From contig NZ_LAVK01000016.1 of the NCBI RefSeq assembly GCF_001083795.1, positions 1-44,772 of the forward strand: a stretch of 44,772 nucleotides of DNA, given 5' to 3'. Shown here in pieces: positions 1-44,772 of the stretch. The DNA comes from Streptomyces sp. SBT349. Its GTDB lineage: Bacteria; Actinomycetota; Actinomycetes; Streptomycetales; Streptomycetaceae. The translations under genes were made by a program, and so were the position numbers. How positions within the stretch are numbered: the first letter of the stretch is position 1; each line of letters begins with the position of its first letter. The notes under the pieces were generated by a model that was given only the letters and a program-made list of their open reading frames with translations, searched no databases and was not told the origin of the DNA.

Positions 1-94
1 GCCGTCAGCCCCGCGTGAAGCGGTACGTCATGCTGTCCGTCAGGACGCAGAAGCCCGGTGACATGACGATCACGCGCAGGGTACCGGTGCGGCG

Positions 95-1582
95 GTGGGG
101 ATCGACCTGGGGACGTGGGGGGCGTCGATCGCCGTGTTCGACACGTCGACCCGCAGGGCGCGGCCGATCCCGAACCGCGCGGGCAGCGCGCGGACGCCCA
201 GCGCCGTCGCCTTCACGGAGGACGGGCGGCGGCTGGTGGGGCGGGCCGCCAGGGAGCGCGCTGTTCTGGCCCCCGCCGCCGTGGCGGAGGACATCCCGGC
301 CCGGCTGGCGGCGCGGTGGCCCTTCGAGCACGCGGGGGTGCGGCACGATCCGGTGGACCTGGCGGCGGCCGTCATCGGGTCCCTGCTGGACGACGCCGAA
401 CGGGAGTTGGGGGAGCGGCCCCGTGCGGCCGTCCTGGCCTCGCCCTCCCACGCGGGCCTCGCCGGACGGTGCGCGGTGGCGGAGGCGGCGGAACGGGCCG
501 GTCTGGAGGTGAGCCGCCTGATCGGCGACACCGCGGCGACCGCGCTGGCCCACGCCTCCTCCCCGCCACGGGACATCGACGGGACCGTCGTGGTCCTCGA
601 CCTGGGCGGCGGAAGCCTGGGGCTGTCGCTGGCCGAGATCGGCGACGGCGTGTGCGAGATCCTGGCGACCGGGGGCGACGGCGCGCTCGGCGGCCTCGCG
701 TGGGACCGACGGCTGGCCGAGCACCTCTGCGACGCGTTCGAGGACACCCACGGAGTGCGCCTGCGCGAAGATCCGGTGGCCCGGCGGCGGGTCGCCGAGG
801 CGGCCGAGCGGGCCAAGATCGCGCTGTCGACCGCCCAGGAGACCGAGATCCGCGTGCCGAGCCTGGCCCGCGCGGCGGGCGGCGGGCTCGTGGACCTGGA
901 GGCCACCGTGTCCCGCTCCGAGCTCGCGGCCCTCACCCGCGATCTGGCCCGGCGGTGTGCCGCGGCCCTCGACGGCGTCTTCGCCGGGGTAGTGCCCGAG
1001 CGGGCCTCGGCATACGGCCCGTCGAGCGTGCGGGAGGTCCTGCTCGCGGGGGAGGCGGCGCGCCTCCCCGCCCTGCACGAGCTGCTCGTCGAGCGGTACC
1101 GCGGCCGCCGGCCGCGGCTGCGCACCGCCGATCCCCACTCCGTCGCCGCGGGGGCCGCCATCCAGGCGGCCGGCCTGACGGGGCACCAGCGCGACGCGCT
1201 GCTGATGGAGGTGACCCCCGCCATGCTCGCGGTGGCGACGGACGACGCCGGGCACCTGACCCCGGTGATCCCGCGCGGCACCACCATCCCGAGGCGGCGC
1301 ACCGTGACCGTCGACCTCCCCGGCGGCCGGACACCCGCCGCCGTGGGGGTGTACGAGGGGAACGCGCCGTCGCCCGCCCGCAACGACCTCCTGGCCGTCC
1401 TCGAACTCCCCGCCCGCCCCGGCCCGAGCAGGGCCGAGGTGACAATCGACGTCGCCTCGAACAGGACCGTCCACGCGTCCGCTCGCGACCTCGCCACCGG
1501 CCGGATCACCGCCCTCACCGTCTCGGACCGCACCATCGGCGACGCGATCCGCCGGCGCTGGTCCGGCGTTCCCCGCGGGTGA
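95..1582 (+). CDS. Hsp70/DnaK-like protein without the C-terminal lid
   Basis: Actin-fold ATPase of the Hsp70 family. The first phosphate loop GIDLGTW is at residues 2-8, the second (LDLGGGSLG) near 167-175, and the adenosine-region motif LLAGEAARLP near 315. A beta-rich region after about residue 370 resembles the start of the substrate-binding domain. At 495 residues it is more than 100 shorter than DnaK (about 610-640) and lacks the helical lid and acidic tail, so it is a divergent Hsp70 paralogue rather than the housekeeping chaperone. The frame is closed by a stop at 59-61, and the GTG at 95 is the only good start; it places the ATPase motif at the extreme N-terminus. No co-chaperone gene is adjacent. 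The client is unknown. Confidence 0.85.
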   Translation: MGIDLGTWGASIAVFDTSTRRARPIPNRAGSARTPSAVAFTEDGRRLVGRAARERAVLAPAAVAEDIPARLAARWPFEHAGVRHDPVDLAAAVIGSLLDDAERELGERPRAAVLASPSHAGLAGRCAVAEAAERAGLEVSRLIGDTAATALAHASSPPRDIDGTVVVLDLGGGSLGLSLAEIGDGVCEILATGGDGALGGLAWDRRLAEHLCDAFEDTHGVRLREDPVARRRVAEAAERAKIALSTAQETEIRVPSLARAAGGGLVDLEATVSRSELAALTRDLARRCAAALDGVFAGVVPERASAYGPSSVREVLLAGEAARLPALHELLVERYRGRRPRLRTADPHSVAAGAAIQAAGLTGHQRDALLMEVTPAMLAVATDDAGHLTPVIPRGTTIPRRRTVTVDLPGGRTPAAVGVYEGNAPSPARNDLLAVLELPARPGPSRAEVTIDVASNRTVHASARDLATGRITALTVSDRTIGDAIRRRWSGVPRG

Positions 1583-1623
1583 GGCGCCCGCCGGGGCCCC
1601 GCGCGGGGAGCGCGTGACGGAAA

Positions 1624-1645
1624 CGTCATCCGCGCATCACCTGAA
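1624..1645 (+). promoter_or_regulatory. Candidate PHO box upstream of glpQ
   Basis: Two adjacent 11-nt units, CGTCATCCGCG and CATCACCTGAA. The first fits the Streptomyces PhoP direct-repeat unit (G-G/T-TCA-YYY-R-S-G) at 10 of 11 positions, the second at about 7. It lies 87 nt before the glpQ start. No convincing -10 element sits at the usual distance, so this is weaker than the box before phoX. Confidence 0.4.
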
Positions 1646-1732
1646 GAGCGCGGCCCGGACAGTCCCCGTCCCCTGACGGCTCACATATTCGTGCGGATAC
1701 GCGACTCCCGATCCCGACGGAGGGCAGCACCC

Positions 1733-2845
1733 ATGCTGGGCCACCTCAGAAGCATCCGCACTCCCCGCCCGCGCTCCCGCCCGCGCGCGTTCCTGGCGAC
1801 CGCGCTCGCCGCCGCCTCGGTGGCGGCGCTGGCCGTCGCGGCGCCCGCGTCCGCCGCCGGCGGCCACGGACACGGTTCCCGCCCCTTCGATCTCCAGGCC
1901 CACCGCGGCGGCCTCGGACTGCGCGTGGAATCCACGATCGCCTCGTTCTCCAACGCCCTGAAACTCGGCGTCACCACCCTCGAACTCGACGTGCAGATCA
2001 CCGAGGACGGGCGGGCGGTGGTGACCCACGACCGCCAGATCGCCGGGACCAAGTGCCGCGACACCGGGCCCGCGTTCGCCGGTGACCCGGAGTACCCGTA
2101 CGTCGGCTCGTACATCGTCGACCTGACCCTCGCCCAGGTGCGCACCCTGGACTGCGGCTCGCAGACCCTGCCGCAGTTCCCGGAGCAGCGGCCGAGCCCC
2201 GGCGCGCGGATGCCGCTGCTGACCGAGGTGTTCGACCTGGTCGAGCGGTACCGGGCGCACGGCGTCCAGCTGAACATCGAGACCAAGGTCGAGGCCGGCG
2301 CCCCGCACGAGACGGCTCCCAGGGAGCAGTTCGTCCAGGTCGTGGCGCGGGAGGTCCGCCGGGCCCGCATGATCGACCAGGTCTCCGTCCAGAGCTTCGA
2401 CTGGGGCGCGCTGATGCGCATGCGCGAGGTCGAACCGCGGCTGCCGATCGTCGCGTTGACCAACGGGCAGCAGTTCCTCCAGGTCGGCATGCCCGGCGCG
2501 TCCCCCTGGCTGGGCGGCATCGACATCGACGACTTCGGCGGCAGCCTCGTCGACGCCGCCGCCTCGTTCGGCGCGGACGCGATCTCGCCCGTGCACGGCG
2601 CCCCGCAGGACGGCCAGGTGGGTCAGCCGGGCTACGTGCCCTACGTCACCGAGGCGATGGTGGACGAGGCGCACGCCGCCGGCCTGCGGGTGATCCCGTG
2701 GACCGTGGACGACGTGGCGACGATGAACAAGCTCATCGACGACGGCGTCGACGGCATCATCACCGACTACCCCGACCGGCTGCGCACCGTCATGCAGGAG
2801 CGCGGCCTCACGCTCCCGAAGCAGTACCGCCCGCGCCGCCACTGA
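1733..2845 (+). CDS. glpQ: Secreted glycerophosphodiester phosphodiesterase
   Basis: Hydrolyses glycerophosphodiesters to glycerol-3-phosphate and an alcohol outside the cell, supplying phosphate and glycerol from phospholipid head groups or teichoic acids. The 370-residue product has a signal peptide (Arg-rich start, Ala-rich core, ASAA cleavage region near residue 40). The GDPD signature follows: HRGG near 55-58, E/D metal ligands in LELDVQITEDG, THD near 103, and a late GIITDYPDRL segment. The ATG at 1733 is preceded by ACGGAGG at good spacing; an upstream in-frame GTG at 1691 lacks a ribosome site. Streptomyces glpQ genes are known members of the Pho regulon, consistent with the repeat at 1624 and the phoX gene 1 kb downstream. 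Confidence 0.92.
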   Translation: MLGHLRSIRTPRPRSRPRAFLATALAAASVAALAVAAPASAAGGHGHGSRPFDLQAHRGGLGLRVESTIASFSNALKLGVTTLELDVQITEDGRAVVTHDRQIAGTKCRDTGPAFAGDPEYPYVGSYIVDLTLAQVRTLDCGSQTLPQFPEQRPSPGARMPLLTEVFDLVERYRAHGVQLNIETKVEAGAPHETAPREQFVQVVAREVRRARMIDQVSVQSFDWGALMRMREVEPRLPIVALTNGQQFLQVGMPGASPWLGGIDIDDFGGSLVDAAASFGADAISPVHGAPQDGQVGQPGYVPYVTEAMVDEAHAAGLRVIPWTVDDVATMNKLIDDGVDGIITDYPDRLRTVMQERGLTLPKQYRPRRH

Positions 2846-3017
2846 CCCACCGCGCCCGCGAGGGTCCACCGTCGGGCACGGGCCGGTTCTGAGGAGATTC
2901 TCATGCCGGGCACAGGGCGCTCTCAGACGCGGTGGGCAGCGTGTGGGCCGCGGCGCTCGATCGCCGTGGAGGACGGCGGCAGCGCACCGGCGCGTCCGAT
3001 CCGGCCTCGCCGAGTGG

Positions 3018-3046
3018 TTGACACGGGGCGGAGTCCTGCCTGAAAT
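3018..3046 (+). promoter_or_regulatory. Candidate promoter of the small membrane protein gene
   Basis: TTGACA at 3018-3023, a 17-nt spacer, then TGAAAT at 3041-3046, a good vegetative-type promoter for a GC-rich genome. It would give a leader of about 45 nt before the GTG at 3100. The rest of the 2846-3099 gap shows nothing recognisable. Confidence 0.5.
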
Positions 3047-3099
3047 CTACTTCTGTCCCCGCAGATTCCTCTGGCAGACGGAGAACGAAGAGACGCGAG

Positions 3100-3693
3100 G
3101 TGAGGGCATTGGCCTCCGCTACCGAAAGGGCCTTGGGCAGAATGCTGGCCAAGCACCGGACCGACAACCGGCGACGGGGCAGGGCGGCCCTGCGGGCGCT
3201 GGTCCCCGGGGTGCTCGCCGCGGCGATCGCCGTGGGGGCGGTCGCCGCCGGGCTCCCCGGCTACGTCGGCGGGCTCCTGCTGGTGGTGGGCCTGGCCGGG
3301 CTGGTCCGAGGGACCGCCCTGGCCGTGGACCACCGGCGGCTGGGCGGCGAGGTGTTCATGATCCGGGAGCGCGGCGCGGTCCACCGCCGCCGGGGCACGG
3401 CCACGGCCCTCCCCTGGCGGGACATCGAGGCCGTCCGGATCAGCGGCCGGGGCCGCGCGCTGCGATGGCTGACGGGCCGCGACGTGATCGCCCGCGTCGC
3501 GCTCCGCCGCGGCGGCTCGCTGCCGGTCACCGGCTTCACCCACGACGCGCGGTCCCTGGCGGAGGAGCTCGCCGCCCGCGCGGGCGGAAGCCCGCACGCC
3601 GGGGCGGACGGCCCGCCGGACGGCAGGGCCGACGTGCCGTCCGGCGGGCGGCAACGGTCCCTCCGGCGGCGGGGCGAGCCCGCGACCGGCTGA
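3100..3693 (+). CDS. Small membrane protein, function unknown
   Basis: A 197-residue protein with two adjacent hydrophobic segments (about 35-52 and 54-70), then a soluble basic domain with alternating beta-like stretches (VFMIRERGAVHRRRG, LPWRDIEAVRI). That pattern resembles membrane-anchored PH-like domain proteins common in actinobacteria, but I do not recognise a named family. The C-terminal 40 residues are Gly/Asp/Arg-rich and probably disordered. Starts at GTG with GAGACGCGAG upstream; a promoter lies at 3018. It sits between glpQ and phoX, but nothing in its sequence ties it to phosphate metabolism. Confidence 0.6.
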   Translation: MRALASATERALGRMLAKHRTDNRRRGRAALRALVPGVLAAAIAVGAVAAGLPGYVGGLLLVVGLAGLVRGTALAVDHRRLGGEVFMIRERGAVHRRRGTATALPWRDIEAVRISGRGRALRWLTGRDVIARVALRRGGSLPVTGFTHDARSLAEELAARAGGSPHAGADGPPDGRADVPSGGRQRSLRRRGEPATG

Positions 3694-3794
3694 CCGCCGC
3701 CGGGGCCGGGGGCCGACACCGCCGGGGCCGGAGACGGCGCGCCGCACGGCATGCCGCGCCGCCGCTTCGGCCCTCCGGGGCGGGGCGTTCGTTT

Positions 3795-3827
3795 GTTCAC
3801 CAGGGCTTCCGCACACGTTCCACACAC
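3795..3827 (+). promoter_or_regulatory. PHO-box-like triple 11-bp direct repeat before phoX
   Basis: Three contiguous 11-nt units: GTTCACCAGGG (3795), CTTCCGCACAC (3806) and GTTCCACACAC (3817). The first matches the PhoP unit at 10 of 11 positions; the others keep mainly the TTC core. A TAGCCT -10 element at 3845-3850 lies 17 nt after the last unit, so the array occupies the -35 region, the normal place for PhoP activation. The gene behind it encodes an extracellular phosphatase. Confidence 0.6.
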
Positions 3828-3897
3828 GTCGACGGCCGTCGAACTAGCCTCCTCCAGCCGAACATTCTTCGGACAGGACGACAGGAGAGGGCCACTC

Positions 3898-5322
3898 GTG
3901 ACCGACACCTTCGACCCCGACCAGGGCTCCGACCAGGGCTCTGACGAGACGACCCGCCGGGGCTCCGCGCGCCGGGGCTTCCTCAGGGGCGGCATCACCA
4001 CCGCCGCCGCGCTCGCCGCGGCCGGGCCGCTCCAGGCGCTGAGCGCCCGGACGGCCGGCGCGGCCCCCATGGCGAAACGTGCCGCCAGCCCCGACTACGG
4101 TCCGCTGTACCCGGTCAGGGACGAGACCACGGGACTGGAACTGCTCCGACTTCCCCGGGGCTTCGAGTACCTCAGCTACGGCTGGACCGGCGACCTCATG
4201 TCCGACGGCACGCCGACCCCGAGCGCGCACGACGGCATGGCCGCGTTCCACCGCCGCGACGGCAAGATCGCGCTCGTCCGCAATCACGAACGCGGCGACT
4301 ACGACGGCGCGTTCACCGAGCCCGCCTACAACCCCGCGGCCGGCGGCGGCACCACGAACCTGGTCTTCGACCCGGACCGCGGCGCGTTCCTGGAGTCGCG
4401 CGCCAGCCTGTCCGGCACCATCCGCAACTGCGCGGGCGGCCCGACCCCCTGGGGCACCTGGCTGACCTGCGAGGAGACGACCGAGATCGGCCCGGACGGG
4501 ACCCGGCACGGGTATGTCTTCGAGGTGCCCTTCGACGGCGAGGGCGACCCGGCCCCGCTCACGGAGATGGGGCGCTTCAGCCACGAGGCCGTCGCGGTGG
4601 ATCCGCGGACCGGGATCGTGTACCTGACCGAGGACGCCACCCCCTCCGGTCTCTACCGCTACCTCCCGCGCAGGCGCGGCCACCTCGCCGCCGGCGGTGA
4701 GTTGCAGATGATGGTCATCGAGACGCCGGAGGGCGGGTCGTACTCGACCTACACCGACGGCACCGGAGTCGAGTACCGGACCTCGTGGGTCACGATCCCG
4801 AACCCCGACTACGCGCCGGGCGAGACGCGTCCGGCCGAGCAGGGCGCCGCGCTCGGCGGCGCGGTGTTCACCCGCCTGGAGGGCGCCTGGTGGGGCAACG
4901 AGCGGGTCTATGTCGTCTCCACCAGCGGAGGCCCCACCGGGCAGGGCCAGGTCTTCGCCTACGACCCGCGCGCGGAGCGCATGGAGGTGCTCTTCGCCTC
5001 GCCCGACGCCTCGGTGCTCAACAACCCCGACAACATCTGCGTCAGCCCGCGCGGCGGCATCGTGCTGTGCGAGGACGGCAGTGAGGGCGAGTACGTGCAC
5101 GGCCTGACCACCGACGGGGAGATCTTCCCCTTCGCCCTCAACCAGATCGTGATCCCCGAGGGCGGCGTCCCCGGCAAGTCGGTCGCCCCCGGCGACTACT
5201 CGGGCTCCGAGTGGTGCGGTTCGACCTTCGAGCCGAGGAACGGCAACTGGCTCTTCGCCAACGCGCAGAGCCCCGGCATCACCTTCGCCATCACCGGCCC
5301 CTGGCGCAGGGGCTCCCTGTAA
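3898..5322 (+). CDS. phoX: PhoX-family (DUF839) alkaline phosphatase, Tat-exported
   Basis: Extracellular metal-dependent phosphomonoesterase of the PhoX type (Fe/Ca enzymes in characterised members). The 474-residue product opens with a twin-arginine signal (RRGFLRGG near residues 24-31, then an Ala/Leu core ending GAA). Family hallmarks are NCAGGPTPWGTWLTCEE near 176-192, containing the Cys found near the metal site; FSHEAVAVDP; LNNPDNICVSPRGG; and a C-terminal WLFANAQSPGITFAI. The GTG at 3898 follows ACAGGAGAGG. An in-frame start at 3751 would run through the promoter and is rejected. The PHO-like repeats upstream and glpQ nearby place it in a phosphate-starvation response. Confidence 0.9.
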   Translation: MTDTFDPDQGSDQGSDETTRRGSARRGFLRGGITTAAALAAAGPLQALSARTAGAAPMAKRAASPDYGPLYPVRDETTGLELLRLPRGFEYLSYGWTGDLMSDGTPTPSAHDGMAAFHRRDGKIALVRNHERGDYDGAFTEPAYNPAAGGGTTNLVFDPDRGAFLESRASLSGTIRNCAGGPTPWGTWLTCEETTEIGPDGTRHGYVFEVPFDGEGDPAPLTEMGRFSHEAVAVDPRTGIVYLTEDATPSGLYRYLPRRRGHLAAGGELQMMVIETPEGGSYSTYTDGTGVEYRTSWVTIPNPDYAPGETRPAEQGAALGGAVFTRLEGAWWGNERVYVVSTSGGPTGQGQVFAYDPRAERMEVLFASPDASVLNNPDNICVSPRGGIVLCEDGSEGEYVHGLTTDGEIFPFALNQIVIPEGGVPGKSVAPGDYSGSEWCGSTFEPRNGNWLFANAQSPGITFAITGPWRRGSL

Positions 5323-5332
5323 GCCCGCGCCC

Positions 5333-5365
5333 CGGACGGGCGGGCGGTCATCGCGCGCCCGTCCG
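5333..5365. terminator. Hairpin between convergent phoX and the MFS gene
   Basis: Perfect 10-bp arms CGGACGGGCG (5333-5342) and CGCCCGTCCG (5356-5365) around a 13-nt loop. It lies 11 nt after the phoX stop and 9 nt from the end of the opposing MFS gene, so it can serve both. There is no T-run, as is common in actinobacteria. Confidence 0.6.
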
Positions 5366-5373
5366 CGGCCCGG

Positions 5374-6666
5374 TCAGGCCGCGCCTTCCGGCACGGCGCC
5401 CCGGGGGCCGCCCACGCGCTCCGCAGCCCGGCGCTCCGGGGGCAGCCGGCGCTCCAGGCGCGGCATCAGCGCCGCGCCCAGCGCGGCGAGGAGGCCCACG
5501 GCGAGCCAGGGCAGCAGGCGGTTCTGGCTGAAGAGCAGACCGAACAGGCTGGGCGCGAGGATGTTCGCACCGGCGAAGGAGTACTGGAACGCCGCCAGGT
5601 AGGTGCCCCGCGACCCGGCCGGTGCCGCGTCCGCGGCGAGCGCGTTCGACGCGGGCCCGTAGATCATCTCCGCGGCGGTGTAGCAGACCACCACCGCCAC
5701 CAGGAACGGCACCAGCGCCCCGGAGGGCAGCAGCGCCGCCGCCGCGGACGCGGCGCACCACAGCGCCCAGAGCCCGCCGGCCCACGCCATGGCGCGGGCG
5801 CGGGTGCAGCGGCGGCGGACGAAGCGGGTGAGGGCGGCCGTACAGGTGGCCAGCAGCAGGGTGTTCAGGGCCAGGAGCGGGCCGGGCACCCAGTCCGGTC
5901 CCGACAGGCCCTGGACGACGTAGACGGGCAGCGACAGGGCGAGGAACGAGCTGCACAGGGCGAAGATCGTGCACGTTCCGATCAGCGCGAGGTAGGGCCG
6001 GTCCCGCAGCAGCGCGCGGTGGCCGGAGGGGCCCTCGGCCGGTGGCGGGGCGTGCGGGGCGGACGGCACCGCCAGGACGACCACCAGCGCGGCGACCAGG
6101 TAGGCCAGGGCGCTGCCGAGAATCAGGCCGTCGTAGACGCGCGCGGAGTCGAGGCCGAGCAGCGCTCCCGCGAGCAGCGCCCCGGCGCCGGCGCCCGTTT
6201 CCCGGATCATCCCGGTCCGCGCGAACCAGTCGTCCTTGGCGAGGGCCCCCTCGGCGTCCGCCTGGTCGGCGATGAGCGTGAACACCGAGGACCAGTAGAC
6301 CCGCATGCCCACCGTCGTCACCAGGACGGCGGCCACCAGCGACCCCGCCCCGGAGACCGTCAGGTAGAGCAGGAAGCCGAGACCTTGCAGCGCTTGGCCG
6401 CCGGCGACCACCAGCCGCGGCCCGAGCCGGTCGACCAGCCGCCCGACGAGTATCGGCACCGGCAGCGTCAGCGCGGTGGTCACGCTGATGAGCACACCGA
6501 TCGTCGCCAGGTCCAGGTCGGTGGCCCTGAGGAAGTACAGCAGCGACAGCGGGAGGTACAGGCCCGTGCCCAGGGAGTCGACCGCCACCGCGGCCAGGAG
6601 TGGCCAGCCGCGCCCGCCGCCTCGCCCCGTGCCGTCGTCCGCCGCCGCCCGTGCCACGCGATGCAC
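5374..6666 (-). CDS. Major facilitator superfamily transporter
   Basis: A 430-residue polytopic membrane protein with about 12 hydrophobic segments and an MFS loop signature between segments 2 and 3 (VGRLVDRLGPRLVV). The second half begins after a hydrophilic linker (SAPHAPPPAEGPSGHRALLRDRP). Fold and length fit drug- or metabolite-efflux MFS proteins; the substrate cannot be read from the sequence. The GTG at 6666 follows a purine-rich GAGGGGGACGAGG; a second GTG three codons in is possible. It is the last gene downstream of selA/selB on the same strand, 88 nt after selB, and may be read through from that operon. Confidence 0.85.
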   Translation of the reverse strand: MHRVARAAADDGTGRGGGRGWPLLAAVAVDSLGTGLYLPLSLLYFLRATDLDLATIGVLISVTTALTLPVPILVGRLVDRLGPRLVVAGGQALQGLGFLLYLTVSGAGSLVAAVLVTTVGMRVYWSSVFTLIADQADAEGALAKDDWFARTGMIRETGAGAGALLAGALLGLDSARVYDGLILGSALAYLVAALVVVLAVPSAPHAPPPAEGPSGHRALLRDRPYLALIGTCTIFALCSSFLALSLPVYVVQGLSGPDWVPGPLLALNTLLLATCTAALTRFVRRRCTRARAMAWAGGLWALWCAASAAAALLPSGALVPFLVAVVVCYTAAEMIYGPASNALAADAAPAGSRGTYLAAFQYSFAGANILAPSLFGLLFSQNRLLPWLAVGLLAALGAALMPRLERRLPPERRAAERVGGPRGAVPEGAA

Positions 6667-6690
6667 CGCCCTCGTCCCCCTCGACCGCCC

Positions 6691-6726
6691 GATGACCAGT
6701 CCGATGATCAGCCCGATGACCAGCCG
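6691..6726 (-). repeat. Three tandem 12-bp repeats upstream of the MFS gene
   Basis: On the + strand the units read GATGACCAGTCC, GATGATCAGCCC and GATGACCAGCCG. They lie in the 88-nt gap between the selB stop and the MFS start. The unit contains TGATCA/TGACCA-like half sites and could bind a regulator, or be a simple slippage repeat. Confidence 0.5.
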
Positions 6727-6754
6727 TCGTGTCTAACACGGGCGCCGGCGGCCC

Positions 6755-8623
6755 TCAACTCCATTTCGGCCGCGGGGCGAGGGTGCGCCGGCCGTCCTCG
6801 TCCCGCCGGGTGGTGCCCGCGGCGTCGAGCGCCTCCAGCAGCGGAAGCGCCACCCGGCGGCTGGTGGCCAGCGCGCGGGCGCACTCGCCCACCGTGAACG
6901 GCTCGGGCAGCGCGCGGAGCAGGGCGGCGGCACGCGCGGTCGCGCCCGCGCCGAGGTGGAGCGTCCCGATCCGCTCCAGCCGCCCGCGCCGCACCAGCAG
7001 GGCGAGGGCCTCGGCGGTCAGGCCGAGGTCGTCGAGCCGCCGCCGGGTCGGGGCGCGGAACGGGGACTCGCGCAGGTCGGCGAGCAGCCGGTCGAGGGCG
7101 GCGGCCACCGGCGCGGGCAGCCGTTCCGCGTCCGGCCCGCGGTAGACCCTGCCGTCCACCGCCACCAGCTCCCGCCCGTTCAGCTCCTTTCCCGTCAGGT
7201 CCTTTCCCGTGAGGTCCTTTCCCGTGAGCGCGGTCAGCGGAAGGGCGTCGGGCAGACCGAGGCGGCGCCGGGCCCGGGTGAACGGCAGGCCGGGGTCGGC
7301 GGGGTGGGCGGCGGCGTGCCCGTCGACCTCGTCGTGGAGCGCGGCGCGCAGCCGGGCCGCGTGCTCGGCGTCGATCAGGTAGGGGCCGGCGGTCAGCGCG
7401 CCGGGTACGGGGGAGCCGCCCGGCGGGAAGCCCATCGCGGTGAGGTCGGCGCGGTGGGCGAGCCCGGTGGCACGGAGCCGGGCGGCGGCGTCGGCGGGGT
7501 GGGCGATGGCGGCGAGGTGGCGGGCCCGCGCCGCCGCGGCGCCCCTGCCGTTCAGCGCGGGCGGGGCGACGTCCAGCACGGTGGCGCCCAGCAGCAGCCG
7601 CGAGCCGGGGTCGCGCACCAGCAGCCGGTCCCCGACGTGCAGGTCGAGGGGCGTCCGGAGGGCGAGGCGGGCGGCGTCCGGGCCGAGCGGGCGCAGCCGG
7701 GCGCTGGTGGCGGCCGTGCCGCAGTGGATCAGCGGTTCGGCGGGGAGACGCGGGTCCGGCCGGGGCGGGCCCTGGGACGGCGCGGGCCGGCGGTCGAGGC
7801 GGACGTCCACGGTGGAGGTCCGCCACCAGCGTCCTGGGGTGACCAGGGCGTGGCCCCTGCGTACCTCGGTGGCGGGGATGCGGCGGAGGTTCACCGCGAC
7901 ACGGGCGGGCCCGGTCACGCGGGGGACGCGTCGCCCGAGGGACTGGAGGTCGCGTACGGCGGCGGGGATGCCGGCCGGGGCCAGCTCCAGCACGTCCCCC
8001 ACGGCGAGGGTGCCCGCGGTGAGCGTGCCGGTGACGACGGTGCCGGCGCCGGCGACGGTGAACGCCCGGTCGAGCCAGAGGCGCACGGGGGCACCGGCGT
8101 CCGGCGGGGGGTGGGCTGCCGCCAGCGCGTCGAGCCGGTGCCTGAGGACGTCGAGCCCTTCCCCGGTGCGGGCGCTCACGGCCACGGCCGGGGCGTTCGC
8201 GAGGCCGGTGCCGGCGGTCCGCGCCCGCGCCTCGCCGAGGGCGGCGGCCAGCTCGGCGAGGTCGGCCCGGGTCACGACCAGCAGCCCGGTGCGGACCCCG
8301 AACGCGTCGAGGGCGGTGAGGTGTTCCTCGGTCTGGGCGCGCCACCCCTCGTCGGCGGAGACCACGAGCAGCACGGCCGGGGCGGTGGCGACGCCGGCGA
8401 AGGTGGTGGCCAGGTACCGGTGGTGGCCCGGCACGTCGACGAAGGCGAGGCTTCGCCCGCTGGGCGCGGTGGTCCACACGAAGCCGAGGTCCAGCGTCAG
8501 GCCGCGCCGCCGCTCCTCGGCGAGCCGGTCGGGGTCGGTTCCGGTGAGCGCCCGCACCAGCGTGGACTTGCCGTGGTCGACGTGTCCCGCGGTGGCGACC
8601 ACGTAGGTCTCGGTCCCTGTCAC
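6755..8623 (-). CDS. selB: Selenocysteine-specific elongation factor SelB
   Basis: GTPase that carries selenocysteinyl-tRNA(Sec) to UGA codons marked by a SECIS hairpin. The 622-residue protein has the translation-factor G domain (G1 GHVDHGKST at about 13-21, DVPGHHRY, and a TRAD box in place of NKXD), EF-Tu-like domains 2/3, and a C-terminal half with winged-helix repeats that bind the SECIS RNA (ARALATSRRVALPLLEALDAAG near the end). Starts at GTG with AGGAGAGG upstream, 38 nt after selA. A run of (LTGKD)-type repeats lies in the linker near residue 470. Together with selA, tRNA-Sec and selD it makes a full Sec incorporation set. Confidence 0.96.
   Translation of the reverse strand: MTGTETYVVATAGHVDHGKSTLVRALTGTDPDRLAEERRRGLTLDLGFVWTTAPSGRSLAFVDVPGHHRYLATTFAGVATAPAVLLVVSADEGWRAQTEEHLTALDAFGVRTGLLVVTRADLAELAAALGEARARTAGTGLANAPAVAVSARTGEGLDVLRHRLDALAAAHPPPDAGAPVRLWLDRAFTVAGAGTVVTGTLTAGTLAVGDVLELAPAGIPAAVRDLQSLGRRVPRVTGPARVAVNLRRIPATEVRRGHALVTPGRWWRTSTVDVRLDRRPAPSQGPPRPDPRLPAEPLIHCGTAATSARLRPLGPDAARLALRTPLDLHVGDRLLVRDPGSRLLLGATVLDVAPPALNGRGAAAARARHLAAIAHPADAAARLRATGLAHRADLTAMGFPPGGSPVPGALTAGPYLIDAEHAARLRAALHDEVDGHAAAHPADPGLPFTRARRRLGLPDALPLTALTGKDLTGKDLTGKELNGRELVAVDGRVYRGPDAERLPAPVAAALDRLLADLRESPFRAPTRRRLDDLGLTAEALALLVRRGRLERIGTLHLGAGATARAAALLRALPEPFTVGECARALATSRRVALPLLEALDAAGTTRRDEDGRRTLAPRPKWS
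7180..7229 (-). repeat. 15-bp tandem repeat inside selB
   Basis: Three near-identical units of the form AGGTCCTTTCCCGTG (+ strand) encode LTGKD-LTGKD-LTGKE, followed by a degenerate fourth (LNGRE). The insertion lies between winged-helix regions and keeps the frame, so it probably only lengthens a linker. Such a repeat can vary in copy number between strains. Confidence 0.8.
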
Positions 8624-8661
8624 GGCACCTCTCCTGAGCGTCGGGCGGGTCGGCTGCCGGG

Positions 8662-9968
8662 TCAGGGCGCCGGCACCCCGGCGTGAGCGGCGAGGACGGC
8701 GGCGAGCAGGACGCCGTCGTCCTCCTCGGGCACGGTGCGCAGGTCGAGCAGCAGCCGGTCCTCGTGGAGCCGGCCGACGAGGGCGGGGCGTCCGGCGCGC
8801 AGCGGCGCGGCGAGGGCGGCGGGCAGCGCGACGCCGGCGCCGGGGAGCACCACGTCCGGCGCGCCACCCCCGCCGACCCGGGCCTCGGTGGGCAGCGGCA
8901 GGGCGTCGACGCCCCGGGCGCGCAACGCGTCGGCGAGGCGGGCGGCGCGGCCGGCGGGTCCGCGGAGCGGGCCGGGGGGGCGCGGTGGACGGGGGTGTCG
9001 GGTCCCCGGAGGGTGGCCTCCAGCGCCGCGAGGGTGAGCTTGTCGACGCGGAGGGCGCGGGCCAGCGGGTGGGTGGCGAGCCGGGTGACCAGGTCGCGGC
9101 GGCCGAGGAGGAGTCCCGCCTGGGGGCCGCCGAGCAGCTTGTCGGCGCTGGCGGTGACGAGGGCGGCGCCCTCGGCCAGCGAGGTCGCGGCGTCGGGCTC
9201 GCCGGGCAGCGCGGGGTGGGGCCGCAGCAGGCCGGAGCCGATGTCGTGGACCACGGGCACGTCCAGGGTGGCCAGGCGCGCGACGGAGACGGAGGAGACG
9301 AAGCCGGTGGTGGTGAAGTTGGACGGGTGGATCTTGAGGACGAAGCCGGTCTCGGGCCCGATCGCGGCCCGGTAGTCGGCCAGGTGGGTGCGGTTGGTGG
9401 TGCCGACCTCCCGGAGCCGGGCCCCGGTGCTCTGGAGCAGGTCGGGGATGCGGAACCCGTCGCCGATCTCCACCATCTCGCCGCGGCTGAGGACGATCTC
9501 GCGGCCCCGGGCGAGGGCGGTCGCGGCGAGGACGAGGGCGGCGGCGTTGTTGTTGGTGAGGTGGACCGCCTCGGCCCCGGGCACGGCCTCGGCGAGGGCG
9601 GACAGGGCGCCCGTGCCCCGGCGGGCCCGCCGCCCGGTGGCCAGGTCGAACTCGACGTCGGTGGGCCCCGAGGCGGCCAGGAGCGCCTCGCGGGCCGCCT
9701 CGGAGAGCGGCGCCCGGCCGAGGTTGGTGTGGATCACCACTCCGGTGGCGTTGAGGACGGGCAGCAGCGAGGCGGCGGTCGGGGGCAGGGCGGCCACCGT
9801 CGCGTCGGCGGCCCGCTCCGGCGCCAACGCGCCGCGCCGCACCCGCTCCTGGGCGTCGGCGACGGCCCGGCGGACCAGGTCGCGGCCCAACCGCTCGGCC
9901 GCGGCGACGAGTCGGGGGTCGGCCAGCAGCGCGTCGGTGCGCGGAACGCGTCGTCTGGCGTCCGTCAT
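8662..9968 (-). CDS. selA: L-seryl-tRNA(Sec) selenium transferase SelA, reading frame interrupted
   Basis: PLP enzyme that converts seryl-tRNA(Sec) to selenocysteinyl-tRNA(Sec) using selenophosphate. The N-terminal 330 residues are typical: LNATGVVIHTNLGRAPLS, HLTNNNAAA, GEMVEIGDGFRIP, and the PLP lysine in SADKLLGG near residue 278. After a run of seven C on the coding strand (+ strand G at 8974-8980) the family sequence continues in the -1 frame (GPLRGPAGRAARL to the stop at 8662). With one extra C the protein would be about 435 residues, normal for SelA. The cause may be a sequencing error, a recent mutation, phase variation or ribosomal slippage. ATG at 9968 lies 14 nt after tRNA-Sec. Confidence 0.88.
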
Positions 9969-9982
9969 CGGCTGGTCCCCCA

Positions 9983-10075
9983 CGGAGGCGTATGGGAATC
10001 GAACCCACCCGGCCGGGATCCCCGACCGCATCGGTGTTGAAGACCGTGAGGGCCACCAGGCACCCGCCCGCCTCC
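9983..10075 (-). tRNA. selC: Selenocysteine tRNA, anticodon UCA
   Basis: 93 nt, CCA not encoded. The acceptor is GGAGGCG paired with CGCCTCC, with discriminator G. The anticodon loop is CTTCAAC (anticodon TCA) closed by CGGT/ACCG. The long variable arm forms eight pairs (CGGTCGGG/CCCGGCCG, one G-U), and the T loop is TTCGATT. The large variable arm and UCA anticodon identify tRNA-Sec. The eighth acceptor pair expected of tRNA-Sec would be G-A here. Read toward selA, which starts 14 nt beyond its 3' end. Confidence 0.95.
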
Positions 10076-10082
10076 GGCGCGG

Positions 10083-10112
10083 AGTCTAGATCCGTTAACC
10101 CCTCTGTACCAA
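10083..10112 (-). promoter_or_regulatory. Promoter of the tRNA-Sec/selA/selB unit
   Basis: On the minus strand TTGGTA (10112-10107), an 18-nt spacer and TAGACT (10088-10083). The -10 element is only 7 nt from the first base of the tRNA, so the transcript would start at or next to the mature 5' end. Confidence 0.5.
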
Positions 10113-10127
10113 GCGGCCCTTCCGGGC

Positions 10128-10133
10128 TAGGTT
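10128..10133 (+). promoter_or_regulatory. selD -10 element, predicted leaderless transcript
   Basis: TAGGTT followed by exactly 7 nt and then the GTG start of selD. No Shine-Dalgarno sequence precedes that GTG, so transcription probably starts at the start codon. The promoter is interleaved with the divergent tRNA-Sec promoter. Confidence 0.5.
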
Positions 10134-10140
10134 CCGGTGC

Positions 10141-11148
10141 GTGACCGTGCCGCGCCTGACCCAGCTCGCCGGTGGTGGTGGCTGCGCCTGCAAGATCCCA
10201 CCCGGCGAACTCGACGACCTCGTGGCCGCGTTGGCCTCTCCGGTGCGTCCGCCGGTGGAACCGGCGGCCGAGCTGCTGGTGGGTCTCGACGGGGGAGGGG
10301 ACGACGCCGCCGTGGTGCGCCTGGACGCCGAGCGGGCGATCGTCACCACGGCCGACTTCTTCACGCCGGTGGTGGACGACCCCTACGACTGGGGGCGGAT
10401 CGCGGCGGCCAACGCGCTCTCCGACGTGTACGCGATGGGCGGGACGCCCTGGGCGGCGGTCAACCTGCTGGCGTGGCCGCGGGGGACGCTGCCGATGGAG
10501 ATGGCGGCGGAGGTGCTCCGCGGCGGGCGGGACGTGGCCCACGCCGCGGGCTGCCAGGTGTCGGGCGGGCACAGCGTCACCGATCCCGAGCCGAAGTACG
10601 GCATGTCGGTGGTCGGGATCGTCCACCCCGACCGGATGCTGCGGCTGGACGCGGCGGCGCCCGAGCGCGCGGTGACGCTCACCAAGCCGCTGGGCAGCGG
10701 GGTGCTGAACGCCCGGCACAAGGCGACCGGCACCGTCTTCCCCGAGGCGGTGGCGGTGATGGCGGCGCTCAACCGGGACGCGTCGCGGGAGGCGGTCGCG
10801 GCGGGCATCCGGGCGGGCACCGACGTGACGGGCTTCGGCCTGCTCGGGCACGCGTACAAGCTGGCCCGCGCCTCGGGGGTGACGGTGGCGATCGACGCGT
10901 CCGCGGTGCCGTTCCTCGCGGACGCCCGGCGGGCCGTGGCGGACGGGTTCGTCAGCGGCGGCACCCGCAGGAACCTCGCCTGGGTCGAGCCGCACGTGGA
11001 CTTCGGCGCCGCCCCCGAGGCGGAACGGCTGCTGCTGGCCGACGCGCAGACCTCGGGCGGGCTGCTGCTGGCCGGGGAGATCCCGGGGCACCCGGTGATA
11101 GGCGAGGTGCTGCCGCGGGGCGCGGCGCCGGTGGTGGTGCGCGTCTGA
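10141..11148 (+). CDS. selD: Selenide, water dikinase (selenophosphate synthetase)
   Basis: Makes selenophosphate, the selenium donor for SelA, from selenide and ATP. The 335-residue protein has the N-terminal active-site loop GGGGCACK, with Cys15 and Lys18 aligning to Cys17 and Lys20 of E. coli SelD; the catalytic residue is Cys, not Sec. It continues with the PurM-like core: GGGDDAAV, TTADFFTPVVDDPYDWGRIAA, NALSDVYAMGG, SGGHS, and a late TDVTGFGLLGH. Divergent from tRNA-Sec, with probable leaderless expression. Length is normal and no defects were seen, so selenophosphate supply looks intact even though selA is interrupted. Confidence 0.95.
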   Translation: MTVPRLTQLAGGGGCACKIPPGELDDLVAALASPVRPPVEPAAELLVGLDGGGDDAAVVRLDAERAIVTTADFFTPVVDDPYDWGRIAAANALSDVYAMGGTPWAAVNLLAWPRGTLPMEMAAEVLRGGRDVAHAAGCQVSGGHSVTDPEPKYGMSVVGIVHPDRMLRLDAAAPERAVTLTKPLGSGVLNARHKATGTVFPEAVAVMAALNRDASREAVAAGIRAGTDVTGFGLLGHAYKLARASGVTVAIDASAVPFLADARRAVADGFVSGGTRRNLAWVEPHVDFGAAPEAERLLLADAQTSGGLLLAGEIPGHPVIGEVLPRGAAPVVVRV

Positions 11149-11157
11149 ACGCTTGAC

Positions 11158-11186
11158 TGTACATCGACATGATGAGCCGCTAGGGT
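11158..11186 (+). promoter_or_regulatory. Candidate promoter of the Mau-like operon
   Basis: TGTACA at 11158-11163, 17 nt, then TAGGGT at 11181-11186, giving a leader of about 45 nt before the GTG at 11239. A TTGACT at 11153 overlaps but would need a 22-nt spacer. Confidence 0.4.
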
Positions 11187-11238
11187 GAACGACCGTTAAG
11201 CACAGTCGACGTGGGACAAGGCTCTCGGGAGGAACGCC

Positions 11239-11943
11239 GTGGCGCCATCCGCAGTCGTCGAGCACCGCGCGCTGGACGGCGTCGCGTACCACCTCGGCGG
11301 CGCCCTCGACCTGACGCGGTCGGCCACCTCGGTCGTCGAGATCGTCGCCGACGGCCGCCTCCACGAGTTCACCTCCGGCCCCCTCGGCCTCGCCGACGCG
11401 GTCGCCGCCTCGCTCGGGATCACCGGCTTCGACACCGAACTCGCCTTCCAGGGCGGCACGCTGAAGACCGCCACCACCAGCGAGTACGACCAGCGGGCCC
11501 AGCAGGTGGAGAATCCGACCCTGGTGGTCTGGCAGGGGCGGCGGTTCAGCCTGATCACGCGGCTCTACCGCGCCGCGCTCACCGACGTGCTGCTGCTGCT
11601 GCGCACCCTGGGCCTCGCCGAGCACCAGGACGGCCTCACCCTGACGCCCGACAACGCCGCGGGCACCCGGTGGGCGCGGCCCGCCACCGTGGTCAAGGAG
11701 GTGCCGGGGCTCGGCCTGGTCGAGATGTCCCGGCGGACCCGGGAGCACGCGGCCCAACTGCCGCCCTGGCAGGGTGCCTCGGTCGCCGCCGGAGAACTGT
11801 TCCGCGACAGCCTCTCCGACGGCCGCCCGTTCTTCGTGGTCTCCGGCGCCGAGGTGTGGGCCACCATCGTGCCGCTGGCCGACACCGACGTCGACCGGGT
11901 GCCCGGCCTCATCGACGGGCTCGACCTGCGGACCGCGGGGTGA
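11239..11943 (+). CDS. Protein of unknown family, first gene of the Mau-like operon
   Basis: A 234-residue, apparently soluble cytoplasmic protein with no signal peptide, no membrane segment and no cysteine. The N-terminal half looks alpha/beta (VVEIVADGRLHEFTSGPLGLADAVAASLGI). There are two conserved-looking Trp/aromatic stretches (TLVVWQGRRFSLITRLYR and SGAEVWATIVPLADTDVDRVPGLIDGL). I do not recognise the family. GTG at 11239 follows GGGAGGAACGCC. The next gene begins 7 nt after its stop, so it belongs to the operon; being cytosolic and Cys-free, it is more likely accessory or regulatory than part of a thiol relay. Confidence 0.7.
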   Translation: MAPSAVVEHRALDGVAYHLGGALDLTRSATSVVEIVADGRLHEFTSGPLGLADAVAASLGITGFDTELAFQGGTLKTATTSEYDQRAQQVENPTLVVWQGRRFSLITRLYRAALTDVLLLLRTLGLAEHQDGLTLTPDNAAGTRWARPATVVKEVPGLGLVEMSRRTREHAAQLPPWQGASVAAGELFRDSLSDGRPFFVVSGAEVWATIVPLADTDVDRVPGLIDGLDLRTAG

Positions 11944-11950
11944 GGCGCGG

Positions 11951-12514
11951 GTGACGACCCTCCTCGGCGCCGTCACCACCGGCGTGGTGCTGCTCGTCCT
12001 CCTCGCCGGCTGCGCCGCGCACCTGTCCCGGCCCGCGGCGCTCCCCGCCGCGCTCGCCGCCCACCGGGTGCTGCCGGCCCGCGCCGTGCCGCTCGCCGCC
12101 GGCGCCGTCACCCTGGCCGAGGGCCTGCTCGGCGCCGCCGGAACGGCGGCCCTGCTCGGCCGTCACCGCCTCGGCCTCACCGTCGTCCTGGCCGCCGCCG
12201 CCGCCCTGTTCACCTGCTACGCGCTCTACACGCGCCACACCCTCGCCACCGGGCGCGGCGGCCCCTGCGGCTGTTCGCGCGCCGAGGTGCCGCTGAGTGG
12301 CTGGGTCGTCGGCCGGGCCTGGGCGTTCGCCCTGCTGGCGCTCGGCGGTGCCCTGGTGGCGACCGGGCCGGGGACACCGCCGGAGGGCGCCGCCGAGGCG
12401 ACCACCGCGGCGCTCGCCGCGCTGACCTTCGCCGCCCTGCTGTGGGTGCTGCCGACGGCCATGGCACAGCAGGCCGGACCCGTGAAAGGAGGCCACCAGC
12501 CGTGGACTTCGTGA
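11951..12514 (+). CDS. MauE-like membrane protein
   Basis: A 187-residue protein with about five hydrophobic segments, matching the MauE/DoxX-like four-helix layout. A short loop carries GGPCGCSRAEVPLSGW, the CGC motif of MauE proteins. In methylamine dehydrogenase clusters MauE works with MauD to form the many disulfides of the small subunit. GTG at 11951; the longer frame from 11774 overlaps the previous gene and is not used. The 3' end overlaps the MauD-like gene by 13 nt, indicating translational coupling. Confidence 0.75.
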   Translation: MTTLLGAVTTGVVLLVLLAGCAAHLSRPAALPAALAAHRVLPARAVPLAAGAVTLAEGLLGAAGTAALLGRHRLGLTVVLAAAAALFTCYALYTRHTLATGRGGPCGCSRAEVPLSGWVVGRAWAFALLALGGALVATGPGTPPEGAAEATTAALAALTFAALLWVLPTAMAQQAGPVKGGHQPWTS

Positions 12515-13017
12515 CCAGTGCCCTGCTCGTCTCCTGGGTCGCCATCGCCCTGCTCGCCCTGGTGGTGTCCGGCCTGGTGCGGCAGGTCCACCAGCTCTCC
12601 CGGGGCGGGGTGGCGCGCTCTCCCCGCCACCTCGGCGTCACCCCCGGAAGCCCGGCCCCGCACGCCGGGGACCTGCTCGCGGAGGGGCGCGACACGCTGC
12701 TGCTCTTCCTCAGCGCCGAGTGCCGCACCTGCGCCGACGTGCTGGCCGAGGCCGACCGGGCCGGCGCGCACCGGTCGGCGGACGGCCCCCAGGTGCGGGC
12801 GGTCTACGCCGGCGCCGCCCCCACCCCCACTGCGGCCACGGTGCCGGTCACCGACCACCGGCCCGACCTCTTCACCGCCTACGACGCGATCGCCACCCCG
12901 TTCGCCGTCGTCGTCGGCGCGACGGGCCGCGTGGTGCGCTCCGAACCGCTCGGCTCCCCGGCCGCCCTGCGTGAGCTGCTCGCCGCCCCGTATCCCAGCC
13001 AGCCGAGGAGCGCGTGA
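12502..13017 (+). CDS. MauD-like membrane-anchored thioredoxin-fold protein
   Basis: 171 residues. One N-terminal transmembrane helix (about 5-25) is followed by an exported thioredoxin-like domain with a CxxC site (AECRTCADVL) and a later cis-proline-like TPFAVVV stretch. MauD proteins have this layout and act in disulfide formation or isomerisation of the methylamine dehydrogenase light chain. GTG at 12502 follows AAAGGAGG at ideal spacing, whereas the upstream start at 12442 lies deep in the MauE-like gene. Its TGA overlaps the next ATG. Context implies it matures the 12-Cys protein encoded next. Confidence 0.8.
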   Translation: MDFVTSALLVSWVAIALLALVVSGLVRQVHQLSRGGVARSPRHLGVTPGSPAPHAGDLLAEGRDTLLLFLSAECRTCADVLAEADRAGAHRSADGPQVRAVYAGAAPTPTAATVPVTDHRPDLFTAYDAIATPFAVVVGATGRVVRSEPLGSPAALRELLAAPYPSQPRSA

Positions 13018-13949
13018 TGACCAGCCTCGACGAGGTCCCCCTGCTGCGCCGCGCCGACGGCGCCCACCGACCCGCCCACCGACCCGCCCGGCGGCCGAGG
13101 GCGGAGGGCCTGCCACGGTTCGTTCCCAGCCGCCGCACCGTCCTCCAGTCCGCGACGGCCGTCGGCTTCACCGCGCTCGGGGTCTTCGCGGCGGCCCGCG
13201 AGGCGTACGCGGACGGATACGACATCTGGACCGGGGAGTGCCCCTCCTACGCCTCCGACCACGACTGCTCGCCCGGCTGCGGGCCGAGCACGGTGTACGC
13301 CGCCGCCTGCGAGACGAGCGGCGCGAACGCGGGCTTCCACCGCAACGACGGCGTCACCTGGACGCTGCGGCCCAACCAGTGCTATTCGGGCTCCTACGAC
13401 GGCTGGCTGTGGCGCTTCAGCGGCGCGTGCGGCGCCTGCGGCTGCGGCATCGAACGACGCTGCCACGACGGGTACCTCAACTCCGGCTCCGGCTGGGTGC
13501 GTTCGATCTGCCGCTGGACCACCGACTGCGGCTGTGAGGGCGCCGTCACCTGGCCCACCGTGCGGTCCGGCGCCCGGGGGCCCGACGTGTACGCGGTGCA
13601 GCACCTGGTCTCCCACCACGGGTTCGCCACGGACCCGGACGGGGTGTTCGGGCCGGCCACCGAGGCGGCCGTCACGGCGTTCCAGGAGTCCGCCGGGCTC
13701 GGCGCGACCGGCGTCGCCGACCCGGCGACCTGGCCCCGGCTGGTCGTCACGGTCCGCCAGGGCGACGACGGCGAGGCGGTGAGCGCGGCGCAGCGGCAGC
13801 TCGTCAAGCACGGCCACCAGCTCACCGTCGACGGCGCCTTCGGCGCGCTCACCGCCGAGGCCACGCGGACCTTCCAGCGGGCCGGCGGGCTCACCGCGGA
13901 CGCGGTCGTCGGCCAGCAGACCTGGCGCGCGCTGACCGGCACGGCGTAG
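13017..13949 (+). CDS. Tat-exported 12-cysteine protein with two peptidoglycan-binding repeats
   Basis: 310 residues: a twin-arginine signal (SRRTVLQ, then a hydrophobic stretch ending AYA), a cysteine-rich module of about 105 residues, then two PG_binding_1 repeats (PDGVFGPATEAAVTAFQ and VDGAFGALTAEATRTFQ). The Cys module holds exactly 12 Cys, including GACGACGCG and DCGC clusters, plus several Trp (GWLWRF, GWVR, CRWTTDC). Methylamine dehydrogenase light chains (MauA) also have 12 Cys in six disulfides and a Trp-derived TTQ cofactor, so this may be a distant MauA relative tethered to the cell wall; that homology is inferred from cysteine count and neighbours, not alignment. ATG at 13017 overlaps the MauD-like stop; GTG at 13014 is an alternative. 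Confidence 0.75.
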   Translation: MTSLDEVPLLRRADGAHRPAHRPARRPRAEGLPRFVPSRRTVLQSATAVGFTALGVFAAAREAYADGYDIWTGECPSYASDHDCSPGCGPSTVYAAACETSGANAGFHRNDGVTWTLRPNQCYSGSYDGWLWRFSGACGACGCGIERRCHDGYLNSGSGWVRSICRWTTDCGCEGAVTWPTVRSGARGPDVYAVQHLVSHHGFATDPDGVFGPATEAAVTAFQESAGLGATGVADPATWPRLVVTVRQGDDGEAVSAAQRQLVKHGHQLTVDGAFGALTAEATRTFQRAGGLTADAVVGQQTWRALTGTA

Positions 13950-14704
13950 TGGGCGGCGTCGAGGCGGGGGCCGCCCGCCCGGCGTGGCGCGGCCGGCTGA
14001 CGGACCCGGCGGTGCCGGTGCTCGCGCTGGTCTGCGGGGCCGTCGCCGCCTCCTGGTACGCCTCCGTGCTGACCTGGGCGGTCATCGGCGGACTCGCCGG
14101 CTACTCGCTCTCCGGCTCCGTTTGAACGCGCAACAGCGCGCACGCGCTTGCCTCGCCAGGTTGGCGGGCGGTTCATCGGCAGACCACCGTGCTCGGGATC
14201 TTCACGGCGGGACTGCTGCTCGGCGGCGCCCTGTCGGCCTCGGCCCTGTGGCTCGCCTCGGGCCTCGTCGCGCCGCTGCCCGGGAGCGGGCGGGCGTTCG
14301 CCGCCGTCGCGGTCGCGCTGACGGGCGTGGCGCGGGACGCGGGCCTGGTCAGGCTGCGGCTGCCGCAGAACGCGCGTCAGGTGCCGCAGGACGTCCTGCA
14401 ACGTGATCTGGTGCGCGGCGCCCTCCAGTTCGGCTTCGAGCTGGGCACCGGGGTGCGGACCTACGTGTCGGCGAGCCTCCCGTACGTCGTCGCCGTGGGC
14501 GTGCTGCTCGCCAACGACGCGGGCGCGGCACTGCTGGCCGGCGTCGGCTTCGCGCTGGGCCGGGCGGCCACCCCCGCGCTGCGGCTCGCCTCCGGCGCGG
14601 GCGAGGAGTGGGACGACCGGCTGCTCGACCGGCTGCCGCTGCTCGCGATCGGGGGCGGAACGGTGGTGGCCGGGGCCCTGACGGCGCTCGCGCTGCACGG
14701 ATAG
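13949..14704 (+). CDS. Polytopic membrane protein with in-frame TGA: candidate selenoprotein
   Basis: One open frame of 251 residues interrupted only by TGA at 14123-14125 (residue 59). GTG at 13949 overlaps the preceding TAG by one base. Stopping at TGA would give a 58-residue one- or two-helix protein; a restart at GTG 14189 would lack any Shine-Dalgarno. Read through as Sec, the protein has about six membrane segments, one Cys (29, in the first hydrophobic segment) and Sec59 following SLSGSV, enough for one selenenylsulfide pair, as in two-Cys DsbD/CcdA relays. A hairpin at 14152-14168 has SECIS features. MauF is the positional analogue, but I cannot confirm homology. Alternatives are a nonsense mutation or two genes. 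Confidence 0.6.
14152..14168 (+). promoter_or_regulatory. Candidate SECIS hairpin
   Basis: CTCGCC, loop AGGTT, GGCGGG: six pairs (one G-U) and a 5-nt loop starting 32 nt after the in-frame TGA. Bacterial SECIS loops lie about 16-37 nt after UGA and need a G in the first two loop bases; the E. coli fdhF loop likewise begins AGGU. Non-G/C third positions (CTT, CCA, GGT, GTT, CAT) cluster in and around this hairpin, unlike flanking codons. Confidence 0.55.
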
Positions 14705-14723
14705 GGCGGATAGCGACGCGCCG

Positions 14724-14757
14724 GCCCGCCCCCGGCAGGGATCCGCCGGGGGCGGGC
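14724..14757. terminator. Strong bidirectional terminator hairpin
   Basis: Perfect 13-bp arms GCCCGCCCCCGGC (14724-14736) and GCCGGGGGCGGGC (14745-14757) with an 8-nt loop. It ends the Mau-like operon 20 nt after its last stop and faces the convergent GH97 gene. Confidence 0.75.
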
Positions 14758-14866
14758 GGCCGTCGCGGACGAGACGGGTCACCGCCCTCACGCGGAGCTG
14801 CCGGTGCCGGGCCCGGCCCGGCCGGGCCGAAGCCCGGCCGTTCGCCGCCCGCGGCGGGCGGCCCGC

Positions 14867-16837
14867 TCAGCCGGACCCCGCCCCCGGGCCGGCGGACGGC
14901 GTCGCGGGCGTGGCACGGACCGGCCGGTCGCAGGTCTCGCGCCCGTCCTCCGCGGGGCAGACCAGCGCCACGAACCCGCCGTTCTCCTCGACCGGCACCC
15001 GCAGCGTCTCGTCGGCCCGGGCCCGCAGCGCCTCGCGGCGCAGGCCGTCCGGGCCGTCGGTCACGAGCTCGACGAGGAGGTCCTCGCCGCCGCCGAGCCT
15101 GCCCAGGTCGACCTCCACCGCACCCGCCGGGCCCGCGTGGATGCCGCCCACGAACCACCGCTCACCGGCGAGGCGCCCCAGCACCGCGTCCTGTCCCGGC
15201 CGGCCGCCGAGATAGCGGGTGTCGTCCCAGACGGTGGGCAGCTGGTCGAGCACACGCTCCGCCTCCGGCAGCCGCGCATAGCTCTCCGGGCTGTCCGCCG
15301 GGTGCTGGAGCCCGGACTCGTGGACCACGGGCAGCGCCAGCTCGTGCGCGTCGGTGTGGGTCCGGCCGGCCACCGAGAACGTCGCCGGGGTCACATCGGC
15401 CGAGCCGACGACGTTGCGGGTGAAGGGCAGCATCGTGTTGTAGGCGGGCGTGAGCGGCTGGTCGAAGGTGTAGAACTCGTGGCCCCGCACCGCCTCGTAC
15501 GTCATCAGGTGCGGCCAGGTGCGCTGGAGGCCCTTCGGAACGGTCGCCCCGTGGAAGTTGACCACCAGCCGGTGCTCGGCGGTCGCGGCGAGCACGTCCT
15601 CGTACCAGGCGTGGCGGCCGACGCCCTCGGGCTCGCCCTCGCCCTGGTTCATGAAGTCGATCTTCACGCCCTTCACGCCCCAGTCGCCGAGCTCGCCGAA
15701 GACCGTCTCCATCTCCTCCGGGGTGTCGACCTCCCACCAGCGGAACCACAGCAGGAGGTCCACGCCGCGCTCGCGCGCGTACCGCACCAGCTCCGGCACC
15801 CACGCGCGGTCCCAGCCCTCGTCGACGAGCGTGTACTCCCAGCCGTGCTGGGCGGCGTAGTCGACGAAGTCCTTCTGCCGTTCGAGGTCGCGCGGGCTGT
15901 CGTGCTCGACCAGCCAGGACCAGGACACCGTGCCGGGCCGCACCCAGGAGGTGTCGGTGAACCGCGCGGGCGGCGCGAGGTCGCTGACGAGCGTGGACTC
16001 GGTCACCGTGGCCAGGTCGCCGACGATCGCGGTGCGCCAGGGGGTGGTGAGGTCGCCCGCGGAGACGACCTCGCTCTCGGCGAGGACGACCGAGTACGCG
16101 CCGGAGCCGCCGGTGGTGCTCAGCCTGCCGCCGGGGTAGGCGGAGCTCATGCCGGACTCGGTGAGCAGCACATGGCTGTCGCCGACCTCGAAGAGCGCCG
16201 GGTAGCCGTACTCGCCGGCCGCGGCGTCCCCCGCGGTCGTCTCCCGGCGCACCTCCTCGTACTCGGGGGTGTGCGGCAGCAGCCAGGCGGGCGCGGCGGC
16301 GGGCAGCTGGTAGCCGGTGGCCTCGCCGGTGACGACGGCGCCGGCCGAGTCCGGCAGCGCGTAGCGGAAGGCGACGCCGTCGTGGGCGGCGCGGACCACG
16401 AGGTCGATGCGGGTGCCGCCGTCGCCACGGAAGGCGAACGTGGACTCGTTCATGGGCGCTTGCACGTGGCGCCGCTTGCCGGTGGTCATCGTGTAGGTCT
16501 CGGTGACGTGCCGGTCCTCGCGGCCGAGGAACTCCAGGTTCCGGGTCAGGTCGGCGTCGCGCGTGCGCAGGCCGACCGGTGAGTCGCCGAGGACGACCTG
16601 ATCGCCCCGGCGCACGGTGAGGGTCAACGCGCCGGTCCCCGGATCGTGTTCGACCTCCGCCGACGGGGCGGACGGCGGCGGCTGGGCGGGACCGGGCGGC
16701 GCCGCGACCGTCCAGGAGCCGCCGGCGGCCGGGGGCGCGGCGGCGGATGTCGCGGGGAGCCAGGGGGAGACCAGAACAGTCAGCGCGGTCAGCGTGATGC
16801 CGACCAGCCGCCGTCCCAGCGGGCTGAGGAGGGGCAC
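14867..16837 (-). CDS. Secreted glycoside hydrolase family 97 enzyme
   Basis: Exo-acting alpha-glycosidase (alpha-glucosidase or alpha-galactosidase) with a GH97 layout: N-terminal beta-sandwich (VVLGDSPVGLRT, FRYALP, PEYEEV), TIM barrel (SWSWLVEHDSPRDLERQKDFVDYAAQHGWEYTLVDEGW split over two strands), and a C-terminal beta domain. GVKIDFMNQ near residue 391 carries an Asp where retaining GH97 enzymes have their nucleophile, and MTYEAVRGHE near 445 carries an acid. This points to the retaining, alpha-galactosidase-like branch, but specificity is uncertain. GTG at 16837 follows AAGGAGCCCTT and starts a signal peptide ending TSAAA; the ATG at 16912 lies within the operator repeats and is rejected. 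656 residues. Confidence 0.88.
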   Translation of the reverse strand: MPLLSPLGRRLVGITLTALTVLVSPWLPATSAAAPPAAGGSWTVAAPPGPAQPPPSAPSAEVEHDPGTGALTLTVRRGDQVVLGDSPVGLRTRDADLTRNLEFLGREDRHVTETYTMTTGKRRHVQAPMNESTFAFRGDGGTRIDLVVRAAHDGVAFRYALPDSAGAVVTGEATGYQLPAAAPAWLLPHTPEYEEVRRETTAGDAAAGEYGYPALFEVGDSHVLLTESGMSSAYPGGRLSTTGGSGAYSVVLAESEVVSAGDLTTPWRTAIVGDLATVTESTLVSDLAPPARFTDTSWVRPGTVSWSWLVEHDSPRDLERQKDFVDYAAQHGWEYTLVDEGWDRAWVPELVRYARERGVDLLLWFRWWEVDTPEEMETVFGELGDWGVKGVKIDFMNQGEGEPEGVGRHAWYEDVLAATAEHRLVVNFHGATVPKGLQRTWPHLMTYEAVRGHEFYTFDQPLTPAYNTMLPFTRNVVGSADVTPATFSVAGRTHTDAHELALPVVHESGLQHPADSPESYARLPEAERVLDQLPTVWDDTRYLGGRPGQDAVLGRLAGERWFVGGIHAGPAGAVEVDLGRLGGGEDLLVELVTDGPDGLRREALRARADETLRVPVEENGGFVALVCPAEDGRETCDRPVRATPATPSAGPGAGSG

Positions 16838-16877
16838 AAGGGCTCCTTCACATGCGGTGCGAGCGAAAGGGACCGTT

Positions 16878-16916
16878 TTGCACTGACATGTTGCAGCGAC
16901 CTGTTGCTTCAAGTCG
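16878..16916. repeat. Three 13-bp direct repeats upstream of the GH97 gene
   Basis: TTGCACTGACATG (16878), TTGCAGCGACCTG (16891), TTGCTTCAAGTCG (16904). The first two agree at 10 of 13 positions; the third shares only the TTGC start and a few later bases. They lie 41-79 nt upstream of the GH97 start, downstream of a TTGACA (minus strand, 16950-16945), where an operator array for a sugar-responsive regulator would sit. Confidence 0.5.
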
Positions 16917-16993
16917 GGTTGAGTGAATTCTTGTCCGGTGGACCTGTCAAGGGTCCGGGCGCGCGCGGGGGCGAGGAGGGCGAGCGGGGCGAT

Positions 16994-17005
16994 TCGAAAT
17001 TTCGA
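16994..17005. promoter_or_regulatory. 12-bp palindrome TCGAAATTTCGA
   Basis: Perfect palindrome, A/T-rich in a very GC-rich region, 14 nt before the truncated pectinesterase start and between divergent carbohydrate genes. Its CGAAA/TTTCG halves resemble operators described for ROK-type sugar regulators in Streptomyces. Assignment is tentative. Confidence 0.4.
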
Positions 17006-17019
17006 GACCAGGTGCGCCA

Positions 17020-17544
17020 GTGAGCAGGAACGTCCCCCACTACGCCTACCGCGCCAATCCGGCCCGCTCCGTGCCGGGGATCGTCGGACGCCACGCCGGC
17101 CCGGTGCGCCGCGCCCCCGGGCGGCCGAGGCGCACCCTCGCCGTCTCCCTGGACGGGGACGGCGACTTCGCGAGCGTCCGCGCCGCGCTCGGCGCCGTTG
17201 CCGCCGCCGGCGGGAGGGGCCCGGTGACCATCGAGGTGGCGCCCGGCGTCTACCGTGAGCTCGTCCACGTCTGGCCGACCGCCTCCGGCGTCACCATCCG
17301 GGGCGTGTCGGGCGATCCGGGGGACACCGTTCTCACCTATGACCTGGGCGTCGAGCAGGAGAAGTTCTACGGAGGAGCCCACGGCGCGGAGGGCAGCGCG
17401 ACGCTGTCCGTGCCGGCGGACCGGGTCACGCTGGCCGATCTGACCGTGGAGAACACCTTCGCGGGGGAGGGGCCCGCGGTCGCCCTCCACGCCACCGGCG
17501 AGGGACTGAGGCTGCGCCGCGTGACCCTGCGGCCCGACCGTTGA
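17020..17544 (+). pseudogene. Truncated pectinesterase (CE8), N-terminal part only
   Basis: The 174-residue frame begins like pectin methylesterases: a VSLDGDGDFASVRAAL strand, a VTIEVAPGVYRELVHV segment, ITIRG-type turns of the beta-helix (GVTIRGVSGDPGDTVLTYDL), GSATLSVPADRVTLADLTVENTF, and VALHATGEGLRLRRVTL. It stops just before the QDTLY / active-site Asp-Asp-Arg region that follows in functional enzymes of over 300 residues. There is no signal peptide; the N-terminus instead carries a basic YRANPARSVPG-like leader. With the catalytic residues missing it is most likely a gene remnant, though a noncatalytic binding role cannot be excluded. No CE8 continuation was seen after 17544. Confidence 0.7.
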
Positions 17545-17587
17545 GAGACGAGGGAAGGCGGGCCGCCGGACGTCGCCGCGCGATCCC

Positions 17588-17616
17588 TTATGCGAACGGC
17601 ATTCGACAGTTAGCAT
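17588..17616 (+). promoter_or_regulatory. Candidate promoter of the cellulase gene
   Basis: TTATGC at 17588-17593, a 17-nt spacer and TAGCAT at 17611-17616. The predicted start near 17623 is just before the CebR box, so a bound repressor would block transcription. Confidence 0.4.
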
Positions 17617-17631
17617 CGGCCCCACGCTCGC

Positions 17632-17645
17632 TGGGAGCGCTCCCA
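17632..17645. promoter_or_regulatory. CebR-type operator
   Basis: TGGGAGCGCTCCCA, an exact match to the palindromic CebR box known from Streptomyces cellulose and cellobiose genes. It lies 77 nt before the GH5 cellulase start. CebR is a LacI-family repressor released by cellobiose or cellotriose. Confidence 0.9.
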
Positions 17646-17722
17646 TCGGATGGCCGGAACGGGCACGGCGAGCGGTCCGTCGCCGGGTGCGCCGTTCCCC
17701 GACTCGAACGGAAGGGACGACC

Positions 17723-19456
17723 GTGAAGAGCCGTTCACGACGCTTGCTCACCGCCCTGGTGGTGTTCCTCGGCCTGGTGGTCATACCGCCCGCCGCCCAT
17801 GCGGCCGATGCCGCCGACGCCGGTACGGCCGGGGGGTCGGGGCCGCCGCCCGGGGCGGCCTCCGCGATGTCCACGGTCGCGGCGATGCAGCCCGGCTGGA
17901 ACCTGGGCAACACCTTCGACTCCACCGGCGCCGACGAGACCTCCTGGGGGAACCCGCGCGTCACCCGCGAACTGCTGCGCGGCGTCAAGGACCAGGGCTT
18001 CGAGAGCATCCGCATCCCGGTGACCTGGGGCCAGCACCAGGGAGCCGCCCCCTCGTACACGATCGACCCGGCGTATCTGGCCCGTGTCGAGGAGGTCGTG
18101 AACTGGGCGCTGGCCGAGGACCTCCACGTCCTGATCAACGTGCACCACGACTCGTGGCAGTGGGTCATGAACCTGCCCACCCAGCACGACGCCGTGCTGG
18201 CCCGGTACACCGCGACCTGGGAACAGATCGCCGGGACCTTCCGCGACGCGCCTCCCGAGCTGCTCTTCGAGAGCATCAACGAGCCGACCTTCGAGGGAAG
18301 TTCGGGCGACGCCCAGAACGCCGAGCTCATGCACGAGCTCAACGGCACCTTCCACTCGCTGGTGCGCGGCTCCGGGGGCGGCAACGCGACCCGGCTGCTG
18401 GTCCTGCCGAGCCTGCACTCCTCGCCCGAGCAGGCCCGGGTGGACGAGCTGGTCGACACCTTCACCGCGCTGGACGACCCCAACCTCGTGGCCACCGTCC
18501 ACTTCTACGGCTACTGGCCGTTCAGCGTGAACGTCGCGGGCACCACCCGCTTCGACGCGGCGACCCGGCAGGACCTGACGGACACCTTCGACCGCGTCCA
18601 CGCGGCGTTCGTGGCCGAGGGCATCCCCGTGCTCGTCGGGGAGTACGGGCTGCTGGGCTTCGACCGCAGCACCGACACCATCCAGCAGGGCGAGAAGCTG
18701 AAGTTCTTCGAGTTCCTCGGCGCCTACGCCCGTGACCGGCAGCTCACCACGATGCTGTGGGACAACGGCCAGCACTTCAACCGCACCACGCTCCAGTGGA
18801 ACGACCCGAGCCTCTACCGGCAGATGAGCTCCAGCTGGACCACGGACTCGGCCACCGCCTCCACCGACCAGATCTTCGTCCGCAGGGCCCAGGCCCCCTC
18901 GGACGCGACGATCACGCTGGACCTCGCCGGCCACCGCCTGGACTCGGTCGTGCACGGCTCGCGGCCCCTGGTCCTCGGCAGCGACTACACCGTCAGCGGT
19001 GACCAGCTCACGTTCGCCGCCGCCACCCTGGCCGGCCTGACCGCGGGCCAGCAGTACGGCGTCAACGCCGAGCTCTCCCTGCGGTTCTCCGGGGGAGTCC
19101 CGTGGGACGTGGACGTCCTCGTCCACGACACCCCGGTGCTGGAGAGCGCCGCCGGCACGACGAGCTCCCTGGTGATCCCGGCCGCCTTCCACGGCGACCG
19201 ACTGGCCACCATGGAGGCGGTGTACGCCGACGGCACCAACGCCGGCCCGCACAACTGGACGTCCTACAAGGAGTTCGGCGCCGCCTTCTCGCCGGACTAC
19301 GCGACCGGCGCCATCACGTTGCCCTCGGCCTTCTTCGCCGAGGTCACCGACAACTCCACGGTGACGCTGACGTTCCACTTCTGGAGCGGCGAACGGGTCA
19401 CCTACACGCTCACCAGGTCCGGCACCACCGTCACCGGCACGGCCGTCACCGGCTGA
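17723..19456 (+). CDS. Secreted GH5 endoglucanase with X2 and CBM46 modules
   Basis: 577 residues: signal peptide (KSRSRRLLTALVVF, cleavage near AHA), a GH5 catalytic domain of the subfamily-4 type, then two C-terminal modules. Catalytic acids are in SINEP (Glu near 186) and GEYG (Glu near 306); GWNLGNTFDS and NVHHDSW are typical GH5 motifs. After residue about 390 comes an X2 immunoglobulin-like module (ITLDLAGHRLDSVV, DYTVSGDQLTF), then a CBM46-like module (TSYKEFGAAFSPDYATGAITL, FHFWSG), the order of Bacillus halodurans Cel5B. Likely acts on beta-1,4/1,3-glucans or xyloglucan. GTG at 17723 follows GGAAGGGACG; the start at 17687 is less likely. Controlled by the CebR box at 17632. Confidence 0.92.
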   Translation: MKSRSRRLLTALVVFLGLVVIPPAAHAADAADAGTAGGSGPPPGAASAMSTVAAMQPGWNLGNTFDSTGADETSWGNPRVTRELLRGVKDQGFESIRIPVTWGQHQGAAPSYTIDPAYLARVEEVVNWALAEDLHVLINVHHDSWQWVMNLPTQHDAVLARYTATWEQIAGTFRDAPPELLFESINEPTFEGSSGDAQNAELMHELNGTFHSLVRGSGGGNATRLLVLPSLHSSPEQARVDELVDTFTALDDPNLVATVHFYGYWPFSVNVAGTTRFDAATRQDLTDTFDRVHAAFVAEGIPVLVGEYGLLGFDRSTDTIQQGEKLKFFEFLGAYARDRQLTTMLWDNGQHFNRTTLQWNDPSLYRQMSSSWTTDSATASTDQIFVRRAQAPSDATITLDLAGHRLDSVVHGSRPLVLGSDYTVSGDQLTFAAATLAGLTAGQQYGVNAELSLRFSGGVPWDVDVLVHDTPVLESAAGTTSSLVIPAAFHGDRLATMEAVYADGTNAGPHNWTSYKEFGAAFSPDYATGAITLPSAFFAEVTDNSTVTLTFHFWSGERVTYTLTRSGTTVTGTAVTG

Positions 19457-19560
19457 GTCACCGCGGGGGGCGCCGCGGGCGGACGCCTCGCGACGCCCCT
19501 CGCCCGGGGCCCGTTCGGCCCGGCGGCCCCTGCCGGGTGGGCGGTTCGCCTGATCGGCGC

Positions 19561-19672
19561 CACCGGCGATGACGGCCATCTCGTCCCGGACCGCCTCGGT
19601 GGTGAAGGTCCTGCGGGAGATGCCCTCTCCGGGCAGGAATCCGGTGTCGTAGTTGATGCCCCGTGCGCGCAC
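19561..19672 (-). pseudogene. N-terminal relic of a family starting MRARGINYDTG
   Basis: GTG at 19672 opens a frame reading MRARGINYDTGFLPGEG, then SRRTFTTEAVRDEMAVIAG. This looks like the conserved N-terminus of an actinobacterial protein often labelled 'abortive infection protein'; that label is from memory. After about 37 residues the frame loses any protein-like character and runs antisense through the cellulase gene. It starts 1 nt after the stop of the GNAT gene, so it may once have been its operon partner. Confidence 0.5.
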
Positions 19673-19673
19673 G

Positions 19674-20195
19674 TCACCGTCCTCTTGCGTGGTCCGTCTC
19701 GCGGTCCGGCGGTCGGCCGAGCGGCTTGGCCATCAGCCGTTCCCTGCTCACGCCGTCGGGCAGCAGGTCCCCGAGTCCGCCGGTGGGGACGAAGCCGTGG
19801 CGGCGGTAGAGGGCGGCGGCGGGGGCGTTGTCCGGGAGCACCGCCAGCCTCAGCGTGGTGGCGCCCGACCGCAGGGCCCACGCCTCGACCTCGCCGATCA
19901 GCCGGTCCCCGACGCCCTGGCCGCGCGCCCCCGGGCCGACCCACAGGGACCTCAGCTCGACCGCGCCGCCCTGGCCGGGGACGCCGCCGGCCATTCCTGC
20001 GGGGCGGCCGTCCCGCAGGGCGACGACGTTGTGCGCGCCGGGCAGCGTCAGGCGGGCGCGCCAGCGCTCCTCCCCGCCGCGCGGCCAGTCACCGAGCCGG
20101 GCCTTGAACGCGTGCGGCGCGTCGGCCAGCGCGGCGAGGCGGGCCTCGCGCCACAGCGGCCAGTCGTCCCCCGTGAGGACCCGCAGGCTCACCAT
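19674..20195 (-). CDS. GNAT-family N-acetyltransferase
   Basis: 173 residues with the acetyl-CoA-binding core VELRSLWVGPGARGQGVGDRLI (motif A, R-G-x-G-V-G) and the motif B segment NAPAAALYRRHGFVPTG. It starts at ATG 20195. The N-terminal DWPLWREARLAALADAPHAF is typical of the YhfK/Rim-like small-molecule acetyltransferases found widely in Streptomyces. The substrate is unknown. It lies 4 nt downstream of the DUF574 methyltransferase gene and is probably co-transcribed with it. Confidence 0.85.
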   Translation of the reverse strand: MVSLRVLTGDDWPLWREARLAALADAPHAFKARLGDWPRGGEERWRARLTLPGAHNVVALRDGRPAGMAGGVPGQGGAVELRSLWVGPGARGQGVGDRLIGEVEAWALRSGATTLRLAVLPDNAPAAALYRRHGFVPTGGLGDLLPDGVSRERLMAKPLGRPPDRETDHARGR

Positions 20196-20199
20196 GCCG

Positions 20200-20976
20200 T
20201 CACGGCTTGACGGCGAGTCCGCAGACGGCGTCCACCGGGCGCTCCACTCCGGGGGGCGGGGACTTTGGCCGCCAGCGGTCGACGGTGACCACCCCCGGAG
20301 GGAGAAGGGCCAGGCCCTCGAAGAACCCGGCGACCTCCTCGGGGCGGCGCAGCGTGTAGCCGCCCGCCAGGCGGGCGTTGTAGCCGGTGGTGGCGGCGTT
20401 GAGCGTGGCGCTGGTGTCGGTGCCGTCGCTCACCGCCAGATGGCTGCCGCGCGGCAGTGGGTCGAGGACGCGGCGCACGATGTCGCCCGGCCGGTCCTCA
20501 TCGGGGATGTGCCCGAGGATGCCCAGCATGGTCACGGCGACGGGCTCGGTGAAGTCCAGGATCCGGGCGACCTGTTCGAGGATGTCCTCCGGGGCGCGCA
20601 CATCCGCGTCGATGTACGCGGTCCTGCCCCGGGGGGTGCTGGTGAGCAGCGCGCGGGCGTGCGCCAGGACCAGCGGGTCGTTGTCGACGTAGACGACGCG
20701 GCACTCGGGCGCCACGCGCTGGGCCACCTCGTGGGTGTTGTCCACCGTGGGCAGGCCCGAGCCCAGGTCGAGGAACTGGTGTATCCCCGCCTCGCCCGCG
20801 AGGAAGCGGACGGCGCGGGCGAGGAACATCCTCTGGCAACGGGCCGTCCGCACGATGCCGGGACAGGTGCGGGTGATCTGCTCGCCCGCCTCCTTGTCCG
20901 CGCCGTACCACTCCGTGCCGCCGAGCCAGAAGTTCCATACCCGGGCCGCGTGCGCCGTCGAGCTGTCGATGTCCAT
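20200..20976 (-). CDS. DUF574 (Methyltransf_19) SAM-dependent methyltransferase
   Basis: 258 residues. The N-terminal signature AARVWNFWLGGTEWYGADKEAGE is typical of the actinobacterial DUF574 family, followed by a SAM-binding loop FLDLGSGLPT, the acidic strand YVDNDPLVLAHA, and a late GTDTSATLNAATTGYNAR. These proteins have a methyltransferase fold, but the substrate is unknown; many copies occur per Streptomyces genome. ATG at 20976 has GGAGG 8 nt upstream and is preferred over the GTG at 21012. Confidence 0.9.
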   Translation of the reverse strand: MDIDSSTAHAARVWNFWLGGTEWYGADKEAGEQITRTCPGIVRTARCQRMFLARAVRFLAGEAGIHQFLDLGSGLPTVDNTHEVAQRVAPECRVVYVDNDPLVLAHARALLTSTPRGRTAYIDADVRAPEDILEQVARILDFTEPVAVTMLGILGHIPDEDRPGDIVRRVLDPLPRGSHLAVSDGTDTSATLNAATTGYNARLAGGYTLRRPEEVAGFFEGLALLPPGVVTVDRWRPKSPPPGVERPVDAVCGLAVKP

Positions 20977-21053
20977 CCGCCGAGCCTCCGTCGGCCGCGT
21001 CGTTCGGGTCACCCGAAGCGTAGCCTTCTCGGACGAATGGTCCGGAGGAGCGG

Positions 21054-21857
21054 TCAGGGCGCCGCGGCGACGCCCGCTTCGGCGGAGGGCTGGGCGGTGG
21101 GCTCGGCGACAGGCTTGGTGGCGCGGACGAGGGCGGAGTGCATGCGGTCGGCGACCTGGTGGGTCGGGGTGATGCTCACCTCGGTGAACCCCGCGGCCTG
21201 AAGGCCCCTCCGGTACTCGGCGAACGACAAGGCGCCCGCGATGCAGCCGACGTGGTCGCCCCGTTCGGCACGCTGCGCGGGGGTGAGCGTGTCATCGGCG
21301 ACGACGTCGGAGACGCCGATCCGGCCGCCGGGGGTCAGGACGCGGAAGGTCTCGGCGAAGACGGCGGGTTTGTCGGTGGAGAGGTTGATGACGCAGTTGG
21401 AGATGACGACGTCGACGGAGTTCGCGGGCAGCGGGATGGCCTCGATGGCGCCCTTGAGGAACTCGGCGTTGTCCGCGCCCGCCTTCGCCTTGTTGGCCAG
21501 GGCGAGGGCGAGCATCTCCTCGGTCATGTCCAGGCCGTAGACCCTGCCGGTCGGGCCCACGCGGCGGGCGGAGAGCAGCACGTCGATGCCGCCGCCCGAA
21601 CCCAGGTCCAGCACCCTCTCGCCCGCCCTGAGTTCGGCGACGGCCTCGGCGGGGAGGGTGTCGCGCTCGCCCGAGGTGTAGCGCGTGGAGCCGAAGCGCT
21701 CGTCGCGTTCGGTGGCCTCCGGGTCGCAACAGGGGCTCCCGCCCTCGACGGAGACCTTCAGGGCCGCGGCGGCGTAGCGCTCGCGCACGGCCTCCCGCAG
21801 GCCGTTGTGCCCGTCGGCCCCCTCGGCGCTATGCCCGGTGCTCTGTTCCGCGGTCAT
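21054..21857 (-). CDS. arsM: Arsenite S-adenosylmethionine methyltransferase
   Basis: Methylates arsenite, leading to volatile or less toxic species. The 267-residue protein has a SAM-binding motif LDLGSGGGIDVL and the acidic GLDMTEEML strand. The arsenic-binding cysteines of the ArsM family are present: ISNCVINLS, GDHVGCIAGAL, and an N-terminal SPCCDPE pair, matching the three-or-four-Cys pattern of characterised enzymes. ATG at 21857 follows GAGAGGGAGG; the longer frame to 22145 runs through arsR and is not used. Divergent from arsR with a 37-nt intergenic space, so one operator probably serves both. Confidence 0.92.
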   Translation of the reverse strand: MTAEQSTGHSAEGADGHNGLREAVRERYAAAALKVSVEGGSPCCDPEATERDERFGSTRYTSGERDTLPAEAVAELRAGERVLDLGSGGGIDVLLSARRVGPTGRVYGLDMTEEMLALALANKAKAGADNAEFLKGAIEAIPLPANSVDVVISNCVINLSTDKPAVFAETFRVLTPGGRIGVSDVVADDTLTPAQRAERGDHVGCIAGALSFAEYRRGLQAAGFTEVSITPTHQVADRMHSALVRATKPVAEPTAQPSAEAGVAAAP

Positions 21858-21894
21858 GGGCTGCCTCCCTCTCCGTTGTATCGACGTTCGTTGG

Positions 21895-22257
21895 GTGCTC
21901 GGCGAGGACGGCGGCGCGGGCGGGTGCTGCTCCCGGCTGGCCGCCGGGCCGCTGGACGAGGGCCGGGCGGCGGATCTGGCGAAGGTGTTCAAGGCGCTGG
22001 GCGATCCGGTGCGGCTGCGGCTCCTGTCGATGATCGCCTCCCGCGCGGGCGGGGAGGTGTGCGTGTGCGAGCTGACTCCGGCGTTCGAACTGTCCCAGCC
22101 GACGATCTCCCACCACCTGAAGCAGTTGCGGCAGGCGGGGCTCATCGACTGCGAACGCCGCGGGACCTGGGTGTACTACTGGGCGCTCCCCGCCGCCCTG
22201 GAGCGGCTCGCGGCCGTGCTGGCCACCAAGGACGCGACGCCGTCGGCAGCCCCATGA
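21895..22257 (+). CDS. arsR: ArsR-family arsenic-responsive repressor
   Basis: Winged-helix metalloregulator, about 120 residues. ALGDPVRLRLLSMIASR leads into the sensor motif EVCVCEL (Cys-x-Cys at the start of helix 3), then the DNA-binding helix SQPTISHHLKQLRQAGLI and the wing RRGTWVYYWAL. An N-terminal GGCCSRL pair could add As(III) ligands. The start is uncertain: GTG at 21895 gives a family-typical length, while ATG at 21856 would overlap the arsM start; neither has a Shine-Dalgarno, so the message may be nearly leaderless (TTGTAT at 21876). Its TGA overlaps the ATG of an arsC-like relic. Confidence 0.88.
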   Translation: MLGEDGGAGGCCSRLAAGPLDEGRAADLAKVFKALGDPVRLRLLSMIASRAGGEVCVCELTPAFELSQPTISHHLKQLRQAGLIDCERRGTWVYYWALPAALERLAAVLATKDATPSAAP

Positions 22258-22328
22258 GGGCCCGGCACCCCGCCCCGGTCTCCTCGGTGCTGATCGTGTG
22301 CGACCGCGTCGAGGGCCGCTCCCCGTGA
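22254..22328 (+). pseudogene. arsC-like (LMW phosphatase-type arsenate reductase) fragment
   Basis: A 24-codon frame begins with ATG overlapping the arsR stop (ATGA) and contains VSSVLIVCDRVEGRSP. This keeps the CX5R P-loop of thioredoxin-linked arsenate reductases (compare VLFVCVHNAGRS). It then ends at TGA, and the sequence beyond shows no ArsC similarity in any frame. The position directly after arsR is where arsC commonly sits. It reads as a deletion remnant; the segment 22329-22484 holds no recognisable gene. Confidence 0.45.
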
Positions 22329-22484
22329 CGGCCCCTGGGCAACGACACCACCCTCGTCGAGGTCGGCCGCAAGGAGCGCCACCTCCTCGTCGTCCGACGA
22401 CGGAAGCAACGCCTCACGGGGTGACCGGAAGCTTCGCCACCGCGACCACCTCCGCGGCTCCGTGTGACCGGCTCCTCAAGGGCT

Positions 22485-22523
22485 GCTATCACCTGCTACC
22501 CGGCTGTGCTATCAGGTGATAGC
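22485..22523. promoter_or_regulatory. Operator repeats of the toxin-antitoxin operon
   Basis: Perfect 11-bp inverted repeat: GCTATCACCTG (22485-22495) and CAGGTGATAGC (22513-22523). The right copy lies in a second near-palindrome, CTATCAGGTGATAG (22509-22522). A TAGCTT -10 element at 22520-22525 overlaps it, 6 nt before the antitoxin ATG. This is the usual arrangement for autoregulation by a ribbon-helix-helix antitoxin. Confidence 0.65.
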
Positions 22524-22531
22524 TTCCCGGT

Positions 22532-22744
22532 ATGGCGAAGACACAAGTGAACCTCCGGCTCGAAGAGGCCACCGCCGAGATGGCCCGCCAGGCCGCCGAG
22601 ACACGGCATCTGCCGGTCAACGAGTACGTGGAGCGGCTGATCCGGGCGGACAACGAGAAGCTCCGCGACACCTTCCTGGCCGGTGCCCAGGAAGTCCTGG
22701 ACACCTACGGCGACCTGATCGACGAGATCGAGGCCACTGCGTGA
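22532..22744 (+). CDS. Ribbon-helix-helix-type antitoxin
   Basis: 70 residues. The N-terminal KTQVNLRLEEATAEMARQAA has the short beta-strand plus helix pattern of RHH/Arc DNA-binding antitoxins; the acidic C-terminal tail (EVLDTYGDLIDEIEA) would wrap the toxin. The ATG is about 7 nt after the presumed -10 element and has no Shine-Dalgarno, so it is probably translated from a leaderless message. The stop overlaps the toxin start (GTGA). It should repress its own promoter through the repeats at 22485-22523. Confidence 0.75.
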   Translation: MAKTQVNLRLEEATAEMARQAAETRHLPVNEYVERLIRADNEKLRDTFLAGAQEVLDTYGDLIDEIEATA

Positions 22745-23112
22745 CCCTCCACATCGACCTGACCTGGATCCTCGAGGTCGCGCGCCGCGCCGGACAGGAC
22801 GACCCCGCGCCGGACGACTACGGCGTGCCGGTCGCGGCCGTGGAGCGGCACCAGGCCGTCCTGGCCGGACAGGACATCTACCACGGCGCCTACGCCCGCG
22901 CCGCGGCACTGGCCCACACCCTGGGCAGGCTGCAATGGCTCGAACGCTCCAACCTCCGGGTCGCCGTCGCGGTCGCCCACGGCTACCTCACCGCCACCGG
23001 CATCGACGCCAAACTCACCCAGAACGGCGTCACCGCCCTCGCGACCGAACTCAAACGCCCCGAATCGACCGCAGCCTCCGTCGCAGCCATCCTGCGCAGC
23101 TGGAGCAACTGA
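22741..23112 (+). CDS. Doc/Fic-like toxin with degenerate active-site motif
   Basis: 123 residues resembling Doc (death-on-curing) toxins: HIDLTWILEVARRAG at the start, DYGVPVAAVERHQAVLAGQDIYHGAYARAAALAH, then the region that should carry HxFx(D/N)GNK/R. Here that region reads QWLERSNLRVAVAVAHGYL, so the catalytic His and the Gly-Asn anion loop are not present, only the trailing Asn and Arg. The protein may be inactive or use a divergent chemistry. Overlaps the antitoxin stop by 4 nt. Family call rests on the overall pattern and gene order. Confidence 0.65.
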   Translation: MTLHIDLTWILEVARRAGQDDPAPDDYGVPVAAVERHQAVLAGQDIYHGAYARAAALAHTLGRLQWLERSNLRVAVAVAHGYLTATGIDAKLTQNGVTALATELKRPESTAASVAAILRSWSN

Positions 23113-23120
23113 GCTCAGGC

Positions 23121-23777
23121 TCAGGCCGCGTCCCGCTTGTGGAGCAGGAGGCAGGCGCCCGGGGTCCCGCCGGGGACGGCCGGCTCGATGAGCAGGCGGG
23201 CGTGCGGGACGAGCCCGGCGCGGGTGGCCAGTTCGGCGAGGCGGTCGGGCGGCAGCAGGTAGACGTCGAGCGACATCGCGTGGCCGCCGTATCCCTCGTC
23301 CTTGTGCCGTCGTTCGTCGCCGACGTGGAAGCCGAGCAGCAGATGGCCCCCGGGGGCCAGCACCCGCGCGAACTCGTCGAACACCGCGGGCAGCACCTCG
23401 GGCGGCAGGTGGATGACGGAGTACCAGGCGACGATGCCGCCGAGTTCGCCGTCCGCCAGGTCGAGATCCGTCATCGACCCGACGTCGAACCGCAGGCCCG
23501 GGTGGTCCCGACGGGCCACGGCGACCATGCCCGGGGACAGCTCCACGCCGAACGCGTCCAGGCCCAGCGCGCGCAGATGCGCCGTCACATGTCCGGGACC
23601 GCTCCCCACGTCGGCGACCGGGCCGTCGCCGGCCTCCCACACCAGCTCGGCGAAGGCTGCCAGCATCGCGCGCCCCCAGGCGTCGCGGGCGAACGCGGCG
23701 GGCACGAGCCTGGCGTAGTCGGCGGCGACGGTGTCGTAGGAGGCGCGGGTGTCGCGCAGATAGGAGGGCTCGGTCAC
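23121..23777 (-). CDS. Class I SAM-dependent methyltransferase
   Basis: 218 residues. SAM-binding motif ADVGSGPGHVTAHL, the acidic post-motif GVELSPGMVAVAR, and motif IV-like LDLADGELGGIVAWYSVIHLP, followed by FARVLAPGGHLLLGFH: a methyltransf_11/25-type enzyme. The substrate is unknown. GTG at 23777 is exactly 7 nt after TAGGGT (23790-23785), with no ribosome-binding site, so expression is probably leaderless. That -10 element uses the stop codon of the upstream LacI-type regulator gene. Confidence 0.85.
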   Translation of the reverse strand: MTEPSYLRDTRASYDTVAADYARLVPAAFARDAWGRAMLAAFAELVWEAGDGPVADVGSGPGHVTAHLRALGLDAFGVELSPGMVAVARRDHPGLRFDVGSMTDLDLADGELGGIVAWYSVIHLPPEVLPAVFDEFARVLAPGGHLLLGFHVGDERRHKDEGYGGHAMSLDVYLLPPDRLAELATRAGLVPHARLLIEPAVPGGTPGACLLLHKRDAA

Positions 23778-23787
23778 GCCCGGAACC

Positions 23788-24846
23788 CTACGCCGGGACC
23801 GGGCCCGTGGAGTCACGCACCCTGAGCCGGTGACCCGTGGTCTTGCGGCGGGGGCGCGCGGACCGCGGGCGCAGGACCATCTCCAGGGCCGCCGCCCCCA
23901 TGTCGGCCATGGGCAGGGCGACCGTGGTCAGCGCGGGGGAGAGGTCCTGCGCGACCTGGATGTCGTCGAACCCGGCCACCGAGACCCGCCCCGGCACGGG
24001 GATGCCGCGTTCCCGCAGGACCGAGAGAACGCCGGTGGCCATGGCGTCGTTGAGCGCGATGATCGCGGTGGTCCCCGGGTGGTCGCGCAGGATGCGCTCC
24101 GTGCTGTCCCGGCCGCCCTCGCGGGTGAACGCGCCGGGCTCCACGGGCACCGCGCCCGGGTCCAACCCCCGTTCGGCGAGGGCCTGGTGGATGCCGTCGA
24201 GCCTGTCGTGGATGGTGGTCAGACGCGCCGGACCCGCGGCGATGGCGATGCGCCGGTGCCCGAGCGCGAGCAGATGCTCCGCGAGGGTCGCGCCGCCCGC
24301 CCGGTTGTCGGGCAGGACCGCGTCGCAGCGCAGGTGGTGCCGCCCGATGACGGCGACCCGCCCTCCCGAGCTCTGGTAGTCGAGCAGGGCGCGCCCGGCG
24401 CCCTCCTCGTCGGCCCGGTCGACATACCCGGAGCCCGCCATCACGATCGCGCCCACCCGGTGGGCGCGCAGCAGCCTGATCTGGGCCAGTTCCGCGCGGG
24501 GTTCGCGCGCCGTGTGGCTGATCTGGACGGTCCAGCCGTTCTCCGCGGCGACCCGGACGGCACCGCTGGCGATCTCCGAGAAGTACGGGTCGCCGATCTC
24601 GTAGACGACGAGCCCCGCCACCTGGGTCACCCCGCCGGCGAGGGTGCTGGCGTGCGGGTTGGCGACATAGCCCATCTCGGCGGCGACGGCGCGGACCTGG
24701 GCGGCGACCTCGGGCGAGACGCCGTCCCTGCCGCGCAGCGAGCGCGACGCGGTGGCGAGGGAGACCCCGGCCCGCTCCGCCACATCGAGCAGCCGCGGCG
24801 CACCCGCGCGCCCCGCGGTCCCCTCCCCGCGGACGCCTCGGGCCAT
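23788..24846 (-). CDS. LacI-family transcriptional regulator
   Basis: 352 residues. HTH at about 18-40 (RLLDVAERAGVSLATASRSL) plus hinge helix, then a periplasmic-binding-like effector domain (VYEIGDPYFSEIASGAVRVAAE, GRHHLRCDAVLPDNRAGGATLAEHLLALGHRRIA, FDDIQVAQDLSPALTTV). Divergent from the ABC importer operon, with two LacI-type half-site pairs between them, so it very likely represses that operon and responds to the imported compound or a derivative. LacI proteins usually sense sugars, which hints that the importer substrate is carbohydrate-related despite its branched-chain-type architecture. Confidence 0.93.
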   Translation of the reverse strand: MARGVRGEGTAGRAGAPRLLDVAERAGVSLATASRSLRGRDGVSPEVAAQVRAVAAEMGYVANPHASTLAGGVTQVAGLVVYEIGDPYFSEIASGAVRVAAENGWTVQISHTAREPRAELAQIRLLRAHRVGAIVMAGSGYVDRADEEGAGRALLDYQSSGGRVAVIGRHHLRCDAVLPDNRAGGATLAEHLLALGHRRIAIAAGPARLTTIHDRLDGIHQALAERGLDPGAVPVEPGAFTREGGRDSTERILRDHPGTTAIIALNDAMATGVLSVLRERGIPVPGRVSVAGFDDIQVAQDLSPALTTVALPMADMGAAALEMVLRPRSARPRRKTTGHRLRVRDSTGPVPA

Positions 24847-24874
24847 CGAGAACCACCGTCTTTCGTTGTGACCA

Positions 24875-24903
24875 TTGCCACGCTGCTGAGTTGCCCGTAC
24901 GGT
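24875..24903 (+). promoter_or_regulatory. Promoter of the ABC importer operon
   Basis: TTGCCA (24875-24880), 17-nt spacer, TACGGT (24898-24903). The predicted start near 24910 falls inside the first LacI-type operator. Confidence 0.55.
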
Positions 24904-24906
24904 ACC

Positions 24907-24928
24907 GCAAGCGCTTGCGAAAGCGCTT
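24907..24928. promoter_or_regulatory. Tandem LacI-type operators
   Basis: GCAAGCGCTTGC (24907-24918, perfect palindrome) and AAGCGCTT (24921-24928), centres 12 bp apart. The central CG and AAGCGCTT core are characteristic of LacI-family sites. They sit on the importer transcription start, 61-82 nt from the start of the regulator gene. Confidence 0.8.
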
Positions 24929-24998
24929 ACTCACTCAACGTGGCAGCAGCGGCCTGCCCATGAGGTCCCATGGGCGAAGAAGCAGGGAGAGTCACCTC

Positions 24999-26219
24999 AT
25001 GCCCCAGTGGAACCGGCCCGCGGTGGGCCTCGCGGCCACGCTTTCCGCATGCGTCCTCCTCCTCACCGCCTGCTCGGGCGACTCCGGCGGCGGGGGCTCG
25101 GACGACACCATCACCATCGGCGTCTCCCTCCCCCTCACCGGTGACTTCTCCGAGCCGGGCAAGGGCGTGCAGCGCGGCTACGAGGCGTGGGCCGAGAGCG
25201 TCAACGCCGACGGCGGGCTGCTCGGCCGCGAGGTCGAACTCAAGATCCTCGACGACCAGTCCAACGCCGACCGGGTGGTCCAGGACTACGAGGCGCTGAT
25301 AGCCCAGGACCAGGTGGACCTGGTCTTCGGCCCGTTCTCCACCCGCCTGGTGGTGCCCAGCGCCCGCGTCGCCTCCGAGTACGGCATGCTCTTCGTCGAG
25401 CCCGCGGGCGCCGCCGCCGAGGTCTTCGACCAGGGCTTCGAGAACCTCTTCTACGCCGCCCCCGCCATCGCTGACGACCACTACAACCACCTTGCCGAGC
25501 ACATCCTCTCGCTGCCCGAGGGGGAACGCCCGCAGACCGTCGCGGTCGCGGCGATGGACGACCCGTTCGCCCAGGGCACGGCCTACGGCCTGCGGGACAA
25601 GCTCGCCGAGGCCGGTCTCGACGTGCTGGTCGACGAGGTCTACCCGCCCAACACCACCGACTTCTCCAGCATCGCCGCGAAGATCAGCGACTCGGGGGCG
25701 GACGTCGTGATCGGCGGCACGCAGTACCAGGACGCCGTCAACCTCATCGTCGCGCTCCAGCAGCTCGACTACCAGCCGCAGCTGGCGGCGTTCTCCACCG
25801 CGCCGACCAACCCCGAGTTCTCCGCCGCGATCGGCGAGCGGACCGAGGGCATCCTCGCCCCCACCGGCTACACCCCCGAGGCCCCCTGGCCCTCCAACGT
25901 CGAGTTCGTCGAGCGGTACACCGAGACGCACGGCAACCCGCCCGCCGAGGACGAGGCCAACGCCTTCACCACGGGCCAGGTCGTCGCCGCCGCCGTCGAG
26001 GCCGTGGGCTGCGCCGAACAGGGCGAATGCCAGCAGCAGTTGATCGACTGGCTGCGGGAGAACGAGGTGGAGACCGTCGTCGGGCCGCTCTCCTGGGACG
26101 ACCGGGGCCGCCCGCAGAGCGCCCACATGATCCAGCAGTACGTGGACGGCGGCATACGGATCGTGCTCCCCGCGGACGCCGCCGAGGCCGAGTTCCTCCA
26201 CCCCAAGCCGGAGTGGTGA
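24999..26219 (+). CDS. ABC importer substrate-binding lipoprotein, branched-chain amino acid type
   Basis: 406 residues. Lipoprotein signal with lipobox LLTAC (Cys25), then a type I periplasmic-binding fold of the Leu/Ile/Val-binding kind: ITIGVSLPLTGDFSEPGKGVQRGYEAWAESVNADGGLLGR, AALIAQDQVDLVFGPF-like segment, and DVVIGGTQYQDAVNLIVALQQLDY. The fold also binds amides, urea, aromatic acids and other small molecules, so the ligand is open. ATG at 24999 has GGGAGA upstream; earlier in-frame starts lie within the operator region. First gene of a five-gene operon. Confidence 0.92.
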   Translation: MPQWNRPAVGLAATLSACVLLLTACSGDSGGGGSDDTITIGVSLPLTGDFSEPGKGVQRGYEAWAESVNADGGLLGREVELKILDDQSNADRVVQDYEALIAQDQVDLVFGPFSTRLVVPSARVASEYGMLFVEPAGAAAEVFDQGFENLFYAAPAIADDHYNHLAEHILSLPEGERPQTVAVAAMDDPFAQGTAYGLRDKLAEAGLDVLVDEVYPPNTTDFSSIAAKISDSGADVVIGGTQYQDAVNLIVALQQLDYQPQLAAFSTAPTNPEFSAAIGERTEGILAPTGYTPEAPWPSNVEFVERYTETHGNPPAEDEANAFTTGQVVAAAVEAVGCAEQGECQQQLIDWLRENEVETVVGPLSWDDRGRPQSAHMIQQYVDGGIRIVLPADAAEAEFLHPKPEW

Positions 26220-26226
26220 GCGCGCC

Positions 26227-27111
26227 GTGTCCGGATCCCTGCTCTTCCAGAGCCTCGTGCTCGGGGTCCTCCTCGGCGGGCTCTACGCCCTCCTCGCGGC
26301 CGGGCTGACCCTGTACTTCGGCGTGATGCGCGTGGTGATGATCGCCCACTCCGCGTTCCTGATCCTCGCCGCCTATCTGGCCTGGTACTTCAACGAGCGA
26401 ACCGGCATGGACCCGCTGCTCTCGCTCTTCCTCACCGTGCCCCTGTTCTTCGTGGTCGGCGTCGGCATGCAGCGGCTCCTGATCACCCGGCTGCGCCCGG
26501 CCACGCTGACCATGATGTCGGTGCTGCTGACGTTCGCCATCGCCCTGTTCATCGAGGGCCTGATCGGCCTCGCCTGGAGCGGCACCCAGCGGCGCGTCCA
26601 ACTGCCCTACTCCGGCTCCAACATCGAGTTCTTCGGCGCCCGCGTCGCGGTGGTCAAGCTGGTGGCCTTCGGGCTCGCCGCGGTCTCCCTCGCGCTGCTG
26701 TACCTGCTGCTGAAGAAGAGCCGGTTCGGCCACGCGCTGCGCGCCACCATCCAGCACCGGGAGGCCGCCGCGCTGGTCGGCATCAGGACCGACCGCGTCG
26801 CGGGGCTCGGCTTCGGGCTCGGCCTCGCCACCGCCGCGGTCGGCGGCACCGCGCTGGCGCTGGACGCCACCATCTACCCCTCGCTGCACTGGCACTGGGT
26901 CGGCCCGCTGATGGCGATCATCGTCGTGGGCGGCCTCGGGTCCGTGCCGGGCACGGCGATCGCCGCCATGGTGCTGGGCATCGGGCAGAGCCTCCTCCAG
27001 GTCGAACTGGGCACCACCTGGGCGCAGACGCTGTTCTATGTCGCCCTCTTCGCGACGTTGATGCTGCGCCCGCAGGGATTCTTCGGAGGCCGCCTTGCCC
27101 AACGCTTCTGA
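26227..27111 (+). CDS. livH: Branched-chain-type ABC importer permease (LivH family)
   Basis: 294 residues with about eight hydrophobic segments. The N-terminal GVLLGGLYALLAAGLTLYFGVMRVVMIAHSAFLILAAY is typical of LivH permeases, as are GHALRATIQHREAAALVGI and IIVVGGLGSVPGTAIAAMVLGI near the C-terminus. The SLHW sequence before it lies in the last periplasmic loop. GTG start 7 nt after the binding-protein stop; its end overlaps the LivM-type gene by 17 nt. Confidence 0.93.
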   Translation: MSGSLLFQSLVLGVLLGGLYALLAAGLTLYFGVMRVVMIAHSAFLILAAYLAWYFNERTGMDPLLSLFLTVPLFFVVGVGMQRLLITRLRPATLTMMSVLLTFAIALFIEGLIGLAWSGTQRRVQLPYSGSNIEFFGARVAVVKLVAFGLAAVSLALLYLLLKKSRFGHALRATIQHREAAALVGIRTDRVAGLGFGLGLATAAVGGTALALDATIYPSLHWHWVGPLMAIIVVGGLGSVPGTAIAAMVLGIGQSLLQVELGTTWAQTLFYVALFATLMLRPQGFFGGRLAQRF

Positions 27112-28240
27112 CACCCACGGGACCCCGCCCACCACCGCGACGGCCGGGCCCGGCGGGGAGCGGCGGCGCCGGGGCGGCACGTCGCCGCGCGCCCGGGTCA
27201 CCCTCGGCGGGGCTCTGCGGCTGGCCGCGTTCCTGGCCGCCGCCGCCCTGATCCTGTCCTTCCCGGACATGGCCCCCAACCCCTACGTCCTCTCCGCCGG
27301 TGTCGTCGTCGCGTCCTACGCCTGCACCGCCACCGCGTGGAACTTCATGGGCGGCTTCACCGGCTACATCTCGCTCGGCCACGCGGCGTTCTTCGGACTC
27401 GGCGCGTACGGCACCGGTCTGCTGATCCGCGACCTCTCCTGGTCGCCGTTCGCCGCCTGGCTGGGCGCCGGCGTGATCGTCTTCCTCATCACCATCCCCG
27501 TCGGCATCGCGGCGCTGCGGGTGCGCGGCGCGTCCTTCGTCATCGTCTCGATCGCGTTCGTCCTGATCCTCCTGCTGGTCTCGCAGGCGTGGAAGGACTT
27601 CACCGGCGGCTCGAACGGGCTGGTCGTGCCCCGCCCGTTCCCCGACCTGCTGCGGCCCGAGCACCACCGGAGGTTCTTCTACCTCTTCGTCGCGCTGCTC
27701 GCGGCGATGCTCCTGGTGTGGTGGGCGATCGACCGCTCCCGGTTCGGCGCCGGGCTCAAGGCCGTGCGGGAGGACGAGGACAAGGCCCAGGCGCTGGGCG
27801 TGCCCACCCGGAACTACAAGCTGGTCGCCTACCTGGTCTCCGCGTTCTTCACCGGCCTCTCGGGCGGCCTGTACGCCCTGTGGTTCGGCGACCTGGACCC
27901 GATCTTCCAGTTCTCCATCCTGCTCGGCGCCTACATGGTGCTGATGGCGCTGCTGGGCGGGGTGCGGCACCTCTACGGGCCGCTGCTGGGCGCGCTGATC
28001 GTGGGCAGCGCCCTGGAGTACTTCAAGCTGGAGTTCGGCGACACCCAGCTCCACCTGGTCGCCACCGCCGTGCTGCTGGGCGTCGTCGTCCTCTTCACCC
28101 CCGACGGGATCATCCCCGCGGCCCGGGACCTGGTCAGGAGGTTCGGCCCCCAGGACTCCTCCATCCGCGAGATGACCGCCGCCGAACTGCTGGAAAGGAA
28201 CATGACGGCGGGCGACGGCGCGAAGGAGGAGGACCGATGA
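27095..28240 (+). CDS. livM: Branched-chain-type ABC importer permease (LivM family)
   Basis: 381 residues. The first 40 are hydrophilic and disordered-looking (Gly/Arg/Thr-rich), followed by the LivM core: NFMGGFTGYISLGHAAFFGLGAYGTGLL, RFGAGLKAVREDEDKAQALGVPTRNYKL, ALLGGVRHLYGPLLGALIVG. TTG start at 27095 with CGGAGG at 6 nt, overlapping livH. The extended C-terminus (REMTAAELLERNMTAGDGAKEEDR) is acidic and cytoplasmic. Pairs with the LivH-type protein to form the membrane channel. Confidence 0.92.
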   Translation: MPNASDTHGTPPTTATAGPGGERRRRGGTSPRARVTLGGALRLAAFLAAAALILSFPDMAPNPYVLSAGVVVASYACTATAWNFMGGFTGYISLGHAAFFGLGAYGTGLLIRDLSWSPFAAWLGAGVIVFLITIPVGIAALRVRGASFVIVSIAFVLILLLVSQAWKDFTGGSNGLVVPRPFPDLLRPEHHRRFFYLFVALLAAMLLVWWAIDRSRFGAGLKAVREDEDKAQALGVPTRNYKLVAYLVSAFFTGLSGGLYALWFGDLDPIFQFSILLGAYMVLMALLGGVRHLYGPLLGALIVGSALEYFKLEFGDTQLHLVATAVLLGVVVLFTPDGIIPAARDLVRRFGPQDSSIREMTAAELLERNMTAGDGAKEEDR

Positions 28241-28980
28241 CCACGCCCCCACGCGGCCTGGAGACCGTGGAGCTCACCAAGTCGTTCGGCGGCGTGCGCG
28301 CCGTCGACAGCGCCACCGTCACCTTCCGGCACGGCGAGATCAACGCACTGATCGGCCCCAACGGCTCCGGCAAGACCACCTTCTTCAACTGCGTCACCGG
28401 GATGATCAGGCCGGACGCGGGAACGGTCACCTACCGCGGGCGGAACATCACCGGCAGGCCCCCGCACCGCGTCGCCCGCGCCGGGATCGGCCGCAGCTTC
28501 CAGCTCTGCCGCGTCTTCCCGCGCATGACCGTGCTGGAGAACATGCTCGTCGCCGTGCGCCGCACCCGGCTGCGCGACCTGCTCGCCGGCGCCCGGCAAC
28601 CGGAGGACATCGAGAAGGCCAGGCGGCTGCTGGTGCGCGTCGGCATCGACCACCTGGAGAACGCCGAGGCCGCAACCCTCTCCTACGGCCAGCAAAAGCT
28701 GCTGGAGCTGGCGGGGGTCCTGATGGGCGACCCGGAGACCATCATGCTGGACGAGCCCGCGGGCGGTGTGAACCCCGCCCTCATCGGCCGCATCGGCACC
28801 CTGATCCGCGAACTCAACGCCGAGGGCAAGACGTTCCTCGTCGTCGAACACAACATGGACATGGTCATGAGCCTGTCCCACCACGTCATCGTCTTCGACC
28901 GGGGCCGCCCCATCACCGAGGGCCCGCCGTCGGCCGTGCGGGCCGACCCGCGAGTGCTGGAGGCCTACCTTGGCATCTGA
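28237..28980 (+). CDS. livG: ABC importer ATPase (LivG family)
   Basis: 247 residues. Walker A GPNGSGKTT at 40-48, Q-loop region GRSFQLCRVFPRMTVLENM, signature LSYGQQK, Walker B ETIMLDEPAGG with VNP following, and the H-loop VVEHNMD. LSYGQQKLLELA and the PAGGVNP stretch are typical of LivG. ATG overlaps the LivM stop (ATGA), with GGAGGAGG upstream. The long frame from 27337 covering this gene is the wrong frame through livM. Confidence 0.95.
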   Translation: MTTPPRGLETVELTKSFGGVRAVDSATVTFRHGEINALIGPNGSGKTTFFNCVTGMIRPDAGTVTYRGRNITGRPPHRVARAGIGRSFQLCRVFPRMTVLENMLVAVRRTRLRDLLAGARQPEDIEKARRLLVRVGIDHLENAEAATLSYGQQKLLELAGVLMGDPETIMLDEPAGGVNPALIGRIGTLIRELNAEGKTFLVVEHNMDMVMSLSHHVIVFDRGRPITEGPPSAVRADPRVLEAYLGI

Positions 28981-29749
28981 GCCGACCCCCGAGGGCACGC
29001 CCGCGCCGCTGCTCGTCCTCGACGACGTCCACGCCGGATACGGCCGCGCCGCGATGGTGCTGCGCGGCCTGACCATCGAGGTGCCGCCCGGCACCGTGGT
29101 GTGCCTGGTCGGGCCCAACGGCGCGGGCAAGTCCACCGTGCTCAAGGTCGCCAGCGGCCTGCTCAAGCCGCGCGGCGGCCGGGTCCTCGTCGGAGGCCGG
29201 GACGTCACCGGGCAGGGGCCCCAGCAGATGCTGGCCTCCGGCCTCGCCCACGTGCTGCAAGGGCACAGCGTCTTCCGGGAGATGACCGTCGCCGAGAACG
29301 TGCTGCTCGGCGCGTACACCCTGAGGGACAAGGAGCGGATCGCGGAACGGGTGGAGTTCGTCCGGAACCTCTTCCCCGTCGTGGGCGAGCGCTGGAAGCA
29401 GCTCGCCGGGCTGCTCTCCGGAGGGCAGCAGAAGCAGGTCGAGTTCGCCCGCTCGCTGATGGTGGACCCCGCGGTGGTGCTCCTGGACGAGCCGTCCATG
29501 GGCCTGGACCCCAAGACCACCGCCACGGTCTTCGCGCAGGTCGCGCGGATGCGCGACGCCGGGACCGCGGTGCTGCTGGTCGAGCAGAACGCCCGCCGCG
29601 CCCTGGAGACGGCCGACCTCGGCTGCGTTCTCGACCTCGGCCGGGTCCACATCAGCGGCCCCGCGCCCCAACTCCTCGCCGACCCGCAGCTCTCCGAGCT
29701 GTACCTCGGCGGCCGGCCGGCCGAGCCCTCGCTCAGCGGCGAGGGCTGA
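28970..29749 (+). CDS. livF: ABC importer ATPase (LivF family)
   Basis: 259 residues. Walker A GPNGAGKST at 48-56, Q-loop VLQGHSVFREMTVAENVLLGAY, signature LSGGQQKQVEFARSLM, Walker B VVLLDEPSMGLDP, H-loop VLLVEQNARRAL. TTG start at 28970, inside the LivG end, with GGAGG 6 nt upstream. Forms the ATPase pair with the LivG-type protein. The TTG and overlap arrangement suggests tight translational coupling. Confidence 0.94.
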   Translation: MASEPTPEGTPAPLLVLDDVHAGYGRAAMVLRGLTIEVPPGTVVCLVGPNGAGKSTVLKVASGLLKPRGGRVLVGGRDVTGQGPQQMLASGLAHVLQGHSVFREMTVAENVLLGAYTLRDKERIAERVEFVRNLFPVVGERWKQLAGLLSGGQQKQVEFARSLMVDPAVVLLDEPSMGLDPKTTATVFAQVARMRDAGTAVLLVEQNARRALETADLGCVLDLGRVHISGPAPQLLADPQLSELYLGGRPAEPSLSGEG

Positions 29750-29806
29750 CCCCCGCCGCGCGGCCCCTGCACGGAACCGACGACGACGCTGTCGAGAGGA
29801 ATGCGG

Positions 29807-32800
29807 ATGTTCAGCGGACAAGGACGCGGTCGAGGAAGGGCACGGGGCGGGCGAGGGCTCCTCCCCACGGCGGTGGCGGGCGCGCTGGTGGCCACCCTGC
29901 TCAGCGCGGGCCAGGGCGCCGCCGAGTCGCCACCCGCCCCCGCCGCGGACGGCTTCACCCCGCTCGCGGTCTTCGACGACTACGCGAACGGCAGCCTGCG
30001 CACCCAGGGCCCGTGGTTCGTCAACACCCCCGGCGCCCCGGACGGGGCGGTGGCCTCGGACGAGGCCCCCGCCTCGCTCTCCGGCAAGGCGCTGACGATC
30101 TTCCTCTCCGAGCAGGAGGTGCCCGTCCAGTACCGCGGCAACGCCTACGCGGTCCTGGACGACCTGGCCGTCCCCGCGGACGCCACCGGCACCGTCTTCT
30201 GGGAGCTGGTCACCGACGACCTGGCGGCCACCGCCCTGAACATCGGGCTGAGCGCCGACACCTCACCCGGCCTCGGCGCCGACACCACCGGCGACCCCCT
30301 GGACCTGGACGACTTCGGCCCCCACCTCACCCTGGACGCCCGCGGGCTCGTCGCCCGCGACGGCGCCGGGGAGCGCGTGCTGGACGTGACCGTGGCGGAC
30401 GGCGAGCGCTACGGCCTGTGGCTGACCGTCGACAACGCGGCCGACACCTACCGGGTCCACGTCGCGGGAGCCGACGGCACCCCGCGCCCGGCCCAAGGCC
30501 CCGACGGCCAAACCGACTTCGCCTTCCGCACCGGCGGCGACGCGCCGCTGGAGACGTTCCTGCTGCTCAACGACCCGGACGAGCCTCCCTCCGGCGACAC
30601 CCACCTGGACAGCATCCACGTCGCGCCGACGACGGCCACCACCGGGAATCCGGCGCCCGCCTTCGCCGAGGTCGTGGGCTTCGAGGAGTCCGGCGGCTAC
30701 CGGGCCGGCGCCCTGGACGGGCAGGACGGGTGGCGCGCGGGCACCGCCGCCCGGGTCCTGGACGACCCGACCGGCCCCGCCGCCCCCAACCGCGTCATGG
30801 AGATGACCGGCGCCGACCAGGCCGCCGACCGCCCGGTGCCGGGCATCGCCGACGGCTCGGTCGGCACCGTCTTCTTCCGCATGCACCGCGACGGCCTCCT
30901 CGACACCTCGCTCGGCCTCACCGACGTGGCCGACCCCGCCGCGTTCGCCGACATGCGCGTGCAGGCCAACAGCCAGAACTCCACCGACCTGGGCGTCCGC
31001 GACGGCGACCGGTTCCGCACCGTCGGCACCTGGCCCGCCGACGCCTGGCAGTGCGTGTGGATGGTCGCCGACAACGAGACCGACCGGCTCGCGATGTACA
31101 GCCGCGGCGGCCCCTACCGCACCACCACCCGCCTGCCGGTGGACGACGCCCTCGACTTCGCCTTCCGCCAGTCCCCGACCGCCGCGCTCGACCGCTTCCT
31201 CGCGATCAACGGCGCCACCGGCGACGGCCGCCTGCTCATCGACGACATCGCCGTCGACGCGCACAGCGCCAATCTCCGCGTGCCCAGCGGCGACGCGGGC
31301 GACTGCGACGTCGTGGACACCGGCGACCAGCCGATCGAGACCCCCATCCCCGAGACCCCGCTCCCCTCCGACGTGACGCTGCGCCTGGAGGAGGTCGCCG
31401 ACCTGCCCACCACGGGCGCGGGCAGCGAGGCCAGGATCAACTACGTCTCCGAGCTGCCCGCCGCCGACGGGCAGGGCTCGGGACGCCTGGCCGTTCCCGA
31501 CCTCAACGGCCCGCTGTACCTGGTGGACGAGGAGAGCGGCGCGCACACCACCTACCTGGACGCGGCGGCCACCTTCCCCGACTTCGTGCGCCAGCCCAGC
31601 CTGGGCACCGGCCTCGGATTCGTCGCGTTCCACCCGGAGTTCGCGGCCAACGGCACCTTCTACACCGTCCACACCGAGGCGGGCGAGGCCCTCACCACCG
31701 CGACACCCACCCACACCCCGCCGCCGGACACCCGGGTGCACGGCGTGATCACGGAGTGGATCGCGGACGACCCGGCCGCCGACACGTTCTCCGGCACCCG
31801 CCGCGAGGTGCTGCGCGTCGGCTACAGCCGTTTCCTGCACGGGCTCCAGCAGATCTCCTTCCACCCGCTCGCCCAGCCGGGCGACGCCGAGTACGGCCTG
31901 CTGTACATCGCCTCGGGCGACGGCGACGAGGTGCCCAACTTCACCACCAGGCCCGGCGATCCGGGCCAGCCCCAGGGCAAGATCCTGCGGATCGACCCGG
32001 CCGGGAGCGACGGCCCCGGCGGCGCGTACGGCATCCCCGCCGACAACCCGTTCGTCGGCGACCCGGACGCCCTCGGCGAGGTCTACGCCATGGGGCTGCG
32101 GAACCCGCACCGCTTCAGCTGGGACCCGGCCGACGGCCGGATGTTCGTCGGGATGATCGGCGAGCGGTCCGTCGACTCCGTCTACGAGGTGCTGCCCGGC
32201 GACGACTTCGGGTGGAACGAGCGCGAGGGCGGCTTCCTCTTCAAGAAGTCCGACCCCGGTCACGTCTACCCGCTGCCCCCGGACGACGAGCGGTACGGCT
32301 ACACCTATCCGGTGCTCTCCGTCGGCCGGAACTCCGGCGTCTCCCTCGTCGGCGGCTTCGTCTCGCGCGGTGACACCTACCCCTCGCTCGACGGGAAGTA
32401 CCTCTTCGGCGACATCGTCAGCGGCGAGATCCGCTTCGCCGAGGCGGCCGAGATGCGACGCGGCGCCGACCGCGCCCCCTTCCACCAGGTCGGCCTGGTC
32501 GACGCGGCGGGCAATCCCACGACGATGCGCGAACTGGCCGGGAACAACCGCGCCGACCTGCGCTTCGGCCAGGACGCCGAGGGCCGCCTCTACCTGCTGT
32601 CCAAGGCCAACGGCACCATCTGGCGGGTGACCGCGGCGACCGGAGGCGGCGGGACGGGCTCCGGGTGCGACCTCGGCGACACCGTCACCACCGACGTGGC
32701 GGACGCCGACGACTGGGCACCGCTGACGCCGTCCCGCTGGGCCTTCGAGAACGGCGAGGTCATCCAGACCGAGCGGGGCGAGCAACCCGAGGGCCCGCGC

Positions 32801-33271
32801 CGCCCGTTCGAGTACGCCGTCCTCACCGCGGGCCCGGAGTACGGGTCGTTCCGCCACGAGGCCAGCGTCCGCATCGACGAGCCGGTCGCCCGGAACGACC
32901 GCGACGTCGTACTCATCTACAACTACCGCTCACCGACCCGGTTCTCCTACGTGCACCTGTCGCAGGACAACACGATCTACCCGCACAACGGCATCTTCGT
33001 GGTGAACGACGCCGACCGGCTGCGCGCCGACGACCAGTGGAACGGCGTGGACGAGGGCGCCCCACCGGCCATCGACGACACCGACTGGCACGACATCCGC
33101 GTCGACTTCTGCGCCGAGACCGGCCGCACCGAGGTCTACATGGACGGCGCCGACACCCCGCTGATGACCGCCACCGACACCGCGTTCACCGGCGGACGCC
33201 TCGGCTTCGGCTCGTTCGACAACTACGGCCGCACCACCGGCACCACGATCACCGGGACCCCGCTTCCCTGA
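29807..33271 (+). CDS. Large secreted multidomain protein with GSDH-type (PQQ-like) beta-propeller
   Basis: 1154 residues with a signal peptide (Arg/Gly-rich start, LLPTAVAGALVATLLSAGQGAAES). Two lectin-like beta-sandwich repeats occupy about 50-260 and 285-490 (both contain FFRMHRDG/FWELVTDD and DAFAF-type strands ending in DSIHV / DDIAVDA). About 520-945 is a soluble glucose/sorbosone dehydrogenase (GSDH)-like propeller: GLGFVAFHPEFAANGTFYTVHTE, LYIASGDGDE, YAMGLRNPHRFSWDP, GDDFGWNEREGG, YLFGDI. A third LamG-like domain follows. Probable role: oxidise or bind sugar-like substrates outside the cell for the importer. ATG at 29807 follows GAGAGGA; 57 nt after the LivF-type gene. Confidence 0.82.
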   Translation: MFSGQGRGRGRARGGRGLLPTAVAGALVATLLSAGQGAAESPPAPAADGFTPLAVFDDYANGSLRTQGPWFVNTPGAPDGAVASDEAPASLSGKALTIFLSEQEVPVQYRGNAYAVLDDLAVPADATGTVFWELVTDDLAATALNIGLSADTSPGLGADTTGDPLDLDDFGPHLTLDARGLVARDGAGERVLDVTVADGERYGLWLTVDNAADTYRVHVAGADGTPRPAQGPDGQTDFAFRTGGDAPLETFLLLNDPDEPPSGDTHLDSIHVAPTTATTGNPAPAFAEVVGFEESGGYRAGALDGQDGWRAGTAARVLDDPTGPAAPNRVMEMTGADQAADRPVPGIADGSVGTVFFRMHRDGLLDTSLGLTDVADPAAFADMRVQANSQNSTDLGVRDGDRFRTVGTWPADAWQCVWMVADNETDRLAMYSRGGPYRTTTRLPVDDALDFAFRQSPTAALDRFLAINGATGDGRLLIDDIAVDAHSANLRVPSGDAGDCDVVDTGDQPIETPIPETPLPSDVTLRLEEVADLPTTGAGSEARINYVSELPAADGQGSGRLAVPDLNGPLYLVDEESGAHTTYLDAAATFPDFVRQPSLGTGLGFVAFHPEFAANGTFYTVHTEAGEALTTATPTHTPPPDTRVHGVITEWIADDPAADTFSGTRREVLRVGYSRFLHGLQQISFHPLAQPGDAEYGLLYIASGDGDEVPNFTTRPGDPGQPQGKILRIDPAGSDGPGGAYGIPADNPFVGDPDALGEVYAMGLRNPHRFSWDPADGRMFVGMIGERSVDSVYEVLPGDDFGWNEREGGFLFKKSDPGHVYPLPPDDERYGYTYPVLSVGRNSGVSLVGGFVSRGDTYPSLDGKYLFGDIVSGEIRFAEAAEMRRGADRAPFHQVGLVDAAGNPTTMRELAGNNRADLRFGQDAEGRLYLLSKANGTIWRVTAATGGGGTGSGCDLGDTVTTDVADADDWAPLTPSRWAFENGEVIQTERGEQPEGPRRPFEYAVLTAGPEYGSFRHEASVRIDEPVARNDRDVVLIYNYRSPTRFSYVHLSQDNTIYPHNGIFVVNDADRLRADDQWNGVDEGAPPAIDDTDWHDIRVDFCAETGRTEVYMDGADTPLMTATDTAFTGGRLGFGSFDNYGRTTGTTITGTPLP

Positions 33272-33277
33272 GGTGGG

Positions 33278-33448
33278 CTACGCCCTGGCGGCGCGGAGGA
33301 CCACGATGTGATCGATGTCGGCGTAGTGAGGGGAGCCGTCGGAGCGCCTGATCACCACGGTGTACACGGCGATGCGCTCCACGGTCCCCTCGACGCCGCG
33401 CGCCGTGTCCCGGACGTAGGCGCCCACGTCGAGCGCGTCAGCGGACAT
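33278..33448 (-). CDS. Small conserved-type protein, function unknown
   Basis: 56 residues (MSADALDVGAYVRDTARG at the N-terminus, DGSPHYADIDHIVVLRAA at the end), soluble, all-beta-looking, with no Cys. ATG at 33448 has GGAGGCCGCCC upstream and overlaps the end of the preceding small gene by 11 nt, so the two form an operon running away from the XRE regulator. I do not recognise the family; similar tiny proteins accompany XRE/DUF397 genes in Streptomyces. Confidence 0.6.
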   Translation of the reverse strand: MSADALDVGAYVRDTARGVEGTVERIAVYTVVIRRSDGSPHYADIDHIVVLRAARA

Positions 33449-33665
33449 GGGCGGCCTCCAGCACGGCGGCGAGCGCGCGGGCGGTCTGGGCGTTGCAGCG
33501 GCCCAGGGCGATCAGCGGGGTGGGCACGAGGCTGCTGTAGGTGTCCAGTTCGAGCGTGGGCAGCAGGATGGCGTGCTTGTCCAGCGCGATCTTGAGCGCC
33601 TGGAGCGCGTCCATGGCCTCGGCCTTGGGCGAGCGCCGGGGCTCCTCCGCGATGTTCAGAGTCAT
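33438..33665 (-). CDS. Small helical protein, function unknown
   Basis: 75 residues beginning MTLNIAEEPRRSPKAEAMDALQ, mostly helical, with ALKIALDKHAILLPTLELDTYSS and ALGRCNAQTARALAAVLEAA. ATG at 33665 with GGAGGTCACCCCC upstream; a longer frame to 33872 would cover the intergenic region and the neighbouring gene and is rejected. Divergent from the XRE regulator at 33817 with a 151-nt intergenic region. Confidence 0.65.
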   Translation of the reverse strand: MTLNIAEEPRRSPKAEAMDALQALKIALDKHAILLPTLELDTYSSLVPTPLIALGRCNAQTARALAAVLEAAHVR

Positions 33666-33769
33666 GGGGGTGACCTCCGTGTACCGGATCGGTTGCGTTC
33701 TGTGAGGAGTAGAGCAGACTGAGCGGGTCCGCGATGGGTATGTCTGCCGCGTAGGCATAACGGGTGCGG

Positions 33770-33789
33770 GCCGAATCGTCGGATTCGGC
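33770..33789. promoter_or_regulatory. Inverted repeat in the XRE regulator promoter region
   Basis: GCCGAATC (33770-33777), GTCG, GATTCGGC (33782-33789): perfect 8-bp arms. It lies 27 nt before the XRE-type regulator start, between divergent operons, so it is a candidate autoregulatory operator. Confidence 0.45.
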
Positions 33790-33816
33790 GCGTAGTGGCA
33801 GGTCAGCGAGGATGCG

Positions 33817-34632
33817 ATGTCGGCCACCGGCGAAGACATGTCTGATCTTGAGTATTTCGGTGAGGAGGTCATGAGGGCCCGTCTTGCCCGAAAGCTGACG
33901 CAGAGCCAGCTCGGTACAGGCGTGGGGTGCAGCCAGGGTCACGTGTCGAGAGTCGAGGCGGGACGGAAGATCCCCTCGGAGGAGTTCGCGGCGAAGTGTG
34001 ACCTCGTGCTGGGCACCGACGGCATGTTCGTCCGGTTGCGCCGCAGGCTGCTGGAACGTGGGCACCCGAGTTGGTTCGTCCCGTTCACTCAACTTGAGCG
34101 CACGGCCGTGGAGATCCTCGACTACGCGCCCAGTGTGATCACGGGGATTTTCCAGACGGCCGAGTACGCCAGGGCTGTTTTCGAATCGTATGACCCTGCG
34201 GCCAGTAGGGAGGACATCTCTGCGTTGGTGAAAAACCGGTTGCAACGGCAGGCCATCTTGTTCAAAGACCGCCCCCCGCGCCTATGGGTGGTGCTGCACG
34301 AGGCGGCACTTCGCACGGTCGTCGGGGGTCCGCGTGTCATGTGCGAGCAGATGACCAAACTCACCGAAGTAGCCGCTCGCCCCATGGTCAACGTTCAAGT
34401 CCATCCCTTCCGGGCAGGGGCTCCGGCGTCGGTCGAACCCATGATCTTGCTGCAACAGCCGGACGGAAGCCGGTTGCTGTTCGGAGACACCGCTCTGGGT
34501 GGACAGATGAGCGAAGACGAGGCGCGAGGAGAGTTTGCCCGGCAGGCATACGATCGGATGCGCGCGGAGTCCATGGGAGTTCGCGACACGATGCGGCTCA
34601 TTGAACAACTGGTAAAGGAATACTCGTCATGA
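33817..34632 (+). CDS. XRE-family regulator with DUF5753 domain
   Basis: 271 residues. HTH at about 16-50 (ARLARKLTQSQLGTGVGCSQGHVSRVEAG), then the actinobacterial DUF5753 region (FTQLERTAVEILDYAPSVITGIFQTAEYARAVF, RLWVVLHEAALRTVVGGP, VNVQVHPFRAGA). Such regulators are paired with DUF397 proteins and are implicated in development and antibiotic control in Streptomyces; the local targets are unknown. ATG 33817, with ATG 33812 out of frame. Its TGA overlaps the DUF397 start. Confidence 0.9.
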   Translation: MSATGEDMSDLEYFGEEVMRARLARKLTQSQLGTGVGCSQGHVSRVEAGRKIPSEEFAAKCDLVLGTDGMFVRLRRRLLERGHPSWFVPFTQLERTAVEILDYAPSVITGIFQTAEYARAVFESYDPAASREDISALVKNRLQRQAILFKDRPPRLWVVLHEAALRTVVGGPRVMCEQMTKLTEVAARPMVNVQVHPFRAGAPASVEPMILLQQPDGSRLLFGDTALGGQMSEDEARGEFARQAYDRMRAESMGVRDTMRLIEQLVKEYSS

Positions 34633-34820
34633 CTGACCTCGTCTGGCGCACGTCCAGCTACTCGGGGGGTAGTGGCAACGCGTGCGTGGGAGTGGCCGAC
34701 GGTATGCCCGGAGCAGTGCCCGTGCGCGACACCAAGCAGGGCGACAGCGGGCCGGTCATCGTGACACGTGACGAGGCCTGGGCCGCCTTCCTGGGCATGG
34801 TCGCGTCTCGTTCGTTCTGA
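34629..34820 (+). CDS. DUF397 protein
   Basis: 63 residues with the family pattern WRTSSYSGGSGNACVGVAD, VPVRDTKQGDSGPVIVTRDEAWAAFL. ATG overlaps the stop of the XRE gene (ATGA). DUF397 proteins act with the adjacent XRE/DUF5753 regulators, in some described pairs as an antagonist; there is speculation about a toxin-antitoxin-like relationship. Confidence 0.93.
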   Translation: MTDLVWRTSSYSGGSGNACVGVADGMPGAVPVRDTKQGDSGPVIVTRDEAWAAFLGMVASRSF

Positions 34821-34844
34821 CGGGCCCGATCCCCGGCGTAAGAT
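34815..34844 (+). promoter_or_regulatory. Candidate promoter of the WXG-like module
   Basis: TTCTGA (34815-34820), 18-nt spacer, TAAGAT (34839-34844), about 35 nt before the GTG at 34880. Confidence 0.4.
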
Positions 34845-34879
34845 CGTCGTGACGTTCCGCAGTTCCCATGGGGGGTTCC

Positions 34880-35296
34880 GTGTCGGCGTTCGATGAAGAG
34901 TGGGCCCAGTTACAGGCCGAGGCCCGAGAGGAACAGATCCGCACCCGGCTCAACTCCTCGGGTGGCGGCGGGGGGAACGATCGGCTGACGGTCAGATCGG
35001 ACGCGCAGCGGACGGCCGCCGACTACCTGGAGAGGGAACTGCTTCCGGACGCCCGCCGGGAGGGCAACCGGCCGGTGGAGGAGCTGGAACAGGCGGCGGC
35101 CCGCATGAGCGGGTGGGCGTCGGCCACCGGCCTCCAGGCGGTCGCCGACACCTGGTCCGGCAAGGTGGAGCGGCTGACGACGCAGGTGCGGGCCGAGGCG
35201 GACGCGCTGCGCGGCACCTCGACAAGCTTCGCGGGCGGCGAGCTGGAGACCCAGTACCAGCTGCGGCAGCTCGGCCTCATCGACGGAAGCGGCTGA
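34880..35296 (+). CDS. Small helical WXG100/ESX-like protein
   Basis: 138 residues, predicted mostly helical (EEWAQLQAEAREEQIRTRL; ELEQAAARMSGWASATGLQAVADTWSGKVERLTTQVRAEADALRG split over two helices). The W-x-G-like turn (ADTWSGKV) between two helices recalls WXG100/ESX substrates of type VII secretion, but length and sequence are not canonical. GTG at 34880 has GGGGGG upstream; ATG at 34868 is the alternative. The next gene starts 4 nt after its stop, so they act together. Confidence 0.6.
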   Translation: MSAFDEEWAQLQAEAREEQIRTRLNSSGGGGGNDRLTVRSDAQRTAADYLERELLPDARREGNRPVEELEQAAARMSGWASATGLQAVADTWSGKVERLTTQVRAEADALRGTSTSFAGGELETQYQLRQLGLIDGSG

Positions 35297-35300
35297 GCCG

Positions 35301-37523
35301 GTGCCGACCTACGCCGAGATCATGGAACAGGACTTCGGGGTCCTGGAGACGGCGGCGAGTGAACTGGACGCCGCCGGTAACGGGTTCGAGGAGATCGCCG
35401 GGCGCTACCGCGACGAGGTCGCCTCGCTGCCCGGCCACGAGGACCTGTGGGTGGGAGAGAGCGCGAGCGCGGCGAGCGTCCGGTTCTCCGTGACCGAGCA
35501 GGAGTGGGACGCCGCCACCACGGAGGCCCGAGCGCTCGCGGGCGTCATCAGAGACGGCAAGGCCGAACTGGTGCGCCTGCGCGACGCGCTGGAGACGGTC
35601 GTCGCCGACATCAGGGCCGAGCGGTTCAGCGTGAGCGGCGAGGGCCGGGTCCTGCTGAACCCGGACTGGGCCAACGACACGGAGTCCGACCGCCTGGAGC
35701 GCGAACGCAGCGCGTGGCAGGGCGTGTTGGACCGGGCCGTGGAGGCGGTGACGCAGGCCGACGAGAGTCTGCACCGGGCGCTGACCCGGATGACGGTGGA
35801 GACCGACGGCAGGCAGGCGGGCATCTTCAACGGCGGCGCCGAGGACACCACGGACGAGGTACTGGCGGGCCGCGCACAGGAGTTGGCCGCCAGGCTGGCC
35901 GGCGGCGAGGAACTGTCGGCGCGGGAGCGGGCCGAGCTCATCCGGCTGATGGAACTGGAGGCGTCCGACCCGGAGTTCGCGCGGGAGATGCTGGACGGCC
36001 TCGGCGGGGAGGGGTTCGTCAACCTGTCCGCCCAGATCGCCGGTCAGGTCGCGGGCGGCGAGGGCGACACCCGACGGGACTTCCTCACCATCCAGGACCA
36101 CATGAGAACGCTGCTGGCGACCGGCACCGACGTGACGACGCTGGGGCCGGGCTGGTCGCGGACGGACGGGGAGCAGTTCTACACCCGGTTCATGTCCGAG
36201 CTGGACGAGGCCGGGCGCGCGGAGTACCAGGTGGAGGGGCTGACCGAGAGCGACGTGCGGGGGTACCAGTTGCTCGCGAGCGTGATGGGCTCCGGGGAGG
36301 CGGAGTACCCGGCCCGGCTGCTGCACGACCTCGCGGACCACATCCGCGCCGCCGAGGACCCCGCCGTGGGCGGCGACCCGGACTTCTGGCTCCAGTCCGG
36401 CGACGACCAGGGGGTCGACGGACTGGACGAGGAGGACCTGGAGTGGTTCAGGGCCGACCCGATGGACGCCATGCTCGGCATCATGGGCGACCAGCCCTCC
36501 GTGGCCACGTCCTACCTCGATCCGGGTGGCGGGAACGACCGGCTGGAGTACCTCATCGACGAGCGTGACTGGTCGCAGATGACGATGCAGATCAGCCCGA
36601 CGACCGCTGTGGACCTCCCGTCGTCGCACGAGGGCTTCGGCGCCGCGCTCCAGGCCGCCACGACCGGCGTCCCGGCCGGCGAGCGCCCGACCGAGCTCCA
36701 CCTCACGCGCGGCGGTGAACGGATCACCGAGCTGGTGTTCGACAAGTTCGCCGCGGACGACGCCGCCCTGATCGCGGACAACGGCGCCTTCGCCACCCTC
36801 CGCCCCGAACTGGCCACGATGACGGCGGCATATATGGGGGACTTTCAGGCGCAGTTGACGCGGATGGAGATCAACGATGCGGCGGAGGGGCTCGTCACAC
36901 TGGGGGAGCCGGAGGAGATCGCCGCCTTCCTCTCGCAGTTGGGGCGCGACCAGGACGCGCACGGGATCGTCACCGGAGCCCAGCAGGCGTACACGACTCT
37001 CGCCCTCGACCATGCCATGACTGCGGAACTGCCCCCGGGCATGGGACTGGAGGAGACCGTCTCGCAGGCCGTGGCCCCGGGGGCGCAGATCGCGGGGATC
37101 ATGAGCGAGGCCCGAGCCAATGCGATCTTCGAGGAGGGAATCGCGGGCGATCAGCAACACAACGACCGCGTCACGATGGTTCAGGACTGGACGGGTGTCG
37201 TCCTGGACGAGGCGGTGGGACGGGTGGCCGACAGGTACCCCGTCGCGGGCCCGGTCATCGAGTGGGGCGTGGGCGAGCTGTCGGACTCCATCTTCGCCAC
37301 GCTGGAGCGTGACAACAGCGAGCAGGCGGCCCAGGACGCCGGGGAAAGCTACACAGCGGGCTACGAGGCTGCTGTGGACTCGGCGGCCAACGCCGTCACA
37401 GTGGCAGCCGGAGAACGATACGGATCCGACAGCGACGCGCCGAGGATTCTGCGCAACACGGTCAGGATGACCACCCAGGACAACTTTGGAGTCCAGATCG
37501 CGTGGAAGCCACCGGAAGGGTAA
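35301..37523 (+). CDS. Large helical protein (DUF6571-like) of a WXG-type module
   Basis: 740 residues, highly acidic, no signal peptide or membrane segment. The N-terminal 110 residues are a helical hairpin (EQDFGVLETAASELDAAGNGFEEIAGRYRDEV; VTEQEWDAATTEARAL) like LXG/WXG-type substrate domains; the rest is a long helical body with SQMTMQISPTTAVDLPSSHEGFG and repeated ADD/AEG segments. It resembles Streptomyces proteins grouped under DUF6571, from memory. Possible type VII-secreted effector or scaffold. No catalytic motif seen. GTG at 35301; followed by a lipoprotein gene 5 nt downstream. Confidence 0.6.
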   Translation: MPTYAEIMEQDFGVLETAASELDAAGNGFEEIAGRYRDEVASLPGHEDLWVGESASAASVRFSVTEQEWDAATTEARALAGVIRDGKAELVRLRDALETVVADIRAERFSVSGEGRVLLNPDWANDTESDRLERERSAWQGVLDRAVEAVTQADESLHRALTRMTVETDGRQAGIFNGGAEDTTDEVLAGRAQELAARLAGGEELSARERAELIRLMELEASDPEFAREMLDGLGGEGFVNLSAQIAGQVAGGEGDTRRDFLTIQDHMRTLLATGTDVTTLGPGWSRTDGEQFYTRFMSELDEAGRAEYQVEGLTESDVRGYQLLASVMGSGEAEYPARLLHDLADHIRAAEDPAVGGDPDFWLQSGDDQGVDGLDEEDLEWFRADPMDAMLGIMGDQPSVATSYLDPGGGNDRLEYLIDERDWSQMTMQISPTTAVDLPSSHEGFGAALQAATTGVPAGERPTELHLTRGGERITELVFDKFAADDAALIADNGAFATLRPELATMTAAYMGDFQAQLTRMEINDAAEGLVTLGEPEEIAAFLSQLGRDQDAHGIVTGAQQAYTTLALDHAMTAELPPGMGLEETVSQAVAPGAQIAGIMSEARANAIFEEGIAGDQQHNDRVTMVQDWTGVVLDEAVGRVADRYPVAGPVIEWGVGELSDSIFATLERDNSEQAAQDAGESYTAGYEAAVDSAANAVTVAAGERYGSDSDAPRILRNTVRMTTQDNFGVQIAWKPPEG

Positions 37524-37528
37524 AGGCC

Positions 37529-38083
37529 ATGAGCTATGAAGGGCGCACGTTCGGCAAGGTGGGCGCGGTGCTTCTGACGATGACGTTGACGACCGTGGCG
37601 TGCGGGGGGTCGGCAGAGCGGGAGTACACGCTACCTGACAACCTCTGCGGCGTCGAGATGGACGAGGAGTTGTACGCACCCCTGTTTCCCGGAGGTTCAG
37701 AGCTTTGGGTCAGGCAGACCTTCGCGGATGACCAGGAGTTGCCGCCACACCGCTGCGAATTGCTCGTGGACGATGAGCTGTTCTTCGAAGCGGACGCGAC
37801 CGGCACCGGGCCCTTCGGGGATGAGAACTCGTGGGATGCGGGGCCCTTCGACCCGGCGGATGCCGAGGTCGTGTCAGGTGAGTACGAGGCGAGGGTGTGG
37901 CCGGGCTACGCCCTGTCCCTGGCGCCCTGCACGACAGTGGGCCTTGACACCATGCTGCTCACGGTGGAAGCCGAGTACCCCGGAGACGACGAGGAGTCAC
38001 GGCAGGTCCTCTCCGAGGTGATCCTGCCGCTGATGGCCGTGGTCATGGAGAAGACCCCGTGCGAGGAGCACGCCGACGGCTGA
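37529..38083 (+). CDS. Lipoprotein of the WXG-like module
   Basis: 184 residues. N-terminal lipobox TVAC (Cys25) after a short hydrophobic stretch, then an acidic extracellular domain with four further Cys (NLCGVE, HRCELL, APCTTV, TPCEEH), probably two disulfides. It lies 5 nt after the large acidic protein and has GGAAGGGTAAAGG before the ATG. Function unknown; it could anchor, or give immunity to, the preceding protein. Confidence 0.75.
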   Translation: MSYEGRTFGKVGAVLLTMTLTTVACGGSAEREYTLPDNLCGVEMDEELYAPLFPGGSELWVRQTFADDQELPPHRCELLVDDELFFEADATGTGPFGDENSWDAGPFDPADAEVVSGEYEARVWPGYALSLAPCTTVGLDTMLLTVEAEYPGDDEESRQVLSEVILPLMAVVMEKTPCEEHADG

Positions 38084-38191
38084 GCGCGCGAAGGCACGGC
38101 CGGGATGTCGAGAACGGTGTGGCGGCTCCGTCCCAGGGGCGGATGCGGCCGACGTGGCCGCACCGTCGCGCATACCGGAAGGACAGCCACC

Positions 38192-38680
38192 ATGGCCATC
38201 GCCGAGGACCTCGATCGCGCCACCGACTCGCAGTGGGACTGGGTCGCCGAGCACACCCGCACGTACCTGGCCTCGGGCGGCACCGAGGGTCATGTGAACG
38301 ACGGCGTGCACACCCTCGTGCTCGCCACGACCGGACGCCGGACCGGCACGCCTCGCCGCACCTGCCTGATCTACGGCACCTCGGGCGACGCGTACGTCGT
38401 CGTCGCCTCCAAGGGCGGCGCCGAGCAGAACCCGGCGTGGTTCATGAACATCGAGGCGGACCCCAGCGTCGGGGTGCAGGTCGGCACCCGCCGGTTCACC
38501 GCCCGCGCCCGCGTCGCGTCCCCGGCCGAGCGCGCGTCCCTGTGGGCGCGGATGGTGAAGATCTTCCCGCTCTACGACGACTACGCGCGGAAGACCGACC
38601 GCGAGATCCCGATCGTCCTGCTCACCCCGCTGGACGGACCCGCCGGCGCAGGGCAAGAGGGCGAGGTCGGCCCAGCGTGA
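38192..38680 (+). CDS. Deazaflavin (F420)-dependent nitroreductase-family protein
   Basis: 162 residues of the Ddn/FDR type: HVNDGVHTLVLATTGRRTGTPRRTCLIYGTSGDAYVVVASKGGAEQNPAWFMNI is read as the split-barrel core (quoted in parts: TTGRRTGTPRRTCL, SKGGAEQNPAWF). It binds F420 and acts on quinones or nitro compounds in characterised homologues. ATG at 38192 follows GGAAGGACAGCC; the GTG at 38105 is less likely. Its 3' end overlaps the convergent HD gene by 100 nt. Confidence 0.9.
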   Translation: MAIAEDLDRATDSQWDWVAEHTRTYLASGGTEGHVNDGVHTLVLATTGRRTGTPRRTCLIYGTSGDAYVVVASKGGAEQNPAWFMNIEADPSVGVQVGTRRFTARARVASPAERASLWARMVKIFPLYDDYARKTDREIPIVLLTPLDGPAGAGQEGEVGPA

Positions 38681-39309
38681 CCGCCAGGATCACCTGGCTC
38701 GGCCTCGTCGGCCAGGTGAGCGAACGCCTCGCGCCAGACCGCGTACCACTCGCGGAACCACGGGTGCGACTGCGCGAGGGGGACGATGGCGCGTACCGTT
38801 TCCCGGTAGTACGAACGGCGCTTCTCCGGCCGGGGATGCGTGTCCAGCCGTTGCACGTTGCTCAGCCGGTCCGCCAGTTTCACCAGCAGGGCGTCGTCCG
38901 GGGCATGTCGCAGGCGTGCCAGATACGCCGCCCGAGCCTCCGCGCGGGTCCGTCCCTCCGACGGCGCGGGCTTGGTCACCCAGTCGACCAGGACCGCGAC
39001 GCGGTCACCGAAGCGCTCCCGCACGTCCTCGGAGGAACACTCCGTGTCCTCGACGACATCGTGCAGCACGGCGGCCCGCAGCACGTCGATGTCGGTCGTG
39101 CCCACCGCCTCGACCAACACGCACACGGCTTCGAGCAGGTGCTCGACATAGGGCTCGCCCGCCGGCCGGGTCTGGTCCCCGTGCCACCGCACGGCGAACG
39201 CGACCGCGTCGTCCAGCAGTTCGAGGTCCTGATCCGCGACGCGCCGCGCCCATCGCTGACGCAGGGACGGCCATCCGGCCGCCGCCTCGAAAACCCGCGG
39301 TCCCGTCAT
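38581..39309 (-). CDS. HD-domain protein resembling small alarmone hydrolases
   Basis: 242 residues. FAVRWHGDQTRPAGEPYVEHLLEA carries the first His of RSH hydrolases, ADLHDVVEDT-like HDVVEDTECSSEDV carries the HD/ED pair, and LLVKLADRLSNVQRL matches the KLADRxHN motif of SpoT/MESH1 enzymes with Ser replacing the His. This fits a (p)ppGpp-pyrophosphohydrolase-type fold, but activity is unproven given the substitution. ATG at 39309. It overlaps the MarR-GNAT stop by 4 nt (same strand) and the F420 gene by 100 nt (opposite strand). Confidence 0.78.
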   Translation of the reverse strand: MTGPRVFEAAAGWPSLRQRWARRVADQDLELLDDAVAFAVRWHGDQTRPAGEPYVEHLLEAVCVLVEAVGTTDIDVLRAAVLHDVVEDTECSSEDVRERFGDRVAVLVDWVTKPAPSEGRTRAEARAAYLARLRHAPDDALLVKLADRLSNVQRLDTHPRPEKRRSYYRETVRAIVPLAQSHPWFREWYAVWREAFAHLADEAEPGDPGGHAGPTSPSCPAPAGPSSGVSRTIGISRSVFRA

Positions 39310-40214
39310 GCCGTTCGCTCCGACGGCGCCGGGGTGATCCGTTTCTCGAACCAGTGGTGTGCGTACGGCTCGTCGTTGAAGGCGGGGACCTCCTGGAAGC
39401 CGCTGGAGTGGTACAGGCCGATCGCGGCGCTGAGCGCCTTGTTGGTGTCCAGGCGCAGGAGGTCGAAGCCCTGCCGCGCGGCCCGTGCCTCCAGTTCGGC
39501 CAGGAAGCGGCGGCCGAGGCCGAGGCCCCGGGCGTGGGGCGCGACCCACATGCGCTTGATCTCCGCCGGGGCGCCGGGCCGCAGCTTGAGACCGGCGCAG
39601 CCGACGGGCTCGCCGTGCAGCCGGGCGACCAGGAACAGCCCGTGCGGCGGCCGGAGTTCGCCCGCGTCGGGCAGCAGACTCCGCGCCGGGTCGAAGCCGT
39701 TCTCGAAGCGCTCCCGCACCTCGGTGACGTAGGACCGCAGGCATTGCTCCCCGTCGGGATGACCCGGGTCGACGGCGGCCAGCGTGACCGTCGCGGCGGT
39801 CAGCAGCCGGTCGACCTCGGCCATGGCGGCGACGAGCCGGGAGCGCTGGGCGGTGTTGAGCGGCTCCAGGAGGGAGCCCGCCAGTTCGTCGCTGCGGTCG
39901 TCGAGCAGGGCGCGCTCCGCGCGGCCCGCGTCGGTGAGCCGGACGGTGCGCACCCGCCTGTCCCGGGGCTGCGGCTCCACCGTCACCAGGCCGTCGCTCT
40001 CCAGGGAACGCAGCAGGCGGCTGACGTAACCGGAGTCGAGCCCGAGGCGCTCGCGCAGCCGCCGTACGTCCTGGCCCCGTTCGCCGATGTCCCAGAGCAG
40101 CCGGGCCTCACCGATGGGCCGGTCGCGCCCCAGGTAGTGGTCGTGGAGCACGCCCACGCGCTCGGTGACGGTGCGGTTGAACCGCCGCACCCGCTCGATC
40201 TGCGTCGCATCCAT
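39306..40214 (-). CDS. MarR-GNAT fusion protein
   Basis: 302 residues joining a MarR winged-helix domain (RLRERLGLDSGYVSRLLRSLESDGLVTVEPQPRDRRVRTVRLTDAGR, about 50-100, in parts) to a GNAT domain (PAEIKRMWVAPHARGLGLGRRFLAELE, SAAIGLYHSSGFQEVPAFND). Such fusions are common in actinobacteria; the acetyltransferase substrate is unknown. ATG at 40214 sits at the predicted transcription start. It is controlled by the palindrome at 40217-40232, presumably by its own MarR domain. Confidence 0.9.
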   Translation of the reverse strand: MDATQIERVRRFNRTVTERVGVLHDHYLGRDRPIGEARLLWDIGERGQDVRRLRERLGLDSGYVSRLLRSLESDGLVTVEPQPRDRRVRTVRLTDAGRAERALLDDRSDELAGSLLEPLNTAQRSRLVAAMAEVDRLLTAATVTLAAVDPGHPDGEQCLRSYVTEVRERFENGFDPARSLLPDAGELRPPHGLFLVARLHGEPVGCAGLKLRPGAPAEIKRMWVAPHARGLGLGRRFLAELEARAARQGFDLLRLDTNKALSAAIGLYHSSGFQEVPAFNDEPYAHHWFEKRITPAPSERTA

Positions 40215-40216
40215 TC

Positions 40217-40232
40217 TCTGACTCTAGTCAGA
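40217..40232. promoter_or_regulatory. MarR-type palindromic operator and leaderless promoter
   Basis: TCTGACT-CT-AGTCAGA, a perfect 16-bp palindrome 2 nt upstream of the ATG. Read on the minus strand it contains a TAGAGT -10 element 6 nt before the ATG, so the transcript would start at the start codon. A MarR dimer bound here would cover the -10 region and the start site. Confidence 0.75.
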
Positions 40233-40278
40233 CAACTGTGGGCGTGACCAGAGGCGGCCCACTCCACGCGGCAGCTGC

Positions 40279-40917
40279 TCACGCCGCCCCCGGAGCTGGT
40301 GCGTAGGGGGCGGAGGGGCAAGCACTCGGACGGGGGTGTGCGAGGAGCCGGGCGGTCTTCTCCGGCAGTTCGATCGTTCCCAGGGGGCGGTATCCGGCGG
40401 CGGCGAAGGCCCGGGTGGACGCGGCGTTGCGCGCGTCGGGCTCGGCGACGACCCGGGTGCAGTCCGGGTCGGCGTCGAACAGCCCCCGGGCGATCTCCCG
40501 CAGCAGCTCCCGGCCCAGCCCCCGGCCGACGCGGTGGCGATCGCCCAGGGCGATGTGGACCCCCAGGTCGTGCGGGTGGCACGGGTAGTACCCGGCCAGC
40601 CGGTCGCGCAGCACCCGGTAGACCTCGACGTAGGCCAGGGACGTGCCGTCCCGGCTGATCAGGCAGGGCAGGGAGTGGACCCCGGCCCGCTGCCCCGCGA
40701 GCTCCGCCGCCCACGCCTCGCGGGACCACGCCTGGTGCCAGAACTCCGCGATGTGGGGCCGCGCCATCCAGCGGTGGACGAGGTCCAGGTCCTCCCCCCG
40801 CGCCTCCGCCGCGCGGACCGTCCAGCCGCCGCCGAGGCGGGGCAGCGGCGGGCCCGGTACCGCGGCCCCGTCACCGGGATCGGGACCGTCACCGGGATCG
40901 GGAACGGGCGGTCTCAC
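40279..40917 (-). CDS. Siderophore acyltransferase (AlcB/IucB-like GNAT)
   Basis: 212 residues. After an N-terminal Pro/Gly-rich stretch with repeats (DPGDGPDPGDG), the AlcB-type domain: LDLVHRWMARPHIAEFWHQAWS, SLAYVEVYRVLRDRLAGYYP, DLGVHIALGDRHRVGRGLGREL and NAASTRAFAAAGYRPLG. In NIS pathways this enzyme acylates a hydroxylated diamine or amino acid. The start GTG at 40917 overlaps the stop of the second synthetase (GTGA), so it is translationally coupled. The frame continuing further upstream is wrong-frame coding through the synthetase. Confidence 0.85.
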   Translation of the reverse strand: MRPPVPDPGDGPDPGDGAAVPGPPLPRLGGGWTVRAAEARGEDLDLVHRWMARPHIAEFWHQAWSREAWAAELAGQRAGVHSLPCLISRDGTSLAYVEVYRVLRDRLAGYYPCHPHDLGVHIALGDRHRVGRGLGRELLREIARGLFDADPDCTRVVAEPDARNAASTRAFAAAGYRPLGTIELPEKTARLLAHPRPSACPSAPYAPAPGAA

Positions 40918-42731
40918 CCCTTCTCCGGCCGGAGCGGGTTGCGCGCCTCGTAGTACACGGACTGCGCGTCCAGCGGGGCCAGGACCTCGTCGATGCCGTG
41001 GAGCCGGGTGAACAGGTTGCTCTTGCAGGGCAGTTCCTCCGCCTCCAGCCACCGGCGCGCCAGCCGGTCGCCGTCGGGGCCCGCGTCCGCGAGGGCGGGC
41101 AGCGCGGCGCGCAGCCGGTCGGAGAGCACCCCGAGGAGGCGCCTCTCGGGCGCGAGCCCGTCGACGGCCAGGCAGCCGACGACGGCCAGCGCCTGGTTGC
41201 GCAGGAGGTAGTAGGACAGCCGGTCGTCGACGAGCGCGTCGTCCACCACGGCCAGGGTGGAGGCGGCGGCGCCGGACGTGGCCAGCAGCCCCTCCAGGTG
41301 CGAACGGGCCAGGTAGTAGCCCTGGTTGTCGCGGAACGCGCCGCCCGCCACCCGCCCCTCGGCGTCCAGGCGGACCAGGGTGTTCTGCTGGTGCCCCTCC
41401 AGGCCGATGCCCGTGGCCGCGTACAGGTGCAGCATGGGGACGAGGACCCGGTCGGTGTAGTCGGCCACCCACCGCTCGGCGGCTCCCGGGCCGAGCGCGG
41501 CCACCAGCTCGCCGAGGCGGCTGCGGCCCAGGCCGGGCCGGGGGGCCACGAGGCCCGCGAGGCAGCGCAGCGCGTCCACGCCGGGCGGCACCTCGCGCAC
41601 GGCGACGTCGAGGCCGGTGACCTCGGGGCCCCCGGGACGGCCCGGCTCGTCCACCGCCAGCCAGGCGGGGTCGCGGGTGATGGCGAACCCGGGGTGCGCC
41701 GCGAACGTCGATGCGCCGTATCCGGCGTCGAGCAGCCGGTCGACCTCCAGGCCCCTGCGCAGCTCCGTGCGCGTGGACTCGCGGCGGGAGTTGGTCAGCC
41801 GCAGGCCGAGCGAGAGTTTCAGCATCACCGGCTCGCCGGGCCGGTAGAGGGTGCGCACGCTGGACGTCGGCCACCACGGCGGGCCCAGCTCGCCCAGCGG
41901 CTCCAGCGCCCCGGAGCGGACGAGGGCGGCGATCCGGGGCCGTTCCAGGAGGTCGCGGGCCTGCCAGGGGTGGGCCGGGACCAGCACCCGGCCGCCGGGA
42001 TCCCGGTGCCCGGCCAGGTCGGCGAGGAGCGCGACGCTGTCCCGCCCGGCCAGCGAGGGCGCGCCGGCCACGGCGTCGTGGGAGACCACCGAGGGATCCG
42101 CGGCGAACCAGTGCAGGCGGAAGGAGCCGCGCAGCTCCGGCGAGTACCGGGCCGCGTCGTTGTCCGAGATCCCGTCCCTGCTCTTGGGGGCGGGGTGGTG
42201 CAGGTGGCCCAGCAGGAGGGCCTGTTCGGCGTCGAGGAAGCCGTCGACCCCCGCGGGGGGACGCGGCTCGGCGCGGCGGGCGCCGACGAAGGCGGCGACG
42301 CGGCGCACGGACTCCGCGGTGCGTTCCACCAGGTCGGCCGCCTCGCCGGGGGGCACCCCGCCCTCGCGCCGCCCCCCTGCCGTGGCGGCCTCGGCGGCGA
42401 GGAGGGCGATCACGGTCACCGGGTCGGCCGCGGCGCCCAGCGGCCCGCCGGGGCCGCGCAGGGTGACGGGCCCGAAACGGTGCCACCCGGTGGGGGACCA
42501 GTGCGTGACCTCGGCGATCAGGGCCAGGCCCGAGACGGGAAGCTCGACCCGCACCGGCCCCGCGACCGGCGCCGAGCCCCGCTCGTTGAGCCAGCACCGC
42601 AGGATCGCCTCCAGGTGGGCGTGCTCCGCCGCGGCGCGCGCATCCGCCAGGTGCAGCCGGTCGGTGGCCGCGACGCCGGTCACGGGGCCGGTCACGGCGG
42701 TGGCGCCGGCGGTGGCCGGGGGGCGGCTCAT
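40914..42731 (-). CDS. IucA/IucC-family NIS siderophore synthetase (second of two)
   Basis: 605 residues. Condenses a carboxylate with an amine or alcohol in NRPS-independent siderophore assembly. Visible family features: HPAPKSRDGIS, VPAHPWQARDLL, SSVRTLYRP with KLSLGLRLTNSRRES, the ATP/substrate motif EGHQQNTLV, and C-terminal FRDNQGYYLARSHLEGLL and CKSNLFTRLHGIDE. ATG at 42731 overlaps the stop of the first synthetase (ATGA). No signal peptide; cytosolic. Confidence 0.92.
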   Translation of the reverse strand: MSRPPATAGATAVTGPVTGVAATDRLHLADARAAAEHAHLEAILRCWLNERGSAPVAGPVRVELPVSGLALIAEVTHWSPTGWHRFGPVTLRGPGGPLGAAADPVTVIALLAAEAATAGGRREGGVPPGEAADLVERTAESVRRVAAFVGARRAEPRPPAGVDGFLDAEQALLLGHLHHPAPKSRDGISDNDAARYSPELRGSFRLHWFAADPSVVSHDAVAGAPSLAGRDSVALLADLAGHRDPGGRVLVPAHPWQARDLLERPRIAALVRSGALEPLGELGPPWWPTSSVRTLYRPGEPVMLKLSLGLRLTNSRRESTRTELRRGLEVDRLLDAGYGASTFAAHPGFAITRDPAWLAVDEPGRPGGPEVTGLDVAVREVPPGVDALRCLAGLVAPRPGLGRSRLGELVAALGPGAAERWVADYTDRVLVPMLHLYAATGIGLEGHQQNTLVRLDAEGRVAGGAFRDNQGYYLARSHLEGLLATSGAAASTLAVVDDALVDDRLSYYLLRNQALAVVGCLAVDGLAPERRLLGVLSDRLRAALPALADAGPDGDRLARRWLEAEELPCKSNLFTRLHGIDEVLAPLDAQSVYYEARNPLRPEKG

Positions 42732-44611
42732 CGGGCGTTCCCCCGGGGGCTCAGGCCGTGGTCGCGCGCCAGCGGATTGGGGTGGGTGCCGTTGGGATAC
42801 AGGGCATGGCGCAGCGCCCGGTCGGTGTAACGGGTGACCACGAGGCGGTCCCGGTTCAGCCCGTAGCGGGGGATGTCGGGAACCAGCAGGTCGTAGGCGG
42901 CGAAGCGCTCGGCCAGCTCGGGGAAGCGGGCCTGGAAGGCGAGGATGGTGTCGCGGGCCATGCCCCAGAACGTCGCCTCCGGCACTCCGAGGTGCTCGGC
43001 GCACAGCGGCGCGAGGTAGCGGAAGTGCCCGACGAAGACCTGGTCCATCACGTGCTGCCGGATCACGGACGGGTGCTTGCGGGGCAGGATGTGGCCGTGG
43101 CTGTCGGGCTCGGGGCCGCGCTCGGGCACGTCGTCGAAGGAGACGCAGACGTCGTCCACGAAGTCCTTGAGGTAGAGGCGGACCGGGACGTCGCGCCCGT
43201 CGTACCCGAGCAGCGTGTTCTGACCGTGCGGGTTGAACGTCACGCCGTACCGGTACAGGACGTGCAGCAGGGGATCGAGCAGCGTGCTGAAGAGGCGGCC
43301 CAGCCACTCCTCCGCGGGCAGCCCCGAGGAGCGCACCAGCGCGGCGACGAAGGCGTCCCCGGTGCTGTCCACGTGCAGGAGCGAGGCGAAGGTGCGGACC
43401 CGTTCCCCGGCACCGGCGCGGGAGGAGACCGACTCGCGCCATATGCAGCCCAGCGTCTCCAGGTGCTGGTAGGGCACCTCGGGGAACGCGTCCAGGTAGG
43501 GGTGGCGCACCGTCACCGAGGCGACCTCGCCCAGGAACACCGTCCTGGTCTCCTCGGTCAGCAGCGGGTCGCGGTCGAGCAGGCCGCGCAGCCACTGGGT
43601 GACCACGGGCGCGCCCGCGGTGCAGTGCGGCGGGATCCCGCGCCACACCAGGGTGTTGAGGATCTTCAGCGGCAGCTTGACGTCGTACCGCTCCGGGTGG
43701 GTGACGTTGGCCATGGTGCGGATGGACTGCCCCGGGAGGTAGGCGTCGGGGCTGTCGCCGAGGGGAACGATGCGGCGCTGCGCGATGTCCGCGGCGTGCA
43801 GGATCTGGACGGCGTGGTCCCACTGCCAGGGGTGCACGGGCATCCAGACGAAGCCCTCGGGCGCGAGGCCCGCCCGGTCCAGGACCGCCGTGAAGCGCGC
43901 CCGGGTGTCCTCGTCCAGCTCGCGGGAGAGCACCTCGCGCTCGGAGAGCTCGGAGGTTCCCCTGAACTCGGCGAGGCCGCGGTGGACGGCGATCCAGCGC
44001 AGGCGGACCGGCTGGGCCGACTCCGGGGCGTAGGCGCGGACCTGGGAGGCGGAGAAGCCGACGCGCCCCTTGTTCGCCACCAGCAGGTTGTGCCCGGTCA
44101 TGCGGCACTCCAGCTCGGTGTGGCCGAGGGAGAGCAGCTCGTCGGCCTTCTCGCCCCCGTGGGTGGCGCGGGCGGCGTCCACGGCCTGGGTGGCGGACAG
44201 CTCGGTGAAGTAGGTGGCGACCGTGGCGGCGTCGGTGCCCAGGGTCGAGGCCGCGTCCAGCAGGAACCGCTGGACGTCCCAGGCCGGTTCGGCGATGGAG
44301 TTGCCCAGCATGCCGGTGGCCGTGCGGCTGATCGAGCCGGGGTCCACGCGGAGCCAGCCGAACGCGCCCGGCTCGGCGGCGAACACGTAGGTGGTACCGC
44401 TGTCGAGGTCCACCCGGTAACGGCCCTCGCCCGTCTCGACCGCCTTGAGCATGTCCTCGAAGCACCACTCGCCCAGTGCCTTGGCGAGCAGACGTCGGCC
44501 GGACTCCCGCCAGGCCGCCGGGTCCACGTCCGGCAGCTCGGGAACGGGGTGTGCCGCCGGCGAGGGTTCCTCGGCTCGCCGGTCGTCGGCGCTGGTACGG
44601 GACGTGGGCAT
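42728..44611 (-). CDS. IucA/IucC-family NIS siderophore synthetase (first of two)
   Basis: 627 residues. Family motifs: ELECRMTGHNLLVANKGRVGFS, MPVHPWQWDHAVQIL, SIRTMANVTHPERYDVKLPLKILNTL, the PHGQNTLLGYD motif, RLYLKDFVDDVCVSFDD. The two synthetases are not obviously duplicated copies of each other in the regions compared, so they probably catalyse two different condensations. ATG at 44611 is preferred over 44671, which lies in the promoter. The iron box and promoter lie 62-90 nt upstream; the message has a leader of about 55 nt. Confidence 0.92.
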   Translation of the reverse strand: MPTSRTSADDRRAEEPSPAAHPVPELPDVDPAAWRESGRRLLAKALGEWCFEDMLKAVETGEGRYRVDLDSGTTYVFAAEPGAFGWLRVDPGSISRTATGMLGNSIAEPAWDVQRFLLDAASTLGTDAATVATYFTELSATQAVDAARATHGGEKADELLSLGHTELECRMTGHNLLVANKGRVGFSASQVRAYAPESAQPVRLRWIAVHRGLAEFRGTSELSEREVLSRELDEDTRARFTAVLDRAGLAPEGFVWMPVHPWQWDHAVQILHAADIAQRRIVPLGDSPDAYLPGQSIRTMANVTHPERYDVKLPLKILNTLVWRGIPPHCTAGAPVVTQWLRGLLDRDPLLTEETRTVFLGEVASVTVRHPYLDAFPEVPYQHLETLGCIWRESVSSRAGAGERVRTFASLLHVDSTGDAFVAALVRSSGLPAEEWLGRLFSTLLDPLLHVLYRYGVTFNPHGQNTLLGYDGRDVPVRLYLKDFVDDVCVSFDDVPERGPEPDSHGHILPRKHPSVIRQHVMDQVFVGHFRYLAPLCAEHLGVPEATFWGMARDTILAFQARFPELAERFAAYDLLVPDIPRYGLNRDRLVVTRYTDRALRHALYPNGTHPNPLARDHGLSPRGNAR

Positions 44612-44672
44612 CGAGCGGCTCCGGGCGTGGTGGGGAGGAAGAGGACCGGGCTCCACGCCCGAGACGCGCACC

Positions 44673-44701
44673 AGATTAGGTTAGCCTTGCCTAATTTGCA
44701 A
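44673..44701 (-). promoter_or_regulatory. Promoter of the NIS siderophore operon
   Basis: Minus strand: TTGCAA (44701-44696), 17-nt spacer, TAATCT (44678-44673). It overlaps the iron box almost completely. Confidence 0.6.
44676..44694. promoter_or_regulatory. IdeR/DmdR-type iron box
   Basis: TTAGGTTAGCCTTGCCTAA, matching the 19-bp consensus TTAGGTTAGGCTAACCTAA at 16 of 19 positions. It occupies the spacer and -10 region, so iron-loaded regulator would repress siderophore synthesis. Confidence 0.85.
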
Positions 44702-44714
44702 TGCGGCGATGGCG

Positions 44715-44740
44715 CCCCCTCAGCCCCCCTCAGCCCCCCT
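44715..44740 (+). repeat. 10-bp tandem repeat (CCCCCTCAGC) near the window edge
   Basis: About 2.6 copies. Followed at 44741-44763 by a 7-bp-arm hairpin (CCGAGCC ... GGCTCGG) that could be the terminator of a gene beyond the window. No coding sequence is visible between 44702 and 44772. Confidence 0.45.
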
Positions 44741-44772
44741 CCGAGCCGGGGTGAGCGGCTCGGGGACCGGTC

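Follow-up and report, generated by a model that had tools for sequence, protein, structure and literature searches.

The window, a stretch of 44,772 nucleotides that comprises positions 1 to 44,772 of contig NZ_LAVK01000016.1 of Streptomyces sp. SBT349, holds the same neighbouring genes as the usual selA-selB-selD-tRNA-Sec cluster (Table 1). For Streptomyces incarnatus, the available text of PMC4498112 describes a selABCD cluster together with a Sec formate dehydrogenase, and the selA loci of named Streptomyces are ~80–87% identical in DNA to those of our genus set. The upstream 327 residues of SelA exceed both curated cut-offs, scoring 302.9 bits against PF03841 (cut-off 22.8) and 368.2 bits against TIGR00474 (cut-off 267.9). 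A single uninterrupted frame from the start at 9968 on the minus strand to the C-terminal end is not found: the frame shifts at about 8957/8956, and the final part is read in the -1 frame to a stop at 8664–8662. Compared with an ordinary SelA (L-seryl-tRNA(Sec) selenium transferase), the gene is therefore one base short, with its last 97 codons out of frame. The whole genome (8.06 Mb in 691 contigs) yields one PF03841 match, and a second selA copy was rejected on that account. Identity to the five nearest relatives is 79–83% before the break and 66–68% after it; over the latter part, these relatives are 69–93% identical among themselves.

Table 1. Positions of the features discussed, in window coordinates except for the formate dehydrogenase, which is given by genome and contig.
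Feature	Position	Strand	Basis or remark
selB	6755..8623	-	Open, SelB domains present; TIGR00475 243.1 bits (cut-off 242.25)
selA, downstream part	8662..8955	-	97 codons in the -1 frame, followed by the stop; reading frame and relatives
Best-supported site of the one-base loss	8956..8957	-	Conserved Leu codon one base short; profile, codon model, DNA register, relatives
Heptamer C_CCC_CCG	8973..8979	-	In the 0-frame phase needed for -1 slippage; sequence
Seven-C run, coding strand (seven G on +)	8974..8980	-	0-frame codons GCC CCC CCG; read from sequence
selA, upstream part	8957..9968	-	337 codons, intact; PF03841 and TIGR00474 over cut-off (searched as 8986-9968)
tRNA-Sec	9983..10075	-	Anticodon TCA; Rfam RF01852 70.2 bits (gathering 47)
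selD	10141..11148	+	TIGR00476 365.4 bits (cut-off 125)
Selenoprotein candidate, membrane-like	13949..14704	+	In-frame TGA at 14123-14125 (residue 59); conservation across the TGA
Cys-form formate dehydrogenase, L178	G000:C668:15390-16400		Noted together with L179-L182

The break was mapped with a SelA profile of 28 same-genus proteins, derived from 30 loci after leaving out the window's own locus (L022) and one that ends at a contig end (L026). A first-pass annotation of this DNA had described selA as otherwise normal, with a switch to the -1 frame that a single base would repair, and this much holds: the gene is otherwise open and conserved, and the profile score rises from 519.2 bits as is to 621.4 bits when the run of seven gains a C and to 630.5 bits with the best single base elsewhere. 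The same annotation had placed the frame change at the C run itself, and here the evidence disagrees, as protein profile, codon model and DNA register each put the break downstream, best at or near 8957/8956. When a one-base insertion was moved through the selA region and scored against the 28-protein profile, the peak of 627.7 bits fell at 8957/8956, against 620.1–622.8 bits inside the C run; a two-base deletion model was rejected for its lower peak (622.8 bits). A codon-periodicity model trained on the strain's own genome only, and thus without homologues, likewise placed the break at 8957, favouring this site over the run by just 1.6–2.5 nats. In DNA register, the nearest six relatives gave a best count of 732 matches with a gap at 8959 versus 709–715 in the run, and all 29 relatives gave 3408 with a gap at 8950 versus 3320–3349 in the run. 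To control the mapping, each of the 28 relatives was made to lose one base, once at the run-homologous place and once at the Leu codon, and was scanned with leave-one-out profiles; simulated breaks were recovered to within 6 nt in 28/28 cases at the former and 26/28 at the latter, and none at either place was mapped 15 nt or more away.

The relatives are informative as to the original sequence. The shortened codon encodes Leu in all 29 genus relatives and in 72 of the 75 members of a wider set (loci L023–L103, 81 in all, of which six without the anchor motif were dropped). The spacing between the flanking motifs is 59 residues in 29/29 relatives, with the frame unbroken. Adding a C to the run would instead give Pro at the Leu column, found in 0/75, and Gly five columns earlier, found in 1/75 as against Ala in 58/75; this reading has a slight edge at two of the six columns at which the readings differ (6 against 5 and 5 against 0 of 75). 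The earlier proposal that an additional C repairs selA is thus sound as regards the recovered score and not supported as regards the likeliest original state.

The seven C residues at 8974–8980 and their codons are as first annotated. An exact X XXY YYZ fit had also been claimed for them, and this stands in part: a heptamer of the right pattern is present, and the one in phase is C_CCC_CCG at 8979–8973, one base off the C run. The run is the sole mononucleotide run of at least seven within the window, and 796,063 bases of the strain's genome hold 32 C/G runs of at least seven, a rate at which such a run would fall within 24 nt of a given site with a chance of ~0.2%. Its closeness to the break is in our view a modest coincidence, though not one to dismiss. 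The flanked pattern was observed once in the window, with 10.95 occurrences expected from shuffles. None of the 29 relatives carries a run of seven C within 30 nt of the site, the longest C run there being six.

The first-pass annotation also pointed to a linked selenoprotein candidate, and the comparison with other genomes upholds it. A scan of TGA codons covered 723 contexts and was noisy, with many spurious matches in GC-rich frames; among the matches listed, the TGA at 14123 was chosen for high conservation on both sides of the codon in five genomes. The DNA just downstream of this TGA is nearly identical in five relatives and similar in more distant ones, and holds a hairpin-like stretch, GCC..AGGTT..GGC. 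The encoded protein has no match at E up to 0.01 among the Pfam and NCBIfam models. Across 392 genomes of the genus, the TGA form occurs in 15, and 14 of these have selA, which is itself found in 67 genomes (near full-length matches plus G169, whose gene is split by runs of N and was on that account rejected as a second broken selA); the co-occurrence has a Fisher p of 7e-11, with relatedness among the genomes ignored. G074, the only genome with the TGA protein that lacks selA, is 82% complete. Of nine other genomes with a match in a class-wide draw, seven carry the TGA, the remaining two matches being partial and without a stop. Among the literature matches listed, none reports selA recoding or the linked TGA protein.

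What the Sec pathway may serve was considered in 20 chosen genomes of the genus with selA, including that of the strain itself. In 13 of these, a formate dehydrogenase gene contains one in-frame TGA. Four genomes, including the strain's own together with G295, G180 and G061, have only a formate dehydrogenase with Cys (TGC) in its place, one (G069) has both forms, and the three nearest by SelA (G208, G071 and G129) have no close formate dehydrogenase match, G208 having a weak one at 35%. All seven genomes of the 20 without a TGA-containing formate dehydrogenase carry the linked TGA protein. The nearest relatives thus keep the Sec pathway without the common type of Sec formate dehydrogenase, yet carry a linked, conserved, TGA-encoded, membrane-like protein, which may be the reason why the pathway has been retained. 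For this reason the linked selenoprotein candidate appears to us to matter more than the break in selA.

Considering these data together, we propose, with a probability of about 0.78, that the only selA of this strain has undergone an ordinary loss of one base at or near 8957/8956, that the lesion is private to this assembly, and that the locus is not a recoding site. One base would have been lost some 17–24 bases downstream of the C run; read literally, the sequence would then specify ~337 correct SelA codons followed by ~750 codons in the wrong frame, and a selA out of frame in this manner would be predicted to yield no functional SelA. The lesion resembles the frame breaks that sequencing error or recent mutation leaves in otherwise intact genes of single genomes, in that one base is missing from a conserved gene and the change is private to one genome; it differs in striking a gene present in one copy, with a pathway and a linked selenoprotein candidate that both look functional. 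Among the observations that weigh against this proposal, a C run within 24 nt of the break is an unlikely coincidence if the two are unrelated, and the post-break SelA is slightly less similar to its relatives than these are to one another.

As to origin, tRNA-Sec, SelB, SelD and the linked TGA protein are well preserved, and the lesion is therefore either an assembly error or recent; the kind and mapped position of the break, its absence from the relatives examined and the intact neighbours are observed directly, and we infer both its recency and the division between error and mutation. A sequencing or assembly error is the somewhat favoured cause, with odds a little better than even, and a recent real inactivation is a possible but distinctly less probable one. 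The frame-break rate in the assembly was compared with that of the complete genome G208, from which nine and 13 candidates, respectively, remained after filtering, each verdict being a reading of the joins by eye. On this by-eye reading, non-mobile genes with frame breaks number ~4 for the strain's own assembly (796 kb) and ~5 for G208 (780 kb); there is no excess over G208, and hence no support from this quarter for assembly error. Those counted are selA, L139 (4771), L150 (18709) and L142 (6339; dropped by a later filter) in the strain, and L168, L174 (two candidates, one gene), L175, L242 (17845) and L245 in G208. Candidates set aside in the strain were two in L143, which look mobile, and those in L139 (at 7568), L148, L157 and L231, which look like neighbouring genes; in G208 they were four in L247, at least partly mobile, and those in L238, L242 (3026) and L251, which look like neighbours. 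Separately, one of the strain's own frame breaks coincides with the sole N base in the stretches sampled.

Homopolymers are hot spots for insertions and deletions, and a loss inside the C run itself, through homopolymer sequencing error or mutation of an original eight Cs, is the alternative with most in its favour, given also that the run lies close to the mapped break and that most of the profile score returns once a C is added there. We nonetheless regard it as unlikely, as it falls 9.1 bits below the best single base elsewhere, would require the Pro and Gly residues that are absent or nearly so among the relatives, and would have to have been mapped at a distance at which no break simulated at that place was ever found.

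That selA is instead an established pseudogene in a strain that has abandoned selenocysteine we consider very improbable. A strain whose own formate dehydrogenase is of the Cys form, when 13 of the 20 genomes have the TGA form, could have less need of Sec; however, the genomes that resemble it in having the Cys form only (G295, G180 and G061), and likewise those with no such formate dehydrogenase (G208, G071 and G129), still read selA through the site. The first-pass annotation named further mutations downstream as the mark of a dead gene; here the 97 downstream codons are open and conserved and the lesion is single. The selB, selD and tRNA-Sec genes are intact, and the TGA protein has been kept together with the DNA downstream of its TGA. 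The residual similarity of the post-break SelA and the intact pathway make a long-dead selA unlikely, and an old pseudogene was rejected.

There is an even slimmer chance that a real deletion is partly rescued by weak -1 slippage at C_CCC_CCG, just upstream. The available portion of PMC4066793 lists C_CC.C_CC.G among the motifs that shift at >0.10% without stimulators in E. coli, and weak accidental slippage at the in-phase heptamer is accordingly possible. Since both frames are open between the heptamer and the break, a ribosome that slips would produce SelA at full length with few changed residues, and such a rescue, if true, would keep low-level selenocysteine synthesis alive.

Least credible of all is programmed -1 ribosomal frameshifting at the heptamer as a regulator of SelA output, the on/off switch envisaged in the first-pass annotation. 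The in-phase C_CCC_CCG matches bacterial programmed -1 sites (X_XXY_YYZ) in pattern and phase, and the available portion of PMC4066793 shows that -1 shifting can occur at motifs of this kind in E. coli, C_CCC_CCC being among the most efficient there when combined with a pseudoknot stimulator. Here, the heptamer lies 17–24 nt upstream of the frame change as mapped by profile scan and codon model; the run is conserved in none of the relatives, all of which (29/29) read through in one frame with normal spacing, so that the comparison with relatives, suggested in that annotation as a check, speaks against a conserved recoding site, which was rejected. After the mapped break, the 0 frame stays free of stops over 2,246 nt, hence no short alternative product is predicted. 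In the 60 nt downstream, no stimulatory structure was seen by pseudoknot-free fold energy against shuffles: at -27.1 kcal/mol the fold is less stable than codon shuffles (mean -32.7), and a fold as stable occurs in 35% of 268 ordinary coding windows. With the break past the run, no conservation, no nearby stop and no structure, programmed slippage is not supported. Such a switch in selA would have meant a new control of an expanded genetic code, and the evidence does not support one; before re-sequencing, the strain should be annotated neither as Sec-deficient nor as the user of a recoding switch.

Of the products encoded between selD and the selenoprotein candidate (11239–13949, plus strand), two have no match, one of them small and bearing a CxxC-like ECRTC motif; the others are a MauE-family protein (PF07291) and a Cys-rich protein that carries peptidoglycan-binding domains. 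The candidate itself lies downstream of the MauE-like gene. A word search of the available portions of PMC12013277, PMC13188914, PMC5029168 and PMC9312934 returned no mention of MauE or methylamine. Several relatives retain the linkage of these genes to the TGA protein.
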